Source of the DNA: Sphingosinicella sp. YJ22
GTDB lineage: Bacteria > Pseudomonadota > Alphaproteobacteria > Sphingomonadales > Sphingomonadaceae
Direction of reading: 5' to 3'
Assembly: GCF_011320075.1 (NCBI RefSeq)
Contig: NZ_JAANPA010000004.1
Span: 1 to 64,000, forward strand
DNA length: 64,000 nucleotides
Shown here piece after piece: positions 1-64,000 of the stretch; positions within the stretch are counted from its first letter, which is position 1; every line of letters starts with the position of its first letter. The notes beneath the pieces were generated by a model, which was not told the DNA's origin, searched no databases, and saw nothing but the letters and a program-made list of their open reading frames with translations. The position numbers and the translations under genes are program-made.

Positions 1-226
1 CAGCGCGGCAGATGGTGGTGATCGTCGACAGGTCGAGCCCGTTGCCGCCCGAGGCGCGCCGCACCGGCGAGCGCTGCGTCGTCGTTGCGACGGCCGGGCG
101 CCGGGCCGGCTGGGCCGTGCGGCGCGGCTGCGCGGCCTCCGCACGGGCCTGGATGTCGAGTGCGCGGCGGTCGATCTCCGGCAGGATTTTCGACTGCGAC
201 AGCAGCATGGCCAGTAGAATGCTCAT
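1..226 (-). CDS. hypothetical protein, N-terminal part (cut by window edge)
   Basis: The gene reads leftward and runs off the window; 75 residues are visible and the frame has no stop. The ATG at 226 is preceded by a purine-rich GGGGGAG about six bases upstream, a convincing ribosome binding site. The protein opens with MSILLAMLLSQS, a short hydrophobic stretch. A basic, Ala/Arg/Pro/Thr-rich low-complexity stretch follows, and then a more ordinary segment (GGNGLDLSTITTICRA). I do not recognise a family. A perfect CtrA-type site lies 47-61 bp upstream and is oriented toward this gene, so cell-cycle, motility or surface function is a reasonable guess only. The rest of the gene is outside the window. 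Confidence 0.6.
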   Translation of the reverse strand, partial: MSILLAMLLSQSKILPEIDRRALDIQARAEAAQPRRTAQPARRPAVATTTQRSPVRRASGGNGLDLSTITTICRA

Positions 227-272
227 TTGAATGCTCCCCCAAAACATTAACGGCGGTGGTAAACGTGGATGG

Positions 273-287
273 TTAACGCCGCGTTAA
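273..287 (-). promoter_or_regulatory. CtrA-type binding site (TTAA-N7-TTAA)
   Basis: The sequence TTAACGCCGCGTTAA is two TTAA half-sites separated by exactly seven bases. On the minus strand it continues to TTAA-N7-TTAAC, which is the full CtrA consensus known from Caulobacter and relatives. It lies in the 121-bp gap between the divergent partial gene (ATG at 226) and cysQ. More TTAA- and GTAAAC-like half-sites surround it at 247-264 and near 311. Occupancy by CtrA is inferred. Confidence 0.55.
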
Positions 288-347
288 ACCGTATCGCCTG
301 CGTAATCTTCTGTTTACCGGCGCGGCGTGCGGCGCTTTATCGGGCCG

Positions 348-1088
348 ATGGACGATCATCAATTGGCGGCGCAGCTCGCCGAGGACGCCGGCCGGTTGCT
401 GCTCGTGCTACGCGACGGTGGGTTGCAGGGGGCGGAACTTGGCATTGCGGGGGACCGCGAGGCCAATGCGCTGATCCTCGACGCGCTCGGGAAAGCCAGG
501 CCCGAGGACGGCGTCCTGTCCGAGGAGTGCATCGACCGGCCTGATCGGCTCCATCACCGTCGCGTGTGGATCATCGACCCGCTCGACGGGACCCGGGAAT
601 ATATGAGCGGCCGCGACGACTGGGCGGTCCATGTCGCGCTGACGATCGACGGCAAGCCGCAAGTGGGCGCGGTCGCGGTTCCGGCGTTGGGACGCCTGCT
701 CTTGACCGGAGAAGCCATGGCCACGGGGAGACCGCGCGCCAAGCCGGTGATCCTGGTGAGCCGCACGCGACAGCCCGAACAAGCCGGTCCGCTGGCGGCG
801 CATCTCGGCGCCGAGCTGCGACCGATGGGTTCGGCGGGAGCCAAGGCGGCGGCGGTGGTCGCGGGCGAGGCCGAGCTCTATTTCCACGCCGGCGGCCAGC
901 ACGAATGGGACAATTGCGCGCCCGTCGCGGTCGCGCTCGCGGCGGGGCTCCACGCCTCGCGCGCGGACGGATCGCCGATAGCCTACAATCAAAGGGATGT
1001 GCGGGTGCCCGACCTCGTCATCGGGCAGCCGGAGCTGGCGCGGGAAGCGGTGGCGTTCCTGCGGAGCTATTCGGCCAAGGCAGGCTGA
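348..1088 (+). CDS. cysQ: 3'(2'),5'-bisphosphate nucleotidase / inositol monophosphatase family protein
   Basis: A 246-residue member of the Mg2+-dependent, Li+-sensitive phosphatase superfamily. The metal site is visible as SEE (59-60), then WIIDPLDGT (D77, D80, G81, T82), and near the C-terminus EWDNCAP (W187, D188), the second metal motif. This set matches CysQ, which removes the 3'-phosphate of PAP made during sulfate assimilation; related inositol phosphatases share the fold, so the substrate is inferred. The ATG at 348 was chosen over a GTG at 327 because family proteins start just before the first helix (MDDHQLAAQLAEDAG). The 3' end overlaps the opposing small gene by 22 bp. Confidence 0.82.
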   Translation: MDDHQLAAQLAEDAGRLLLVLRDGGLQGAELGIAGDREANALILDALGKARPEDGVLSEECIDRPDRLHHRRVWIIDPLDGTREYMSGRDDWAVHVALTIDGKPQVGAVAVPALGRLLLTGEAMATGRPRAKPVILVSRTRQPEQAGPLAAHLGAELRPMGSAGAKAAAVVAGEAELYFHAGGQHEWDNCAPVAVALAAGLHASRADGSPIAYNQRDVRVPDLVIGQPELAREAVAFLRSYSAKAG

Positions 1089-1258
1089 GCGGGCTCGACG
1101 CGGCCGACCAGCCGCTGCTCATCCCAGATCTCCACCGGGGCGCTGTGCGCGTAGCGGCGGGCGAATTGCAGCGCGCCCTGATCGTTGAAGATGCCATATT
1201 CCTCGGCGCGGGAATCGCCTTCACCGGCGCCGGTGAGCACGAAGCGATATTGCGGCAT
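1067..1258 (-). CDS. small conserved hypothetical protein (63 aa)
   Basis: A 63-residue protein starting MPQYRFVLTGAGEG and resembling the short DUF6894-like proteins that begin with an M-P-x-Y-x-F beta strand and carry an acidic and aromatic middle part (YGIFNDQGALQFARRY). No enzyme motif is present. The start ATG at 1258 follows a small perfect palindrome (AGGGGTCCCCT) that doubles as a G-rich ribosome-binding region. The upstream gap is A+T-rich, fitting a promoter. The end overlaps the cysQ terminus convergently. Family assignment is tentative; the coding call rests on the start context and sequence character. Confidence 0.5.
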   Translation of the reverse strand: MPQYRFVLTGAGEGDSRAEEYGIFNDQGALQFARRYAHSAPVEIWDEQRLVGRVEPAQPALAE

Positions 1259-1339
1259 CTGAGGGGTCCCCTGAACTTACTCATATTTATTACCTTTTCC
1301 GCGGGCCCGAGTCCACCGACGGGAACCCGCAGGACGCCA

Positions 1340-1831
1340 TCAAAGATAGCGGCGCAGCGCGAGCCAACGCGCCCGCTTCTCATCGAACGGAAGCGTGTAG
1401 GCGGGGCTGCTCGATGGCAGGTCGACCAAGGCGAGCTTGGTGTCGCCGATCTGGCGGCGGCCGACCCTCGCTGACGTGCCGCCGTTGAACGCCATCGCGC
1501 GTAGGCGCGGCACCGTCGCGACGAGTGCCTGCAGGTCGCTTGCCGCATGGAGGCGGATGTCCGCATCCAGGCTGCCGGGCCGCTGCGCCGCAGCGACCGT
1601 GTCCCACAGGCCGACGCCGGCATCGAGAAGCAAAGCGAGCCGCTGGTCGTAGTCTGCGTCTGCGAGCGGGCGATCGATCACCGACTCCATCAGGCGCCAG
1701 AACTGGTTGCGCGGATTGGCGTAATAGCGCCCCGCGGCGAGCGACATCGCTCCAGGCAGACTTCCGAGGACGAGCAGCCGTGTGTCGGGCCGCACCACCG
1801 GCGGGAAGCAATGCTCGAGCGGCACATCCAT
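1340..1831 (-). CDS. DNA-deoxyinosine glycosylase (UDG superfamily family 6)
   Basis: A 163-residue uracil-DNA-glycosylase-fold protein that should excise hypoxanthine (deaminated adenine) from DNA. Family-6 signatures are visible: the GSLPG motif at 23-27, the YYANPRNQFW segment at 36-45, and AFNGGTSA near the C-terminus, the equivalent of the second active-site loop. The open frame extends upstream to 2140 but that part is antisense to the GFA gene; ATG 1831 gives the family length and begins right before the conserved 'CFPPV' opening. It is divergent from the GFA gene with a 54-bp gap. Confidence 0.85.
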   Translation of the reverse strand: MDVPLEHCFPPVVRPDTRLLVLGSLPGAMSLAAGRYYANPRNQFWRLMESVIDRPLADADYDQRLALLLDAGVGLWDTVAAAQRPGSLDADIRLHAASDLQALVATVPRLRAMAFNGGTSARVGRRQIGDTKLALVDLPSSSPAYTLPFDEKRARWLALRRYL

Positions 1832-1885
1832 CGCTCCGGTCTGGCCGCACTTGATCCCCCGCCGCAAGCGCGCAATGGGCGGCTC

Positions 1886-2257
1886 ATGAAGATCGAGGGT
1901 GGGTGTCATTGCCGCGCGGTACGGTTCGAAGCCGAGGTGCCGGAAGCGGTCGAGGTGCTCGACTGCAATTGCTCGGTGTGCAGCATGACCGGCTTCAGGC
2001 ACCTGATCGTGCCGCACCCCTATTTCCGGCTGGTCAGCGGGGTGGAGAGCCTGACCAGCTACCGCTTCGGCACCGGCGCGGCGGAGCATCTGTTCTGCCG
2101 CATCTGCGGCATCAAGAGTTTCTACCAGCCGCGCTCGCATCCCGGTGCGTGGAGCGTGAACCTGAACGCGCTCGACGATGCGGGCGCGCTCACGGTGACG
2201 GTGAAGAGCTTCGACGGCCGCAATTGGGAACAGGCGGCGGCCGCCGGCTTCGATTAG
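1886..2257 (+). CDS. GFA (glutathione-dependent formaldehyde-activating/CENP-V) family protein
   Basis: A 123-residue zinc protein. The cysteines of the GFA fold are all present: CHC at 7-9, CNCSVC at 27-32 and CRIC at 71-74. Despite the name, most members do not act on formaldehyde, so the reaction is unknown. ATG 1886 was chosen because the conserved sequence starts there (MKIEGGCHC); the open frame further upstream is antisense to the glycosylase gene. The stop overlaps the stop of the convergent membrane-protein gene by 4 bp. Confidence 0.85.
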   Translation: MKIEGGCHCRAVRFEAEVPEAVEVLDCNCSVCSMTGFRHLIVPHPYFRLVSGVESLTSYRFGTGAAEHLFCRICGIKSFYQPRSHPGAWSVNLNALDDAGALTVTVKSFDGRNWEQAAAAGFD

Positions 2258-3078
2258 GCCGGGATCAGCGGGCGCCCGGCGAGCGCCTGGTCAAGCACCG
2301 CCAGCGTCACGGCGACATAGGCGATCACGCCCGCGACAATCATCCGGCGGCGGACGGTCAAGGTGAAGCCGCCGATCAGCGCCGCGGCTGCAGGGATCAG
2401 CTGCTCGGCATGAATTCCGAGGAAGTGGGCGACGCGAACGTCGCCGCCGAGCCGGTTCCAGCCCAGAACCGGCAGGCCGAGCCCCTCCGCGCCGACCGTG
2501 GGGCCGCCGCCAAAGGCAATCACCAGGCCGGCGCCGGTTCCGAGCAGCCAGGTCAGCACGAGGCCGGCTACCACGGCCGCGACATAGTCGCCGGGAAGCC
2601 CCTCGGCAGGCCGGCGGGCGATCTCCCAGGCGAGTGGCAGGGTCGTCGCGGTCAGGATGAGCGCGAACAGGCCCATCAGGCTGAACATCACCGAATTCAG
2701 CGGCGTGCTGTTGTTGAAATGCGAGTCGACGCCGTGCGCAGCCTGCCAGGTGATCCAGAACAGTTCGAACGAGGCCGACAGGATCAGCGCTCCGACCGTC
2801 CAGCGCAGCAGCCGCGTGTCGCGCCGCTCCGGGCGGACATAGCCGAAGAACCAGGCGGCGGTGAGCGCGAACAGGCCGATCGACACCAGGAACTTGCCGG
2901 GCTTGAGCCAGGGGCTGATGCCGGTCGGCAGCAGGCGCGGATCGGCCGCGATCATCATCAGTACGGGCGGCGTCAGCACCAGCAGCGCGAGGCCATAGCC
3001 GGCGAGTGTGCGGTGGCGGCGGATCAGTTCGGAGAGGATGCCGAAGCTCGACCGCGCGGAAAGGGCAAGGCTGGTCAT
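2254..3078 (-). CDS. polytopic membrane protein of unknown function
   Basis: A 274-residue protein with about seven hydrophobic segments spread through its length and short charged loops containing repeated Arg residues. No transporter or enzyme motif was recognised. Its ATG at 3078 overlaps the stop of the upstream ABA4-like gene by 4 bp (ATGA), so the two are translationally coupled and probably function together. A longer open frame exists to 3597 but its first part is antisense to ABA4 and was discarded. The TetR operator upstream of the ABA4-like gene should control both. Confidence 0.7.
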   Translation of the reverse strand: MTSLALSARSSFGILSELIRRHRTLAGYGLALLVLTPPVLMMIAADPRLLPTGISPWLKPGKFLVSIGLFALTAAWFFGYVRPERRDTRLLRWTVGALILSASFELFWITWQAAHGVDSHFNNSTPLNSVMFSLMGLFALILTATTLPLAWEIARRPAEGLPGDYVAAVVAGLVLTWLLGTGAGLVIAFGGGPTVGAEGLGLPVLGWNRLGGDVRVAHFLGIHAEQLIPAAAALIGGFTLTVRRRMIVAGVIAYVAVTLAVLDQALAGRPLIPA

Positions 3079-3533
3079 GACTGGGTCTCCGGGGAAAGGG
3101 CGGGAGCGCGGCCGCGGAAGGCCAGGCGCAGGGCGAGGTAGAGAAGCAGGCCGGAGGGCCCGAACAGGAAGGCGAGGGGGAGGCAGGGAATGACGAGCAG
3201 GGCTGGTACCCCGCTGTCCGTGTGGTCCCGGACGATCCAGCTGCCGACGAACAGGTCGAAGGCGAGATAGTGAAACCAGCCTGCGACGAGCGCACTGTCG
3301 TCGGCGAACAGTGCGCGGATCTCGCCGATCGAGCCGAAGCCGCCGCCTTCGGCGCCCATTCCGACCCAGATCAGCAGGACGTAGGCGATTGCGAGGAGGC
3401 CCGGCACCACAAACTGAGTGAACGTCAGGGCAACCGGGCGCGCCGGCTTGACGAACAGCGCGAAGATCAGGCCTGCCCAGCTGCCCAGAACAACGGGTCC
3501 GGCGAGGTCGAACGTGGTGGAAGGATCGAGCAT
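3075..3533 (-). CDS. ABA4-like family membrane protein (DUF4281)
   Basis: A 152-residue integral membrane protein with four hydrophobic segments. The signature AGWFHYLAFDLFVGSWI in the third segment is characteristic of the ABA4-like family, named after a plant protein needed for neoxanthin formation; the bacterial role is unknown. The ATG at 3533 starts the family's usual N-terminus (MLDPSTTFDLAG). It is first of a two-gene minus-strand unit and is divergent from a TetR gene with only 38 bp between start codons. A 19-bp palindrome occupies that gap, so repression by the TetR protein is very likely. Confidence 0.8.
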   Translation of the reverse strand: MLDPSTTFDLAGPVVLGSWAGLIFALFVKPARPVALTFTQFVVPGLLAIAYVLLIWVGMGAEGGGFGSIGEIRALFADDSALVAGWFHYLAFDLFVGSWIVRDHTDSGVPALLVIPCLPLAFLFGPSGLLLYLALRLAFRGRAPALSPETQS

Positions 3534-3547
3534 CGCTTGAAACTCCA

Positions 3548-3566
3548 ATCTTGACGGCGTAAAGAT
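3548..3566. promoter_or_regulatory. palindromic operator for the adjacent TetR regulator
   Basis: ATCTTGACGGCGTAAAGAT is an imperfect 19-bp palindrome (two mismatched pairs around a central base at 3557). It lies entirely inside the 38-bp gap between the divergent ABA4-like and TetR start codons. Size, symmetry and location are those of a TetR-family operator controlling both directions. Confidence 0.6.
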
Positions 3567-3571
3567 GCCCA

Positions 3572-4183
3572 ATGACCGATGATCTAAACAGTGTCAAGAC
3601 CGATGAACGCGGCTATCATCACGGGGCGCTCCGGCCCGCTTTGCTGAAAGCGGCGGAGTCGGTGCTCGCCGACCGTGGAGTCGACGGCTTCTCGCTGCGC
3701 GAGACGGCGCGGCGGGCCGGGGTCTCGCCCGCGGCGCCCGCCCATCATTTCGGCGATACGAAGGGCCTGCTGACGGCGCTCGCCACCGAGGCGTTCCGGA
3801 AATTCGGGGATGCTTTGGAGGCCGGGGATGTCGGCCAGGACCGGACCGAGCGGATCCGGTCGCAAGGCCGCGCCTATGTCCGCTTCGCACTCGCCGAGCC
3901 GGCCAAGTTCGACCTGATGTGGCGCTATGCGCTGACCGATCGGGACAATTCCGACTATCGCGAGGCGTCGAGCCGCGCCTTCACGATCCTCGACCGCCTG
4001 GTGCGCGGCGAGGACGTGACGGCGCATGACGACATCTCGGCGGCGCCGTCGATCGCCTGCTGGTCAATCGTCCACGGCTTTGCCCGCCTGGCGCTCGACG
4101 GTGTGTTCGGCACTGGTCCGGGCGAAGCCGAGCAGGCAGCCGAGACATTGCTCCCGGTCGTGCTCGAGCACCTCAACGTCTAG
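3572..4183 (+). CDS. TetR/AcrR family transcriptional regulator
   Basis: A 203-residue regulator. Residues of about 17-60 form the TetR helix-turn-helix (GFSLRETARRAGVS, then HHFGDTKGLLTAL). The C-terminal half, with its FALAEPAKFDLMWR segment, resembles the WHG/TetR_C_33 ligand domain. It is divergent from the ABA4-like/membrane-protein pair and probably represses both it and itself through the palindrome at 3548-3566. The ligand is unknown; a hydrophobic or lipid-like compound would fit membrane targets. The stop overlaps the end of the convergent dioxygenase gene by 4 bp. Confidence 0.88.
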   Translation: MTDDLNSVKTDERGYHHGALRPALLKAAESVLADRGVDGFSLRETARRAGVSPAAPAHHFGDTKGLLTALATEAFRKFGDALEAGDVGQDRTERIRSQGRAYVRFALAEPAKFDLMWRYALTDRDNSDYREASSRAFTILDRLVRGEDVTAHDDISAAPSIACWSIVHGFARLALDGVFGTGPGEAEQAAETLLPVVLEHLNV

Positions 4184-4971
4184 ACGTCGGCCGTGACCTT
4201 CTCGCCAAAGGCATAAGCGTCCATCGCAAGCACGGCGTAGGTGTAGCTGTGGTGCAGGCGCCGGCCCGCACCGCCGCCGGCGCCGAGCGCGACGAAGAAG
4301 GGGAGGAGGTGCTCGTCGGTGGGATGGTTGCGCAACGCCTCGGGCCCCTCGCGCATCACCGCGAGCAAGGCGTCGCGGTCGCCGGCCTCGGTGCGCTCGG
4401 CGAGCCAGGTGGTGAAGCCGTCCACCCAGTCCCGGTCCTCGCGGCCTCCGGAGAACACCTCTCGCAGATTGTGCGAGATGCTCCCCGAGCCGATCACGAG
4501 AACATTGCGTTCCCGCAGCGGCGCCAGTGCCCGCCCGACCGCCTCGTGCCATTCGGGGCCGCGGCGTGGGTCGATCGACACCGTGACGAGCGGGATGTCG
4601 GCGTCGGGGAAGAGCAGCGACAGCGGCACCCAGGCGCCGTGGTCGAGCTGCGCCGCCTCGCTTCGCGAGGGTTGCAGGCCTGCTTCGCTCAGCAGTCGGA
4701 ACGCTTGGTCCGCGAGGACGCTGGCGCCTTCCGGCTCGTAGCGCATCTCGAACAGGCGACGGTCGAAATTGCCGAAATCGTGCCAGGTGCTGAAGCGGGC
4801 AGGGGCACGCACGACGACGCCCTCTGCCTCGTCATGCGCGGAGGCGATGACGATGGCGTCGGGACGCGTCAGCGTGCCGCCAAGCTCGCTCAGGAAGCGG
4901 GTCGCGGGCTCGTCACGCAGCGCCAGGTCGGGAGCGCCGTGGGAGATGAACAGGGCGGGCTGTGTGGTCAT
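4180..4971 (-). CDS. LigB/DODA-type extradiol dioxygenase family protein (YgiD-like)
   Basis: A 263-residue protein of the class III extradiol dioxygenase superfamily, close to E. coli YgiD and plant DOPA 4,5-dioxygenase. Metal-site histidines are recognisable: H11 (SHGAPD), H46 (SAHDE), H167 (SISHNLRE) and H221 (HPTDEH); DHGAW at 110-114 is also conserved. The metal is Zn or Fe(II) and the natural substrate unknown. The first codons (MTTQPALFISHG) match the usual start. It is divergent from the MHS transporter with a 133-bp gap, so a catechol-like substrate taken up by that carrier is possible but unproven. Confidence 0.85.
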   Translation of the reverse strand: MTTQPALFISHGAPDLALRDEPATRFLSELGGTLTRPDAIVIASAHDEAEGVVVRAPARFSTWHDFGNFDRRLFEMRYEPEGASVLADQAFRLLSEAGLQPSRSEAAQLDHGAWVPLSLLFPDADIPLVTVSIDPRRGPEWHEAVGRALAPLRERNVLVIGSGSISHNLREVFSGGREDRDWVDGFTTWLAERTEAGDRDALLAVMREGPEALRNHPTDEHLLPFFVALGAGGGAGRRLHHSYTYAVLAMDAYAFGEKVTADV

Positions 4972-5029
4972 GATGAGCCTGATCTAGGGTCTCTCCGACA
5001 GTCGCGGAACGCCTTGTCCGTGCAAATGG

Positions 5030-5050
5030 GCGTTGCGCGTACGGCAACGC
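5030..5050. promoter_or_regulatory. inverted repeat in the dioxygenase/transporter divergent region
   Basis: GCGTTGC and GCAACGC form perfect 7-bp arms around a 7-base spacer, midway between the divergent starts at 4971 and 5105. It could be an operator for an unlinked regulator; there is no regulator gene beside it and no T-run, so a terminator is unlikely. Confidence 0.3.
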
Positions 5051-5104
5051 TTTCCAGCGCCTGCGCCAGCTTCTAGGTTCCGCCCCAAACAGGGGGAGCA
5101 GTGC

Positions 5105-6766
5105 ATGGCGTCGAGGGCGGATGAAGAGGCGGTGCCGGGAGCAGGCGAGCCGGGGGTGATCGAGCCGCGCAAGATCCGCCTCGTCATCGGCGCGTCGTCC
5201 GCCGGCACCGTGTTCGAATGGTACGACTTCTTCATCTACGGGACATTGGCGACGTTCGGCATCATCGGCCGCGTCTTCTTTCCCGGCGGCAACGAGACAC
5301 TGCAGACCCTGCTCGCCTGGGCCGGCTTCGCGGTCGGCTTCGGCTTCCGGCCGTTGGGCGCGATCCTGTTCGGCTATCTCGGCGACAAGCTCGGGCGCAA
5401 ATACACCTTCCTCATCACCATCACCTTGATGGGCGTGGCGACCGCCGGCGTCGGCCTCATTCCCTCCGCGGCGTCGATCGGCATCGCCGCGCCGTTGCTG
5501 CTCATCTTCCTGCGCATTCTTCAGGGCCTCGCCCTGGGCGGCGAATATGGCGGAGCCGCCATCTACGTCGCCGAGCATTCGCCGCCCGGCCGCGCCGGCT
5601 ATTATACCAGCTTCATCCAGGCCTCGGTCGCCGGCGGCTTCGTGCTGAGCCTCGCCATCGTGCTGCTGTGCCAGGCAGGAATGTCCGACGCGGCGTGGAA
5701 TGAGTGGGGCTGGCGGGTGCCGTTCCTCATCTCGCTCATCCTCCTCGCCATCTCCCTGTGGATGCGCCTGAAGCTGTCCGAGAGCCCGGTGTTCAAGGCA
5801 ATCAAGGAAGCCGGCGAGACCAAGGGCAATCCGTTCGTCGAGAGCTTCCGCTACCCCGGCAACCTCAAGCGGCTGTTCGTCGCCCTGTTCGGCATCGCCG
5901 CCGGTCTCACGGTCATCTGGTACACGGCGATGTTCTCGACGCTTTCGTTCCTCAAGGGGCCGATGCGGGTCGACGGGGCGACCGCCGAGATCATCGTCGG
6001 ACTGGCGGCGCTGTCCGGGCTCGTCTGGTTCATCCTGTTCGGCAGGCTGTCCGACCGGATCGGACGCCGCAAGCCGATCCTGATCGGCTATGCCCTGACC
6101 CTGGTGCTGTTGTTCCCGATTTTCTGGCTGATGGGCAGCGCCGCCAACCCCAACCTCGCCGCCGCGGCCGGGCGGGCGCCGGTCACGATCCAGCGCGACA
6201 GCTGCGACTTCGATCCCTTTGCCCAGACCCAGCGCGAATTTTGCGGCCGGGTGATCGGCGAGCTTGCGCGGCTCGGCGTCCGCTACAGCTTCGCCAACCC
6301 GCCCGAGCCGGCGCTGGCGATGGCGACCTCGGGCCCGCAGGCGCTGGCGGTGACGGTCGGCTCCGCGCCCCACATTCTCCGCGACACCGCCGAGGTCCGG
6401 CCGCTGCTCGAGAGCGCGGGCTATGATTTCGACCCAGTCGTGCCATCGCCCGGCGGCATCGCGCTAATCGCGCTCGCGATCCTCGCCATGACCGCGCTGT
6501 CCGGCGCGACCTACGGGCCGGTGGCGGCCTTGCTTTCGGAGATGTTTCCGCCGCGCATTCGCTACAGCTCGATGTCGATCCCCTACCATTTCGGCACCGG
6601 CTATTTCGGCGGCTTCCTGCCGTTCATCGCGAGCTACATCATCGCCCGCACCGGCGATCCCTATTCCGGCCTGTGGTACACCTGGGGCGTGGTGCTGATG
6701 GCGCTGGTGGTCAGCTATTTCTGGCTTCCGGAGACGGCTGGGCCCACCGGAAAAGCCGAACATTGA
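5105..6766 (+). CDS. MFS transporter, metabolite:H+ symporter (MHS) family
   Basis: A 553-residue, 12-helix secondary carrier. The MHS hallmark FEWYDFFIYG closes the first segment, followed by loop motif GDKLGRK between helices 2 and 3 and its second-half counterpart GRLSDRIGRR. Relatives take up dicarboxylates, proline/betaine or shikimate. It is about 100 residues longer than typical members: residues of about 342-447, between predicted helices 9 and 10, form a hydrophilic insert with two cysteines (DSCDFDPF, REFCGR) that topology places in the periplasm. ATG 5105 follows a clear GGGGGAG ribosome site. A longer frame from 5033 lacks such support. Confidence 0.85.
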   Translation: MASRADEEAVPGAGEPGVIEPRKIRLVIGASSAGTVFEWYDFFIYGTLATFGIIGRVFFPGGNETLQTLLAWAGFAVGFGFRPLGAILFGYLGDKLGRKYTFLITITLMGVATAGVGLIPSAASIGIAAPLLLIFLRILQGLALGGEYGGAAIYVAEHSPPGRAGYYTSFIQASVAGGFVLSLAIVLLCQAGMSDAAWNEWGWRVPFLISLILLAISLWMRLKLSESPVFKAIKEAGETKGNPFVESFRYPGNLKRLFVALFGIAAGLTVIWYTAMFSTLSFLKGPMRVDGATAEIIVGLAALSGLVWFILFGRLSDRIGRRKPILIGYALTLVLLFPIFWLMGSAANPNLAAAAGRAPVTIQRDSCDFDPFAQTQREFCGRVIGELARLGVRYSFANPPEPALAMATSGPQALAVTVGSAPHILRDTAEVRPLLESAGYDFDPVVPSPGGIALIALAILAMTALSGATYGPVAALLSEMFPPRIRYSSMSIPYHFGTGYFGGFLPFIASYIIARTGDPYSGLWYTWGVVLMALVVSYFWLPETAGPTGKAEH

Positions 6767-6798
6767 ATTGAGGGGCGGCGGCGGGCTACGGCGCGAGC

Positions 6799-7836
6799 AT
6801 GTCCGTGGCCCCACCGCTCCGCCTGCGTCTCGACGGCGCCGCCCTCGTTTCCAACTGGCTGTGGCTGAAGCAGCGGGGCGGCGGGGCGGCATGCGGCGCG
6901 GCCGCCAAGGCGGACGGCTATGGCCTCGGCGCGCGCGAGGTGGTGACGCGGCTTGCGGCCGCCGGCTGCCGCGATTTCTTCGTGGCGACCTGGGCCGAGG
7001 CCGAACGTGTCGCAGACGTGATCGGTGACGCGTCGCTGAGCGTCCTGCACGGCTTCTTCGAGGAGGATCTGCCCGCGGCCCTGGCGTCGTCGGCGCGCCC
7101 CGTGATCAACACGGCGGCACAGGCGCGGCGCTGGCGGGAGATCGGGCGGCCGTGCGACGTGATGGTCGACACCGGCATCAACCGCCTCGGGCTGCTGCCG
7201 GCGGAGATCGCCGCCGGGGCGCTCGACGGGCTCCACATCGAAACCCTGCACAGCCATTTCGCCTGCGCCGACGAAGACGTGGCGATGAATGATGAGCAGC
7301 GGCGGCGGTTCGAGGAGGTGTCGGCGACGGTTCCGGCGAAACGGCGCAGCCTGTCGAACAGCGCCGGCATCTGCCTGGGTCCCGACAATTCCTATGATCT
7401 CACGCGTCCCGGCCTGGCCCTGTACGGTGGCATCCCGCGCGCCGAAGCGGCGGGTCACATCCGCCAGGTCGTCCATGTCGAAGCGCGCGTGATCCAGCAC
7501 AAGCGGGTCGAGGCCGGCGATGCGGTCGGCTACAACGCGACCTTCACCGCGCCGGAGCCGTGCGAGCTCGCCATCCTCAACATCGGCTATGCCGACGGCT
7601 ATTTGCGCGGATTTTCCGGCACCGGCGCCGCGGTCCATGACGGCCGGACCCTGCCGGTGGTGGGGCGAGTGTCGATGGACCTCACAGCGATCCGAGTCGA
7701 CGCCGCGCCCGACATCGCCGAGGGCGACTGGATCGAGATCGACTTCGAGCTGCCGCGCGCCGCGGAGCAATCCGGGCTCAGCCAATATGAGCTGCTGACG
7801 ACGCTCGGCAGCCGCTACGCGCGCGTGTGGAGCTAA
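6799..7836 (+). CDS. alr: alanine racemase
   Basis: A 345-residue PLP enzyme that interconverts L- and D-alanine for peptidoglycan. The PLP lysine is K37 in AAAKADGYGLG, and the second catalytic base is Y245 in VGYNATF. The substrate-binding segments GINRLG and VGRVSMDLTAI are present. Domain order is an N-terminal TIM barrel then a C-terminal beta domain starting near residue 230. Length is slightly below the usual 360-370. It starts 32 bp after the transporter stop on the same strand and may share its transcript. Confidence 0.92.
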   Translation: MSVAPPLRLRLDGAALVSNWLWLKQRGGGAACGAAAKADGYGLGAREVVTRLAAAGCRDFFVATWAEAERVADVIGDASLSVLHGFFEEDLPAALASSARPVINTAAQARRWREIGRPCDVMVDTGINRLGLLPAEIAAGALDGLHIETLHSHFACADEDVAMNDEQRRRFEEVSATVPAKRRSLSNSAGICLGPDNSYDLTRPGLALYGGIPRAEAAGHIRQVVHVEARVIQHKRVEAGDAVGYNATFTAPEPCELAILNIGYADGYLRGFSGTGAAVHDGRTLPVVGRVSMDLTAIRVDAAPDIAEGDWIEIDFELPRAAEQSGLSQYELLTTLGSRYARVWS

Positions 7837-7846
7837 GCGCGAGCCG

Positions 7847-8172
7847 CTAGTCGCGGTTCTTGCGCGAGCGGCGGAGCCACAGGGCAACGCCCAGCGCCGC
7901 GACGGCGCCGCCGGCGATGAGCGCCGCCTGAGCGCGGGAGTTGCGCCGCCACTCCTCGGCCGCACCCTGATCGAGCCAGTAGCGGCCGTCCTCGGTCAGC
8001 TGCACCACACCCTGGGCCATGAGGTAACTGAGACCCTTGCGCAGCGAATGATCCTGCGGCTGGTACGTCACGGCGCTGTCGGCATTGGTCGCTCGGACGC
8101 TGGTCAGATGCTCGACCACGCTTCGGCGGCCGCGGCGCATGGCGGCGGCGATGGTGGGTGGGTTCGTGGCCA

Positions 8173-8173
<1 letters not shown>
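7847..8173 (-). CDS. small membrane-anchored hypothetical protein
   Basis: A 108-residue protein whose ATG (8173) shares one base with the thiolase stop codon (TGATG), so it is translationally coupled to that gene. The N-terminal 75 residues are polar with a possible winged-helix-like stretch (SLRKGLSYLMAQGVVQLTEDGRYWLD). Near the C-terminus is one hydrophobic helix (AALIAGGAVAALGVALWL) followed by basic residues, giving a tail-anchored or N-out topology. Function is unknown; it is the last gene of the phaC-phaA minus-strand group. Confidence 0.7.
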
Positions 8174-9354
<1,181 letters not shown>

Positions 9355-9379
9355 GTCTCCTGAGATTGGCCGCGCTCTA

Positions 9380-10456
9380 TCAATTCGGGCTGACCCGCGA
9401 AAGCCATGAGGCGAGGGGCCGCCACAGCTCTTCCTTGGCCTTCGACCCGACGATCATCCCGACATGGCCGCGGGCGAGGTCGATCCGCTCGCCGGCGGTT
9501 ATGGCCGAGGCGTGGGGAACGATGCGGTCGCTGGTCGAGACGATGTTGAGCAACGGGCAGGGGAGCGAGGCGGGGTCGGTGGTCTCTCCGCCGATCCGCC
9601 AGCGGCCCGAGCCGGGGAGGTCGGCTCCGAACAGGTCCTCGAACATCTCGCGCGCGGCGGCGTGGCCCATGGGCGGACCGTCATTGGCCCAATCCTCGAG
9701 CGCGACGAAGCTTGCGGCGGCCTCACCCTCCAATCCCGCGAACTCCTCGAACTTGCGCACCGTTCGGTCGGGATCGAGGCTCCAGAACGCGACCTGCAAC
9801 GCTTCCATCGGCAGCACGCCGAGCCGCTCGGCGACCGCCTTGCTGCCGTTCCACAGCCCGGCGAGCCGTTCGCGTTCGGCTTGCGGGAAGCCATGGAAGC
9901 GCCACGGCGCGGCGATGGTGACGAGGCTGCGCGCGCCGCCGAGCTGCGCGCCCGCCGCGGCCATGGTGCCGCCGAGGCAATAGCCGGCGAGGTCGGGCGG
10001 TTCGCCCAGCGTCGTCATCAGCGGGAGCAGTATTTCCTCGATATGGCCGGCGACGGACAGACCGTGCCGTGCCTCGTCGGGCCAGCCCCAGTCGAGCAGC
10101 AGCACACGTCGTCCCTGGCCCGCGAGCCAGCGCAGCAGCGAACGGTCGCCGAGATCGAGCACGGTCGGCGGATTGATCAGCGACGGCACGAACAGGAGGT
10201 CGGGGCCGTCGCCGCCATAGTCGCGCAGGGCCGCGCCGCGTCGCTCGGCGAGCACCGGCGCGCCCGGCGTCGGCGCCGGCCTCGGCGCCTCCTGATACTT
10301 GCGGAGCCCGGCCAGCACGCGCGCCAGTCGCGCCGGCTCTGCTGCGGTCTTGCTGCGCACAAGATCGAGGAACAGGGGGAGGGGCCGCGGCCTGTGTTGC
10401 AGCGCGGCAAAGGAAGGTGGTAGGGCGCGGCCTGCGCTGTTGAAGGATCCCGGCAT
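9380..10456 (-). CDS. PhaC-like alpha/beta hydrolase (putative class III-type polyhydroxyalkanoate synthase)
   Basis: A 358-residue alpha/beta hydrolase. The nucleophile elbow GYCLGG carries C160, the hallmark of PHA synthases rather than ordinary lipases. D310 (STSDRIVP) and H331 (GHVGMI) complete a Cys-Asp-His triad. Length matches class III PhaC, but the PhaE partner is not in the window, so it may be an atypical synthase or related acyltransferase. ATG 10456 overlaps the phaR start head-to-head (the bases CATG serve both). A GTG about 34 codons in would free the overlap but has no better ribosome site; the start is therefore uncertain. It is followed by phaA. Confidence 0.75.
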
Positions 10457-11003
10457 GGCGACGCCCCAGTCCAATGACGAGAATGTCGTCGTCATCAAGA
10501 AATATGCGAACCGGCGTCTCTACGACACCGAGAGCTCCTCATACATCACGCTCGACCGACTCGCGCAAATGGTCCGTCAGAAGCGCGACTTCAAAGTCAT
10601 CGACGCGAAGAGCGGCGAGGACATCACCCACAGCGTCCTCACCCAGATCATCATGGATGAGGAAGCGCGCGGGACGACCCTGCTGCCGGTCAATTTCCTG
10701 AGGCAGCTGATCGGCATGTACGGCGACCAGATGCAGTCGTTCGTGCCGCAATATCTCGAGGCGTCGCTGGACACACTGCAGCGCAACCAGAGCCAGTTCC
10801 GCGACGCGATGAGCGGGGCGCTGGCCGCCAACCCGCTCGCCGAGATGACTCGGCGCAACATGGAGATGTTCACCGCGGCCGCGTCCGGAATGCGCCCGGC
10901 GGCCAAGGAAACGCCCGCGCCGGAGGCTCCCAAGAGCGAGCTCGCCGAGCTTCGCGCCCAGCTCGCCGAGATGCAGAAGAAGCTCGACAAGCTGGGCGGC
11001 TGA
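10455..11003 (+). CDS. phaR: polyhydroxyalkanoate synthesis repressor PhaR
   Basis: A 182-residue repressor. Residues of about 10-75 form the PHB accumulation regulatory DNA-binding domain (VVIKKYANRRLYDTESSSYI is diagnostic). A second PHB domain near 80-120 contains the LLPVNFLRQLIGMYG segment, and a C-terminal coiled coil (ELAELRAQLAEMQKKLDKL) likely mediates oligomerisation or granule contact. In other bacteria PhaR represses phasin genes and itself and is released by binding polymer. It is divergent from the PhaC-like gene. An AGGA sits nine bases before the ATG. Confidence 0.93.
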   Translation: MATPQSNDENVVVIKKYANRRLYDTESSSYITLDRLAQMVRQKRDFKVIDAKSGEDITHSVLTQIIMDEEARGTTLLPVNFLRQLIGMYGDQMQSFVPQYLEASLDTLQRNQSQFRDAMSGALAANPLAEMTRRNMEMFTAAASGMRPAAKETPAPEAPKSELAELRAQLAEMQKKLDKLGG

Positions 11004-11009
11004 GACGGC

Positions 11010-11861
11010 TTAACGCGGCCGTCGGAACATCAGGGTCATGCGGTCGCTCTCGCCGATGGCGAGGTAGCGGTCGCGGTCCTGCTCGCCGAGGCGGAGCGAC
11101 GGCGGCAGCGTCCACACCCCGTTCGGCCAGTCGGCCGTGTCGCGCGGATTGGCGTTCATCTCGCTGGAACGGACGAACTCGAAGCCGGCCTCCTCGGCGA
11201 GGCGGCGCACGGTCGAGGTCTTGATGTAGCCGCTCGACCGCTCGCGCTCAGCGTCGGCGCTCTCCGGCAGGCGGTGGTCGACGATGCCGAGCGTGCCGCC
11301 CGGCTTCAGCATGGCGAACATTTGGCGGAACGCCTCGACGCTGTAGTCCTGGCGGTCGCGCTGATAGCCCATCCGCCAGTTATGGACGTTGCGGAAGGTG
11401 AGCACGACGTCGGCGGTGCCGTCCGGGACGCGCGTGTCGTCGGCCGCGAAGGCGGGGAAGTCGGCGAGGCGGATATTGCCGTAGAGCGCCGCATTCTCGC
11501 TCATCATGCGATTGACCGCACGCGGCTCGCCGAGCGCCGCGGCGTAATAGGTGCCGCCGCCCTGGTGAACGTAGGGCGCCAGGATCTCGGTGTACCAGCC
11601 GCCGCCCGGCCAGATCTCGACCACGGTCTGGTTGGGCTGGACGCCGAAGAAGGCGAGCGTGTCGAACGGGTTGCGGTAGCGGTCGCGCGCGACGTTGGCC
11701 GGGTTGCGGGTCGGCGCGGCGACGGCGCCGTGCAGCGCCCCGTGCCAGGGCTGGTGCGCGCCGACATCAGCATGCGCCTGGTGGCTGCCATGATGCTGCG
11801 CCGCGAAGGCCGCGCCGCCGCCGGCCAGCAGGGCGATGGCAAAGGTGAGTTTCAAGCGCAT
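11010..11861 (-). CDS. exported class I SAM-dependent methyltransferase-like protein
   Basis: A 283-residue protein with a signal peptide (MRLKLTFAIALLAGGGAAFAAQ) followed by a His-rich spacer and a Rossmann methyltransferase domain. Motif I appears as VVEIWPGGGWY, motif post-I is weak, and GTLGIVDHRL marks strand 5. Three ATGs in a row lie at 11867, 11864 and 11861; a strong GGGGAGGA gives best spacing to 11861, which also begins the basic N-region. Periplasmic methyltransferase-like proteins of this kind (COG4798 type) are widespread but unexplained, since SAM is cytoplasmic. The gene converges on phaR with six bases between. Confidence 0.75.
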   Translation of the reverse strand: MRLKLTFAIALLAGGGAAFAAQHHGSHQAHADVGAHQPWHGALHGAVAAPTRNPANVARDRYRNPFDTLAFFGVQPNQTVVEIWPGGGWYTEILAPYVHQGGGTYYAAALGEPRAVNRMMSENAALYGNIRLADFPAFAADDTRVPDGTADVVLTFRNVHNWRMGYQRDRQDYSVEAFRQMFAMLKPGGTLGIVDHRLPESADAERERSSGYIKTSTVRRLAEEAGFEFVRSSEMNANPRDTADWPNGVWTLPPSLRLGEQDRDRYLAIGESDRMTLMFRRPR

Positions 11862-11938
11862 CATCATTCCTCCCCGGATCGGATTGCGCCCCGGGCGGGG
11901 ACGCACCAGATGTTGTCCCGCGTGATGAAGGATCGGGA

Positions 11939-12136
11939 ATGACGGCGCAACAATGGTCTTGGGGAGCGGCGGGCGTCGCTCTCGTGCTGGCGGTGGTGGC
12001 GGGGCTGGCGGACCGCAGGCGCAACCGGCGAGCCAGCCTCGACGACGTGGGCTGGGTGCCGTGGCGCGGCATCCAGGTCGCCGCGATGTTCGCCGTGCTG
12101 GCGCTCGCGATTCTGGGCTTCAAGCTGGGGGACTGA
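11939..12136 (+). CDS. small two-helix membrane protein
   Basis: A 65-residue protein with two predicted membrane helices (WGAAGVALVLAVVAGL and IQVAAMFAVLALAILGF) joined by a very basic loop (DRRRNRRAS), which should stay in the cytoplasm. AAGGA lies a few bases upstream of ATG 11939. Family and function are unknown. It is divergent from the methyltransferase-like gene and convergent with cpaF, 22 bp away. Confidence 0.65.
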   Translation: MTAQQWSWGAAGVALVLAVVAGLADRRRNRRASLDDVGWVPWRGIQVAAMFAVLALAILGFKLGD

Positions 12137-12157
12137 CACCCCCGGGCGGGAAGGGGC

Positions 12158-13675
12158 CTAGAGGCAGGCCTCGAGGTAAGGCTGGTCGAAGCCGAACATC
12201 TTGGCCTTTTCGAGCGTGTACGGGCGCAAGCCCATCGAGCGGTATTCGCCGATGATCTTGCCGTCCGGAGTCTCGTCCAGATATTCGAACTTGAACAGCT
12301 CCTGGGTGACGATGACGTCGCCCTCCATGCCGATCACCTCGGTGATGTTGGTGGTGCGGCGCGAACCGTCGCGCAGTCGCTTCACCTGGACGATGAGGTC
12401 GACCGAGTCGGCGATCTGACGCGAGATCGCTTCCTTCGGCACCTTGATGTCCGACATCATCACCATGTTCTCCATACGCGCCAGCGCCTCGCGCGGGCTG
12501 TTGGAGTGGAGCGTGCACATCGATCCGTCGTGGCCCGTGTTCATCGCCGCGAGCATGTCGAAGCATTCCGGGCCGCGGATCTCGCCGAGGATGATGCGGT
12601 CGGGGCGCATACGCAGCGCGTTGATGACGAGGTCTCGGATGCTGATCGCGCCCTGGCCTTCGAGGTTGGGCGGGCGGGTTTCGAGCGGCAGCCAGTGCGG
12701 CTGCTGAAGCCGAAGCTCGGCCGCGTCCTCGATGGTGATGACGCGCTCGCCCGGGTCGATCAGCTTCGACAGGGCGTTGAGCATCGTCGTCTTGCCCGAG
12801 CCGGTACCGCCGGAGACGATCACGTTCATTCGCGAGGCGCCCGCGATCTTGAGCAGGGTCGCCATCTTGTCCGACATCGACCCCCAACCCTTCATCATGT
12901 CGAGGGTGATCGGCTTCTCGGAGAATTTACGGATCGAGATGGCGGTGCCGCGAAGCGACAGCGGCGGGATGATGACGTTGACGCGGCTTCCGTCCTGGAG
13001 ACGGGCGTCGGCAAGCGGCGTGGTCTGGTCGACCCGGCGGCCGACCTTGTTGACGATGCGCTGGGCGATCTGGAGGAGATGGTCCTCGTCGCGGAACTGG
13101 ATCTGCGCGAGCTGGAGCTTGCCCTTGCGCTCGATATAGGTCTGGCTCGGACCGTTGACCATGATGTCCGAGACTTCGGGGTCGTTGAGCAGTTCCTCGA
13201 GCGGCCCGAGGCCGAGCAGCTCGTCGACGAGCACCTTCTCCAGCGCGAACTGTTCGCGCCGGTTGAGGTTGATCTTCAGCTCGGCGAGCACCTCGCCGAT
13301 GATCGGCCGGAATTCCTCGGCGAGCTCGTCCTTGCTGAGGGTCGCCGCCGCTTCCGGGTCGACTCGCTCGAGCAGGCGCGGAAGCACCTGTTCCTTGATG
13401 CGGTGGATCGAGGCCTCGAAGCCTTCACCGCGCGAATTGCCCTGCTCGCCGCTCTGCGCCTGGCGGTCGTCGAGGCGGGCCATCGCGTCGCCGCGGTCGA
13501 TGACCTGGGGCGACTCGTCCTCTGCAGTCGGCAGGCTCTCGATCGGGGGGAATTGGGAGCCGCCGGCGCTGTCCGGAGTGATCGGCGCCGGGCCCTTCAT
13601 CGGCTTGGCGACACCGAAGGATGGGCGGCCACCGCCCGGCCCGCTGGCCCCGCTGCGACGTCCAAAAGCACTCAT
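12158..13675 (-). CDS. cpaF: CpaF family secretion/pilus assembly ATPase
   Basis: A 505-residue hexameric ATPase of the type II/IV secretion superfamily that powers Flp/Tad pilus assembly. The first ~100 residues are a Gly/Pro-rich linker; an N-terminal three-helix domain precedes the catalytic core. Walker A is GGTGSGKTT, Walker B ILGEIRG, and the His box is [11 protein letters not shown] 13675 gives the family's usual start (MSAFGRR); a TTG at 13747 extends the frame by 24 codons but has no ribosome site. The other cpa/tad genes are not in this window, so cpaF stands alone here beside an EamA transporter. Confidence 0.92.
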
Positions 13676-13776
13676 ATCCTGGCCTACCTCGCCCAAGTCA
13701 TTGGATTTCCCCGGCTGAGAGGGTGAATAGGGCGGAAACTTTGACAATTGGCTAACCGCTGCCCACGGGAGCCAGC

Positions 13777-14697
13777 GTGAACGCTCCCGCCGCCCACCCG
13801 TCCGCGCCGCGCAAGGCGTTGCTCGTCGCGCTCGCCGGATTCTTCCTGCTCTCGGTCGGCGACGCGGTCGTCAAGACGATGGCCGGGCAATGGTCGGGGA
13901 GCGGCATCGCCCTGCTGCGCTATTCGATCGGCGCGATCGGCCTTGCCGTCTATGTCCGGCTCGCCTACGGCCGCGCCGTCTTTCGCCTGCCCAAGCCCTG
14001 GCTTCAGGCGGGACGGGGCGCGGCGGTGGCGGTGGCGACCTTCGGCTTCTTCATGGGCGTGATGGTGATGCCGCTCGCCGATGCGACCGCGATCGTCTTC
14101 ACCAGCCCGGTGTGGACGGTGATCCTGTCCTTCATCTTCCTGCGCGAGCGGCCCGCGCCGGCGGTGCTGGTGTCGATCCTGCTTGCCTCGGCAGGCGTGC
14201 TTCTGATCCTTCGGCCCAACGTGCTGGCGCTCGGCGCCGAAGCCTTCTTCCCGCTGCTCGCCGCGGTGGCGATGTCCTGCCTCATCATCCTCAACCGCCG
14301 CGCCGCCGGCCTCGCACCGGCGATGATCATGCAGATGCTGGTCGCGGTGATGGCCGTGCCGGTGCTGCTCGTGCTCGCGGTCGCCGGCCATCTCAGCGGC
14401 GAGCCGGGCCTGGCGATCACGACGCCGGAGTGGAGCGTGGTGCTGCGCTGCGCCGTGGTGGCGGTGACGGCGACGCTCGGCCACTGGTGCATCTTCCGCG
14501 CGACCGAGCTCGCCTCGGCGGCGACGATCGCGCCGATGACCTATGTCCAGCTGCTCGTCGCGACCGGCGCCGGCCTGCTCCTGTTCGGCGACGTCCCGAC
14601 CCTGCCCAAGGCGGCGGGGGCACTGCTGATCATCGCCGGCGGCCTGTGGCTGTGGGCGCGCCAGCGCCCCGACAGGACCACCGACAGCGAAGCCTGA
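13777..14697 (+). CDS. DMT family transporter (EamA domains)
   Basis: A 306-residue protein with ten hydrophobic segments arranged as two EamA repeats (about 12-145 and 155-295), the drug/metabolite transporter fold. The conserved repeat features are visible, including FTSPVWTVILSFIFLRERP at the end of the first repeat and the matching PMTYVQLLVATGAGLLLFGD in the second. Substrate is unknown. Translation starts at GTG 13777 after GGAG. It is divergent from cpaF with about 100 bp between. Confidence 0.85.
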   Translation: MNAPAAHPSAPRKALLVALAGFFLLSVGDAVVKTMAGQWSGSGIALLRYSIGAIGLAVYVRLAYGRAVFRLPKPWLQAGRGAAVAVATFGFFMGVMVMPLADATAIVFTSPVWTVILSFIFLRERPAPAVLVSILLASAGVLLILRPNVLALGAEAFFPLLAAVAMSCLIILNRRAAGLAPAMIMQMLVAVMAVPVLLVLAVAGHLSGEPGLAITTPEWSVVLRCAVVAVTATLGHWCIFRATELASAATIAPMTYVQLLVATGAGLLLFGDVPTLPKAAGALLIIAGGLWLWARQRPDRTTDSEA

Positions 14698-14709
14698 TCA
14701 TGCTATAAG
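14681..14709 (+). promoter_or_regulatory. putative sigma70-type promoter of the DUF6265 gene
   Basis: CCGACA (14681-14686) and TATAAG (14704-14709) are 17 bp apart and the -10 carries the TG extension (TGCTATAAG). It overlaps the transporter's stop codon and lies 22 bp before the next ATG. Confidence 0.4.
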
Positions 14710-14730
14710 CAGGCGAGGGGAGGCTGAACC

Positions 14731-15171
14731 ATGATCGCAGTTCTTGCCGCCGCGGCCGCATTGGCGCTGCAGTCGTTCAATCCGGACATTTCGCAACTCG
14801 GCTGGCTGAGCGGCCACTGGCGCACCGACGCGCAGGAGCAGGGCTGGACCGAAGAGCTGTGGAGTGGCGCCGAGGGCCACACATTGCTCGGCGTCAACCG
14901 GACGGTCAGCGGAGGTCGCACCAGCGGCTTCGAGTTCATGCGGGTTGCCGCCGACGAACAGGGACCGGCCTTTTACGGCTCGCCGTCGGGCGCGCCTCCC
15001 GTGCGTTTCGCGATGGTGGAGTCCCGCCACAACATCGTCGCCTTCGAGAATCGGGCGCACGACTACCCGCAGCGGATCGTTTACCGGCGCGACGGCGACA
15101 CGCTGTTCGCGACGGTATCGCTCGCTGACGGCAGCAGGCCGATGAGCTGGACCTTCAGGCGCCAGCCCTGA
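14731..15171 (+). CDS. DUF6265 family exported protein
   Basis: A 146-residue protein. The N-terminus (MIAVLAAAAALALQS) is a short signal peptide. The DUF6265 core follows: LGWLSGHWRT, then WTEELWSGAEGHTLLGVNRTV, and MVESRHNIVAFENRAHDYPQRI, a lipocalin-like beta barrel judging by the alternating pattern. Function of the family is unknown; it is common in sphingomonads and flavobacteria. GGGGAGG precedes the ATG. The gene converges on atpC with six bases between. Confidence 0.8.
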   Translation: MIAVLAAAAALALQSFNPDISQLGWLSGHWRTDAQEQGWTEELWSGAEGHTLLGVNRTVSGGRTSGFEFMRVAADEQGPAFYGSPSGAPPVRFAMVESRHNIVAFENRAHDYPQRIVYRRDGDTLFATVSLADGSRPMSWTFRRQP

Positions 15172-15177
15172 CCGGAT

Positions 15178-15440
15178 TTAGGCGGGAATGTCGGCCCGCT
15201 CGGCGAGGACCGTGAGCCCGCGCTCGTTCACTTCGGCAAAGCCGCCCTCGATCGCGATCCGGTCCGGCTCGGCGCCGGCGGTGCGGTGGATGAGCAGGTC
15301 GCCGTTGCGCATGGTCGACATGAAGGGCGCATGGCCCTCCAGGACACCGAAGTCGCCTTCGGTGCCCGGAACCACGACCATGTGCACCTCGTCGGAGCGC
15401 ACGAGGCGCTCCGGGGTGACCAGTTCGAAGTGAAGAGCCA

Positions 15441-15441
<1 letters not shown>
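15178..15441 (-). CDS. atpC: ATP synthase F1 subunit epsilon
   Basis: An 87-residue epsilon subunit containing only the N-terminal beta-sandwich ([22 protein letters not shown]). The C-terminal helical hairpin that inhibits ATP hydrolysis in E. coli is absent, as in many alphaproteobacteria. It links the gamma stalk to the c-ring. It is last of the atpHAGDC operon and its ATG overlaps the last base of the atpD stop codon. Confidence 0.95.
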
Positions 15442-17830
<2,389 letters not shown>

Positions 17831-17841
17831 CTATCCGGTCC

Positions 17842-19380
<1,539 letters not shown>

Positions 19381-19935
19381 TTAGCCTTTCATCGCGTGCG
19401 CGAGGGTGTTGAGTTTGGTGCGGATCGAGCTGTCGATCATCTGCGAGCCGATCTTCACGACCATGCCGCCGAGGATGGTGGGGTCGACGTTGAGATCGAC
19501 GGCGATGTCGCGGCCCATCCGGGTGCGGAGATGCTGCTTGATCTGGGCGACCTGGTCGTCGTCGAGCGGCCGCGCCGAGGTGACCTCGGCGGTGATCTCG
19601 CCGCGGTGCGACGCCGCGAGCAGGTTGAAGGCGCGGATCACCTGGCCGAGCTTGGACAGCCGACCGTTCTGGGCGAGCACGCCGAGGAAGTTGCGGGTGA
19701 GCGGGTCGAGGCCCATCTGCTCGGCGACGGCGCCGATGGCGCGCGCCTTGTCCTCGCGGCCGATCAGCGGCGAGGTGGTGAGCTCGGCGAGCTCGTTGGA
19801 TTCGGCGAGCGCCTGCTTGAGGCCGGCCAGGCTCTGCCCGACCGCCTCGATCTTCTTCTCGTCACGCGCCAGCTCGAACAGCGCGAGGGCGTAGCGACCC
19901 GCCAAACTTGCCTGAATGCCGCTGGAATTATCCAC
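19381..19935 (-). CDS. atpH: ATP synthase F1 subunit delta
   Basis: A 184-residue peripheral stalk subunit joining F1 to the b subunits. The family opening (GIQASLAGRYALALFELARD) and the C-terminal IGSQMIDSSIRTKLNTLAHAM are typical. GTG 19935 was chosen because homologues begin MDNS...; a TTG at 19956 in frame is the alternative. It heads the F1 operon; the F0 genes (atpIBEF) are elsewhere, as is normal for alphaproteobacteria. Confidence 0.95.
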   Translation of the reverse strand: MDNSSGIQASLAGRYALALFELARDEKKIEAVGQSLAGLKQALAESNELAELTTSPLIGREDKARAIGAVAEQMGLDPLTRNFLGVLAQNGRLSKLGQVIRAFNLLAASHRGEITAEVTSARPLDDDQVAQIKQHLRTRMGRDIAVDLNVDPTILGGMVVKIGSQMIDSSIRTKLNTLAHAMKG

Positions 19936-19977
19936 GCGCGTCGATGCTCCGAACAAGGAATGTGTGCCATGCGAAAA

Positions 19978-19996
19978 GGGGCGCTTGCCGCGCCCC
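19978..19996 (-). other. GC-rich hairpin in the atp operon 5' leader
   Basis: GGGGCGC and GCGCCCC form a perfect 7-bp stem with a five-base loop. Read in the operon's direction the hairpin is followed by TTTTC, so it looks like a weak intrinsic terminator between the putative promoter (20014-20042) and atpH. It could be an attenuator or simply a stabilising leader hairpin. Confidence 0.4.
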
Positions 19997-20013
19997 CGAA
20001 TGGCTCGCGCGGG

Positions 20014-20042
20014 CTGCTAGCAGGAGCGCCGCAGGGATGCAA
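20014..20042 (-). promoter_or_regulatory. putative promoter of the atpHAGDC operon
   Basis: On the minus strand TTGCAT (20042-20037) and TAGCAG (20019-20014) are separated by 17 bp, with a TG one base before the -10. It is the best match in the 200-bp gap and would give a leader of about 70 bases. Confidence 0.4.
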
Positions 20043-20137
20043 CCGCAGCCTTGTCGCAGCGGCTGCAACCTTCGTCACTGAGCCGTCGCCTGCCGCGCCT
20101 GGCGGGATAGAATGACCGCATCAGGGGAGATGCTGCT

Positions 20138-20953
20138 ATGGCGACGGCATCGGTTCAAATCCAGCGCTTCCATCGGAATCGCGCGGCGATGTTCGATCCC
20201 GGCCTCACCGTCGAGCTCGCGCGGCTGTTCGAAGCCGATCGCGAGATGCGCGATTCCGACTGGCTCGGCCGCTTCTACGACGTCGCCTGGTTCGCGGGAG
20301 TCGGGGCCGCCGGCGTCTATGCCGGACCGGACGGGCTACCTTATCTGCGCCTCAACCTGCCGAAGGACGGCGCGGCCTTCGATTCGCACTGTCTCGCCAA
20401 CCGCGCGGGCGATTGCCTCGCCGCCGGCTGGGGCGCGGCCTTGTTCGCGAGCGCCGCCGATCCGCCCGACGCGGCGCAGTTCGTCTTCTCGCTGGGCGTG
20501 CTCGACAGCCTGATCCGTTACGATTCGCCCGACGGCGACCCGATCGACATCGCCGAGAGCGCGCTGCCGCCGCCGCCAGCGCCGCAGAAGCGCGGCTGGC
20601 TCGGTTTCGGCGCCGCGAAGGAAGCGTCGCGCCAGGTGCTGCTCGCGACCCCGTCCGACCAGTTCCTGCCGCCTTATGCGGCCAAGGCGCTCCACAAATA
20701 TCTGACTCAGGCCTGGGGCCTCGCCAATCCGCGCGTGCTGCTGATGACCGACATGACGCTGCGCCCGCACCGCCAGCTCGTGATCGGCAGGAGGCGCAGC
20801 GACTTTCCCGACGAGCAGGCGGCCTGGCAGGCGATGCAATATGTCCTGTGGCACCTGCCGCCGATGCGCAGCGTAGTGCTGTTGCCGGAGAATTGGCGGC
20901 TGGAGGAGATGACCCCGCTGCGCGATCTCTTCGCCGGCGCCCCCGGACTTTGA
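20138..20953 (+). CDS. conserved hypothetical protein (271 aa)
   Basis: A soluble-looking 271-residue protein of unknown function. No signal peptide or membrane helix is seen. The N-terminal part (MFDPGLTVELARLFEADREM, DSDWLGRFYDVAWFAG) is acidic and aromatic. A Pro-rich linker follows near residue 147 (LPPPPAPQKRGW), and a C-terminal part carries a basic stretch (RPHRQLVIGRRRSDF). AGGGGAG precedes ATG 20138. A weak TAGAAT lies 25 bp upstream. It is divergent from atpH and 68 bp before the DUF1203 gene on the same strand. I do not recognise a family. Confidence 0.65.
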   Translation: MATASVQIQRFHRNRAAMFDPGLTVELARLFEADREMRDSDWLGRFYDVAWFAGVGAAGVYAGPDGLPYLRLNLPKDGAAFDSHCLANRAGDCLAAGWGAALFASAADPPDAAQFVFSLGVLDSLIRYDSPDGDPIDIAESALPPPPAPQKRGWLGFGAAKEASRQVLLATPSDQFLPPYAAKALHKYLTQAWGLANPRVLLMTDMTLRPHRQLVIGRRRSDFPDEQAAWQAMQYVLWHLPPMRSVVLLPENWRLEEMTPLRDLFAGAPGL

Positions 20954-21021
20954 AAGCAAGGCCCGGGACGCAGACGTCCTTCAAGTGAGTCATTGGTCCT
21001 CCATCCACGGAGGAGAGACTC

Positions 21022-21486
21022 ATGACCTACCGCATCCAGGGCTTGGATCCCGCGCCGTTCCGGTCTTTGTTCCAATTGGGCGACGAGGCGTTGCGCCAGC
21101 GGCGCGCCGCCCGAGTCGTCGCGGCCGGCTCGGGCGAACCGTGCCGCATATCGCTGGAAGACGCGCAGGAGGGCGAGACGCTGATCCTGGTCAATCATGT
21201 GAGCCAAGATGCCGACACGCCTTTCCGCGCCAGCCACGCCATCTACGTCCGCGAGGCGGCGGCGGCTGCGCCGGCATTCGAGGACGTGCTGCCGCCGGTG
21301 CTCGCCAGCCGCAATATCAGCCTGCGCGCCTTCGACCGCGACGGGATGATGGTCCAGGCCGTGCTCGCGGCCGCCGGCGAGGGCGATGCGCGGATCCGCT
21401 CCCTCCTTGCCCGGCCCGAGGTCACGGAGATCCACGCGCATACCCAGGCGCTCGGCTGCTTCCTCGCGCGCATCGAAAGGAACTGA
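21022..21486 (+). CDS. DUF1203 domain-containing protein
   Basis: A 154-residue protein covering one DUF1203 domain. Diagnostic stretches are PCRISLEDAQEGETLILVNH, the FRASHAIYVRE segment, and the C-terminal EVTEIHAHTQALGCFLARIER. The function is unknown. GGAGGAG lies just upstream of ATG 21022. It ends three bases before ada, so the two are co-transcribed and perhaps translationally coupled; a link to alkylation response is possible only by context. Confidence 0.85.
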   Translation: MTYRIQGLDPAPFRSLFQLGDEALRQRRAARVVAAGSGEPCRISLEDAQEGETLILVNHVSQDADTPFRASHAIYVREAAAAAPAFEDVLPPVLASRNISLRAFDRDGMMVQAVLAAAGEGDARIRSLLARPEVTEIHAHTQALGCFLARIERN

Positions 21487-21489
21487 GCC

Positions 21490-22593
21490 ATGCTTGCCAC
21501 GGCCCTCCGTCAGGACCAGTTTCAGCCTGTGAACGACGCCCCGACGATCGACCCGGACCGCGCCTGGCGCGCCGTGCTTGCCCGCGATCGCAAGTCGGAC
21601 GGGACATTCGTCACCGGCGTGCTCACCACCGGAATCTATTGCCGTCCGTCCTGCGCGGCGCGCCACCCGAAGCGCGAGAATGTCCGCTTCTTCGCCACCG
21701 GCGCCGAGGCGGCGGCGACGGGATTGCGCCCATGCCTGCGCTGCAAGCCCGACGACGTGACGCGCGAGGCCCGGGCGATGGAGGCGGCGCTCAGGCTGCT
21801 CGCCGAGGCCGATGAAGTGCCGTCTCTGGAGGAGCTGGCGGCGTCGGCCGGCTACTCGCCGCACCATTTCCACCGCTTGTTCAAACGCGCGACCGGCGTC
21901 ACGCCGGCGGCCTATGCGCGCGGCCTGCGCTCGCGGCGCGCCGCCGAGGCGCTCGGCACCACCGCCCGAATCACCGATGCCATCTATGATGCCGGCTATT
22001 CGGGGCCGGCGCGCTTCTATGCCGACGCCAAGGCGCGGCTCGGCATGACCCCGTCGGCGTGGCGCGACGGCGGTCGCGGCGAGACGATCCGCTGGGCGAT
22101 CGCCGACACCTGGCTCGGCCGAATGCTGGTCGCCGCCACCGGCAAGGGGATTTGCCGCCTGTCGTTCGACGAGGACGACGGCGACCTGCGCGGCCGCTTC
22201 CCCAACGCGACGATCGAGCCGGGCGGGGAGGGGCTTCGCGACCTGGTGGCGCGCACGGTGGCCGCGGTCGAGGCGCCCGAGCGGCCGCACGACCTGCCCC
22301 TCGACGTGCAGGGGACCGCATTCCAGGAAGCCGTGTGGCGCGAACTCGCCCGCATCCCGCCGGGCGAATCGCTGAGCTATGCCGCGCTCGCGGCGAAGGC
22401 GGGCAAGCCTGCTGCCGTGCGCGCCGCGGGAACGGCGTGCGGCGCCAACAATGTCGCCATCCTCATCCCGTGCCACCGCGCCCGCCGCGGCGACGGCAGC
22501 GCCGGCGGCTACGCCTATGGCATCGACAGGAAGGCGAGGCTGATCGAACGCGAGGGCGGTCAGCCGCTCCGCCCTTCCGGGGCGCAGTGGTAG
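21490..22593 (+). CDS. ada: bifunctional DNA alkylation repair protein / AraC-type activator Ada
   Basis: A 367-residue Ada. The N-terminal Zn domain has C51 and C55 (GIYCRPSC) and C82, C85 (PCLRC); C51 is the methylphosphotriester acceptor. An AraC helix-turn-helix occupies about 95-185 (SLEELAASAGYSPHHFHRLFK). The C-terminal O6-methylguanine methyltransferase domain carries the acceptor C328 in IPCHR. Methylation at C51 turns Ada into an activator of its own and other repair genes. The 3' end overlaps the convergent protease gene by 34 bp. Confidence 0.95.
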   Translation: MLATALRQDQFQPVNDAPTIDPDRAWRAVLARDRKSDGTFVTGVLTTGIYCRPSCAARHPKRENVRFFATGAEAAATGLRPCLRCKPDDVTREARAMEAALRLLAEADEVPSLEELAASAGYSPHHFHRLFKRATGVTPAAYARGLRSRRAAEALGTTARITDAIYDAGYSGPARFYADAKARLGMTPSAWRDGGRGETIRWAIADTWLGRMLVAATGKGICRLSFDEDDGDLRGRFPNATIEPGGEGLRDLVARTVAAVEAPERPHDLPLDVQGTAFQEAVWRELARIPPGESLSYAALAAKAGKPAAVRAAGTACGANNVAILIPCHRARRGDGSAGGYAYGIDRKARLIEREGGQPLRPSGAQW

Positions 22594-24080
22594 ACGAGGC
22601 GCTCGTTGGGCTGGGCGGGAAGCGATTCCTCGAGATCGCGCTGGCGGTCGGCGAGGATTGCGAGATCCTCCTGGTTGCGCGTACAGCTGCGCTGCTCGAC
22701 CCGCCGGCGCCGCTCCCGCGCCTCGTTCATCGCATTGGCAGACAGCAGGTAGCGGCTCACCACATAGTCGCCGGTCGCCGGGTTGAACTCGGTCACGCTC
22801 ACGGTCTGCTCGCTGTTCGGCACCAGTACCCGGCGCCACACGCCGCCGTAGCGGGCATATTGGGTGCCGTTGTTGACGCAGCCGCCTTCCTCCCAGCCGA
22901 GTTCGACTTCCGGTTCGCCGGACACGGTGACACGGCTGCGCTCGCGGTCGAGGGTGCAGATGTTGGTTCCGACATAGCGGTCGGGGTCGGGCGTCACGCT
23001 GCTCGTGACGCGGACCTCGTCCTCGAGACTGTCGAGACCGGGACGGGTGAAGAAGACGATCGCCGCGCCAAGCAGCAGCGCCACGCCGACGCCGCCGGCG
23101 ATCAGGGCCGGGCGGTGCTGGTCCTTGAACAGCAATATTCCGCCGGCGCCGAGCCCGGCGATGGCGAGGACGAGCAGCCCGATGGCGAGGCCGGCGCGGT
23201 TCTCGCGCGCTTGCTGGAGCTCGGCGACGGCCCGCTCGTGGCGGGCGTCAGCGTCGCGCAGCCGGGTGGCCTCGTCGGCCTCGCGGGCGCGCCGCGCCGC
23301 CTCCTCGCGCTCGGCTTCGCTGCGGGCCTGGTCGGCGGCGCTGACGCAGGCCACGTCGACGGAACGGAAGGGCTGGCGCGCCTGGCGCAGGAAGGCGGTG
23401 AGGGAAGCGACCGGAATGGCGAAAGCGAAGCTGGAGTCGCCCATGTCGTTGCGCGTGATCATGCGGTTGACGCCGACCACGCGGCCGCACAGGTCGACCA
23501 GCGGGCCGCCGCTATGGCCGCGGGCGATCGCGGCGGTGTGGACGATGATCGGGCCGATGTCGCCGCGCCGCAAGTCCGAATAATTGCCCGACGAGCGGGT
23601 TGGGGGAAGGGGGCGGATATAATCCTGCATCGACTGCGCCGTGGCGAGATCGACATTGCCGGGATAGCCGAGCGCGGCGACTCCGGCACCCGGCCCGATC
23701 GCGCCGGTGAAGAGGGCGACGGGGGGCACCGATCCCTGCTGCATCTCGATGAGGGCGAGGTCGCGCGCGCGATCGACCGCGACGATCCGCGCGCCGTAGG
23801 ACTGGCTGCCCTCGGACGGCACCACGCCGATCACGACATTGTCCGGATCCTGGACCGCGAGGTCGACGACATGCGCGTTGGTGACGATTCGGTTGGGCGC
23901 GACCGCGAAGCCGCTGCCGTGGCCGAAATCGATGATCTCGCCGTCCTCGACCTGGACGACAACGACACGCACCACGCCGCGGCTCACCGCCGCGACGTCG
24001 TCCTGCGCCGACGCCGGCGTGGCGAAGGCGAGCAGGCCGACGAGGGCGAGCAGCAGGCGCGTGAGCAGGCTCTTCACCAT
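22560..24080 (-). CDS. membrane-anchored trypsin-like serine protease (S1C) with novel C-terminal part
   Basis: A 506-residue protein. A signal peptide (about 1-25) leads to a trypsin-like domain with triad H70 (TNAHVV), D107 (ARDLALIE) and S190 (GHSGGP). There is no PDZ domain. Instead a charged coiled coil (about 255-295: ARSEAEREEAARRAREADEA) precedes two membrane helices at about 298-340. A cysteine-containing C-terminal region of unknown fold follows, ending in another charged helix. The layout suggests proteolysis in the periplasm tied to a cytoplasmic or second periplasmic sensor. It overlaps ada convergently and precedes gyrA's end by 43 bp. Confidence 0.8.
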   Translation of the reverse strand: MVKSLLTRLLLALVGLLAFATPASAQDDVAAVSRGVVRVVVVQVEDGEIIDFGHGSGFAVAPNRIVTNAHVVDLAVQDPDNVVIGVVPSEGSQSYGARIVAVDRARDLALIEMQQGSVPPVALFTGAIGPGAGVAALGYPGNVDLATAQSMQDYIRPLPPTRSSGNYSDLRRGDIGPIIVHTAAIARGHSGGPLVDLCGRVVGVNRMITRNDMGDSSFAFAIPVASLTAFLRQARQPFRSVDVACVSAADQARSEAEREEAARRAREADEATRLRDADARHERAVAELQQARENRAGLAIGLLVLAIAGLGAGGILLFKDQHRPALIAGGVGVALLLGAAIVFFTRPGLDSLEDEVRVTSSVTPDPDRYVGTNICTLDRERSRVTVSGEPEVELGWEEGGCVNNGTQYARYGGVWRRVLVPNSEQTVSVTEFNPATGDYVVSRYLLSANAMNEARERRRRVEQRSCTRNQEDLAILADRQRDLEESLPAQPNERLVYHCAPEGRSG

Positions 24081-24123
24081 GCGCGCCTTCTAGGAAGGGG
24101 GCAGGTGAAGATGCAAGCGCGGC

Positions 24124-26868
<2,745 letters not shown>

Positions 26869-26939
26869 AGGATCAGGCTTTCAGGTGATGTGTCGGATGG
26901 ATGACCGATCTAGCGGGTGACGGGGCCGCTGCCAAGCCT

Positions 26940-26969
26940 CGCGCGCGTACACGCGTGCGTACGCGCACG
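26940..26969. promoter_or_regulatory. 30-bp alternating pyrimidine/purine tract upstream of gyrA
   Basis: All 30 bases alternate pyrimidine-purine without a break, mostly CG with some TA and CA/TG steps, which is the pattern prone to form left-handed Z-DNA under negative supercoiling. Inside it GCGCGTAC (26943-26950) and GTACGCGC (26959-26966) are perfect inverted arms, so cruciform extrusion is also possible. It sits in the gyrA upstream region, with a second 13-base alternating run near 26981-26993. Confidence 0.6.
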
Positions 26970-26997
26970 GGGAGCTTTGGCTGCGTGCACACGCCCT

Positions 26998-27030
26998 CGT
27001 CATCCCGGCCTTGAGCCGGGACCCGCCTTT
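26998..27030. repeat. REP-like palindromic element
   Basis: CGTCATCCCGGCCTTGAGCC and the following bases contain the perfect stem TCCCGGC (27003-27009) / GCCGGGA (27015-27021) with a five-base loop. Elements reading 'CGTCATCCCGG...CCGGGACCC' are familiar dispersed repeats in alphaproteobacteria. It lies between the S46 peptidase stop and gyrA and could also end S46 transcripts. Confidence 0.5.
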
Positions 27031-27045
27031 CTGGAGGGCGCCGGG

Positions 27046-29136
27046 TTAGCGCCGACGCGCTGGACGCTGCCCCGACACGCCGAGCTCCTGCAGCAGGTGG
27101 TTCATGCCATAGGCATGCTGCAGCGCCGCGGTCACCGCGGCGGTGGTGACCAGCACCGAGCGGTTGACCTCCGGGTCGTAGCCGTAGGCGTTGCGCTGGG
27201 TGAGGACGGTGGAGTCGAAATTGGCGCCGATGATCTCGCCGGCCGCGTTGACCGCGGGCGAACCCGACGAGCCGCCGATCGTGTCGGTGCTCGCGGCGAC
27301 ATCGAGAACGGTGTCGGCCGGGATCCGTTCGCGCGCGGCGGCGAGGCGCGGGGCCAGGTCGAACGGCTCGGCTCCGGTCGCGCGATCCCACAGGCCGGCG
27401 AAGGTGGTGGCGTAGGGCACGGTGCGGCCCTGGTGGGTCCAGCCCTTCACCCGGCCATAGGTCAGGCGAAGAGTGCCGGTCGCGTCTGGATAGAGGCTGG
27501 TGCCGTAGATGGCGAAGCGGGCGCGGGCGAGCGCTTCGCTGGCGCGGTCGGTCGGCGCCTGCACGGTGCCTTCATACTCGCTGCGTGCGGCGCGGGTCGG
27601 CTCCTGGATGCGCAGCAGGAACTGGATCAGCGGGTCGTCGGACGCCTGCACCGCGGCGAGGCCGCCTTCCCACAGCTGGCGCCGAACTGCCGGGTCGCCG
27701 AGGCGAGTGCCGCTGGTCAGCCGCCGCGCCAGCGCTTCCGGCGATTCATTGCCGAGCAGGGTGCGGATTCGCGGATCGTCGGCGGTGAGGATCTCGCGGG
27801 TCTTGCTGAGCCACCAGGCGAGCTGGACCTCGTCAAGCGTCGGATAGCTGGGCCGCTCGGCGAACAGACGCTGCTCGACCTGGGGCAGGCGGGCGTCGCC
27901 GAACTCGGGCAGGCGGTCGGCATTGGGCTTGGGCCGCTCCTGGGCGCCGCGGACGATGTCCTCGGCCCAGTTGAACAGCTGCGAGCCGCCGCCGGCGCGG
28001 GTCTCGAGCAGGTAATAAGCCGGGTAGAGCCGGCGAACCTCGCCCTGCAGGGCGGAGAGATCGCGCCAGGGATCGCCGATCTCGGCGCCCAGTTCGGCAT
28101 TGGCGGCGACGCGGCGGCGGAAATCCTCTTCCGCGCTCTGGCGCGCCGCCATGAAGCGCGCGTCGATCAGCGCCTGCTGGCGGCCGTAGCCGCGCTTGTA
28201 GGTGTTCTCGACGCTGGAGATCGCCTGGCCGGCGATGAACGCATTCTCCTCGCTCGCCTGGGCGAACTGGATGAGGCGGCCGCGAAGCTCGCTGTTGATC
28301 AGCTGCTCGAGCGGAAGCGTTACCTCTGCGACGGTGCGCAGCTGGTCCTGGGTGAGCAGGCGCTGGGTCGCGCCGGGGCTGCCCGACAGGAACACCGGCT
28401 GGTTCTCGCGCGGAGGCGCCGGGTTCCAGCGGAAATGGTTGGGCGTCGCGACCGGGCGGTCGTTCTCGTAGATTCGCACGAAGGCGGCATCGACGGCGAA
28501 GCGCGGGAAGCTGAAATTGTCGAGGTCGCCGCCGAACGCCGAGGCGCGGTGCTCGGGCGCGAAGGCGAGGCGAACGTCGCTGTAGCGGCGATAGGTGTAG
28601 AGCTTGAACTGGCCGCCGCGATAGAGGCTGACCACCTGGCACCGCCGGCTGCGGTCGTCGCCGCACGCCTCCGCCTCGATCCGCGCCTGCTCGGCGTCGC
28701 GGGCGCGGGTGAAGGCCTCGCCGGAAAGGCCGCGGCCAGCCGCCTGCATCCGCTGGGTGACGTCCGAAATGTCGGTCAGCACCTCCGCGGTCATACCCGG
28801 GCAGCGCAGCTCCCCGGCGCGGTTCGCCGGAGTGAAGCCGGTCTGGACGAAGTTGCGCTCCTGCGTCGACAGATCCTCGACGCAGCCCGAGGCGACATGC
28901 TCGTTGGTGAGGATGAGTCCCTCGCGGCTGACGAGGCCGCCCGACGCCCCGCCGATCCGAACCGAGGCGAGCCGCACCCGGTCCAGCCACGTCTGGTCGA
29001 TATTGGTCCCGAGATCGCGATTGGCCTGCGCAATCGGGAAATTGTCGAACGTCCACATGCCTTCTTCGGCCGCCGCGGCGGACGAGCATGCGAGGGCGGT
29101 CGCGGAGGCGCATAAGAGGAAGAGACGCTTGGCCAT
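27046..29136 (-). CDS. S46 family dipeptidyl-peptidase (DPP7/DPP11 type)
   Basis: A 696-residue exported serine peptidase that releases dipeptides from peptide N-termini. A signal peptide (MAKRLFLLCASATALACSSAAAA) is followed by a chymotrypsin-like fold with the large helical insert of S46. The catalytic His is in LTNEHVASGCVED; Ser is in GGSSGSPAVN; the Asp is probably in FGGDLDNFSFPRF. ATG 29136 has GGAG eight bases upstream, unlike the TTG at 29148. The S1 residue that separates DPP7 from DPP11 could not be fixed by eye. It is a candidate for peptide scavenging together with the M28 and GGT enzymes in this window. Confidence 0.9.
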   Translation of the reverse strand: MAKRLFLLCASATALACSSAAAAEEGMWTFDNFPIAQANRDLGTNIDQTWLDRVRLASVRIGGASGGLVSREGLILTNEHVASGCVEDLSTQERNFVQTGFTPANRAGELRCPGMTAEVLTDISDVTQRMQAAGRGLSGEAFTRARDAEQARIEAEACGDDRSRRCQVVSLYRGGQFKLYTYRRYSDVRLAFAPEHRASAFGGDLDNFSFPRFAVDAAFVRIYENDRPVATPNHFRWNPAPPRENQPVFLSGSPGATQRLLTQDQLRTVAEVTLPLEQLINSELRGRLIQFAQASEENAFIAGQAISSVENTYKRGYGRQQALIDARFMAARQSAEEDFRRRVAANAELGAEIGDPWRDLSALQGEVRRLYPAYYLLETRAGGGSQLFNWAEDIVRGAQERPKPNADRLPEFGDARLPQVEQRLFAERPSYPTLDEVQLAWWLSKTREILTADDPRIRTLLGNESPEALARRLTSGTRLGDPAVRRQLWEGGLAAVQASDDPLIQFLLRIQEPTRAARSEYEGTVQAPTDRASEALARARFAIYGTSLYPDATGTLRLTYGRVKGWTHQGRTVPYATTFAGLWDRATGAEPFDLAPRLAAARERIPADTVLDVAASTDTIGGSSGSPAVNAAGEIIGANFDSTVLTQRNAYGYDPEVNRSVLVTTAAVTAALQHAYGMNHLLQELGVSGQRPARRR

Positions 29137-29210
29137 GGGACACTCCAACGAAGGAGCTGCCTGCTAGCAAGCGAAGCGGGGCGCCGCAACGCGGGCCACC
29201 GCCGCCGCGC

Positions 29211-30236
29211 CTAGCCGACCGCCCGTGCCTGGCGGAACGAGACCAACCGCCTTTTTTCCTCGTCCCACAAGGCCAGCGGAACGGTCTTGAAGCTCTGCCA
29301 CAAGGTCATTCGGCCGACCTGGCGAAGCTCGGGTCGGTCGCGCAGCACCTCGGAGAGGCGGTAGGACGGGATCCGGCTCGACAGATGATGGATATGGTGC
29401 ACGCCGATATTGGCGGTCAGCCAGCGCAGGATGCCCGGCAGGTCGTAGTGCGAGCTGCCGTGCAGAGCGGCGTCGTGAAAGCTCCAATCCTGGTCGCGAT
29501 CCCACATCGCGTCCTCGAACTGGTGCTGGACGTAGAACAGCCAGACGCCGATCGTCGCGGCGACCAAAGTGATCGGAAGGTGGATCAGGAGGAAGGCCGC
29601 CAGGCCGATGTGCCAGATGATCGCAGCCGCGAGGCCCGCCGCCGCTGCATTTGTGGCCATCGCGCTCAGCCAGGGCCGCCACCCCTCGCGCATGAACCCG
29701 ACTGGCAGGCGATGCTGGAGCAGGAACACCCAGGCGGGGCCGAGGCCGAACAGGATGAGCGGATGCCGGTAGAGCCGGTAGAGGAGCCGCCGCCCTCGGC
29801 CGAGCGCCTGGAATTCGCGCACCGTCAGGGTGTCGACGTCCCCGATCCCGCGATGGTCGAGGTTGCCGGTGCGGGCGTGGTGAAGCGCATGCGTCCGGCG
29901 CCAATAATCATAAGGGGTCAGCGTCAGCACACCGATCGCCCGGCCGACCCAGTCATTCGCTGCGCGGCGGCGGAAGAACGAGCCGTGGCCGCAGTCGTGC
30001 TGGATCATGAACAGGCGCACGAGAAGGGCGCCGGCGGGGAGGGCGAGAAACAGGCCGAACCAATAGCCGGCTGCGGTCGCGATCCACATCGCGACCACCA
30101 GCATCAGGAACGGCAATGCGGTGACGATCAGCTCGAACAGGCTCCGCCGCGTTATCGGCCGCGCATAAGGCGCGATCTCGCGCAGCAGGGCTCGCGGGTC
30201 GGGCACCCCGGGACTGGCCGGAGCTTGATGGGGCAT
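29211..30236 (-). CDS. membrane fatty acid desaturase family protein
   Basis: A 341-residue di-iron membrane enzyme. The three histidine boxes are HDCGH (80-84), HALHH (116-120) and HHIHH near residue 288. Four or so membrane segments frame them. It resembles omega-6/delta-12-type and alkane/carotenoid-type desaturases; the substrate is unknown. ATG 30236 has an AGGAG upstream and starts at MPHQAP; the frame to 30299 lacks support. Gene is minus strand between S46 and tRNA-Pro. Confidence 0.85.
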   Translation of the reverse strand: MPHQAPASPGVPDPRALLREIAPYARPITRRSLFELIVTALPFLMLVVAMWIATAAGYWFGLFLALPAGALLVRLFMIQHDCGHGSFFRRRAANDWVGRAIGVLTLTPYDYWRRTHALHHARTGNLDHRGIGDVDTLTVREFQALGRGRRLLYRLYRHPLILFGLGPAWVFLLQHRLPVGFMREGWRPWLSAMATNAAAAGLAAAIIWHIGLAAFLLIHLPITLVAATIGVWLFYVQHQFEDAMWDRDQDWSFHDAALHGSSHYDLPGILRWLTANIGVHHIHHLSSRIPSYRLSEVLRDRPELRQVGRMTLWQSFKTVPLALWDEEKRRLVSFRQARAVG

Positions 30237-30359
30237 TTCGGATCGGCTCCTGGACAGGCGAGGCAAGGCTCGCATCGGGACATTCCCTTGCGACAACAAA
30301 TCGGGACGGGGGAGGCTCCGCGCAACCTTTTGCCACGCCGCGATCGCGAACTGAGGTGA

Positions 30360-30439
<80 letters not shown>

Positions 30440-30818
30440 ACTGCGCTTCCTCTAGGCAAAGCCGCGCACGCTGGAAAGGGTTCGTCGTGCCGAGGTCGGC
30501 CAAGGCTTCGCCAGTAATCTTCGTTAACGCGAAAAAGCTCAAATCGACGATTTCACGCGAGGAATTCATCTGGATTCCAGTTGACGCTAAGCAGCGTTCA
30601 AGTTATTCTTCCCGGTCTCCCCAATCGAGACCAGAACGAGCCGCGTCATGTCGCGGCCCACCTCACGCCCCCATGCTTTGCGCGGGGCGACTATACCTTA
30701 GCTTAATTGAAGTCGACAAGCGGTTGGTCCGGTTCTCCGGATGAAGGGGCGCGTCCGCGTTCCTTGTGGGCACTTCCGAAGTAGCCGGTCCTGCGGCCGA
30801 ACGACCTGGAGGATGACC
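30440..30818. other. A+T-richer intergenic region between tRNA-Pro and the metzincin gene
   Basis: No gene is seen here. The stretch from about 30510 to 30720 is clearly richer in A+T than its surroundings. It contains the promoter at 30581-30609, a palindrome CTGGATTCCAG near 30570, and an inverted repeat GGTCTC (30614-30619) / GAGACC (30627-30632) close to the expected transcription start. No integrase, transposase or repeated tRNA end was found, so a mobile origin is unsupported. Confidence 0.6.
30581..30609 (+). promoter_or_regulatory. strong putative sigma70-type promoter of the metzincin gene
   Basis: TTGACG (30581-30586) and TATTCT (30604-30609) are separated by exactly 17 bp. This is the best promoter match seen in the window. 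It implies a 5' leader of about 200 bases before ATG 30819, with the GGTCTC/GAGACC inverted repeat at its very beginning. Confidence 0.55.
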
Positions 30819-33143
30819 ATGACAAGTCCCACCGAAACCACAACGACTGGCGGCGCGACCACGACGACTGGCCGTGGGCCGTCCGGCGGCAGTATCGACA
30901 CCAGCGACCGAGTCGAGGCGACCCTCGAGATGCGGCCGCGGCGGCAGGACCAGCAACCCGAGCAGGCGTTCGAGGATGCGATCGACATCGCGCTGCCGCT
31001 CATCCCGCTGCCCTTCTTCACCACCAGCGGGCTCTACACCTATGCGCGCAAGATCGACCTGCCGATCACGCCGATCCCGATCCCGCGGCCGATCCCGTTC
31101 CCGATTCCGGAGCGGATCCCGACGCCGATCGGCGGCCTGATGCCGACCGACGAGATCTATGACGAGGATGTCAGCGCCATCTCCTTCTACCAGCGCGAGG
31201 AGGTGATGTTCGACGTCGACGGCCGCTATCCGCAGATGACGATCAGCGGCACCCGCGCCAACCTCTTCACCACCGTCGGTCACTGGATCGCCAAGGTGAA
31301 GAAGACCCCCGCGGGCCGCTACGAAGGGGTGATCTTCTACAAGAACGGCACGCCCGGCGCGATCCCGCACACCTTCGTCAGCGCGAAGGTCGTCGGCGGT
31401 CCGTTCCCCGCCACGCGCAAGCTCGAGGTGATCTTCTCGGGCGGTGGCGCGGCCGCGTTCACCCGCACCTATGGCTTCAGTTCCGCGTATCGGCGCAAGG
31501 TCGAGTTCGAATATGACCGGGTGTCCGACGCCGTCGCTGTGACGACGATCAACACCCACGCCCATCCCAACCGGCCGGCGTCGCTGGCCAACGAGGCGCT
31601 GAGCATCGAGACGGTGTTCCGCCGCTCCGGCTTCGACGCGACGGTGAGCGCGGGAAACGGCGTGGTCCCGATCGCCACGGCGGGCGGGGACGCGTTGTGG
31701 ACCGACCAGGAGATGCACGATGGGATGCAGGTCCACTGGTCGCGCTTCGCCAACAAGCCTCAATGGGCGATGTGGGTGCTGTTCGCCCGGCTCCATGTCA
31801 GCGGCACCAGCCTCGGCGGAATCATGTTCGACGATATCGGGCCGAACCACCGCCAGGGCACGGCGATCTTCAGCCACGCCTTCATCTCGACTCCGCCGGC
31901 GGGCGATCCCAACCCCGCCGCCTGGGTCGCGCGGATGCGCTTCTGGACGGCGGTCCACGAGATGGGCCACGCCTTCAACCTGGCCCACAGCTGGCAGAAG
32001 TCATTGGGCGTGCCGTGGATCCCGCTCGCCAACGAGCCCGAAGCCCGCAGTTTCATGAACTATCCCTACTTCGTCGCGGGCGGCCAGTCGGCCTTCTTCG
32101 GCAACTTCCACTATCGCTTCTCGGACAGCGAATTGCTGTTCATGCGTCACGCGCCCGAACGCTTCGTGCAGATGGGCAACGAGGCATGGTTCAGCAATCA
32201 CGGCTTCCGCGAGGCGGCGCAGCACAGCAATCCGGACTATGAGCTGCGCCTGACCACCAGCCAGGCGGGGGACCGTTTCCCCTACCTGATGCCGCCGGTC
32301 GTCGAGATCGCTCTCGTCAACCGCTCGGGCAGGATCAGGACGGTGTCGAGCGCGCGCATCAGCGAGCGCGAGGACTTCACCCTGATCCTCAACGGCGAGC
32401 GCCAGGAAGCGCGGCTATGGATGCCGTACATGCGGCATTGCGGCGAAGGCGACGACAAGGTGCTCAAGCCCGAAGAGGCACTGTACGACAGCGTCATTGC
32501 CGGCGCCGGCAAGAATGGCTGGGACATGGCCGAGCCCGGCCGCTACTGCGTCCAGGCGGTGCTCGAGGTTGACGGGCAGGCGGTCTACTCCAACCAGCTC
32601 ATGGTCACCGTCGAGGCGCCGCGCACCCGCGAGGAGGAAATGCTCGCCAGCGACCTGTTCACACCGGAAGTGGGCCAGGTTCTGACGACCAACGGCACCC
32701 GCGCCCTGTCCGGCGTGAGCGACGTCCTCGCCAGGACCGCCGAGCTGACCGACAACCCGGTCTCGAAGCTCGCCGCGGTCGCACTCGCGACTCCGCTCGC
32801 CTACACCTACAAGCTGCTCGAGACCGACGCGAAGGCAGCGGCAGGCGAGGCGCCGCAACAGCGGGTCGAGGTCTATCCGGCCGATCCGCAGGCGGCACGC
32901 AAGCTGATCGACGGCGCGATCGAGGATGATGCCGACGCCCTCGTCAACGCGGTCGGCCACACCCGCTTCCTGCGCGACGCGCCCCTGCTCGCCGCGCTCG
33001 AGCGGGAGGAGGTGCCGAACAGTCCGGAGGCGTTCCTGTCCTTCACCGCCGACGCCGAAAAGGCCGACGCGGCGACGGCGGTGCCGCTTAGCGACAAGCT
33101 GCGCGCGCTGCTCGACACCAAGGCGGCGGGCCTCAGCCAGTAA
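30819..33143 (+). CDS. large metzincin-like zinc metallopeptidase
   Basis: A 774-residue protein without a signal peptide. Order: Thr-rich N-terminus (TETTTTGGATTTTG); Pro/Ile repeats at about 82-106 (ITPIPIPRPIPFPIPERIP); a beta-rich region with an HINTHAH-like segment; then the zinc site HEMGHAFNLAH (H380, E381, H384, H390) with a downstream Met-turn SFMNYP (M413). That pair is the metzincin signature, although the usual Gly of HExxHxxGxxH is Asn387. The C-terminal ~230 residues are acidic and helical. GGAGG six bases before ATG 30819 fixes the start; upstream starts at 30741 and 30813 are weaker. A strong terminator follows. Target and export route are unknown. Confidence 0.75.
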   Translation: MTSPTETTTTGGATTTTGRGPSGGSIDTSDRVEATLEMRPRRQDQQPEQAFEDAIDIALPLIPLPFFTTSGLYTYARKIDLPITPIPIPRPIPFPIPERIPTPIGGLMPTDEIYDEDVSAISFYQREEVMFDVDGRYPQMTISGTRANLFTTVGHWIAKVKKTPAGRYEGVIFYKNGTPGAIPHTFVSAKVVGGPFPATRKLEVIFSGGGAAAFTRTYGFSSAYRRKVEFEYDRVSDAVAVTTINTHAHPNRPASLANEALSIETVFRRSGFDATVSAGNGVVPIATAGGDALWTDQEMHDGMQVHWSRFANKPQWAMWVLFARLHVSGTSLGGIMFDDIGPNHRQGTAIFSHAFISTPPAGDPNPAAWVARMRFWTAVHEMGHAFNLAHSWQKSLGVPWIPLANEPEARSFMNYPYFVAGGQSAFFGNFHYRFSDSELLFMRHAPERFVQMGNEAWFSNHGFREAAQHSNPDYELRLTTSQAGDRFPYLMPPVVEIALVNRSGRIRTVSSARISEREDFTLILNGERQEARLWMPYMRHCGEGDDKVLKPEEALYDSVIAGAGKNGWDMAEPGRYCVQAVLEVDGQAVYSNQLMVTVEAPRTREEEMLASDLFTPEVGQVLTTNGTRALSGVSDVLARTAELTDNPVSKLAAVALATPLAYTYKLLETDAKAAAGEAPQQRVEVYPADPQAARKLIDGAIEDDADALVNAVGHTRFLRDAPLLAALEREEVPNSPEAFLSFTADAEKADAATAVPLSDKLRALLDTKAAGLSQ

Positions 33144-33156
33144 GCCGTGCTTCTCC

Positions 33157-33185
33157 GGGAGCCGGGTCCTCCGGCTCCCCATTTT
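33157..33185 (+). terminator. intrinsic terminator after the metzincin gene
   Basis: GGGAGCCGG and CCGGCTCCC form a perfect 9-bp stem with loop GTCCT, followed by CATTTTC. It lies 14 bp after the metzincin stop and 18 bp before the next gene's start, so it should uncouple or attenuate the downstream gene. Confidence 0.8.
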
Positions 33186-33202
33186 CTGCTAGGGAAAGCC
33201 TT

Positions 33203-33505
33203 GTGCCGACTTTGAAGCTCTCGCTCGAGGAAGGGTTCGACGATGACCATGTCATCGTGACCGCCAACGGCAAGACGCTTGCCGACGAAAGCGGCGTGAC
33301 GACGCGCTATCAGATCAGCCTCGCGCGCCTCCTCGACCTGGCGCTCGCCGGAGACGAGGGGGAGTTGGTGGTCTCGCTTCCGGAAAGGGGGCTGGAAGCG
33401 AGACTGCCGCTCGGTGCGGGCCCGCCGAGCCACCTGCGCGTATCGGTGACCCGCGACGGCCGCGGCCTCGACCTCAGCACCGAAGACCCGATCGGCTTCG
33501 CCTGA
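33203..33505 (+). CDS. small beta-rich protein downstream of the metzincin
   Basis: A 100-residue protein starting at GTG 33203 with AGGGAAAG upstream. Alternating hydrophobic residues (LKLSLEEGF, HVIVTANGK, RYQISLARLLDLAL, ELVVSLPERGLEARLPLG, HLRVSVTRDGRGLDLS) predict an all-beta sandwich. It has no signal peptide, cysteine or enzyme motif. Same orientation and 59 bp after the metzincin, but separated by a strong terminator, so it is made at a different level. A binding partner, inhibitor or cofactor of the protease is a plausible guess only. Confidence 0.65.
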   Translation: MPTLKLSLEEGFDDDHVIVTANGKTLADESGVTTRYQISLARLLDLALAGDEGELVVSLPERGLEARLPLGAGPPSHLRVSVTRDGRGLDLSTEDPIGFA

Positions 33506-33508
33506 TCC

Positions 33509-34909
33509 TCAGCGCGCCGGCGCCGGCTCTATCCGCTCGGGCGCGTTGGCCGCTTCCGCCAGCATCGCCGTCCAGGCCGCGACATTCTGCCTCAGCTGGG
33601 CCGGGTCGACCTTGTCGAGCGTGTCGTCGGGAGTGTGGTGGAAGTCGAAATAGCGGGTGCCGTCCTGGCTGAGGTCGACCGCCGCAATGCCCGCGCGCGC
33701 CCAGGCGCCGAGGTCGGCGCCGCCGCCCGCCGGCTGCCGGCCCGCCGCGATTCCGAGGGGGGCCAGCGCCGCTGCGATCCGCCGCTGAAGCGCCTCGTTG
33801 CCCGGCGCGAGGTTGAAATTGACCCGCCACACCCGGTCGGCGCCGAAGTCGCTCTCGCCGACCAGCACGACGTCGCCGTCGCCGCGGTGGCGGCGGAAAT
33901 AGTCGGCACCGCCGAACACGCCGATTTCCTCGGAGCCGAACAGCACGACCCGGATCGTCCGGCGCGGCTGGCCGGCGCTCATGACGCGGTGCGCCGCGGC
34001 GGTGGTGATGGCGACTCCTGCGGCATTGTCGAACGCGCCGGTGCCGAGGTCCCAGCTGTCGAGATGGCCGCCGATCAGGATGGTGCCGGCGGCGGGATCG
34101 CTTCCCGGCACCTCGGCGATGACGTTGCCCGACTGGCGCGTGCCGAGCTGGCGCGGGGTCAGCACGAGGCGCAGCCGCACCGGCTGGCGCAGCGCCGCAG
34201 CGCGCCTAAGGACGCGCTGGAGCTGCTCGGCGTCGGGCAGGCTGAGCGCCGCCGCCGGGATCGGCCGAACGCCCTCGGCGAAGCTCTGAACGCCGGTATG
34301 CGGGTTGCGGTGATGGTCGGTGCCGATCGAGCGGACAAGGATCGCCGCCGCGCCGCGCCGCGAGGCAAGCGTCGGCCCTTCGCGGCGGGCGGCGCCGAAC
34401 GGGCCGTAATGGGAGCCGTCCTGGGTCGCCTGCATGGCGTGGTTCACGAACACGATCTTGCCACGCACCTCTTCGGCTGGCGCGGCCTGGAAGGCTTCCA
34501 TGCTGTCATAGCCGACGACCTCGGCCTCGATGCCGGCGGCTGGGGTCGCGCCGCTGTTGCCGAGCGCGGTGAGCACGAGCGGCTGGGGGTAGGGCGACAG
34601 GATCTCCGCCCGCTCGATCCCGCGCTCCCAGTAAGGCACGCCGAACGTCTCGACCCGAACGTTGCTGAAGCCGAGCCCGCGCAGCCGAGCGACCGCCCAT
34701 TGCCGCGCCCGCGCCTCGGCCTCGCTGCCGGCGAGCCGCGGCCCGATCTCGGTGGTCAGGCCCTCGACCAGGTCCCAGGCGAGCCTGTCATTTTCGAGCG
34801 CGTCGTCGCGCAGCTCCGCGACCCGATCGGGGGACGGCGGAGCGGCGGTCTGGGCGATGGCGGTGGAGGAGAGGAGGGCGAGGGCGGCGACAGCGGCGAA
34901 CATCTTCAT
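33509..34909 (-). CDS. M28 family zinc aminopeptidase with PA domain
   Basis: A 466-residue exported peptidase. A signal peptide (MKMFAAVAALALLSSTAIA) is followed by a PA-domain insert (about 125-250, with GKIVFVNH) and the M28 catalytic core. Zinc and catalytic residues are recognisable in GGHLDSWDLGTGAFDNAAG, FGSEEIG and HHTPDDTLDKV. It should remove N-terminal residues from peptides in the periplasm. ATG 34909 was preferred because the signal peptide starts there; the frame to 34960 adds an unlikely basic extension. It converges on the small beta-rich gene, three bases away. Confidence 0.9.
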   Translation of the reverse strand: MKMFAAVAALALLSSTAIAQTAAPPSPDRVAELRDDALENDRLAWDLVEGLTTEIGPRLAGSEAEARARQWAVARLRGLGFSNVRVETFGVPYWERGIERAEILSPYPQPLVLTALGNSGATPAAGIEAEVVGYDSMEAFQAAPAEEVRGKIVFVNHAMQATQDGSHYGPFGAARREGPTLASRRGAAAILVRSIGTDHHRNPHTGVQSFAEGVRPIPAAALSLPDAEQLQRVLRRAAALRQPVRLRLVLTPRQLGTRQSGNVIAEVPGSDPAAGTILIGGHLDSWDLGTGAFDNAAGVAITTAAAHRVMSAGQPRRTIRVVLFGSEEIGVFGGADYFRRHRGDGDVVLVGESDFGADRVWRVNFNLAPGNEALQRRIAAALAPLGIAAGRQPAGGGADLGAWARAGIAAVDLSQDGTRYFDFHHTPDDTLDKVDPAQLRQNVAAWTAMLAEAANAPERIEPAPAR

Positions 34910-35072
34910 GGGGCGCGGTGCTAGCCAATAGCGGCGGCGCGACAAAGCCCTTTCGACCAACCGCGCGGGATGTCGTTCGTCGGAAGCGCGAGTGTTTGCA
35001 AAGGTCCGGTCGAGCCACTAGGTAGCGCGCCAACCTTTCCGTTACCCCACATCATCGGAGCACAGCGCCGCC

Positions 35073-36752
35073 ATGGCCGCCCAATATGCCTTTGTCATGA
35101 AGGACATGACCAAATCCTTCCCCGGCGCCCAGAAGCCGGTGCTGAGCAACATCAACCTGCAATTCTATTTCGGCGCCAAGATCGGCATCGTCGGCCCCAA
35201 CGGCGCCGGCAAGTCGACCCTGATGAAGATCATGGCCGGCATCGACAAGGAATATTCGGGCGAGGCTTGGCCGGGCGAGAACATCACCGTCGGCTACCTG
35301 CCGCAGGAGCCGCAGCTCGATCCCACCAAGACGGTGCTCGAGAATGTCCGCGAGGGCGCCGGCGAGACCGCCGCGATGGTCGATCGCTTCAACGCCATCT
35401 CGGCCGAGATGGGCGATCCCAAGGACGACACCGATTTCGACGCCCTGATGGAGGAGATGGGCGACCTCCAGGCCAAGATCGACGCGGTCGACGGCTGGAC
35501 CCTCGACAACCAGCTCGAGGTCGCGATGGAGGCCCTTCGCTGCCCGCCGGGCGACTGGTCGGTCGAGAATCTGTCGGGCGGTGAAAAGCGCCGGATCGCG
35601 CTCACCCGCCTGCTCATCCAGAAGCCCTCGATCCTGCTCCTCGACGAGCCGACCAACCATCTCGACGCCGAGAGCGTCGAGTGGCTCGAGAACCATCTCA
35701 AGGAATATGCCGGCGCGGTGCTGATGATCACCCACGACCGCTACTTCCTCGACAACGTCGTCGGCTGGATCCTCGAGCTCGATCGCGGAAAATACTTCCC
35801 TTACGAGGGCAATTACTCGACCTACCTCGAGAAGAAGTCCAAGCGGATGGAGCAGGAGGATCGCGAGGAATCCGGCCGCCAGAAGGCGATCAAGGACGAG
35901 CTCGAGTGGATCCGGCAGGGCGCCAAGGGCCGCCAGACCAAGTCCAAGGCGCGTATCGCCAAGTTCGACCAGCTCGTCGAAGCGCAGAAGAACCGCACGC
36001 CCGGCAAGGCCCAGATCGTCATCCAGGTGCCCGAGCGCCTCGGCGGCAAGGTCATCGAGGTCAACAACATCTCCAAGGCCTATGGCGACAAGCTGCTGTT
36101 CGAGGATCTGAGCTTCTCGCTTCCGCCGGGCGGAATCGTCGGCGTGATCGGCCCCAACGGCGCCGGCAAGTCGACCCTGTTCAAGATCATCACCGGCGCC
36201 GAGCAGCCGGACAGCGGCAGCATCGACATCGGCCCGACCGTTCACCTCGGCTATGTCGACCAGAGCCGCGACCATCTCGACGGTAAGAACAACGTCTGGG
36301 AGGAGATCTCCGACGGTTTGGACTATGTGAAGGTCAACGGCCACGACATGTCGACCCGCGCCTATGTCGGAGCGTTCAACTTCAAGGGCCAGGATCAGCA
36401 GAAGAACGTCGGCAAGCTGTCGGGCGGTGAGCGCAACCGGGTCCACATGGCCAAGATGCTGAAGCGCGGCGGCAATGTTCTGCTGCTCGACGAGCCGACC
36501 AACGATCTCGACGTCGAGACCCTCGGCGCGCTCGAGGAAGCGATCGAGAATTTCGCCGGCTGCGCCGTGGTCATCAGCCACGACCGCTTTTTCCTCGACC
36601 GCCTCGCCACCCACATCCTCGCCTTCGAGGGCGACAGCCACGTCGAATGGTTCGAAGGAAACTTCGAAGCCTATGAGGAAGACAAGCGCCGCCGCCTCGG
36701 CGACGCCGCCGACCGGCCGACGCGGATGGCGTATAAAAAGCTGACCCGCTGA
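35073..36752 (+). CDS. ettA: energy-dependent translational throttle protein EttA (ABC-F)
   Basis: A 559-residue ABC-F protein with two ATPase domains and no membrane part. Both Walker A motifs read GPNGAGKST, both signatures LSGGE, and both Walker B/D-loops end LLDEPTNHLDAE or LLDEPTNDLDVE. The EttA arm insert lies in the first domain (about 95-150) and the linker with its KSKRMEQEDRE helix joins the halves. EttA binds the ribosomal E site and gates the first elongation step according to ADP/ATP. Length matches the family. No clear regulatory element is visible in the 163-bp gap upstream. Confidence 0.95.
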   Translation: MAAQYAFVMKDMTKSFPGAQKPVLSNINLQFYFGAKIGIVGPNGAGKSTLMKIMAGIDKEYSGEAWPGENITVGYLPQEPQLDPTKTVLENVREGAGETAAMVDRFNAISAEMGDPKDDTDFDALMEEMGDLQAKIDAVDGWTLDNQLEVAMEALRCPPGDWSVENLSGGEKRRIALTRLLIQKPSILLLDEPTNHLDAESVEWLENHLKEYAGAVLMITHDRYFLDNVVGWILELDRGKYFPYEGNYSTYLEKKSKRMEQEDREESGRQKAIKDELEWIRQGAKGRQTKSKARIAKFDQLVEAQKNRTPGKAQIVIQVPERLGGKVIEVNNISKAYGDKLLFEDLSFSLPPGGIVGVIGPNGAGKSTLFKIITGAEQPDSGSIDIGPTVHLGYVDQSRDHLDGKNNVWEEISDGLDYVKVNGHDMSTRAYVGAFNFKGQDQQKNVGKLSGGERNRVHMAKMLKRGGNVLLLDEPTNDLDVETLGALEEAIENFAGCAVVISHDRFFLDRLATHILAFEGDSHVEWFEGNFEAYEEDKRRRLGDAADRPTRMAYKKLTR

Positions 36753-36819
36753 CGGTAAGTTGCGAAAGTCGCATGCGGCTCTAGGGTTCGGCCAACACAG
36801 GCCTTTCCTGGAGAGTCGC

Positions 36820-38643
36820 ATGCGTCGCCGCACCTTCCTTGCCGCTGCCCCAATCGCCGCCGCCGGCCTCGCCGTGCGGGGTTCGGCGCAGCCGTCGCCG
36901 ACCTCTGTTCCGGGGTCGCAGCGGCCCAGCGACGAGATTTTCGAGCGGCCCGACGTGCGTGCCGGCGACCGTCCCGTCGGCGCCAGCTTCGCGTCGCGCT
37001 CGGCGGTTTACGGGCGGTCAGGCGCGACGGGCACCGCCCATCCGCTCGCGACCCAGGCCGGCATCGACATCCTCAAGGCCGGCGGCTCGGCGGTCGACGC
37101 GGCGATTGCGATCAACGCCTGCCTCGGCTTCCTCGAGCCGACCTCGTGCGGCATCGGCGGCGACGTCTATGCGATGATGTGGGACCCGGCGCAGCGCAAG
37201 GTCGTCGGCCTCGCCGGCTCCGGCCGCTCGCCGCGGGCCCTGAGCCTCGCGACCGTCCGCAGCCGAGCGGTCAACGGCGCGCTTCCGCCTTATGGCGCGG
37301 TCACCGTCTCGGTGCCCGGCGCGGTCGACGGCTGGTGGACCCTCCACCAGCGCTACGGCCGGCTGCCATGGCGCGACCTGTTCGCGCCGGCCATCGCGCT
37401 CTCGGAAGAGGGCGCGCCGGTCCCGGAAATCATCAGCTATTATATGCGCCGCGCCATGGCGAACTTCGCGCGTCGGGCGAGCGAGATGGAGGAAACCGCC
37501 AACGCCCGCGCTGTCTGGGGGGAGGGGCCCGGAGTCGGCCAGATCTTCCGCAATCGCGACCTCGCCCGCACCTACCGCATGATCGCCGAGGGCGGCCGCG
37601 ACGCCTTCTATGACGGACCGATCGCCGACACGATCGAGCGCTACTTCCGCCGAATCGGCGGCTGGATGACCCGCGCCGACCTCGCCGCCCACCGCTCGGA
37701 ATGGAGCGAGCCGCTCGCCACCGACTATCGCGGGGTCACCGTCCATTCGCTCGGCGCCAACACGCAGGGCGCGGCGACCCTGCAGATGCTCAACATGATC
37801 GAGCGGTTCGACATGCGCGCGGCGGGCTTCCAGTCGGCCCGCGCGATCCACATCGCCGCCGAGGCCAAGCGCCTCGCCTATGAGGACCGAGCCCGCTACT
37901 ACGCCGATCCCAATTTCTCGCGCGTGCCCTTCGAATGGCTGGTCTCCAAGGACTATGCTGCCGAGCGCGCCCGGTTGATAAGCCCGACCCGGATCAACCC
38001 GAGCGTCCGTCCCGGCACTGCGCCGTCGCGCGGCGACACCACCTATTTCACCGCCGCCGACCGGTGGGGGATGAGCGTGTCGATGATCCAGTCCAACTTC
38101 CGCGGCATGGGCTCAGGCCTTGTCGCCGACGGACCAGAGGGCCGGACATTGGGCTTCATGTTCCAGGACCGCGGCCAGCTCTTCGCGCTCGAGGACGGCC
38201 ACCCCAATGTCTACGCGCCGGGCAAGCGGCCCTTCCAGACCATCATCCCGGGCTTCGCGACGAAGGACGGTGCGCCGTGGCTGTCCTTCGGAGTGATGGG
38301 CGGCGACATGCAGCCGCAGGGCCAGGCCCAAATCATCATGAACCGCGTCGATTTCGGGCTGGACGTCCAGGCGGCCGGCGATTCCCCGCGCTGGCACCAC
38401 GAAGGCTCGTCGCAGCGCATGGGCGAGGATAGTCCCAATCTCGGGCCGACCGGCCTGCTGCGCCTCGAAAGCGGCGTTCCGGCCGCCACCCGTCAGGCGC
38501 TGGCCGACCTGGGCTGGAGGATCGGCGAACCGGACGGCGGCTTCGGACGCTACCAATGCGTCGAGCACCGCATGGACGGCGAGGAGCGGGTTTACGCGGC
38601 GGCCAGCGAAATGCGCGCGGACGGCTGCGCCCTGGCTTATTAA
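36820..38643 (+). CDS. ggt: gamma-glutamyltransferase, Tat-exported
   Basis: A 607-residue Ntn-hydrolase precursor that self-cleaves and transfers or hydrolyses gamma-glutamyl groups, for example from glutathione. The N-terminus MRRRTFLAAAPIAAAGLAV is a Tat-type signal. Processing is expected before T407 in SRGDTTYFTAADRWG, whose alcohol is the nucleophile. The substrate loop appears as GSGLVADGPEG, not the usual PGSGVLLNN form, so substrate choice may differ. ATG 36820 has CTGGAGAG upstream; the in-frame start at 36760 would bury the signal. Confidence 0.88.
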   Translation: MRRRTFLAAAPIAAAGLAVRGSAQPSPTSVPGSQRPSDEIFERPDVRAGDRPVGASFASRSAVYGRSGATGTAHPLATQAGIDILKAGGSAVDAAIAINACLGFLEPTSCGIGGDVYAMMWDPAQRKVVGLAGSGRSPRALSLATVRSRAVNGALPPYGAVTVSVPGAVDGWWTLHQRYGRLPWRDLFAPAIALSEEGAPVPEIISYYMRRAMANFARRASEMEETANARAVWGEGPGVGQIFRNRDLARTYRMIAEGGRDAFYDGPIADTIERYFRRIGGWMTRADLAAHRSEWSEPLATDYRGVTVHSLGANTQGAATLQMLNMIERFDMRAAGFQSARAIHIAAEAKRLAYEDRARYYADPNFSRVPFEWLVSKDYAAERARLISPTRINPSVRPGTAPSRGDTTYFTAADRWGMSVSMIQSNFRGMGSGLVADGPEGRTLGFMFQDRGQLFALEDGHPNVYAPGKRPFQTIIPGFATKDGAPWLSFGVMGGDMQPQGQAQIIMNRVDFGLDVQAAGDSPRWHHEGSSQRMGEDSPNLGPTGLLRLESGVPAATRQALADLGWRIGEPDGGFGRYQCVEHRMDGEERVYAAASEMRADGCALAY

Positions 38644-38653
38644 GTTCCGCTGA

Positions 38654-40156
38654 TCAGCGCGCCGCGGCGAGCGCCGCCTCGCCCTCGTCGAAGCGCTCAA
38701 CGGCCGCAGGGGAGGGCCGGGTGGCGAGACTGATCAGGATCGTCGAGGCGAAGCTGAGGAAGAAGCCAGGCACCATGGCGTAGAGCACCGCCTCGCTAAA
38801 CGAGCGGCCATCCGGCATCAGCGGAAGAATGCACAGGATAACGGTCCCGGCGCCAACGACGACGCCCGCCAGCGCTCCGGCGAGCGTCAACCGCCGCCAG
38901 GTGAGGCTCAGGATCACCAGCGGGCCGAACGCGGCGCCGAAGCCGGCCCAGGCGTCGCCGACCAGGCCGAGAATGGTGTTGTCGGGCGAGTAGGCCAGCG
39001 CGATCGCCGCCAGCGACACCGCAAGCACCGAGGCCCGGCCCACCGTCACCAGCTCGCGCTGGCTCGCCTCGCGGCGTAGGAAGACTCGATAGAAATCCTC
39101 GGTGAGCGAGCTTGACGAGACCAGGAGCTGCGAGCTGATCGTGCTCATGATCGCCGCCAGCAAAGCGGCATAGAGGAAGCCCGTGATCAGCGGGTGGAAC
39201 AGGATCTGCCCGAGCAGGATGAAGATCGTCTCGGGGTCGTTGACCGGCATGCCGTTGCGGTTGGCGTAAGCGAGTCCGACGAAGCCGGTCGCAAGGGCGC
39301 CGATCAGCGAGATGCCCATCCAGCTCATGCCGATGTTGCGCATCGTCGGAACGTCCTTGACCGAGCGCACCGCCATGAAGCGCGTAATGATGTGCGGCTG
39401 GCCGAAATAGCCGAGGCCCCAGGCCAGCGACGACACGATGCCGAGCGCGGTTGTGCCGGCGAACAGATCCATTGCGGTCGGATTGACGCTGGTCACCGTC
39501 GCCGCGACGCCTCCGTCGAGGGCGAGGAAGGCGACGAGCGGCACCATGACCAGCGCCACGAACATGATGATGCCCTGCACGAAATCGGTGAGGCTCACCG
39601 CGAGAAAGCCGCCGATCAGCGTGTAGATCAGCACGGCGCCGGCAGTGATCCAGAGTCCCAGAGTATAGTCGGCGCCGAACGCGGTTTCGAACAGCTTGCC
39701 GCCGGCGACCATGCCTGACGAGGTGTAGAGGGTGAAGAAGACGATGATGACCAGCGCGGAGACGATCCGCAAAGCGTGGCTGCGGTCGTCCAGGCGCTGC
39801 GAGAAATAAGCGGGAATGGTGATCGCATCGCCGGTTTCCTCGGTGTGTACGCGCAGGCGGGGAGCGACGATCAGGTAGTTGGCCAGGGCGCCGGCAAACA
39901 GGCCGATCGCGATCCAGCTCGCCGACAGGCCGGCGAGATAAGCGGCGCCGGGAAGGCCCATGATCAGCCAGCCGCTCATGTCGGCCGCGCCGGCGGAAAG
40001 CGCCGCGACCGACGGGCTCAGCCGCCGTCCGCCGAGCAGATAGCCGCTGACATCGGCGGTGGATTGGCGCCAGGCATAGACGCCGATCGCGAGCATCGCG
40101 GCGAAATAGATGGCGAGCGAGATGATCGCCCCGGTTTCAACGCCCGCACCCTGCAT
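38654..40156 (-). CDS. putP: sodium/proline symporter
   Basis: A 500-residue sodium:solute symporter with 13 predicted helices. Long stretches follow E. coli PutP, including ALSAGAADMSGWLIMGLPGA, LRVHTEETGDAITIPAYF and SALVIIVFFTLYTSSGMVAGG, so proline is the likely substrate. The helix-8/9 segment QLLVSSSSLTEDFYR contains the Na+-site serines. ATG 40156 was chosen over the longer frame to 40297, which overlaps the carbonic anhydrase gene. It lies 14 bp after that gene's stop on the same strand. Confidence 0.9.
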   Translation of the reverse strand: MQGAGVETGAIISLAIYFAAMLAIGVYAWRQSTADVSGYLLGGRRLSPSVAALSAGAADMSGWLIMGLPGAAYLAGLSASWIAIGLFAGALANYLIVAPRLRVHTEETGDAITIPAYFSQRLDDRSHALRIVSALVIIVFFTLYTSSGMVAGGKLFETAFGADYTLGLWITAGAVLIYTLIGGFLAVSLTDFVQGIIMFVALVMVPLVAFLALDGGVAATVTSVNPTAMDLFAGTTALGIVSSLAWGLGYFGQPHIITRFMAVRSVKDVPTMRNIGMSWMGISLIGALATGFVGLAYANRNGMPVNDPETIFILLGQILFHPLITGFLYAALLAAIMSTISSQLLVSSSSLTEDFYRVFLRREASQRELVTVGRASVLAVSLAAIALAYSPDNTILGLVGDAWAGFGAAFGPLVILSLTWRRLTLAGALAGVVVGAGTVILCILPLMPDGRSFSEAVLYAMVPGFFLSFASTILISLATRPSPAAVERFDEGEAALAAAR

Positions 40157-40170
40157 CGCTCCGCTCTCCC

Positions 40171-40806
40171 TCAGGCCGGCTTGAACTGCCCGCTTTCGGT
40201 ATCGAGCACATGGAGGACGCCGTCGGCAATCGCGAAATAGGCGCCGTGGAGACGGAGCGACCCCGCTTCGACCCGCTCGCGGACCCAGGGAAAGCACATG
40301 AGGTTGCGCAGCGAGATGCGCACGCCCTCATATTCCATGGTGCGGAATGCCTCCGGACCCAAGTCAGGAAATTTGCGTCGAACCCGCTCTCGCGCCTCGT
40401 CGAGCATGTCCACCCAGTGGGAGATGAACTGGCCAGCGCCGGCGCCCTTGCCATCGAACTGGCCGGTCAGCGCCGCCGCGCAGCCGCCGCAGAAGCCATG
40501 GCCCATCACCACCAGCTCCTCGACCTGGAGCTGGGTCACCGCAAACTCCAGCGCCGCCGACACGCCGTGATAGGCATGGTCGGGTTCGTAGGGCGGAACG
40601 AGGTTGGCGACGTTGCGCACGACGAACATCTCGCCGGGACGCGCGTCGAAGATCTGCGACGGATCCACGCGGCTGTCGGAGCAGGCAATGACCATGACCT
40701 TGGGACTCTGGCCCTCGGCGAGCTCCGCCCAGCGCTCGCGCTCGGCGCCCCAGTCGCGGTTGCGGAATCGGCGATAGCCGTCGATGAGGTCGGTGAAACG
40801 CTTCAT
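40171..40806 (-). CDS. beta-class carbonic anhydrase
   Basis: A 211-residue zinc enzyme interconverting CO2 and bicarbonate. The Zn ligands are C42 in ACSDSRVD and the H and C of GHGFCGGC; D44/R46 form the catalytic dyad. The family's [13 protein letters not shown] segment is present. It is divergent from lipA with a 65-bp gap and precedes putP by 14 bp, perhaps as one transcript. Confidence 0.93.
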
Positions 40807-40871
40807 GGGCGCTCGCTAGGCGCGCAAGGGCGGGGCTGGCAAGAGTGCGTCGCAGTCGCTATTTCGCCGCC

Positions 40872-41798
40872 ATGAGCGAGGCCGACCCCATCATCCGCAC
40901 ACCCAAACAGCGCAAGCCCGACTGGATTCGGGTCAAGGCGCCGACCAGCAGAGGCTTTGCCGAGACGCGCAAGCTGATGCGGCGGCTGAACCTCGCGACG
41001 GTGTGCGAGGAAGCGGCCTGCCCGAATATCGGCGAGTGCTGGACCAAGAAGCACGCGACGGTGATGATCCTCGGCGACACCTGCACGCGGGCCTGCGCCT
41101 TCTGCAACGTCAAGACCGGCATGCCGCGCATGGTCGACCCGATGGAGCCTGAGAATGTCGCGGTCGCCGCGGCCGAGCTCGGGCTCAGTCACATCGTCAT
41201 CACCTCGGTCGACCGGGACGACCTCCCGGACGGCGGCGCATCGCAGTTCGTGAAGGTGATCGAGGCGCTTCGCCGCAACACGCCGACCACCACGATCGAG
41301 ATCCTCACGCCCGACTTCCGCAACAAGGCGCAGGCCGCGGTCGAGCGGATCGTCGAAGCGCGGCCCGACGTCTACAACCACAATCTCGAGACGGTGCCGA
41401 GGCTGTACCCGACCATTCGTCCGGGCGCGCGCTATTATGCCTCGCTGCGCCTGCTCGAGAACGTGAAGCGCCATGATCCGACCATCTTCACCAAGTCCGG
41501 CGTCATGGTCGGCCTCGGCGAGGAGCGGCTCGAAATCCACCAGGTGATGGACGACATGCGTTCGGCGGACATCGATTTCCTTACCATGGGCCAGTATCTC
41601 CAACCGACCCCGCGCCACGCCAAGGTCGCCGAGTTCGTCACTCCGCAGGCGTTCAAGGCCTATGGCGCCATCGCCCGCGCCAAGGGTTTCCTGCTCGTCG
41701 CCGCGTCGCCGCTGACCCGTTCCAGCTACCATGCCGGCGACGATTTCGAGCGCCTGCGCGCCGCTCGGGAGGCCAAGTTCGCGAAGGCGACGGCCTGA
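40872..41798 (+). CDS. lipA: lipoyl synthase
   Basis: A 308-residue radical SAM enzyme inserting two sulfurs into octanoyl groups on lipoyl domains. The auxiliary cluster ligands are the three cysteines of [12 protein letters not shown]; the radical SAM cluster motif is CTRACAFC; the C-terminal RSSYHA serine ligates the auxiliary cluster. ATG 40872 gives the usual length; there is no clear ribosome site, and GTG 40845 is an alternative. It is followed four bases later by the COQ10-like gene. Confidence 0.97.
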
Positions 41799-41802
41799 CG
41801 CG

Positions 41803-42279
41803 ATGCCCAAGCATACGGAAACCCGGAACCTGCCCTACACGCCGGAGCAGATGTTCGACATGGTCGCGGACGTCCGCCGCTATCCGGAATTCCTGCCCTG
41901 GACCGCGGCGGTGCGCATCCGCTCCGACAGCCCGACCGAGACGATCGCCGACCTCGCGGTCGGCTTCAAGGCGATCAAGGAGACCTTCACCAGCCGGGTC
42001 AAGAAGGAACGGCCCCAGTCGATCGAGATCGATTATATCGAGGGGCCGCTTAAGTATCTCCACAACAGCTGGAAGTTCAGCCCGGACGGGCAGGGCGGAA
42101 CCAACATCGACTTCTGCGTCGACTTCGCCTTCAAGAGCCGGATGTTCGAGATGCTCGCCGGCCAAGTGTTCGACCGCGCGCTCAGGAAGATGATCGGCGC
42201 CTTTTGCGAGCGCGCCGAGCAGCTCTACGGGCCGGCCGCGCCCGGCATCAGCAGCTCGAGCGCGCAAAGCGCCGCTTGA
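41803..42279 (+). CDS. COQ10/RatA-type START-domain protein
   Basis: A 158-residue polyketide-cyclase/START fold protein. The opening [29 protein letters not shown] and the closing [27 protein letters not shown] are typical. Eukaryotic COQ10 binds ubiquinone and supports respiration; E. coli RatA was described as a ribosome-associated toxin, so 'toxin' labels on this family are unreliable. It follows lipA at once, a conserved pairing in alphaproteobacteria. The C-terminus overlaps the convergent pncC gene by 55 bp. Confidence 0.88.
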
Positions 42280-42752
42280 AGCCGAACGCCGCCGCGGCCG
42301 AGGTCGCCGAAATCCTTGAGGTCGGCGACGACCTCGTCCGGGTCCGCGCCGCGGCGCGCCCTTGCGAACACGACGGTTCCCACCGGCTTCTTCTCCGAGC
42401 CGCCGCCGGGCCCCGCGATGCCGGTGATCGCCACCGCGACATCGGCGCCGGTCTTGGCCAGCGCCTGCTGCGCCATCGCCCAGGCGGTGGCGATCGACAC
42501 CGCGCCGAATGTCTCGAGCACGTCCGAATTGACGCCGAGCAGGTCCTGCTTGGCCTCGTTCGAATAAGTGACGAAAGACGCCTCCAAGACCTCTGAACTT
42601 CCCGGGATTTCGGTCAGCGCCGCAGCGACGAGGCCGCCGGTGCAGCTCTCCGCCGTCGCGATGCGAAGGCCGGCAGCGCGGTTGGCGTCGACGACCTTGC
42701 GGGCCATGTCGACCAGCTCGCGGGGGAGGGTGAAGTCGCTTTTCTCGGTCAT
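42225..42752 (-). CDS. pncC: CinA-type nicotinamide-nucleotide amidohydrolase
   Basis: A 175-residue protein equal to the C-terminal domain of CinA (PncC), which deamidates NMN to nicotinate mononucleotide in NAD recycling. [34 protein letters not shown] and [17 protein letters not shown] are diagnostic; the nucleophilic serine is in AESCTGG. The N-terminal MoaB-like domain of full CinA is absent. The ATG overlaps the ispDF stop by 4 bp, so they are coupled. Confidence 0.92.
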
Positions 42753-43921
42753 GGAATCTCGTTCGTGGATACAGTCGCGACGGCCTGCGCCGCGATGCCT
42801 TCGCCGCGGCCGGTGAAGCCCAGCCGCTCGGTCGTGGTCGCCTTGACGCTAACCCTGCCAGGGCCGAGCCGCAACAGATCGCCGATACGGGCGCGGATTG
42901 CCTCGCGATGTGGCCCGATCTTGGGCGCTTCGCAGATGATCGTGACGTCGACATGCTCGATCCGCCCGCCACTTTGCTCGACCAAAGTGCGGGCATATTC
43001 GAGGAAAAGCGAGGACGGGGCGCCGCGCCATTGCGGATCGCTCGGCGGGAAGTGGTCGCCGATGTCGCCCGCGGCGATTGCACCGAGCAGGGCGTCGGTC
43101 AGCGCGTGGAGAGCGACGTCGGCGTCGCTGTGGCCCTTGAGGGCTCGCCCATGCGGGATTCGGATGCCGCCGATCCACACATGGTCGCCCTCCTCGAAGG
43201 CGTGGACGTCGAAGCCCAAGCCGGTGCGGGTCGAACGGCGGGCGCCGAGCAGGGCCTCCGCACGCTCGAAATCCTCGGGTGTGGTCAACTTTAGATTGGT
43301 CTCGTCGCCCACGACGGTCGCCACTTCTATTCCCCCCTGCATCGCCAGCGCCGCGTCATCGGTGAACGCGCCGCCGGCAAAGCGCTCGTGAAGCGCGCGA
43401 ATGGCCGCAAGATCGAAGCATTGCGGCGTCTGGACCCGGAGCAGCTCGGCGCGGTCCACTTCATCGACGAGCGTCGCCGAGCCTCGGCGCAGACTGTCGA
43501 CCACGGGAAGGGCCGGAACGACGGCTGCGGCGCCTCCGTCGAGCGCGTCCAGGCAGCGATCGATCAATGACGCCGACACTAGCGGGCGGGCGGCGTCGTG
43601 GATGAGCACGATCGCGTCGTCCTCGCCGAGCGCCGCGAGACCCTTGGCCACCGAGTCCTGCCGGGTCGCGCCCCCCACGATCGGCGGCCCGAGCGCCAGC
43701 CCTGCCGACGCCGCTTCGTAGAGCGCGCGGTCGTCCTCATGGATCACCACCCGCACGTCGCTGACACGCGGGTGACGCAGGAAAGCGAGCAGCGTCCGCC
43801 GCAGCACCGGCACGCCGCCGAGCAGTCGGTATTGCTTGGACAAGCCCTCGCCGGCGCGCGCGCCGCGGCCGCCCGCGACGATCAGCGCGATCACTGGAGA
43901 AGGGGCAGGGGTCTCGTCCAC
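42749..43921 (-). CDS. ispDF: bifunctional IspD/IspF isoprenoid enzyme
   Basis: A 390-residue fusion of two nonconsecutive MEP-pathway enzymes. Residues of about 8-228 are the IspD cytidylyltransferase ([30 protein letters not shown]). Residues of about 233-390 are IspF, with Zn ligands in GFDVHAF and the [19 protein letters not shown] segment. Fusion is common in alphaproteobacteria. It is divergent from dusB with 64 bp between and is coupled to pncC. Confidence 0.96.
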
Positions 43922-43985
43922 GCGCCGCCCCTAGCCGAGCCCCGCCTTGCCCGCCAGCGGGTTAGCCACTATCTGGCGGCCTCCC

Positions 43986-44984
43986 ATGACCCGGTTGAAG
44001 CCCATCCAGATCGGACCCGTGCGGGTCGAGACGCCAGTGATCCTGGCGCCGATGACGGGCGTCACCGACATGCCGTTCCGCCGCGTCGTCAAGCGCTACG
44101 GCGCTGGCCTCACCGTCACCGAGATGATCGCCAGCCAGGCGGCGATCCGCGAAACCCGCCAGTCGCTTCAGAAGATGGAATGGTGCCCGAGCGAGGATCC
44201 GGTGTCGATGCAGCTCGCCGGCTGCTCGCCCAAGGAGATGGCCGACGCCGCCCGGCTCAACGAGGACCGCGGCGCCGCGATCATCGACATCAACATGGGC
44301 TGCCCGGTCAAGAAGGTGGTCAACGGCGACGCCGGCTCGGCGCTGATGCGCGACCTGCCGCTCGCCGCGTCGCTTATCGAGGCGACGGTCAAGGCGGTGA
44401 AGGTGCCGGTCACCGTTAAGATGCGCATGGGCTGGGACCACTCCAGCCTCAACGCGCCGGAGCTCGCCCGAATCGCCGAGGATCTCGGTGCTCAGATGAT
44501 CACGGTGCACGGCCGCACCCGCTGCCAGATGTATAAGGGCGAGGCCGACTGGAGCTTCATCCGTTCCGTCAAGGAGGCGGTGAAGCTGCCGGTCATCGCC
44601 AATGGCGACATCTGCTCGATCGAGGATGCCGAGAAGGCGCTCGACCAGTCCGGCGCCGACGGCGTGATGATCGGCCGCGGCGCCTATGGCCGTCCGTGGC
44701 TGCTCAAGCAGGTGATGCACTGGGCGCAGACCGGCCAGCGACTCGCCGACCCGAGCCTCGACGAGCAGCTGGCGGTGATCCTGGAGCAATATGAGGCGAT
44801 GCTGGAGCTTTACGGTCCGGCCATCGGCGTCAATTGCGCCCGCAAGCATATCGGCTGGTACACGCGCGGCCTCTACAACTCGGCCGAGTTCCGCAACGAG
44901 TTCAACAAGGTCCTCGACCCCAACCAGGCGAAGGCGATGCTGCGCGACTTCTACGCGCCCTGGCTGAGCAAGGCCGCGGCCTGA
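43986..44984 (+). CDS. dusB: tRNA dihydrouridine synthase B (NifR3 type)
   Basis: A 332-residue FMN enzyme reducing tRNA uridines to dihydrouridine. It has a TIM-barrel start ([15 protein letters not shown]), catalytic C106 in [20 protein letters not shown], and FMN-binding VHGRTR and ANGDICS segments. A C-terminal helical domain holds [17 protein letters not shown] 43986 is preferred to 43947. It stands first in the dusB-ntrY-ntrX-hfq-hflX block; in many alphaproteobacteria ntrB and ntrC lie between dusB and ntrY but are missing here. Confidence 0.95.
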
Positions 44985-45016
44985 AGGCCCAATCCTGCAC
45001 ATCGCGCGACGAAGAC

Positions 45017-45040
45017 GGCGCAATGTGTGTTCTTTGCGCC
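45017..45040. promoter_or_regulatory. inverted repeat upstream of ntrY
   Basis: GGCGCA and TGCGCC are perfect 6-bp arms 12 bases apart in the 80-bp dusB-ntrY gap. No T-run follows, so an operator or weak hairpin is more likely than a terminator. Confidence 0.25.
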
Positions 45041-45064
45041 ACAGTCCTGTGCTAGAGCCACCGC

Positions 45065-47371
45065 GTGGACGTAGCGCAGGGCATGATCGAGCATGAGCGG
45101 GAAGGTGCTCCCAGGCAGGAAAGCGGCCGGCTAGCCGGCCCTCGTCCGGCGTGGCTAATGCCCGCGCTCGAGATCGGCGGGCTGATCGTCCTGATCGCCA
45201 CGGCCACGATCAGCTACCTCGTGATCTCGGGACGGGCCTCGCCCGACAAGTGGCTAGACCCGCCCATCGTTGCTGCCCTGCTGGTGGCCAATCTCGTCCC
45301 TGCGATGGCGATCATGGTGCTGTTCGCCCGCCGGATCGCCAAGCGCCGCGCCGCAAGGCTGGGCCTGGGCGAGGGGCGGCTGCACGTCCGCCTCGTCGTA
45401 TTGTTCTCCATCATCGCCGCCATCCCGACGCTGCTTGTCGTCGTGTTCGCATCGGTCCTGTTCCAAAGCAGCCAGGAATTCTGGTTCTCCGATCGTTGGC
45501 GCGGCAGCGTCGAGAGCGCGGTCGAACTCACTCAACAGGCATATCGCGGGGAGGTCACTCGGGTCGAAAGCGAAGCGGTGACGATGGCGACCGATCTCGT
45601 CGGGGCGCTACAGATCGTCGAATATGACGATCCCCAGTTCGTCACCTTCTTCAGCACCCAGCTCCTCGACCGGAACCTGTCGGAAGGCATTTTGCTGAGG
45701 TACACGCCGGACACCGGCATCCAGACATTCGTGATCATCAACCCCTATCAACGCGACCTCGAGAGGACGCTTGATCAGGCGGTGATCTCCCAGCTCCGCG
45801 AGCCGCTTCAGGCCACGACGATACAAGAGCAGAATAGAATCGGGGTTCTGGTTCGCTTCCCCGGCAACCAGAATTTCTATCTCTACGCGGCGCGCGTCTA
45901 TGGCGAGAATGCCGGTCTCGTTCCACAGAACGCTCAGGACGAGGCCAGCATCCGCTTCGAGTCGATCATGCTGGATCAGCTCCGCCGCGGCGACACCCTG
46001 CGCCGCGATTTCGAAGCGCTGACCAACGAGGCGAGAGCACTGCAATTCCGGTTCAACGCGGCAATCCTCGCGGTCTCGATCCTGATCGTGGCAATCGCCA
46101 TCTGGGTTGCGCTCAAGCTGGCGGACCGCCTGGTCCGACCGGTCGGGGCGCTGGTCGGCGCCGCCCGGCGCATCAGCGCTGGAGACCTCGCCGCGCGGGT
46201 CCCGCAGACCGGAGCCGACGACGAGCTGAGGACGCTGGGCGAGGCGTTCAACACCATGACCGAGCAGCTCGAGGAGCAGACCGGGGCGCTGGTGACCGCC
46301 AACCAGCAGTTGGACAGCCGCCGCGCATTCATGGAAGCGGTGCTTGCCGGAGTCACCGCCGGCGTCGTATCGATTGATCAGGAACGCATCATTCGCCTGG
46401 CCAATCCCACCGCCGAGGCGTTGCTTCGCACCAGCGGTCTAAGCCCAGTCGGTCAGAAACTCGTCGAAGTGGCGCCCGAGCTCGACCAACTCCTCTCCGA
46501 CACTGAGGCCGAGAATATCGTGCAGTTCGCCAGCCGCGGCGAGCCGCGGACGCTCGCCGTGAAGACCGTCGCGGTGGAGGGCGGCCATGTGCTCACCTTC
46601 GACGACATCACCGAGCAGCTGATCGACCAGCGCCGCGCCGCCTGGTCGGACGTCGCCCGGCGCATCGCGCACGAGATCAAGAATCCGCTGACCCCGATCC
46701 AGCTCGCCGCCGAGCGGCTTCAGCGGCGCTACGGCGCGGAAGTGACGTCTGACGCCGCGACCTTCGAGCGGCTGACCGGGACCATCGTCCGCCAGGTCGG
46801 CGACCTCCGCCGCATGGTCGACGAATTCTCGTCCTTCGCGCGGATGCCCAAGCCGGTGTTCAAGGCCGAGGCGGTGACCGACATCGCGCGCCAGGCCCTG
46901 TTCCTTCACGAGGTCGCCCATCCCGGCATTGCATTCAGCCTCGACGCTCCGGAGCCGTCGCCGATGCTCGTCTGCGACCGCCGTCATCTCGGGCAGGCAC
47001 TGACCAATATCGTCAAGAACGGCGTCGAGGCGATCGAGCAGAAGAATGAGGAGGACTCGGCAGGCGGCGGCGATCGAGTCGCGATGCGCGTCAGCCAGGA
47101 CGGCCCCCGGCTTGTTATCGAGGTCGAGGATAGTGGCGTCGGCCTCCCAGCCGACCGCGGCCGAATCACCGAGCCCTACATGACGACTCGGGCCAAGGGC
47201 ACCGGCCTCGGCCTCGCCATCGTCAACAAGATCGTCGAAGAGCATTTCGGGCAGATCGAGTTCGCCGATGCGCCCGGTGGCGGCACGTTGGTCCGCCTCA
47301 TCTTCGATGTCGAGACGCTCGCCCGCGTCGGCGGCGCCCGCAACATGGAAGAACATTCAGTCAATGGTTGA
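45065..47371 (+). CDS. ntrY: NtrY-type sensor histidine kinase
   Basis: A 768-residue membrane sensor. Three N-terminal helices (about 30-150), a periplasmic or extracytoplasmic sensing domain of about 180 residues, a further helix near 340, HAMP (about 360-415) and a PAS domain (about 420-510) come first. A HisKA domain has H536 in ARRIAHEIKNPLTP, and an HATPase has N and G boxes (VKNGVEAIEQ, DSGVGLP, TRAKGTGLGLAIV). Partner NtrX follows with overlap. GTG 45065 is the called start; ATG 45083 is an alternative. NtrYX has been linked to nitrogen metabolism, redox and envelope control. Confidence 0.9.
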   Translation: MDVAQGMIEHEREGAPRQESGRLAGPRPAWLMPALEIGGLIVLIATATISYLVISGRASPDKWLDPPIVAALLVANLVPAMAIMVLFARRIAKRRAARLGLGEGRLHVRLVVLFSIIAAIPTLLVVVFASVLFQSSQEFWFSDRWRGSVESAVELTQQAYRGEVTRVESEAVTMATDLVGALQIVEYDDPQFVTFFSTQLLDRNLSEGILLRYTPDTGIQTFVIINPYQRDLERTLDQAVISQLREPLQATTIQEQNRIGVLVRFPGNQNFYLYAARVYGENAGLVPQNAQDEASIRFESIMLDQLRRGDTLRRDFEALTNEARALQFRFNAAILAVSILIVAIAIWVALKLADRLVRPVGALVGAARRISAGDLAARVPQTGADDELRTLGEAFNTMTEQLEEQTGALVTANQQLDSRRAFMEAVLAGVTAGVVSIDQERIIRLANPTAEALLRTSGLSPVGQKLVEVAPELDQLLSDTEAENIVQFASRGEPRTLAVKTVAVEGGHVLTFDDITEQLIDQRRAAWSDVARRIAHEIKNPLTPIQLAAERLQRRYGAEVTSDAATFERLTGTIVRQVGDLRRMVDEFSSFARMPKPVFKAEAVTDIARQALFLHEVAHPGIAFSLDAPEPSPMLVCDRRHLGQALTNIVKNGVEAIEQKNEEDSAGGGDRVAMRVSQDGPRLVIEVEDSGVGLPADRGRITEPYMTTRAKGTGLGLAIVNKIVEEHFGQIEFADAPGGGTLVRLIFDVETLARVGGARNMEEHSVNG

Positions 47372-47376
47372 ACCCA

Positions 47377-48765
47377 ATGTCGCTTGATATTCTCATCGTC
47401 GACGACGAGCAGGACATTCGCGAGCTCGTCTCGGGCGTGCTGGAGGACGAGGGTTATACGACCCGAACGGCCGCCAACAGCCAGAGCGCTCTTCAGGCGC
47501 TCGCCGAGCGGCGGCCGTCGCTGGCGCTGCTCGACGTGTGGCTTCAGGGCTCCAAGCTCGACGGCCTTCAGCTCCTCCAGGAGATCAAACGGCGCGATCC
47601 GACCCTGCCGGTGCTGATGATCTCCGGCCACGGCAATCTCGACACCGCGGTCGCGGCGATCCGCCAAGGCGCGGTCGACTTCATCGAGAAGCCGTTCGAG
47701 GCCGGGCATCTCGTCCACCTCGTCCACCGCGCCACCGAGACCGAGCGGCTTCGGCGCGAGAATGAGAGCCTGAGGCAGCAGGTCGGCCAGGAGATGGAGC
47801 TGACCGGCTCGTCGACCGCGCTCAACCAGGTTCGAGCAACGCTGAAGCGGGTCGCCGCGACCGGAAGCCGGGTGTTGATCACCGGCCCCGCCGGAGTCGG
47901 CAAGGAAGTGGCGGCGCGGCTTCTGCACAATTGGAGCCCGCGCACCCGCGGCCCGTTCGTCGTCGTCGGCGCCGCCCAGATGACCCCGGAGCGAGTCGAG
48001 GAGGAGCTGTTCGGAGTGGAGGAGGGCGGCGAGCTCGTCCGCCCCGGCCTGCTCGAGCAGGCGCATGGCGGCACCCTCTACGTCGACGAGGTCGCCGACA
48101 TGCCGGCCTCGACCCAGGGCAAGATCCTGCGCGTGCTGACCGACCAGAGCTTCTCGCGGGTCGGCGGCCAGCGCATCGTCAAGGTCGACATGCGGGTCGT
48201 CTCGTCGACCGCGCGCAACCTCCAGGACGAGATCGCCGCCGGGCGCTTCCGCGAGGACCTCTATTACCGCCTCAACGTGGTTCCGGTGCACGTGCCGGCG
48301 CTGGCCGAGCGGCGCGAGGACATCCCCGAGCTGGTCACCCGCTTTGCCGCGCGGTTCGCGGCCGAGCGACGGGTGGGGACGCCCAACATCTCGGCCGACG
48401 CGCTCGCGGCGCTCCAGGCCTTTGACTGGCCGGGCAACGTCCGCCAGCTCAGGAACGTGATCGAGCGGACGGTGATCCTCGCGCCGGGCGAGCGCATCGG
48501 CTGCATCGAGATCGACATGCTGCCGCCCGAGATCCTCAGCGACCAGGCGCAGCTGACCCCGAGCGAGGCGGTCAAGGCGATCATGGGCACGCCGCTGCGC
48601 GAGGCGCGCGAGACGTTCGAGCGCGAATATCTTCGCGTCCAGATCCGACGCTTCTCCGGCAACATCTCGCGCACCGCGACCTTCATCGGCATGGAGCGCT
48701 CGGCATTGCACCGGAAATTGAAGGCCTTGGGCCTCGGGGAGACGCGCGGCGAGAGCGACGAGTAG
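47377..48765 (+). CDS. ntrX: NtrX-type response regulator with AAA+ domain, lacking GAFTGA
   Basis: A 462-residue regulator. The receiver has D9, D10 and phosphoacceptor D53 (LLDVWLQG). The AAA+ domain has Walker A GPAGVGKE and Walker B GGTLYVDEVADM, and a Fis-type helix-turn-helix lies at the C-terminus (NISRTATFIGMERSALHRKL). The loop that carries GAFTGA in sigma54 activators is replaced by a short FGVEEGGELVRPG, so sigma54 contact is not expected; this loss is known in some alphaproteobacterial NtrX. ATG 47377 is chosen; TTG 47368 would give an overlap with the ntrY stop. Confidence 0.9.
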   Translation: MSLDILIVDDEQDIRELVSGVLEDEGYTTRTAANSQSALQALAERRPSLALLDVWLQGSKLDGLQLLQEIKRRDPTLPVLMISGHGNLDTAVAAIRQGAVDFIEKPFEAGHLVHLVHRATETERLRRENESLRQQVGQEMELTGSSTALNQVRATLKRVAATGSRVLITGPAGVGKEVAARLLHNWSPRTRGPFVVVGAAQMTPERVEEELFGVEEGGELVRPGLLEQAHGGTLYVDEVADMPASTQGKILRVLTDQSFSRVGGQRIVKVDMRVVSSTARNLQDEIAAGRFREDLYYRLNVVPVHVPALAERREDIPELVTRFAARFAAERRVGTPNISADALAALQAFDWPGNVRQLRNVIERTVILAPGERIGCIEIDMLPPEILSDQAQLTPSEAVKAIMGTPLREARETFEREYLRVQIRRFSGNISRTATFIGMERSALHRKLKALGLGETRGESDE

Positions 48766-48822
48766 AGCGGTTGCGAGGCAGATGGGCACCGGCCGGCCCG
48801 GCAAGCGCGACCACAAGGAATC

Positions 48823-48854
48823 TGGAGCGGTTCCGCGAATGTGGAACCGTTCCA
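48823..48854. repeat. palindromic element between ntrX and hfq
   Basis: TGGAGCGGTTCC and GGAACCGTTCCA are 12-base arms with one G-T mismatch and an eight-base loop. No T-run follows, so it is not a classic terminator; it resembles small dispersed palindromes of alphaproteobacteria. It lies 58 bp after ntrX and 103 bp before hfq. Confidence 0.45.
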
Positions 48855-48957
48855 GCGCCGGGCTGCAATTTGCCGCGGGATCGCCTATAGCGGGCGCAAA
48901 TTCGCCACTCGGGTGAACAACAGAAGCTCATAAGAAGCCGATCGGGGAGTGCGGGAC

Positions 48958-49452
48958 ATGGCCGACAAGGTCAACAATCTGCAGGACATGTTCCTGAACA
49001 CGCTGCGGCGGTCGAAAACGCCGGTGACGATGTTCCTGGTCAAGGGCGTCAAGCTTCAGGGGATCATCACCTGGTTCGACAATTTCTCGGTGCTCCTGCG
49101 CCGCGACGGCCAGGCCCAGCTCATCTACAAGCATGCCATCTCGACGGTGATGCCGGCCCAGCCGATCGACCTCTCCGACATCCAGAAGGCGTTCGACGAG
49201 CAGGTCGAGAAGAAGAAGCCGACCCTGCTCCAGGAGGTGTTCCTCGCCGCGGTGCGCCGCTCGGGGGAGCCGGTGACGATGTTCCTCGTTAATGGCGTCA
49301 TGCTGCAAGGCGAGATCGCGGCCTTCGACCTGTTCTGCATGCTGCTCCAGCGCGACGGCATGTCCCAGCTGGTCTACAAGCACGCCATCTCGACGGTGCA
49401 GCCGGAACATCCGGTGAGCCTGATCGAGCAGGCCGAGGAGCCTGACGCCTGA
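48958..49452 (+). CDS. hfq: tandem-domain RNA chaperone Hfq (two Sm domains in one chain)
   Basis: A 164-residue protein, about twice a normal Hfq core. Sm domain 1 spans about 6-72: [12 protein letters not shown] (Q9, D10; rim R17, R18), VKLQG, F43, YKHAISTV at 57-64. A 15-residue acidic/Lys linker ([15 protein letters not shown]) leads to Sm domain 2 at about 89-155: [12 protein letters not shown] (Q92, E93; R100, R101), VMLQG, F126, YKHAISTV at 140-147. Three chains could build a six-domain ring with alternating faces. D9 of the proximal site becomes Glu and the distal-side Lys becomes Met in domain 2. GGGGAG precedes ATG 48958. Confidence 0.95.
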
Positions 49453-50774
49453 GCGTTTTCAACCGCGACGAAGCGGACGTCGCCCGCGGAGCACCAGCAC
49501 TGATCGCCTTGCCCGAGCTCGGCGCCGGCAAGAGCCGCGACACCGACGCGCGGCTGGAGGAGGCGGCGGGCCTCGCCGAGGCGATCGGGATCGACGTGCG
49601 CGAGAAGCGCGCGTTCAAGATCCGAAGCCCCCGGCCCAAGACGCTGTTCGGCCAGGGCCAGGTCGACGCGATCGCCGAGGCGATGCGCCAGTCCGAAGCC
49701 GAGCTGCTGATCGTCGACGGCACGGTGACCCCGATCCAGCAGAAGAACCTGGAGGACGCCACCAAGGCCAAGGTCATCGACCGAACCGGCCTCATCCTCG
49801 AGATCTTCGGCGAGCGCGCGGCAACCGCGGAAGGGCGGCTCCAGGTCGAGCTCGCCCATCTCGACTATCAGCAGGGCCGGCTGGTGCGGTCATGGACCCA
49901 CCTCGAGCGGCAGAGGGGCGGCTTCGGCTTTCTCGGCGGCCCGGGCGAAACCCAGATCGAGGCCGACCGTCGGCTGATCCGCGACCGCATGGCGAAGCTT
50001 CGCCGCGAGCTGGAGGCGGTGACCCGTACCCGTTCGCTTCACCGGTCGCGCCGGCAGAAGGCGCCGTGGCCGGTGATCGCCCTGGTCGGCTACACCAATG
50101 CCGGCAAGTCGACCCTGTTCAACCGGCTGACCCGGTCCGAGGTGTTCGCCGAGAATCTGCTGTTCGCGACTCTCGACCCGACCATGCGCGAGATCGCGCT
50201 GCCCGGCCTCCCCAAGGCGATCCTGTCCGACACGGTCGGCTTCATCTCCGATCTTCCGACCCAGCTCGTCGCGGCGTTCCGGGCCACGCTCGAGGAAGTG
50301 CTCGCGGCCGACATCATCGTCCATGTCCGCGACATCTCCCACCCCGACAGCGACGCCCAGCGCGAGGATGTCGAGCGGGTGCTCAAGGAGCTCGGACTGC
50401 TCGGCGGCCTAGACAGCGACGACGCCGATGAAGGCGAGGGCCGCACGGGGATGATCGAGGCGTGGAACAAGATCGACCTGCTCGGCTCCGAGGAAGCCGC
50501 CAGCATCCGCGCCGAAGCGGAGCGCCGCGAGAACGTCGTGGTGCTGTCGGCGCTGAGCGGGGAAGGGGTGGACGACCTCCTCGCCTGCGCCGCCGCGCAT
50601 CTGCGCAAGGACGCCCGCCTCCAGGAAGTGACGCTCGGCGCCGGCGACGGCGAGGCGATCGCCTGGCTCCACCAGCATGGCGAGGTCCTCCACCAGGAAA
50701 GCGAAGGCCTCGAGACCCGCCTGCTTGTCAGGATCGCCCCGGCGGAATGGGAGCGTTTCCAGTCGCGACGGTGA
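49449..50774 (+). CDS. hflX: GTPase HflX, probable CTG start overlapping the hfq stop
   Basis: A ribosome-splitting GTPase, 441 residues from CTG 49449. G1 is [10 protein letters not shown]3 DTVGF, G4 NKID. The N-terminal HflX domain and the [15 protein letters not shown] linker are intact. The first standard start, TTG 49509, would remove [20 protein letters not shown], which aligns with the conserved HflX opening (F-D/N-R ... ALL). The frame is open from CTG 49449, which forms CTGA with the hfq stop and has GAGGAG about seven bases upstream. A non-ATG start here is inferred; the downstream TTG remains possible. Confidence 0.85.
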
Positions 50775-50862
50775 CGAAAGGTCACACGAAAGTCACACCA
50801 AGCGCGTGCATCCCGATCGCCGGAAGCTGGCATAGTTTACAGGGTCGAGGGCTTTTCCGAGC

Positions 50863-50886
50863 GTCCGCTTGCGACCCATTGCGGAC
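50863..50886. repeat. short inverted repeat of a type dispersed in sphingomonads
   Basis: GTCCGC (50863-50868) and GCGGAC (50881-50886) flank TTGCGACCCATT. Similar 'GTCCGC...GACCCAT...GCGGACATT' units recur in sphingomonad genomes as I remember them. It lies 48 bp before the frameshifted gene, in the lower-G+C patch. Confidence 0.4.
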
Positions 50887-50934
50887 ATTCAAGCGAGTCG
50901 TCATGGTTCCCCTTAACAACGAGGCGAGCACCGG

Positions 50935-51490
50935 GTGAGCTTCTTGCTGTGGGACTTGCTGGCGGACGGTGAGCCGCGCTTCGACAACCCCTTCTCAATC
51001 ACCACGTGGAACTGGCGGGCAATCGTGGAGGCTACGCCGCTCACAAGTTCTCCCAGACGAGCGGGCAAAAAGCTTGCACGAGAAGTGGAGCGATACTGGC
51101 GACCCTATCGGCCTTACCAAATCCGAATCTTGGCTGGTAGCACGCGCGCTTCGAGACCAGGTGAGCACTTCCCTCGCTGCGGGGGAAAGACTGCTACTGA
51201 ACGGCGACACAACCTTCCGGCCGGACGATTTTGTTATCCACCAAGGTGACGACGCTCACAAAAACTACAGCACGGATCGTGACGAGATCGAACGGTTCGC
51301 TACCTTTTGTGAGAGCTGCAACGGGTTCCAGATTTGGACGCAAAGGCGGACGGCTAAGCTTCTGTGTTCTACGACTTCAAAGAGTGAGCGCCTATCGCTA
51401 CCTTGGAACATTAGCAGAACATCATTGGAAATGCAAGGCTATTCTGCCGCGGCAAGCTGCCTCTTGGCGCGCCGCCACAGGTCCTCATAG
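50935..51490 (+). pseudogene. frameshifted small conserved hypothetical gene
   Basis: From GTG 50935 the first frame encodes VSFLLWDLLADGEPRFDNPF and on to WNWRAIVEA. The sense then continues one base later (from 51035) as RRSQVLPDERAKSLHEKW, through LVARALRDQVS, and HKNYSTDRDEIERFATFCES to CNGFQIW near 51338. Together they resemble one small sphingomonad protein of about 130 residues. One extra base near 51034 explains the break. After CNGFQIW the end is unclear: the second frame runs to 51490 across the mazG end, while the first frame stops at 51357. Base composition is lower in G+C than neighbours, suggesting decay or transfer. A sequencing error cannot be excluded. Confidence 0.5.
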
Positions 51491-52242
51491 TCGTCGAGGC
51501 TGAGGTCGCGCAGCGGGCGGTCGGCCATTTGCTCGACGAGGCGGTAGCGGGTTTCGAAGCGCTGGGTGGCGCGGGCGAGGGCGGCTTCGGAGTCGAGGCC
51601 GTAATGGCGGGCGAGGTTGACGACCGAGAAGAGGAGGTCGCCGATCTCGGCTTCGCGCTCGGCCGGGGTCTCGGCGGCGTCGATCTCGGCGAGCTCCTCG
51701 TCGATCTTCTCGCGGGGGCCGGCGGCGTCGGCCCAGTCGAAGCCCTGGCGCGCGGCGCGATTCTGGATCTTCTCGGCGCGGCGCAGCGCCGGCAGAGCGA
51801 GGGCGACTCCGTCGAGGACGCTTTCGTGATTGGCTTTATCGCGCTCGGCGGCCTTCAAGGCCTCCCAGTCGGGGCGCTCGGTCTCGCCGCCGAAGATGTG
51901 CGGGTGGCGGCGGACCATCTTGTCGCAGATGGCGCGGATGACGTCATGAATGGCGAAGGCGCCGCGCTCCTCGGCCATGCGGGCATGGTAGACGACCTGG
52001 AGCTGGAGATCGCCGAGCTCGTCCTTGAGGGCGGCCATGTCGTCGCGGGCGATGGCGTCGGCGACTTCGTAGGCTTCCTCGATCGTGTAGGGCGCGATCG
52101 TCTCGAAATTCTGGACGATGTCCCATTCGCAGCCGCTCTCGGGATCGCGAAGGCGCGCCATGATCGCGACGAGATCGTCGAGGGCGCCGATCGCCCGGGC
52201 TTCGTCGCTGCGTTCGGAGGCGGGTGTGAGGGAAGTCGCCAT
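51439..52242 (-). CDS. mazG: nucleoside triphosphate pyrophosphohydrolase MazG
   Basis: A 267-residue protein with two tandem MazG helical domains. The first holds CEWDIVQNFETIAPYTIEEAYEV and the ExxE..ExxD Mg2+ motif (IEEAYEVADAI, KDELGDLQLQ); the second has KIDEELAEID and AEIGDLLFSVVNLARH. It hydrolyses noncanonical or excess NTPs and in E. coli moderates ppGpp-linked stress. The start at ATG 52242 is shared with the family. An A+T-rich stretch directly upstream may be its own promoter, though it follows the aspartic protease gene on the same strand. Confidence 0.93.
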   Translation of the reverse strand: MATSLTPASERSDEARAIGALDDLVAIMARLRDPESGCEWDIVQNFETIAPYTIEEAYEVADAIARDDMAALKDELGDLQLQVVYHARMAEERGAFAIHDVIRAICDKMVRRHPHIFGGETERPDWEALKAAERDKANHESVLDGVALALPALRRAEKIQNRAARQGFDWADAAGPREKIDEELAEIDAAETPAEREAEIGDLLFSVVNLARHYGLDSEAALARATQRFETRYRLVEQMADRPLRDLSLDDYEDLWRRAKRQLAAAE

Positions 52243-52264
52243 GGATCAGGCCGTCTCCGTAAGT

Positions 52265-52288
52265 GCGATAATATACATTATGTAAAAT
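52265..52288 (-). promoter_or_regulatory. A+T-rich stretch upstream of mazG, possible promoter or operator
   Basis: In an otherwise G+C-rich block, 52268-52281 reads ATAATATACATTAT, with arms ATAAT and ATTAT about four bases. On the minus strand it offers TATATT and TTTACA hexamers, but no pair at ideal spacing was found. Confidence 0.35.
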
Positions 52289-52298
52289 GCCGGTGCGG

Positions 52299-52901
52299 TT
52301 ACGAGCGCAGCACCAGCGTTCGCCCTTCCACGCCCCAGCTGCTCAGCGACGACAGGAAATTCATGCCGAGCACGTTCATGTCGCCAAACGCCTCGGAGAT
52401 GTGGACCGCGACATTCTCGCGCTCGATGTCGCCGATGCTGATCGTGTCGGCGCGGCCGCGATCGACGCGAACGGTGCCATTGGCGGTGCGCACGATGGCC
52501 GGAAAACCCCGGCTCGGCGCGATGCCGACGCGGCGGGCGGTGCCGTGCGAGATGCTGGTGGTGGTCGCGCCGCTATCGACGAGGAAGCGGACGCGCTCGC
52601 CATTGACCTCGGCATTGACCCAGAAATGGCCGTCGGCGGCGAGGCGGATGCGGGTCTCGCCCGGAGCGGACTGCTCGACCTCGCCGCCGCGCGCCGCGAG
52701 CAGAAGGCGGTCGCCCAGCGCCGCGAAGTCGCCGCGGAAGGTGAAAATCACGAAGCCGGCGGCGAAGATCAGCACCCAGGCCGCAAACATCTTGAGCGCG
52801 GTGCCCATCGGCACCCGGCGCACGGCGAGCGCGCTGCCGACGAGGACCAGCACGCCGACCAGGTACAGAACGTGGATCGCCTGATCCCCACCCTCATTCA
52901 C
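52299..52901 (-). CDS. membrane-anchored retropepsin-like aspartic protease (clan AA)
   Basis: A 200-residue protein with two N-terminal membrane helices (about 7-26 and 35-55) and a periplasmic retropepsin-type domain. The catalytic motif is LVDSGATTTSIS, and a strand with VLGMNFL matches the family's psi-loop. Such proteins (TIGR02281 type) dimerise like HIV protease; substrates are unknown. GTG 52901 overlaps the upstream MBL hydrolase stop by 4 bp (GTGA), so it is translationally coupled. The long frame upstream is antisense. Confidence 0.85.
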   Translation of the reverse strand: MNEGGDQAIHVLYLVGVLVLVGSALAVRRVPMGTALKMFAAWVLIFAAGFVIFTFRGDFAALGDRLLLAARGGEVEQSAPGETRIRLAADGHFWVNAEVNGERVRFLVDSGATTTSISHGTARRVGIAPSRGFPAIVRTANGTVRVDRGRADTISIGDIERENVAVHISEAFGDMNVLGMNFLSSLSSWGVEGRTLVLRS

Positions 52902-53662
52902 AGCGCGATCTCCATGCCGTCGAAGCCAGGTTCTACATGGGGAGGAAGTTCGCGCAGCAAAGAGCGGTAGTCCATGCTGTTGTCCATATGGGTGAGGACG
53001 GCGTGGGCCGGCTTGAGCTGCTCGATATAGGACAGCGTTCGCTCGAGATGGCTGTGGGTCGGGTGCGGCCGGGCCCTCAGCGCATCGACGATCCACAGGT
53101 CGACGCCTTCGAACAGCTTGGCCATCTCGTCAGTCAACTCGTTGAAATCGGTTGAATATCCGATGCTCTTGCCATTCTGTTCGAAGCGCAGGCCGGTGCT
53201 TGTGATATTGCCGTGAGGCTGCTCGACGGCGCTGACGGCGACCGGGCCGATTTCGAGGCCGTCGCTGAGCAGATTGGGCTCGGCGCTGGCCGGGTAGCCC
53301 CATTTGCCTTCGAAGACATAGTCGAAGCGCTTGGTGAGGCTGCGCAACGTGCGCTCGCCGGCATAGCCTGCAACGGGCGAACCACGATTGTGGAAGATCT
53401 GCCTGAGATCGTCGATGCCGTGGCAGTGATCGGCATGCTCGTGGGTCCAGATCACCGCGTCGATGTCGCCCACGCCGGCGTCGAGCAGCTGGGCGCGCAT
53501 GTCCGGCGTGGTGTCGACAAGGATGTTGGTGTCATCCGCGCCGACGAGGATCGAGACGCGGCTTCGGCGGTTGCGCGGCTCGTCGGGGTCGACGCTGCCC
53601 CAGTCGTTGCCGATGCGCGGCACGCCGGTCGAGGTGCCGCAGCCGAGGATCCGGACCTTCAC
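52898..53662 (-). CDS. MBL-fold metallo-hydrolase (PhnP-like)
   Basis: A 254-residue metallo-beta-lactamase fold phosphodiesterase-like enzyme. The metal motif is THEHADHCHG, with further ligands in STDFNE and the C-terminal LTHMD. GCGTSTGVPRIG is the PhnP-type opening. PhnP cleaves cyclic ribose phosphates; here no phosphonate genes are nearby, and the gene travels with tatD as in many bacteria, so the substrate is unknown. Start is GTG 53662. It is coupled to the aspartic protease gene. Confidence 0.88.
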   Translation of the reverse strand: MKVRILGCGTSTGVPRIGNDWGSVDPDEPRNRRSRVSILVGADDTNILVDTTPDMRAQLLDAGVGDIDAVIWTHEHADHCHGIDDLRQIFHNRGSPVAGYAGERTLRSLTKRFDYVFEGKWGYPASAEPNLLSDGLEIGPVAVSAVEQPHGNITSTGLRFEQNGKSIGYSTDFNELTDEMAKLFEGVDLWIVDALRARPHPTHSHLERTLSYIEQLKPAHAVLTHMDNSMDYRSLLRELPPHVEPGFDGMEIAL

Positions 53663-53668
53663 AGCCCC

Positions 53669-53816
53669 CTCTCCTCCCTGTCGACGAAGGCGATGGGGAG
53701 GGGGACCATGCGCAGCATGGTGGAGGGGCTATTTCGCGCCCCGCCCCTCCACCACCGCCTCCGGCGGCGGTCCCCCTCCCCATGAGCTTCGCTCACAGGG
53801 AGGATTGGAGGAGCCC
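53669..53816. repeat. ~148-bp nested inverted-repeat element
   Basis: Perfect 15-bp arms ATGGGGAGGGGGACC (53693-53707) and its complement (53769-53783) enclose a second pair GGTGGAGGGGC (53719-53729) / GCCCCTCCACC (53743-53753). The outer CTCCCTG / CAGGGAG arms extend to the edges. The whole could fold into one long branched hairpin. Near-identical G/C-rich elements are dispersed in sphingomonad genomes as I recall them. It fills the gap between tatD and the MBL gene. Confidence 0.65.
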
Positions 53817-53822
53817 CTTCCC

Positions 53823-54599
53823 TCACCGCTTCGCCTTGGTGAAGAGGCGGTAGAAGTTGGCGGTGGTGGTTTCGGCGAGCTGTTCGACGGTTTCGCCGCG
53901 CAAGGTTGCGAGAAAGCGGGCGGTGTCGGCGACATAAGCGGGCTCGCAGGTGCGGCCGCGGTGGGGGACCGGGGCGAGGAAGGGCGAGTCGGTCTCGATG
54001 AGAAGGCGGCCGGCGGGGAGGTCCTTGGCGGTGGCCTGGAGATCCTCGGCCTTCTTAAAGGTGACGATCCCGGAGATCGAGATGGTGAGGCCGAGGTCGA
54101 GAACCTTGGCGGCGAAGTCGCGGCTCGCGGTGAAGCAGTGGATAAGGGCGGGATAGGCGCCCTTCCCCATCTCGTCGGCGAGGATGGCGTAAGTGTCGTC
54201 CTCGGCATCGCGGGTGTGGACGATGAGCGGAAGCCCGGTCTCGCGGGCCGCGGCGATGTGGGCGCGGAAGCTCTGACGCTGCCGGTCGCGGTCGGACTTG
54301 TCGTAATAATAATCGAGGCCGCTCTCGCCGATTCCGATCACCTTGGGGTGGGCCGCCCTGGCGACCAGCGTCCCGGTCTCGACATCGGGATGGAGATCCG
54401 CCTCGTGCGGGTGGATCCCGACCGACGCCATGACGTCATCCTCGCGCTCGGCGGTGGCGATGACGGCGTCCCACTCGCTCGAGCGGGTCGAGATGTTGAG
54501 CATGGCGCTGACGCCGGCGGCGCGGGCGCGGGCGAGCACCGCCGGCTGCTCCTCGACGAGACCGGCATAATTGAGGTGGCAGTGGCTATCGACGAACAT
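53823..54599 (-). CDS. tatD: TatD family metal-dependent DNase/hydrolase
   Basis: A 258-residue TIM-barrel hydrolase. The first metal motif is DSHCHLNYAG, with GIHPHEAD, GESGLDYYYD, VHTRDAEDD, HCFTAS and ETDSPFLAP supplying the rest of the two-metal site. TatD proteins show 3'-5' exonuclease activity on DNA and are linked to repair and DNA degradation. In related genomes tatD follows metG directly; here an opposing L,D-transpeptidase gene separates them. Confidence 0.93.
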   Translation of the reverse strand: MFVDSHCHLNYAGLVEEQPAVLARARAAGVSAMLNISTRSSEWDAVIATAEREDDVMASVGIHPHEADLHPDVETGTLVARAAHPKVIGIGESGLDYYYDKSDRDRQRQSFRAHIAAARETGLPLIVHTRDAEDDTYAILADEMGKGAYPALIHCFTASRDFAAKVLDLGLTISISGIVTFKKAEDLQATAKDLPAGRLLIETDSPFLAPVPHRGRTCEPAYVADTARFLATLRGETVEQLAETTTANFYRLFTKAKR

Positions 54600-54687
54600 G
54601 GTTCGCCAGATAGGCGCGGCGGCCGGGATGCGAAAGCCGCTCGTTCGTCCCGGCCGCGCCCGGCGGATCGGCCAAAGCGGCGGCGCG

Positions 54688-54705
54688 CGCGACGAATTCG
54701 TCGCG
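54688..54705. promoter_or_regulatory. perfect 18-bp palindrome between tatD and the L,D-transpeptidase gene
   Basis: CGCGACGAATTCGTCGCG is a perfect palindrome in the 240-bp divergent gap. Its half TTCGTCGCG recurs as a direct repeat at 54716-54724, 19 bp away. Such an arrangement suggests a dimeric regulator site with a second half-site. Confidence 0.45.
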
Positions 54706-54839
54706 GCCTCGCGCGTTCGTCGCGCCGGGCAGCGCCCTCGCCGGTCCGACGCAGCTTCGTGAGGCTCGGTCGCCGGAGAGTCCGTGGCGCCTCAAGCGCA
54801 TGGCATCCCAGTCTCGCAATTCAGGAGAACGAGGGGACC

Positions 54840-55589
54840 ATGTCGACCACATCCAGCAAGATCTTCCGGGGCACGATTGTCGCGCTGCTGCTCTGCGCGG
54901 CGCCGGTCGCCTCGGCGGTCGGGCAGGAAGCCGGGGCGCCCGACGCCGCGGCGATCCGCCCGGTCATCGTCCAGACCGCGAGCGTCGCCAGCGAGGCGGC
55001 GGTTCCGCAGCCGACCATCCTCGAGGCCGCCGGCGACAGCGTCATCGGCCATGCCGAGACGGTCAGCGCCGAGATCGAGGAGGCCAATGCGCTCGAGGCC
55101 GAGGCCGAGGACCTTCGCCCGGGCCAGTTCCTGTGGCGGCCCGAGCGCGCGGAGAGCGGCGAGGTCGAGGTCGTCGTCAGCATCGAGCGGCAGATGGCCT
55201 ATGTCTATCGCGCCGGCACGCTGATCGGCGTGTCGACGGTGTCGACCGGGCGGCGCGGCCACAGCACGCCGACCGGTAGCTTCACCATCCTTCAGAAGAA
55301 CCGGCGCCACTTTTCGAACCTCTACAACAACGCGCCGATGCCCAACATGCAGCGGCTGACCTGGGGCGGGATCGCGCTCCATGCCGGCCACCTGCCCGGC
55401 TATCCGGCGAGCCATGGCTGCGTGCGGCTGCCGATGGAGTTCTCGCGGCTGCTGTTCAACACGACGAGCATGGGCGGCCGAGTCCACATCATCGCCGACA
55501 CGCCGCCCAGCGCGGCCGGAGCGCTCGCCTTCGCCACCGGCGAGGCTCCGCGGCGCCGCGGAATCAGCCTGGCCAGCGCCGCGCGCTGA
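54840..55589 (+). CDS. L,D-transpeptidase (YkuD domain)
   Basis: A 249-residue exported peptidoglycan cross-linker. A signal peptide (KIFRGTIVALLLCAAPVASA) is followed by a Glu/Ala-rich linker (about 75-95) and a YkuD domain from about 105. The catalytic motif is HAGHLPGYPASHGCVRL, with Cys as nucleophile, and GVSTVSTGRRGHSTPTGSF forms the substrate strand. It makes 3-3 cross-links or attaches proteins. It is the only plus-strand gene within the long minus-strand metG-tatD block and carries its own terminator, so it looks inserted. AGGAG precedes the ATG by about ten bases. Confidence 0.92.
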   Translation: MSTTSSKIFRGTIVALLLCAAPVASAVGQEAGAPDAAAIRPVIVQTASVASEAAVPQPTILEAAGDSVIGHAETVSAEIEEANALEAEAEDLRPGQFLWRPERAESGEVEVVVSIERQMAYVYRAGTLIGVSTVSTGRRGHSTPTGSFTILQKNRRHFSNLYNNAPMPNMQRLTWGGIALHAGHLPGYPASHGCVRLPMEFSRLLFNTTSMGGRVHIIADTPPSAAGALAFATGEAPRRRGISLASAAR

Positions 55590-55651
55590 CGAGGAGCTTC
55601 GCGGACGCCGGGGGGAAGCGGGCGGTTTCGCCCGGCTGGCGGCCGCGCTAA

Positions 55652-55694
55652 GGGCCCGGGGCGGGACAGCTTCCCCCTCCCCGGGCCCTTTTTT
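55652..55694 (+). terminator. strong intrinsic terminator of the L,D-transpeptidase gene
   Basis: GGGCCCGGGG (55652-55661) and CCCCGGGCCC (55679-55688) form a perfect 10-bp stem followed by six T. It lies about 60 bp after the transpeptidase stop and 65 bp before the metG stop from the other side. Confidence 0.9.
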
Positions 55695-55758
55695 CATGCG
55701 GATCCGACCAGCCGCGCCGAGCGATCCGGCGTCATTCGGGCGAGGACCGGCGGCTCGT

Positions 55759-57309
55759 TCAGCCCTCGGCGCCGAGGTCGAGGCGCGGGAACAGCGGCGA
55801 CGGCGGCGACAGCGTGAAGCTCGCCGGTTCGGCGATCGCCGCGAGGCTGCGGTTCTCCGCTGGAATGCCGAGCTGGTCGAGCAGCTTCGCCGCGGAGCCG
55901 GGGATGACCGGCTGGATCGCGATGGCGAGCATCCGGATCGCCTCGACGAGGGTGACGAGCACCGCGTTCATGCGCTCGGGATCGGTCTTGCGCAGCGCCC
56001 ACGGCGCCTGGACGTCGATATATTGGTTGCAGGCGAAGACCGCGCGAAGCCACGCCTCGATGCCTTGGCTCAGCGCCAGCGCCTCCATATGCGCCGGCAT
56101 CTCCTCGGTGAGGGCGGTGCGGACGAGATCGAGCAGCTCGCCGTCGGCGGGGTCGCCCTTCCCTTCCTCCGGAAGCGCGCCGCCCAGATTCTTGGCGATG
56201 AACGACAAGGTGCGCTGGGCGAGATTGCCGAAGCTGTTGGCGAGGTCGGCGTTGACCCGGGTGACGATCGCCTCGGCGCTGTAGCTGCCGTCCTGGCCGA
56301 AGCTGACCTCGCGAAGCAGGAAATAGCGCAGTGCGTCGACACCGTAGCGGTCGGCGAGATCGAGCGGGTCGGTCACGTTGCCGGCCGACTTCGACTCCTT
56401 GACGCCGCGGTTGAGGATGAAGCCGTGGGCGAAGACCTGGCGCGGCAGCTCGATGCCGGCGGACATAAGGAAGGCCGGCCAGTAGACGGTGTGGAAGCGC
56501 GTGATGTCCTTGCCGATGATGTGCAGATTCGCCGGCCAGAACTTGCGGTAAGTCTCTGAATCCGTGTCGGGATAGCCGACGCCGGTGATGTAGTTGGTGA
56601 GCGCGTCGACCCACACGTACATGACGTGGTCGGGGCTTCCCGGCACCTTCACGCCCCAGTCGAAGCTGGTCCGCGAGATGGACAGGTCGGACAAGCCGCC
56701 CTCGACGAAGCGGAGGATCTCGTTGCGGCGCGTCTCCGGGCGGATGAAGTCGGGCCGCTCCTCGTAGAGACGAAGAAGCTTGTCCTGATAGGCCGACAGG
56801 CGGAAGAACCAGGTCTCCTCGACCGTCCATTCGACCGGCGTGCCCTGCGGCGACAGTCTGGTGCCGGCGTCGGGGCCCTCGTCGACGGTCTTGAGCTCGT
56901 CCTCGTCGTAAAAGGCCTCGTCGCGGACTGAGTACCAGCCCTCGTAGCGGCCGAGATAGAGGTCGCCGCGGTCGGCCATCGCCTGCCAGATCGCCTGGCT
57001 GGAACGGTGGTGATCCTCTTCGGTCGTGCGGATGAAGCGATCGAACGAAATGTTCAGTCGCTCGTCCATCTCCCTGAAATAGCCGGACATCTCGGTCGCG
57101 AGCTCGGCCGGGGTGATGCCCCGGTCGCGGGCGGTCTGAGCCATCTTCAGGCCATGCTCGTCGGTGCCGGTCAGGAAGAAGACGTCGCGGCCCTTGAGGC
57201 GCTGGAAGCGCGCGATGGCGTCGGTCGCGATCGCCTCATAGGCGTGGCCGATATGCGGCCGCCCGTTGGGGTAGTTGATCGCCGTGGTGATGTAGAAGGG
57301 GTCGCCCAT
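55759..57309 (-). CDS. metG: methionyl-tRNA synthetase
   Basis: A 516-residue class I synthetase. HIGH is exact (residues 19-22, GRPHIGHA) and the KMSKS loop is KESKSAGN near residue 301. The Zn-knuckle cysteines found in E. coli MetG and the C-terminal tRNA-binding extension are both lacking, the short form usual in alphaproteobacteria. ATG 57309 opens the conserved sequence (MGDPFYITTAINYPNG); the long frame upstream is antisense. It lies 32 bp after holB. Confidence 0.97.
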   Translation of the reverse strand: MGDPFYITTAINYPNGRPHIGHAYEAIATDAIARFQRLKGRDVFFLTGTDEHGLKMAQTARDRGITPAELATEMSGYFREMDERLNISFDRFIRTTEEDHHRSSQAIWQAMADRGDLYLGRYEGWYSVRDEAFYDEDELKTVDEGPDAGTRLSPQGTPVEWTVEETWFFRLSAYQDKLLRLYEERPDFIRPETRRNEILRFVEGGLSDLSISRTSFDWGVKVPGSPDHVMYVWVDALTNYITGVGYPDTDSETYRKFWPANLHIIGKDITRFHTVYWPAFLMSAGIELPRQVFAHGFILNRGVKESKSAGNVTDPLDLADRYGVDALRYFLLREVSFGQDGSYSAEAIVTRVNADLANSFGNLAQRTLSFIAKNLGGALPEEGKGDPADGELLDLVRTALTEEMPAHMEALALSQGIEAWLRAVFACNQYIDVQAPWALRKTDPERMNAVLVTLVEAIRMLAIAIQPVIPGSAAKLLDQLGIPAENRSLAAIAEPASFTLSPPSPLFPRLDLGAEG

Positions 57310-57341
57310 GCCGGGGGTCTTTAGAGCGCGGCCTGTGCCGA

Positions 57342-58313
57342 TCAAGCCTTGGCGGCGAGGCCGGCGATGAGGCCGCCCATCTCGAAGGCGGTCGCCTGGG
57401 CGTCGAGCGACTGGCGCACCGCAATCGTCGACACGTCGTTGGCCTGCTCCCAGAGCTTCAGCGCCTCGGCCAGCGCCGGGCCGCGGCGCTTGCGCGCCTC
57501 GCCGGCGATGAAGGACGGCGCTCGGGCGAGGAAGGCCTCGTAGCGCGGCTGGGCGGCCTTGAGCGCGAGGCTCTGGGCGAGCGCCGCGCGATGCTCGTTG
57601 GTGGGATCGCCGCCCTGCGCGATCGCGCGCATCGCGGAGTCGAGCTTGTCGACGTCGAGGCCCTGATAGGCCAGCGCTCGGCCGGGCGCGCCGCCCGCCG
57701 CCTCGGCGAGCCCGGCGATCTCGCGCGGAGTCGCGTCGGTGAGGATCGTGCGAAGCGCGGCGTCCATGTCGCGCTGGCCGAGCGGGCCGAGGCGCAGGGT
57801 GCGGCAGCGCGAGCGGATCGTCGGCAGAAGCCGCTCGGGCGCGTGGCTCACCAGCAGGAACAGGCTGTGGGGCGGCGGCTCCTCGAGGCTCTTCAGCAGC
57901 GCATTGGCGCCGGACGGCTCGAGGTCGTCGACCGAGTCGATCAGGACGACTCGCCACGGCGACAGCGACGAGGTGGTCGCGAACAGCCGGCTGAGCCCCC
58001 TCACCTGAGCGACGGTGATCGAGCGGGCGAGCTCGGTGCCGCTGTCCTTGGGCAGCCGCTCGAGGGTCATGAAATCGGGATGGCTGCCGGCGGCCATCAG
58101 CTTCGCGGCGGGATGATCGTCGGGGACGTCGAGGCCCGGGCGCGGCACAGGGCCGGCGCCCTGGGCGAGAACCCGAAGCGCCGCCTTGCGGGCAAAGGTC
58201 GCCTTGCCGATGCCGCGCGGGCCGGTGATCAGCCAGGCATGGTGGAGCCGGCCGCTTTCGAGCGCGGTCCGGAACATCGCGACCGCCTCGTCATGGCCGT
58301 AGAGATCGGTCAC
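57342..58313 (-). CDS. holB: DNA polymerase III subunit delta'
   Basis: A 323-residue clamp-loader subunit. The AAA+ region shows HHAWLITGPRGIGKATFARK (P-loop-like), the conserved LIDSVDDLEPSGANALLKSLEEPP and the SRC of TIRSRCRTL. The Zn cysteines of the E. coli protein are absent, as often in this class. Its ATG overlaps the tmk stop by 4 bp, the conserved tmk-holB arrangement. Confidence 0.95.
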   Translation of the reverse strand: MTDLYGHDEAVAMFRTALESGRLHHAWLITGPRGIGKATFARKAALRVLAQGAGPVPRPGLDVPDDHPAAKLMAAGSHPDFMTLERLPKDSGTELARSITVAQVRGLSRLFATTSSLSPWRVVLIDSVDDLEPSGANALLKSLEEPPPHSLFLLVSHAPERLLPTIRSRCRTLRLGPLGQRDMDAALRTILTDATPREIAGLAEAAGGAPGRALAYQGLDVDKLDSAMRAIAQGGDPTNEHRAALAQSLALKAAQPRYEAFLARAPSFIAGEARKRRGPALAEALKLWEQANDVSTIAVRQSLDAQATAFEMGGLIAGLAAKA

Positions 58314-58936
58314 AGCAGGTCCTCGAGCGCGGCGACGAGGCGCGCGGTGACGTCATCCTCGCTTCCGCTCGCCTCGATCAGCCGGAAACGGTCGGGATCG
58401 GCGGCGGCGAGCTCTTCGAACGCGCGGTTGATGGCGTCATGATAGGCCTGGTCGCGGGCGCCGAAGCGATCGGGATTGGCGCCGTCGCGGCGGCTGGTGC
58501 GCTTCGCCGCCTCCTCGTTGGGCACGTGGAGGAGCAAGGTGCGGTCGGGCAAAAAGCCGCCGCTGCCGACGTCATGGAGGGCACGGATTCGGTCCTCCCC
58601 TACTCCGCCGACCATGCCCTGATAGGAGAGCGAGCTGTCGAGGAAGCGGTCGCACAGCACCCACTGCCCCGCCTCGAGCGCGGGCTTTATCGTGCGCAGG
58701 ACATGGTCGGAGCGCGCGGCGGCGAACAGCAGGGCCTCGGCCTCCGCGCTCCAGCGGTCGACCGCGCCGGAAAGCAGCAGGGTGCGGATCGCCTCGGCGC
58801 CGGGGCTTCCGCCGGGCTCGCGGGTCTCGATGACGTCAAGACCGCGCGTCCTAAGCGCCGCCGCGAGGCGCCTGCCCTGCGTCGACTTGCCGACCCCTTC
58901 CCCACCCTCGAGCGTGATGAAGCGGCCGCGAGTCAT
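58310..58936 (-). CDS. tmk: thymidylate kinase
   Basis: A 208-residue kinase phosphorylating dTMP to dTDP. The P-loop is LEGGEGVGKST, the DR(Y/F) motif is CDRFLDSSLSYQG, and TREPGGSPGAEAIR carries the substrate arginine. The ATG at 58936 overlaps the stop of the carboxypeptidase gene (ATGA), showing tight operon structure dac-tmk-holB. Confidence 0.97.
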   Translation of the reverse strand: MTRGRFITLEGGEGVGKSTQGRRLAAALRTRGLDVIETREPGGSPGAEAIRTLLLSGAVDRWSAEAEALLFAAARSDHVLRTIKPALEAGQWVLCDRFLDSSLSYQGMVGGVGEDRIRALHDVGSGGFLPDRTLLLHVPNEEAAKRTSRRDGANPDRFGARDQAYHDAINRAFEELAAADPDRFRLIEASGSEDDVTARLVAALEDLL

Positions 58937-60162
58937 CCCATGCCGAGGATATGCTTGAGGCCCGCCCACATGCGGCCGAAGAAGCCGGCCTCCTCGACCG
59001 CCGCCTCGGCGACGAGCGGCATGGTCATGGTCGGCACGCCATCCGCCTGAACGACGAGATCGGCGATATGCTGGCCCTGGGCGATCGGGGCCCTGACCGG
59101 GCCATTATAGACGATCGAGGCGCGCAGGTTGCGGCCGAGACCGGCGGGAATGGTCGCGGCGAGGTTGCGCGGCGCGACCAGGCCGACGCTGTCCTCACTG
59201 CCGAGCTGGACCCGGGCCTCGCCGACGCGCGCGCCCTGCTGGAACAGCGGGCGCGCCTGCCACGCGCGGAAGCCCCAGTCCATGAAGCGCACCGCCTCGG
59301 CCGAGCGGCCGTTGAAGCTGTCGAGGCCGGCGATGACCATGACCAGGCGGCGGCCATTCTGCTCGGCCGAGCCGGTGAAGCCGTAGCCGGCCTCCTCGGT
59401 ATGGCCGGTCTTGAGGCCGTCCGCGCCGGCGACTCGGCCGAGCAGCGGATTGCGGTTGCCCTGGGTGATCGCCTGGCCGGACCCCATGGTGCGGCCCCAG
59501 GTGAACTCGGTCTGGCCGTAGAAGCGGCGGTAGAGCTGGGGATGGTCGCGGATCGTCGACACGGCGAGCGTGGCGAGGTCCTGGGCGGTGGTGTAGGTGA
59601 CTCCGCCGTCGGGCCAGCCGACCGGATTGCCCCAATGCGAGTTGCGCAGCCCGAGCGCCTGGGCCTGCCGGTTCATCAGGTCGACGAAGCCCGCCTCGGT
59701 GCCGCTGATGCATTCGGCGAGGACGACGCTGGCGTCGTTGCCCGACAGGGTCACGATGCCGTGGAGCAAATTCTCGACGCTGACCTGCTCCCCCGCCGAC
59801 AGGAACATGGTCGAGCCCGCGGCAGGACCGTGCCAGCGCTGCCACGTCTCCGGCCGCACCGTGCACATGCGGTTGAGCTGAAGCTCGCCCTTGTCGATGA
59901 GGTCGAAGGCGACATGGGTGGTCATCATCTTCGCCATCGACGCCGGCGGCATGCGCCGCTCGGCATCGCGGGCGAACAGGACGGCGCCCGACGACAGGTC
60001 GACCATATAGGCGACCGGGGCGCTCGTCGGCCCCTGCGCCGCGGCCGGCGCAGGCGCCTGACCTTGGGCCTGGGCGGGTGCCTGAGCGGTCGGCGCCTGG
60101 GCGCTGGCGGCGATGGCGAGGAGCGGGACGGACGCGGCGGATACGAGCAGTCGGAGCTTCAT
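58933..60162 (-). CDS. D-alanyl-D-alanine carboxypeptidase (PBP5/6 family)
   Basis: A 409-residue exported penicillin-binding protein trimming D-Ala from peptidoglycan stems. A signal peptide (about 1-21) and an Ala/Gln/Pro linker (about 22-46) precede the S11 domain. S75-M-A-K78 is the SxxK motif, S140-G-N142 the SxN motif, and KTGHT the third box. The C-terminal PBP5_C beta domain and an amphipathic helix (FFGRMWAGLKHILG) that would hold it on the membrane follow. First of the dac-tmk-holB-metG block, 81 bp after the transglycosylase gene. Confidence 0.94.
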   Translation of the reverse strand: MKLRLLVSAASVPLLAIAASAQAPTAQAPAQAQGQAPAPAAAQGPTSAPVAYMVDLSSGAVLFARDAERRMPPASMAKMMTTHVAFDLIDKGELQLNRMCTVRPETWQRWHGPAAGSTMFLSAGEQVSVENLLHGIVTLSGNDASVVLAECISGTEAGFVDLMNRQAQALGLRNSHWGNPVGWPDGGVTYTTAQDLATLAVSTIRDHPQLYRRFYGQTEFTWGRTMGSGQAITQGNRNPLLGRVAGADGLKTGHTEEAGYGFTGSAEQNGRRLVMVIAGLDSFNGRSAEAVRFMDWGFRAWQARPLFQQGARVGEARVQLGSEDSVGLVAPRNLAATIPAGLGRNLRASIVYNGPVRAPIAQGQHIADLVVQADGVPTMTMPLVAEAAVEEAGFFGRMWAGLKHILGMG

Positions 60163-60243
60163 CGAGACGGCATCACCAGGACAAAGGAGGGGTCCCCTCT
60201 CCTGCCGGGAAGCGCCGCCTGCGACAAGGCGGAAACCTGCGAT

Positions 60244-61404
60244 TTAGCGCGAAATGCGGTCGGCCAGCAGTGCGACGGTGAGGCCGTAGAAGTTCGAGCA
60301 ATTGTAATCGAGGATGACCCGGTAGTTCTGCGTCAGCAGGTAAGCGGGCGCGCCGGGACCGTCGGGCTCGAGCAAGGAGGCCATCTCGGTGTCGGCGATG
60401 CGGGCCGAGCCGGTCGGGACGACTCCGAGGCGGCGCCATTCGGCCATGCTCAGCCAGCGGCTGTGACGGTCGAACACGCGGGCGCAACGCGGCGCGCGCA
60501 GATTGTTGCGCACCGCGGCGCGGTCGAAGCCGGCCGGAACCCGCGCCTCGACGCCCCACGGCACGTTCGGCCTCCAGCCGGCGTTGCTGAGGTAATTGGC
60601 GATCGAGGCGAGCGCGTCGATATGGCTGTTCCAGATGTCGGCGCGGCCGTCGCCGTCGCCGTCGACTCCGAGGCGGATATAGACCGAGGGGAGGAATTGC
60701 GACTGACCGGTGGCGCCGGCCCAGCTGCCCTTCAGGGTCGAGCGCGAGAAGCCGCGCTCGGCCATCTTCAAAGTGGCGACGAACTCGGTGGTGAACAGAT
60801 CGCGGCGGCGGCCGTCATAAGCGAGGCTGGCGAGGCTGTTCAAAAGGTCGAAATCGCCCATGATCCGGCCGAACGACGTCTCCTTGCCCCAGATCGCGAC
60901 GACGACCGAGGGATCGACTCCGTAGCGCTGGCGGATGACGTTCAATGCACCGATATTGTCGGCGTAGCGGCTGCGCCCCTGGGCGACGAGCGACGGGGTG
61001 ACGTGGCGCGCGAGATAGGGCGCGAACGGCGGGCTCGCAGTGCCCGGCGCGCCGCCCGGCTGCTGGCGGTCGAGCTGCACGGTACGCGGCGAGAAGGCAA
61101 GGGTCGGGAAGATTCGGTCGATCGTCTCGGGGCGGACGCCCTCGGCGAGCGCGGCCTGGCGTAGACGCGGCAGATAGGCCCGGAAGCCGTCGTCGCTCAA
61201 TCCGCTGACCTGGATCGCCGTGGTCGAGGCGGCGGTCACGGTGGCCGCGAGGGCCGGCACCGCCGCCGGTCGAGGACCGCTTGCAACCGCGGCCGGAACG
61301 CTGCGGCCGACCAGCATGGCGGACCGCACGCCCTGGGCCTGATCGGCGGCGCCGCCGCCGATGGTGAAGCTGGCAAGCAGGAAGGACAGGGTATTCAGCA
61401 GCAT
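60244..61404 (-). CDS. lytic murein transglycosylase (MltB type, GH103)
   Basis: A 386-residue exported enzyme. The SLT_2 domain spans about 70-350; the catalytic glutamate is in AIWGKETSFGR, and GATGQSQFLPSVY plus DGDGDGRADIW are typical MltB segments. Its N-terminus MLLNTLSFLLASFTIGG is a weak signal without a lipobox, so it is likely a soluble form rather than a lipoprotein. The C-terminal YLLTQNYRVILDYNCSNFYGL is conserved. AGAGGTGAG precedes ATG 61404. Confidence 0.92.
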   Translation of the reverse strand: MLLNTLSFLLASFTIGGGAADQAQGVRSAMLVGRSVPAAVASGPRPAAVPALAATVTAASTTAIQVSGLSDDGFRAYLPRLRQAALAEGVRPETIDRIFPTLAFSPRTVQLDRQQPGGAPGTASPPFAPYLARHVTPSLVAQGRSRYADNIGALNVIRQRYGVDPSVVVAIWGKETSFGRIMGDFDLLNSLASLAYDGRRRDLFTTEFVATLKMAERGFSRSTLKGSWAGATGQSQFLPSVYIRLGVDGDGDGRADIWNSHIDALASIANYLSNAGWRPNVPWGVEARVPAGFDRAAVRNNLRAPRCARVFDRHSRWLSMAEWRRLGVVPTGSARIADTEMASLLEPDGPGAPAYLLTQNYRVILDYNCSNFYGLTVALLADRISR

Positions 61405-61456
61405 TCACTCACCTCTTCCCGGGACTATGTCACGGACTGGTTGTTCCATGAAAGAC

Positions 61457-61485
61457 TTGACATGGCCCTTCGCTGAATGCGTTGC
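61457..61485 (+). promoter_or_regulatory. putative promoter of tRNA-Ser
   Basis: A perfect -35 hexamer in the alphaproteobacterial form CTTGACA lies at 61456-61462. The matching -10 (around 61480-61485, CGTTGC) is weak, so only the -35 is convincing. It is 35 bp upstream of the tRNA 5' end. Confidence 0.45.
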
Positions 61486-61497
61486 GCCAGAACGGAC

Positions 61498-61587
61498 GGA
61501 TGGGTGGCCGAGTGGTTTAAGGCAGCGGTCTTGAAAACCGCCGTGGGTGCAAGCCCACCGTGGGTTCGAATCCCACCCCATCCGCCA
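61498..61587 (+). tRNA. tRNA-Ser (anticodon TGA)
   Basis: 90 nt including the encoded CCA. The acceptor GGATGGG pairs with CCCATCC, with G as discriminator. The anticodon arm reads GCGGTCTTGAAAACCGC, giving TGA. A long variable arm (CGTGGGTGCAAGCCCACCG) marks it as class II. It decodes UCA and probably other UCN codons. Confidence 0.97.
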
Positions 61588-61693
61588 ACCTCCTGATTCT
61601 TTTGTGAAATAGCAGACTAGCGGGGAACCGCGCGCTACCGTAACCTCCCTGTAGTGGACGGCCCATGAGAGGCCGCCGGCGGGGGAATGCGGG

Positions 61694-62944
61694 ATGGCGG
61701 AAGGGAATCGCGGTCACATCAGGCTCACGTCGCACCCGGGGTCGCGGGGGCCGGCGCGCTTCCCGCTTCGCTGGGGCGCGGAGAGCGCGGCCGAGCGCGG
61801 GCCGGTGATCGCGACGGTCAATGCCGGCGCGGACCGCAACGCGATCGGCGCTCATGGCGGCTCCTATTCGATCTACCGCGCGCTCGCGATCTCGTCCGGG
61901 GCGATGGACCCGCAGGCGCGGCCCGATCTCAACGACACTTCGCCGGTGTGCGAGATCGGCCCGCACCCGCAATGGGCCGATCCGGGCAAGATCGTCTCGC
62001 TCGACCCCTGGGGCCACCGCGTCGCGCACGATTTCGCCGAGCTGATCACGCAAGGCGTCGACCTTCGCCCGTCGATCGCGATCACCAAGGCGCGGCTGAC
62101 CCTGCACGAGATCAAGGAGGCTATCACCGCCGGGCGGCTCGCGGTCGACGGCGACATCGTCCACGAGGCCGGCGACGTGTCGGTCACCAAGATCGCGGTC
62201 GATCCGGTGTGGTGGCTGCCGGGCGTGGCCGAGCGGTTCGGGGTCAAGGAGGGCGACCTTCGCCGCTGCCTGTTCGAGCAGACCGGCGGCATGTATCCGG
62301 AACTGGTCACGCGCCCGGACCTCAGCGTGTTCCTGCCGCCGATCGGGGGCATGACGCTCTATATTTTCGGCGACCCGGAGGCGTTGGGCGAGAAGAAGCT
62401 CACCTGCCGCGTCCATGACGAGTGCAACGGCTCCGACGTGTTCGGCTCCGACATCTGCACCTGCCGGCCCTATCTCACCCACGGCATCGAGGAAGCGACG
62501 CGGGCGGCGCAGGACGGCGGGGTCGGCCTCATCGTCTACAACCGCAAGGAAGGCCGAGCGCTCGGCGAAGTGACGAAATTCCTCGTCTACAACGCCCGCA
62601 AGCGTCAGCCCGGCGGCGACCAGGCGGCGACCTATTTCGAGCGGACCGAATGCGTCGCCGGAGTTCAGGACGCGCGCTTCCAGCAGCTGATGCCCGACGT
62701 CATCCACTGGCTCGGGATCAGCCGCATCGACCGCTTTGTGTCGATGTCGAACATGAAATATGACGCGTTGGTCGGCGGCGGGATCGATATCGGCGAGCGA
62801 GTCCCGATCCCCGCCGAGCTGGTGCCCCCCGACGCCAGCGTCGAGATGGAAGCGAAGAAGGCCGCGGGCTATTTCACGCCCGAGGGCGCGCCGAGCGAGG
62901 AGGCGCTCAAGAAGGTGGTCGGCCGCGACCTCGGGAAATTCTGA
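61694..62944 (+). CDS. URC1-type GTP cyclohydrolase II-like protein (uracil catabolism)
   Basis: A 416-residue protein. The C-terminal ~200 residues are GTP cyclohydrolase II-like: zinc ligands C244, C255 and C257 (DECNGSDVFGSDICTC) keep the exact 11- and 2-residue spacing of RibA. YNRKEGRALGE replaces the usual YLRQEGRGIG. The N-terminal ~200 residues (HIRLTSHPGSRGPARFPLRWG) are not the RibB domain of bifunctional riboflavin enzymes. The variant active site, the N-terminal domain and the DUF1688 neighbour together identify URC1 of the yeast-type uracil-degradation route rather than riboflavin synthesis. Confidence 0.85.
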   Translation: MAEGNRGHIRLTSHPGSRGPARFPLRWGAESAAERGPVIATVNAGADRNAIGAHGGSYSIYRALAISSGAMDPQARPDLNDTSPVCEIGPHPQWADPGKIVSLDPWGHRVAHDFAELITQGVDLRPSIAITKARLTLHEIKEAITAGRLAVDGDIVHEAGDVSVTKIAVDPVWWLPGVAERFGVKEGDLRRCLFEQTGGMYPELVTRPDLSVFLPPIGGMTLYIFGDPEALGEKKLTCRVHDECNGSDVFGSDICTCRPYLTHGIEEATRAAQDGGVGLIVYNRKEGRALGEVTKFLVYNARKRQPGGDQAATYFERTECVAGVQDARFQQLMPDVIHWLGISRIDRFVSMSNMKYDALVGGGIDIGERVPIPAELVPPDASVEMEAKKAAGYFTPEGAPSEEALKKVVGRDLGKF

Positions 62945-62950
62945 CGTCAC

Positions 62951-64000
62951 ATGACCCACGACCATGAAGCGCTTCGCCGCTTGCTGAGTGCGGCGGCGGT
63001 CCGCGAGCGGGGGCACGAGATGCTGGAGCTCGCCCTCGACGGCAAGGTCGACGGCTGGCGGGTGGATCCGTCGCGGCTCGGCGACGCCGCCGAGCTCACC
63101 GTCGAGGTGACCCGCCAGAGCTATCCGGAGCTCGACATCCCGTTTCACGCGCGCTGGCGTCACTTCATCGCCGGCGATCCGCAGCTGCCGCCAAGCGACG
63201 AGCGGGCGGCGCGGGCGCGGGCGGCGTTCGACCTCGTCATCCTGTCGGTGCTGCTCGACGCGGGCGCGGGGCCGGACTGGCGGTACCGGGACCGCGGCCT
63301 CACCTATTCGCGGTCCGAGGGGCTGGCGGTGGCGAGCCAGCGCATGTTCGAGGCCGGCGCCTTTTCCGCGGAAGCCGCCTCCCCGCTCCGCGCCGACGGA
63401 GGCGCGCTCGCCGACCTCCAGGCGGCGTCTCTTGCGGCCGGCTTCCAGGTCGATGACGTCAATCCGCTGGTCGGCCTCGACGGGCGCGCGGCGCTGATCC
63501 GGCGGCTCGGCGCCCAGGTCTTGGCCCGACCGGATCTGTTTGCGGCCGAAGGCGCGGCGCGGCCTGGCGGACTTTATGACGTTCTGGCGTCACGCGCCGC
63601 GGGCGGGAGGCTTCCGGCGGCGGCGATCCTCCAGCTTCTGCTCGAGGCGCTGGGGCCGATCTGGCAAGACCGGCTTGTCTTGGACGGAGTCGCGCTCGGC
63701 GACTGCTGGCGGCATCCGGCGATGCGACGCGATGACGTCACCGATGGTCTCGTGCCGCTCCACAAGCTGTCGCAATGGCTGGCTTATTCGCTGATCGAGC
63801 CGTTGCAGGACGCGGGCATCGAGGTCGTGGACATCGACGGGCTCACCGGCCTCGCTGAATATCGCAACGGCGGCCTGTTCGTTGACACCGGCGTGCTACA
63901 GCTCACCGATCCAAGCGACGCCGAACGCGCGCATCATGTCTCGGATCCGCTCATCGTCGCCTGGCGCGCGATGACCGTGGCCCTGCTCGACCGGATGGCG
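62951..64000 (+). CDS. URC4/urg3 family protein (DUF1688), partial at window end
   Basis: 350 residues are visible from ATG 62951, six bases after the upstream stop; the frame is still open at the window edge. DUF1688 stretches are clear: ELDIPFHARWRHF, AAFDLVILSVLLDAGAGPDW, YSRSEGLAVASQRMFEAGAF, NPLVGLDGRAALIRRLG, VPLHKLSQWLAYSLIEPL and LTGLAEYRNGGLFVDTGVL. In yeasts URC4 is required with URC1 for growth on uracil; its reaction is not firmly established. Pairing with the URC1 homologue makes an operon very likely. Confidence 0.9.
   Translation, partial: MTHDHEALRRLLSAAAVRERGHEMLELALDGKVDGWRVDPSRLGDAAELTVEVTRQSYPELDIPFHARWRHFIAGDPQLPPSDERAARARAAFDLVILSVLLDAGAGPDWRYRDRGLTYSRSEGLAVASQRMFEAGAFSAEAASPLRADGGALADLQAASLAAGFQVDDVNPLVGLDGRAALIRRLGAQVLARPDLFAAEGAARPGGLYDVLASRAAGGRLPAAAILQLLLEALGPIWQDRLVLDGVALGDCWRHPAMRRDDVTDGLVPLHKLSQWLAYSLIEPLQDAGIEVVDIDGLTGLAEYRNGGLFVDTGVLQLTDPSDAERAHHVSDPLIVAWRAMTVALLDRMA

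Follow-up and report, generated by a model that had tools for sequence, protein, structure and literature searches.

Fixed residue differences between the two Sm domains of a sphingomonad double Hfq suggest an asymmetric ring

The window analyzed here, a stretch of 64,000 nucleotides from Sphingosinicella sp. YJ22, codes at positions 48958–49452 for a protein with two Hfq/Sm domains, and no other Hfq was found in the genome. Hfq assists bacterial small RNAs in reaching their targets. Its double form is already known, though little studied. Two Hfq domains per chain were reported in 2010 for Zymomonas mobilis and six other Sphingomonadales species (PMC2877685), in keeping with the original prediction, which mentions double Hfq in some sphingomonads, and such proteins have their own NCBIfam model, NF010691. 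The comparison with relatives reveals that the first domain (D1) and the second (D2) differ in a constant way, all the basic residues of two distal positions being on D1. On these sequences it is rather probable that the protein is a tandem Hfq fusion, probably of one origin, whose Sm domains have unequal roles, and that three chains would form a ring in which D1 and D2 alternate.

The gene and its two domains

The features considered are the following, with their positions in the window.

48958..49452, + strand: double Hfq gene, 164 aa (frame translation, PF17209 and NF010691 profile matches)
48979..49167, + strand: Hfq/Sm domain 1 (D1), residues 8–70; PF17209 107.7 bits; ancestral-like; core net charge +5
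49228..49416, + strand: Hfq/Sm domain 2 (D2), residues 91–153; PF17209 86.5 bits; derived; core net charge −1
49174..49218, + strand: linker, residues 73–87, with a helix predicted by AlphaFold2 at 73–85
49042..49044, + strand: codon of K29 (position 28 in E. coli numbering), the D1 signature N28K; codon checked
49264..49266, + strand: codon of G103 (R19 of the rim in E. coli numbering), where D2 has lost a rim basic residue
49300..49302, + strand: codon of M115 (position 31 in E. coli numbering), the D2 signature K31M; codon checked
47368..48765, + strand: ntrX, upstream neighbor, used for the species tree; NF051870 756 bits (cut-off 600)
49509..50774, + strand: hflX, downstream neighbor, used for the species tree; TIGR03156 438.5 bits (cut-off 216.75)

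The gene consists of 164 codons and a stop in one open frame, preceded by a sequence resembling a ribosome-binding site (GGGGAG, 48944–48949) 8 nt 5′ of the ATG; when the surrounding sequence was scanned for promoters, no sigma-70-like site was detected. It is flanked by ntrX and hflX, both named from NCBIfam models. Upstream there is also a sensor kinase frame that would be ntrY by position only, as the best 25 of its 42 NCBIfam matches are all below cut-off. Antisense to the Hfq gene lies a 160-codon open frame (window 48928–49410, − strand); long antisense open frames are common in GC-rich DNA. The two PF17209 matches share the one Hfq frame and are the only ones in the 2.97 Mb genome. A search of this genome for ProQ/FinO (PF04352) gave no match at E 0.001, the E. 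coli control being detected.

The original prediction had placed two full Hfq cores on one chain, joined by a 15-residue acidic/Lys linker, and had proposed that the halves be searched separately. The translation and the profiles agree with it. Each half passes the cut-offs of PF17209 (27 bits) and of TIGR02383 (105.3 bits for D1 and 79 bits for D2; cut-off 61.7), and the whole chain passes that of NF010691 (299.9 bits; cut-off 270), residues 1–162 matching positions 16–174 of the 176 in the profile. With the double Hfq represented by NF010691/PRK14091.1 (Z. mobilis ZMO0347) it thus shares two Sm domains in the same order. The linker, S73–K87, contains four acidic residues and four Lys, and the PF17209 matches are separated by 20 residues. 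The motif YKHAISTV is present in both halves, as had been noted, and the D1 and D2 cores are 66% identical. Compared with the single Hfq of Caulobacter (6gwk), the D1 core is 76% and the D2 core 66% identical, with the same fold and with the proximal residues conserved; this and other alphaproteobacterial single Hfqs have one domain per chain, in which N28 and K31 are both present. Either core is 59% identical to E. coli Hfq (1hk9), and Q8, G29, L32, Q33, Q52, K56, and H57 are found in both. At full length, E. coli Hfq has 102 aa in the PDB (3qhs), whereas the window protein extends for a tail of 15 residues past P149.

An Sm fold, on which the original prediction depended for both halves, is predicted for each by AlphaFold2. 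The model of a single whole chain, built with an alignment of 51 double Hfqs, has a mean pLDDT of 90.3 and contains an N-terminal helix followed by five strands, twice, with the linker helix in between. In the structural comparison of this model, which covered D1 only, the best solved match is Hfq 6gwk (Z 9.8, rmsd 1.1 over 71 aligned residues). D2 was therefore modeled alone (pLDDT 90.4), and its best matches are 5sze and 6gwk (best Z 13.5; rmsd 1.6 over 69 residues for 6gwk). The closest solved structures of both predicted domains are hence Hfq chains.

Distribution and origin of the fusion

A Novosphingobium case of double Hfq is said to have been noted early, by Sun et al. in 2002. N. aromaticivorans also appears in a list of species with two hfq-like copies (PMC3474761). 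In our surveys, double Hfqs are the rule in the family of the window, which the nearest named loci indicate to be Sphingomonadaceae, and were detected in no other family. In a survey of 147 genomes of the order, two Hfq matches were found in 81 of the 86 genomes of this family and one match in the remaining 5; outside it, 59 of the 61 genomes have one match, 1 has none, and 1 (G001, family f2) has two. The latter is not a double Hfq, as only a fragment of 38 positions, located on a different contig, accounts for the second match. A larger survey of the family (397 genomes) gave two matches in 351, one in 44, and none in 2; no genome in it has more than two, as a three-domain Hfq would give. 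The one- and two-match counts of both surveys were tallied by hand from tables, and that the two matches lie in one reading frame is established only for those loci whose sequences were fetched and translated. Among 289 genomes of the class, 5 are above the NF010691 cut-off, all in the window's family, and the other 284 are below it, with 44 of the 289 giving no NF010691 match at all; strongly diverged doubles could be missed at 270 bits.

One apparent return to a single domain, in G688 (genus g301, one of the 44), looks like the effect of a contig end: its match is of the K28 type (bases 71–259 of the contig, − strand), and the contig ends before a second domain would begin. A single-domain Hfq in another genome (L176, G473) has a TAA at the codon of Y55, where its congener (L174, G525) is intact; this may be a sequencing error or a pseudogene.

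The original prediction had suggested a tree of the two domains as a means to tell whether the duplication is ancestral. In a tree containing 30 D1, 30 D2, and 28 single Hfqs (90 rows, 68 columns), one branch sets all D1 apart (support 97/90) and a second one all D2 (98/87), the single Hfqs lying between the two groups; 41 of the 87 inner branches of this tree are unresolved, and the rows of genus g13 gave long-branch warnings. Each domain thus forms one clade, and the duplication is older than the sampled genera with double Hfq.

The neighboring genes provide a second line of evidence. In a tree of NtrX and HflX from 36 genomes with double and 26 with single Hfq (62 rows), the doubles are separated from the rest by a branch with support 100, and they stay together with the same support when singles of ten further genera are included (28 doubles, 33 singles; 61 rows). 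In this second tree the nearest sister of the doubles is a genome with a single Hfq (G443, support 98). Both trees were obtained by fast searching with no bootstrap, neither of them sets the chosen outgroup apart by a branch, and rows with one gene are under half filled. Because each domain is one clade and the neighbor-gene trees group all the sampled doubles, the fusion probably arose once. One fusion, with no reversal, explains the sample; multiple origins or a reversion to single Hfq are not supported, as both NtrX/HflX trees keep the doubles together behind a single branch and place the single Hfqs of the family outside it. The single Hfq of the sister genome has N28 and K31, so N28K and K31M probably arose with the fusion or after it.

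Partition of residues between D1 and D2

The residue counts are based on 96 two-domain and 73 one-domain frames, which correspond to 83 and 63 distinct proteins, the latter including one fragment. The 83 double Hfqs are not independent, and 28 representatives are left at less than 85% identity. The loci named in this work come from one scan, the best 80 of at least 588 confirmed stretches, and lean toward close relatives.

The distal residues of the ARN path, N28 and K31 included, count among the defining features of Hfq. In the window protein, G29, L32, Q33, Q52, and T61 are present in both domains, N28 is changed in D1, and K31 is changed in D2. The second of these changes had been described in the original prediction as a K to M divergence on the distal side and corresponds to M115; the first (K29 of the protein) is new with respect to it. 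Position 28 is N in all 63 single Hfqs and in all 83 D2, and K in all 83 D1. At position 31 the 63 singles all have K, D1 has K in 78 cases and R in 5, and D2 has M in 80 of 83, with A (2) or L (1) in the others. Counting positions 28 and 31 together, there is one basic residue in each single Hfq, two in each D1, and none in any D2. The total per chain is two, as in two single Hfqs, but both are on D1. The same pattern (K and K in D1, N and M in D2) is found in 23 of the 28 representatives; the remaining five have R at position 31 of D1, and three of these lack M at position 31 of D2. Among the 68 columns, position 28 is the only one conserved at 95% or more in both domains on different residues, and columns 31, 37, 38, 41, 43, and 63 show such a conservation at 80% or more.

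Searches of the main text of openly licensed papers gave no mention of the N28K/K31M partition or of the charge asymmetry, which is a weak indication that none exists. The parts of the main text of PMC2877685 that bear on double Hfq contain no residue-by-residue comparison of D1 and D2, no N28K/K31M, and no charge asymmetry.

The rim differs in a looser manner. The mean number of basic residues at positions 16, 17, and 19 is 2.95 in single Hfqs (three in 62 of 63, the exception being a gapped row), 2.98 in D1, and 1.29 in D2. In the window protein the D1 patch is full, and D2 keeps two of the three basic residues, position 19 being G103. The rim arginines that the original prediction saw in both halves are indeed there at 16 and 17, although this does not extend to D2 in general, as R16 is present in 59 of 83 and K or R at 17 in 38 of 83. 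The mean net charge of the core is +3.9 in single Hfqs, +4.8 in D1, and −1.0 in D2, the two domains of the window protein being close to the latter values.

The proximal U-pocket, formed by residues such as Q8, K56, and H57, is conserved in both domains. Both domains of the window protein have all three residues, which are nearly invariant in the family: Q8 is kept in all 83 D1 and all 83 D2, K56 in 83 of 83 D1 and in the 82 D2 where the column is filled, and H57 is replaced, by Q, in two D1 of genus g13. A proximal D to E change had also been proposed, and E93 is found in D2 of the window protein. As a family trait it does not stand: D2 has D in 48 cases, E in 34, and A in 1, so that D9E was discarded as a fixed functional divergence of the proximal face.

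D2 is about twice as variable as D1. The mean p-distance is 0.286 for D2 and 0.147 for D1, with D2 the larger in 96% of 3403 pairs, and without genus g13 and its kin it is 0.230 and 0.098 (2556 pairs); for single Hfqs, taken from a different set of species, it is 0.112. Genus g13 (L119/G085, L149/G132, L150/G143, L151/G129, L152/G131; genomes of 2.1–2.3 Mb) has strongly diverged in both Sm domains. All five have K31R in D1, L150 and L151 are the two with H57Q, three have A or L at position 31 of D2, and two are changed at position 9 of D1. From these sequences, the Hfq of this genus may be losing the usual RNA contacts.

The higher variation of D2 also fits relaxed constraint and counts against unequal roles of the domains, as does the breaking of parts of the residue pattern in genus g13. 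This leads to an explanation by constructive neutral drift, which we consider rather unlikely. Once the three-chain ring had formed, three good D1 subunits would suffice, D2 would decay, and the asymmetry would be tolerated with no new function. Besides the twofold difference in variation, the closeness of D1 to single Hfq agrees with this, and so does the rim of D2, whose residues have been lost in many ways and not by one replacement (position 17: K 21, D 19, R 17, E 13, N 6). Drift does not predict the fixed residues. Met has one codon, so that every change is nonsynonymous, yet M31 is kept in 80 of 83 D2; D1 has gained a Lys by N28K and has it without exception; and D2 keeps N28 in 83 of 83 and Q63 in 80 of the 82 with this column filled. 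Hence, the losses at the rim of D2 look like drift and the fixation of K28 and M31 does not, and on balance the sequences favor a functional asymmetry of D1 and D2.

A ring of unequal subunits

E. coli Hfq is a homohexamer. Whether three double chains make up a ring was a question raised already in PMC2877685. We infer such a ring, the alternation of D1 and D2 in it, and an effect on the choice of RNA. The six domains of three chains would close into one ring. The proximal pocket (Q8, F/Y39, K56, H57) is kept in both domains, so the ring could still hold the 3′ U-tail of an sRNA with six-fold contacts. D1 would do nearly all of the electrostatic work, with a full rim patch (R16, K/R17, K19) for annealing RNA and basic residues at 28 and 31, and D2 would be a neutral-to-acidic spacer, with neither distal basic residue and with a weakened rim. 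Strong and weak sites would therefore alternate: three of the six rim patches would be strong and three weak, and the ARN-binding repeats would alternate around the distal face. The same split of the lysines across the relatives examined suggests a ring that is asymmetric by design.

The linkers bear on how the domains would be arranged. In 75 of the 79 double Hfqs that could be parsed (of the 83 distinct), the spacing from P64 of D1 to Q8 of D2 is 21–25 residues, the window protein being at the long end with 25, and this spacing seems right for joining neighbors in a ring. One could also think of D1 and D2 in separate rings, as hexamers stacked or side by side and made of six or more chains, or of one domain remaining outside the ring. 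The charges of the domains are far apart (about +5 and −1), so a packing of like with like is conceivable, and the AlphaFold2 model is of one chain only; on the other side, so constant a spacing might be expected of neighbors in one ring. Such arrangements appear improbable to us. Still less probable is that processing or translation yields two separate monomers of the usual Hfq size from this gene. In-frame ATG, GTG, or TTG codons occur in 60 of the 79 parsed linkers (ATG in 28), but 19 have none, there is none among the codons of the window protein from P66 to Q92, and the fixed complementary divergence of D1 and D2 would be needless for separate, interchangeable monomers.

For the alternating three-chain ring, data from other systems indicate which contacts could be affected. 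In E. coli, the K31A mutation lowers the fraction of Hfq that is mRNA-associated to 26%, from about 57% in the wild type (PMC7987339), and RIL-seq chimeras to 28% of the wild type, although by reporter assays its effect is mild, and R16A at the rim nearly abolishes chimeras (PMC12262471). Structures and simulations place residues 28–31 in contact with bound ARN repeats, the contacts of 28 and 31 being largely with the backbone, so that changes of side chain need not alter them (PMC8121710). Taken with the positions of the residues, these data would put the changed residues at the contacts with mRNA and for annealing, and leave the U-tail pocket untouched.

A stronger version of the same reading can be put forward only tentatively. 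One distal lysine would have moved from D2 to D1 and the rim of D2 would have been stripped, so that six equal ARN and rim units became three strong and three weak ones. The ring would then be obligately asymmetric and three-fold, with a distal period of two repeats (six nucleotides) and three annealing sites. Rings of nonidentical Sm subunits with divided roles exist in the eukaryotic Sm/Lsm heteroheptamers, where seven subunits are coded by separate genes; in contrast, double Hfq has two types of subunit fixed in one chain.

For sphingomonads, there is already an indication of Hfq function. Repression of thnR by the sRNA SuhB depends on Hfq in Sphingopyxis granuli TFA (PMC6563040). Four Sphingopyxis loci that were fetched (L055, L056, L057, L060) are double, TFA not being among them. 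In the window's genome, a suhB match (L177, contig C52, 7666–7742) scores 45 bits, with a Rfam gathering score of 41, and ends with a GC-rich inverted repeat, hairpin-like, and a run of seven T; a second match, on contig C14, is below the cut-off (32.6 bits). The first of these is a ready test substrate for the double Hfq. What speaks against a general role as chaperone is that, for Z. mobilis Hfq, the text of PMC7064620 reports no in vitro binding of the sRNAs Zms4 and Zms6 and describes a role as sRNA chaperone as not yet demonstrated. As a speculation, the asymmetry of D1 and D2 might bear on this hard-to-show activity.

Hfq has been studied as a symmetric homohexamer, in which mutating every other subunit requires engineering. 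The fixed differences between D1 and D2 are at or beside residues probed in E. coli (K31, R16–R19), and a family with two Hfq domains in 351 of 397 genomes offers a natural setting in which to ask how many sites an Hfq ring requires on its rim and its distal face. If the ring is indeed obligately asymmetric, it would be a natural experiment on the need of Hfq for six equal subunits.
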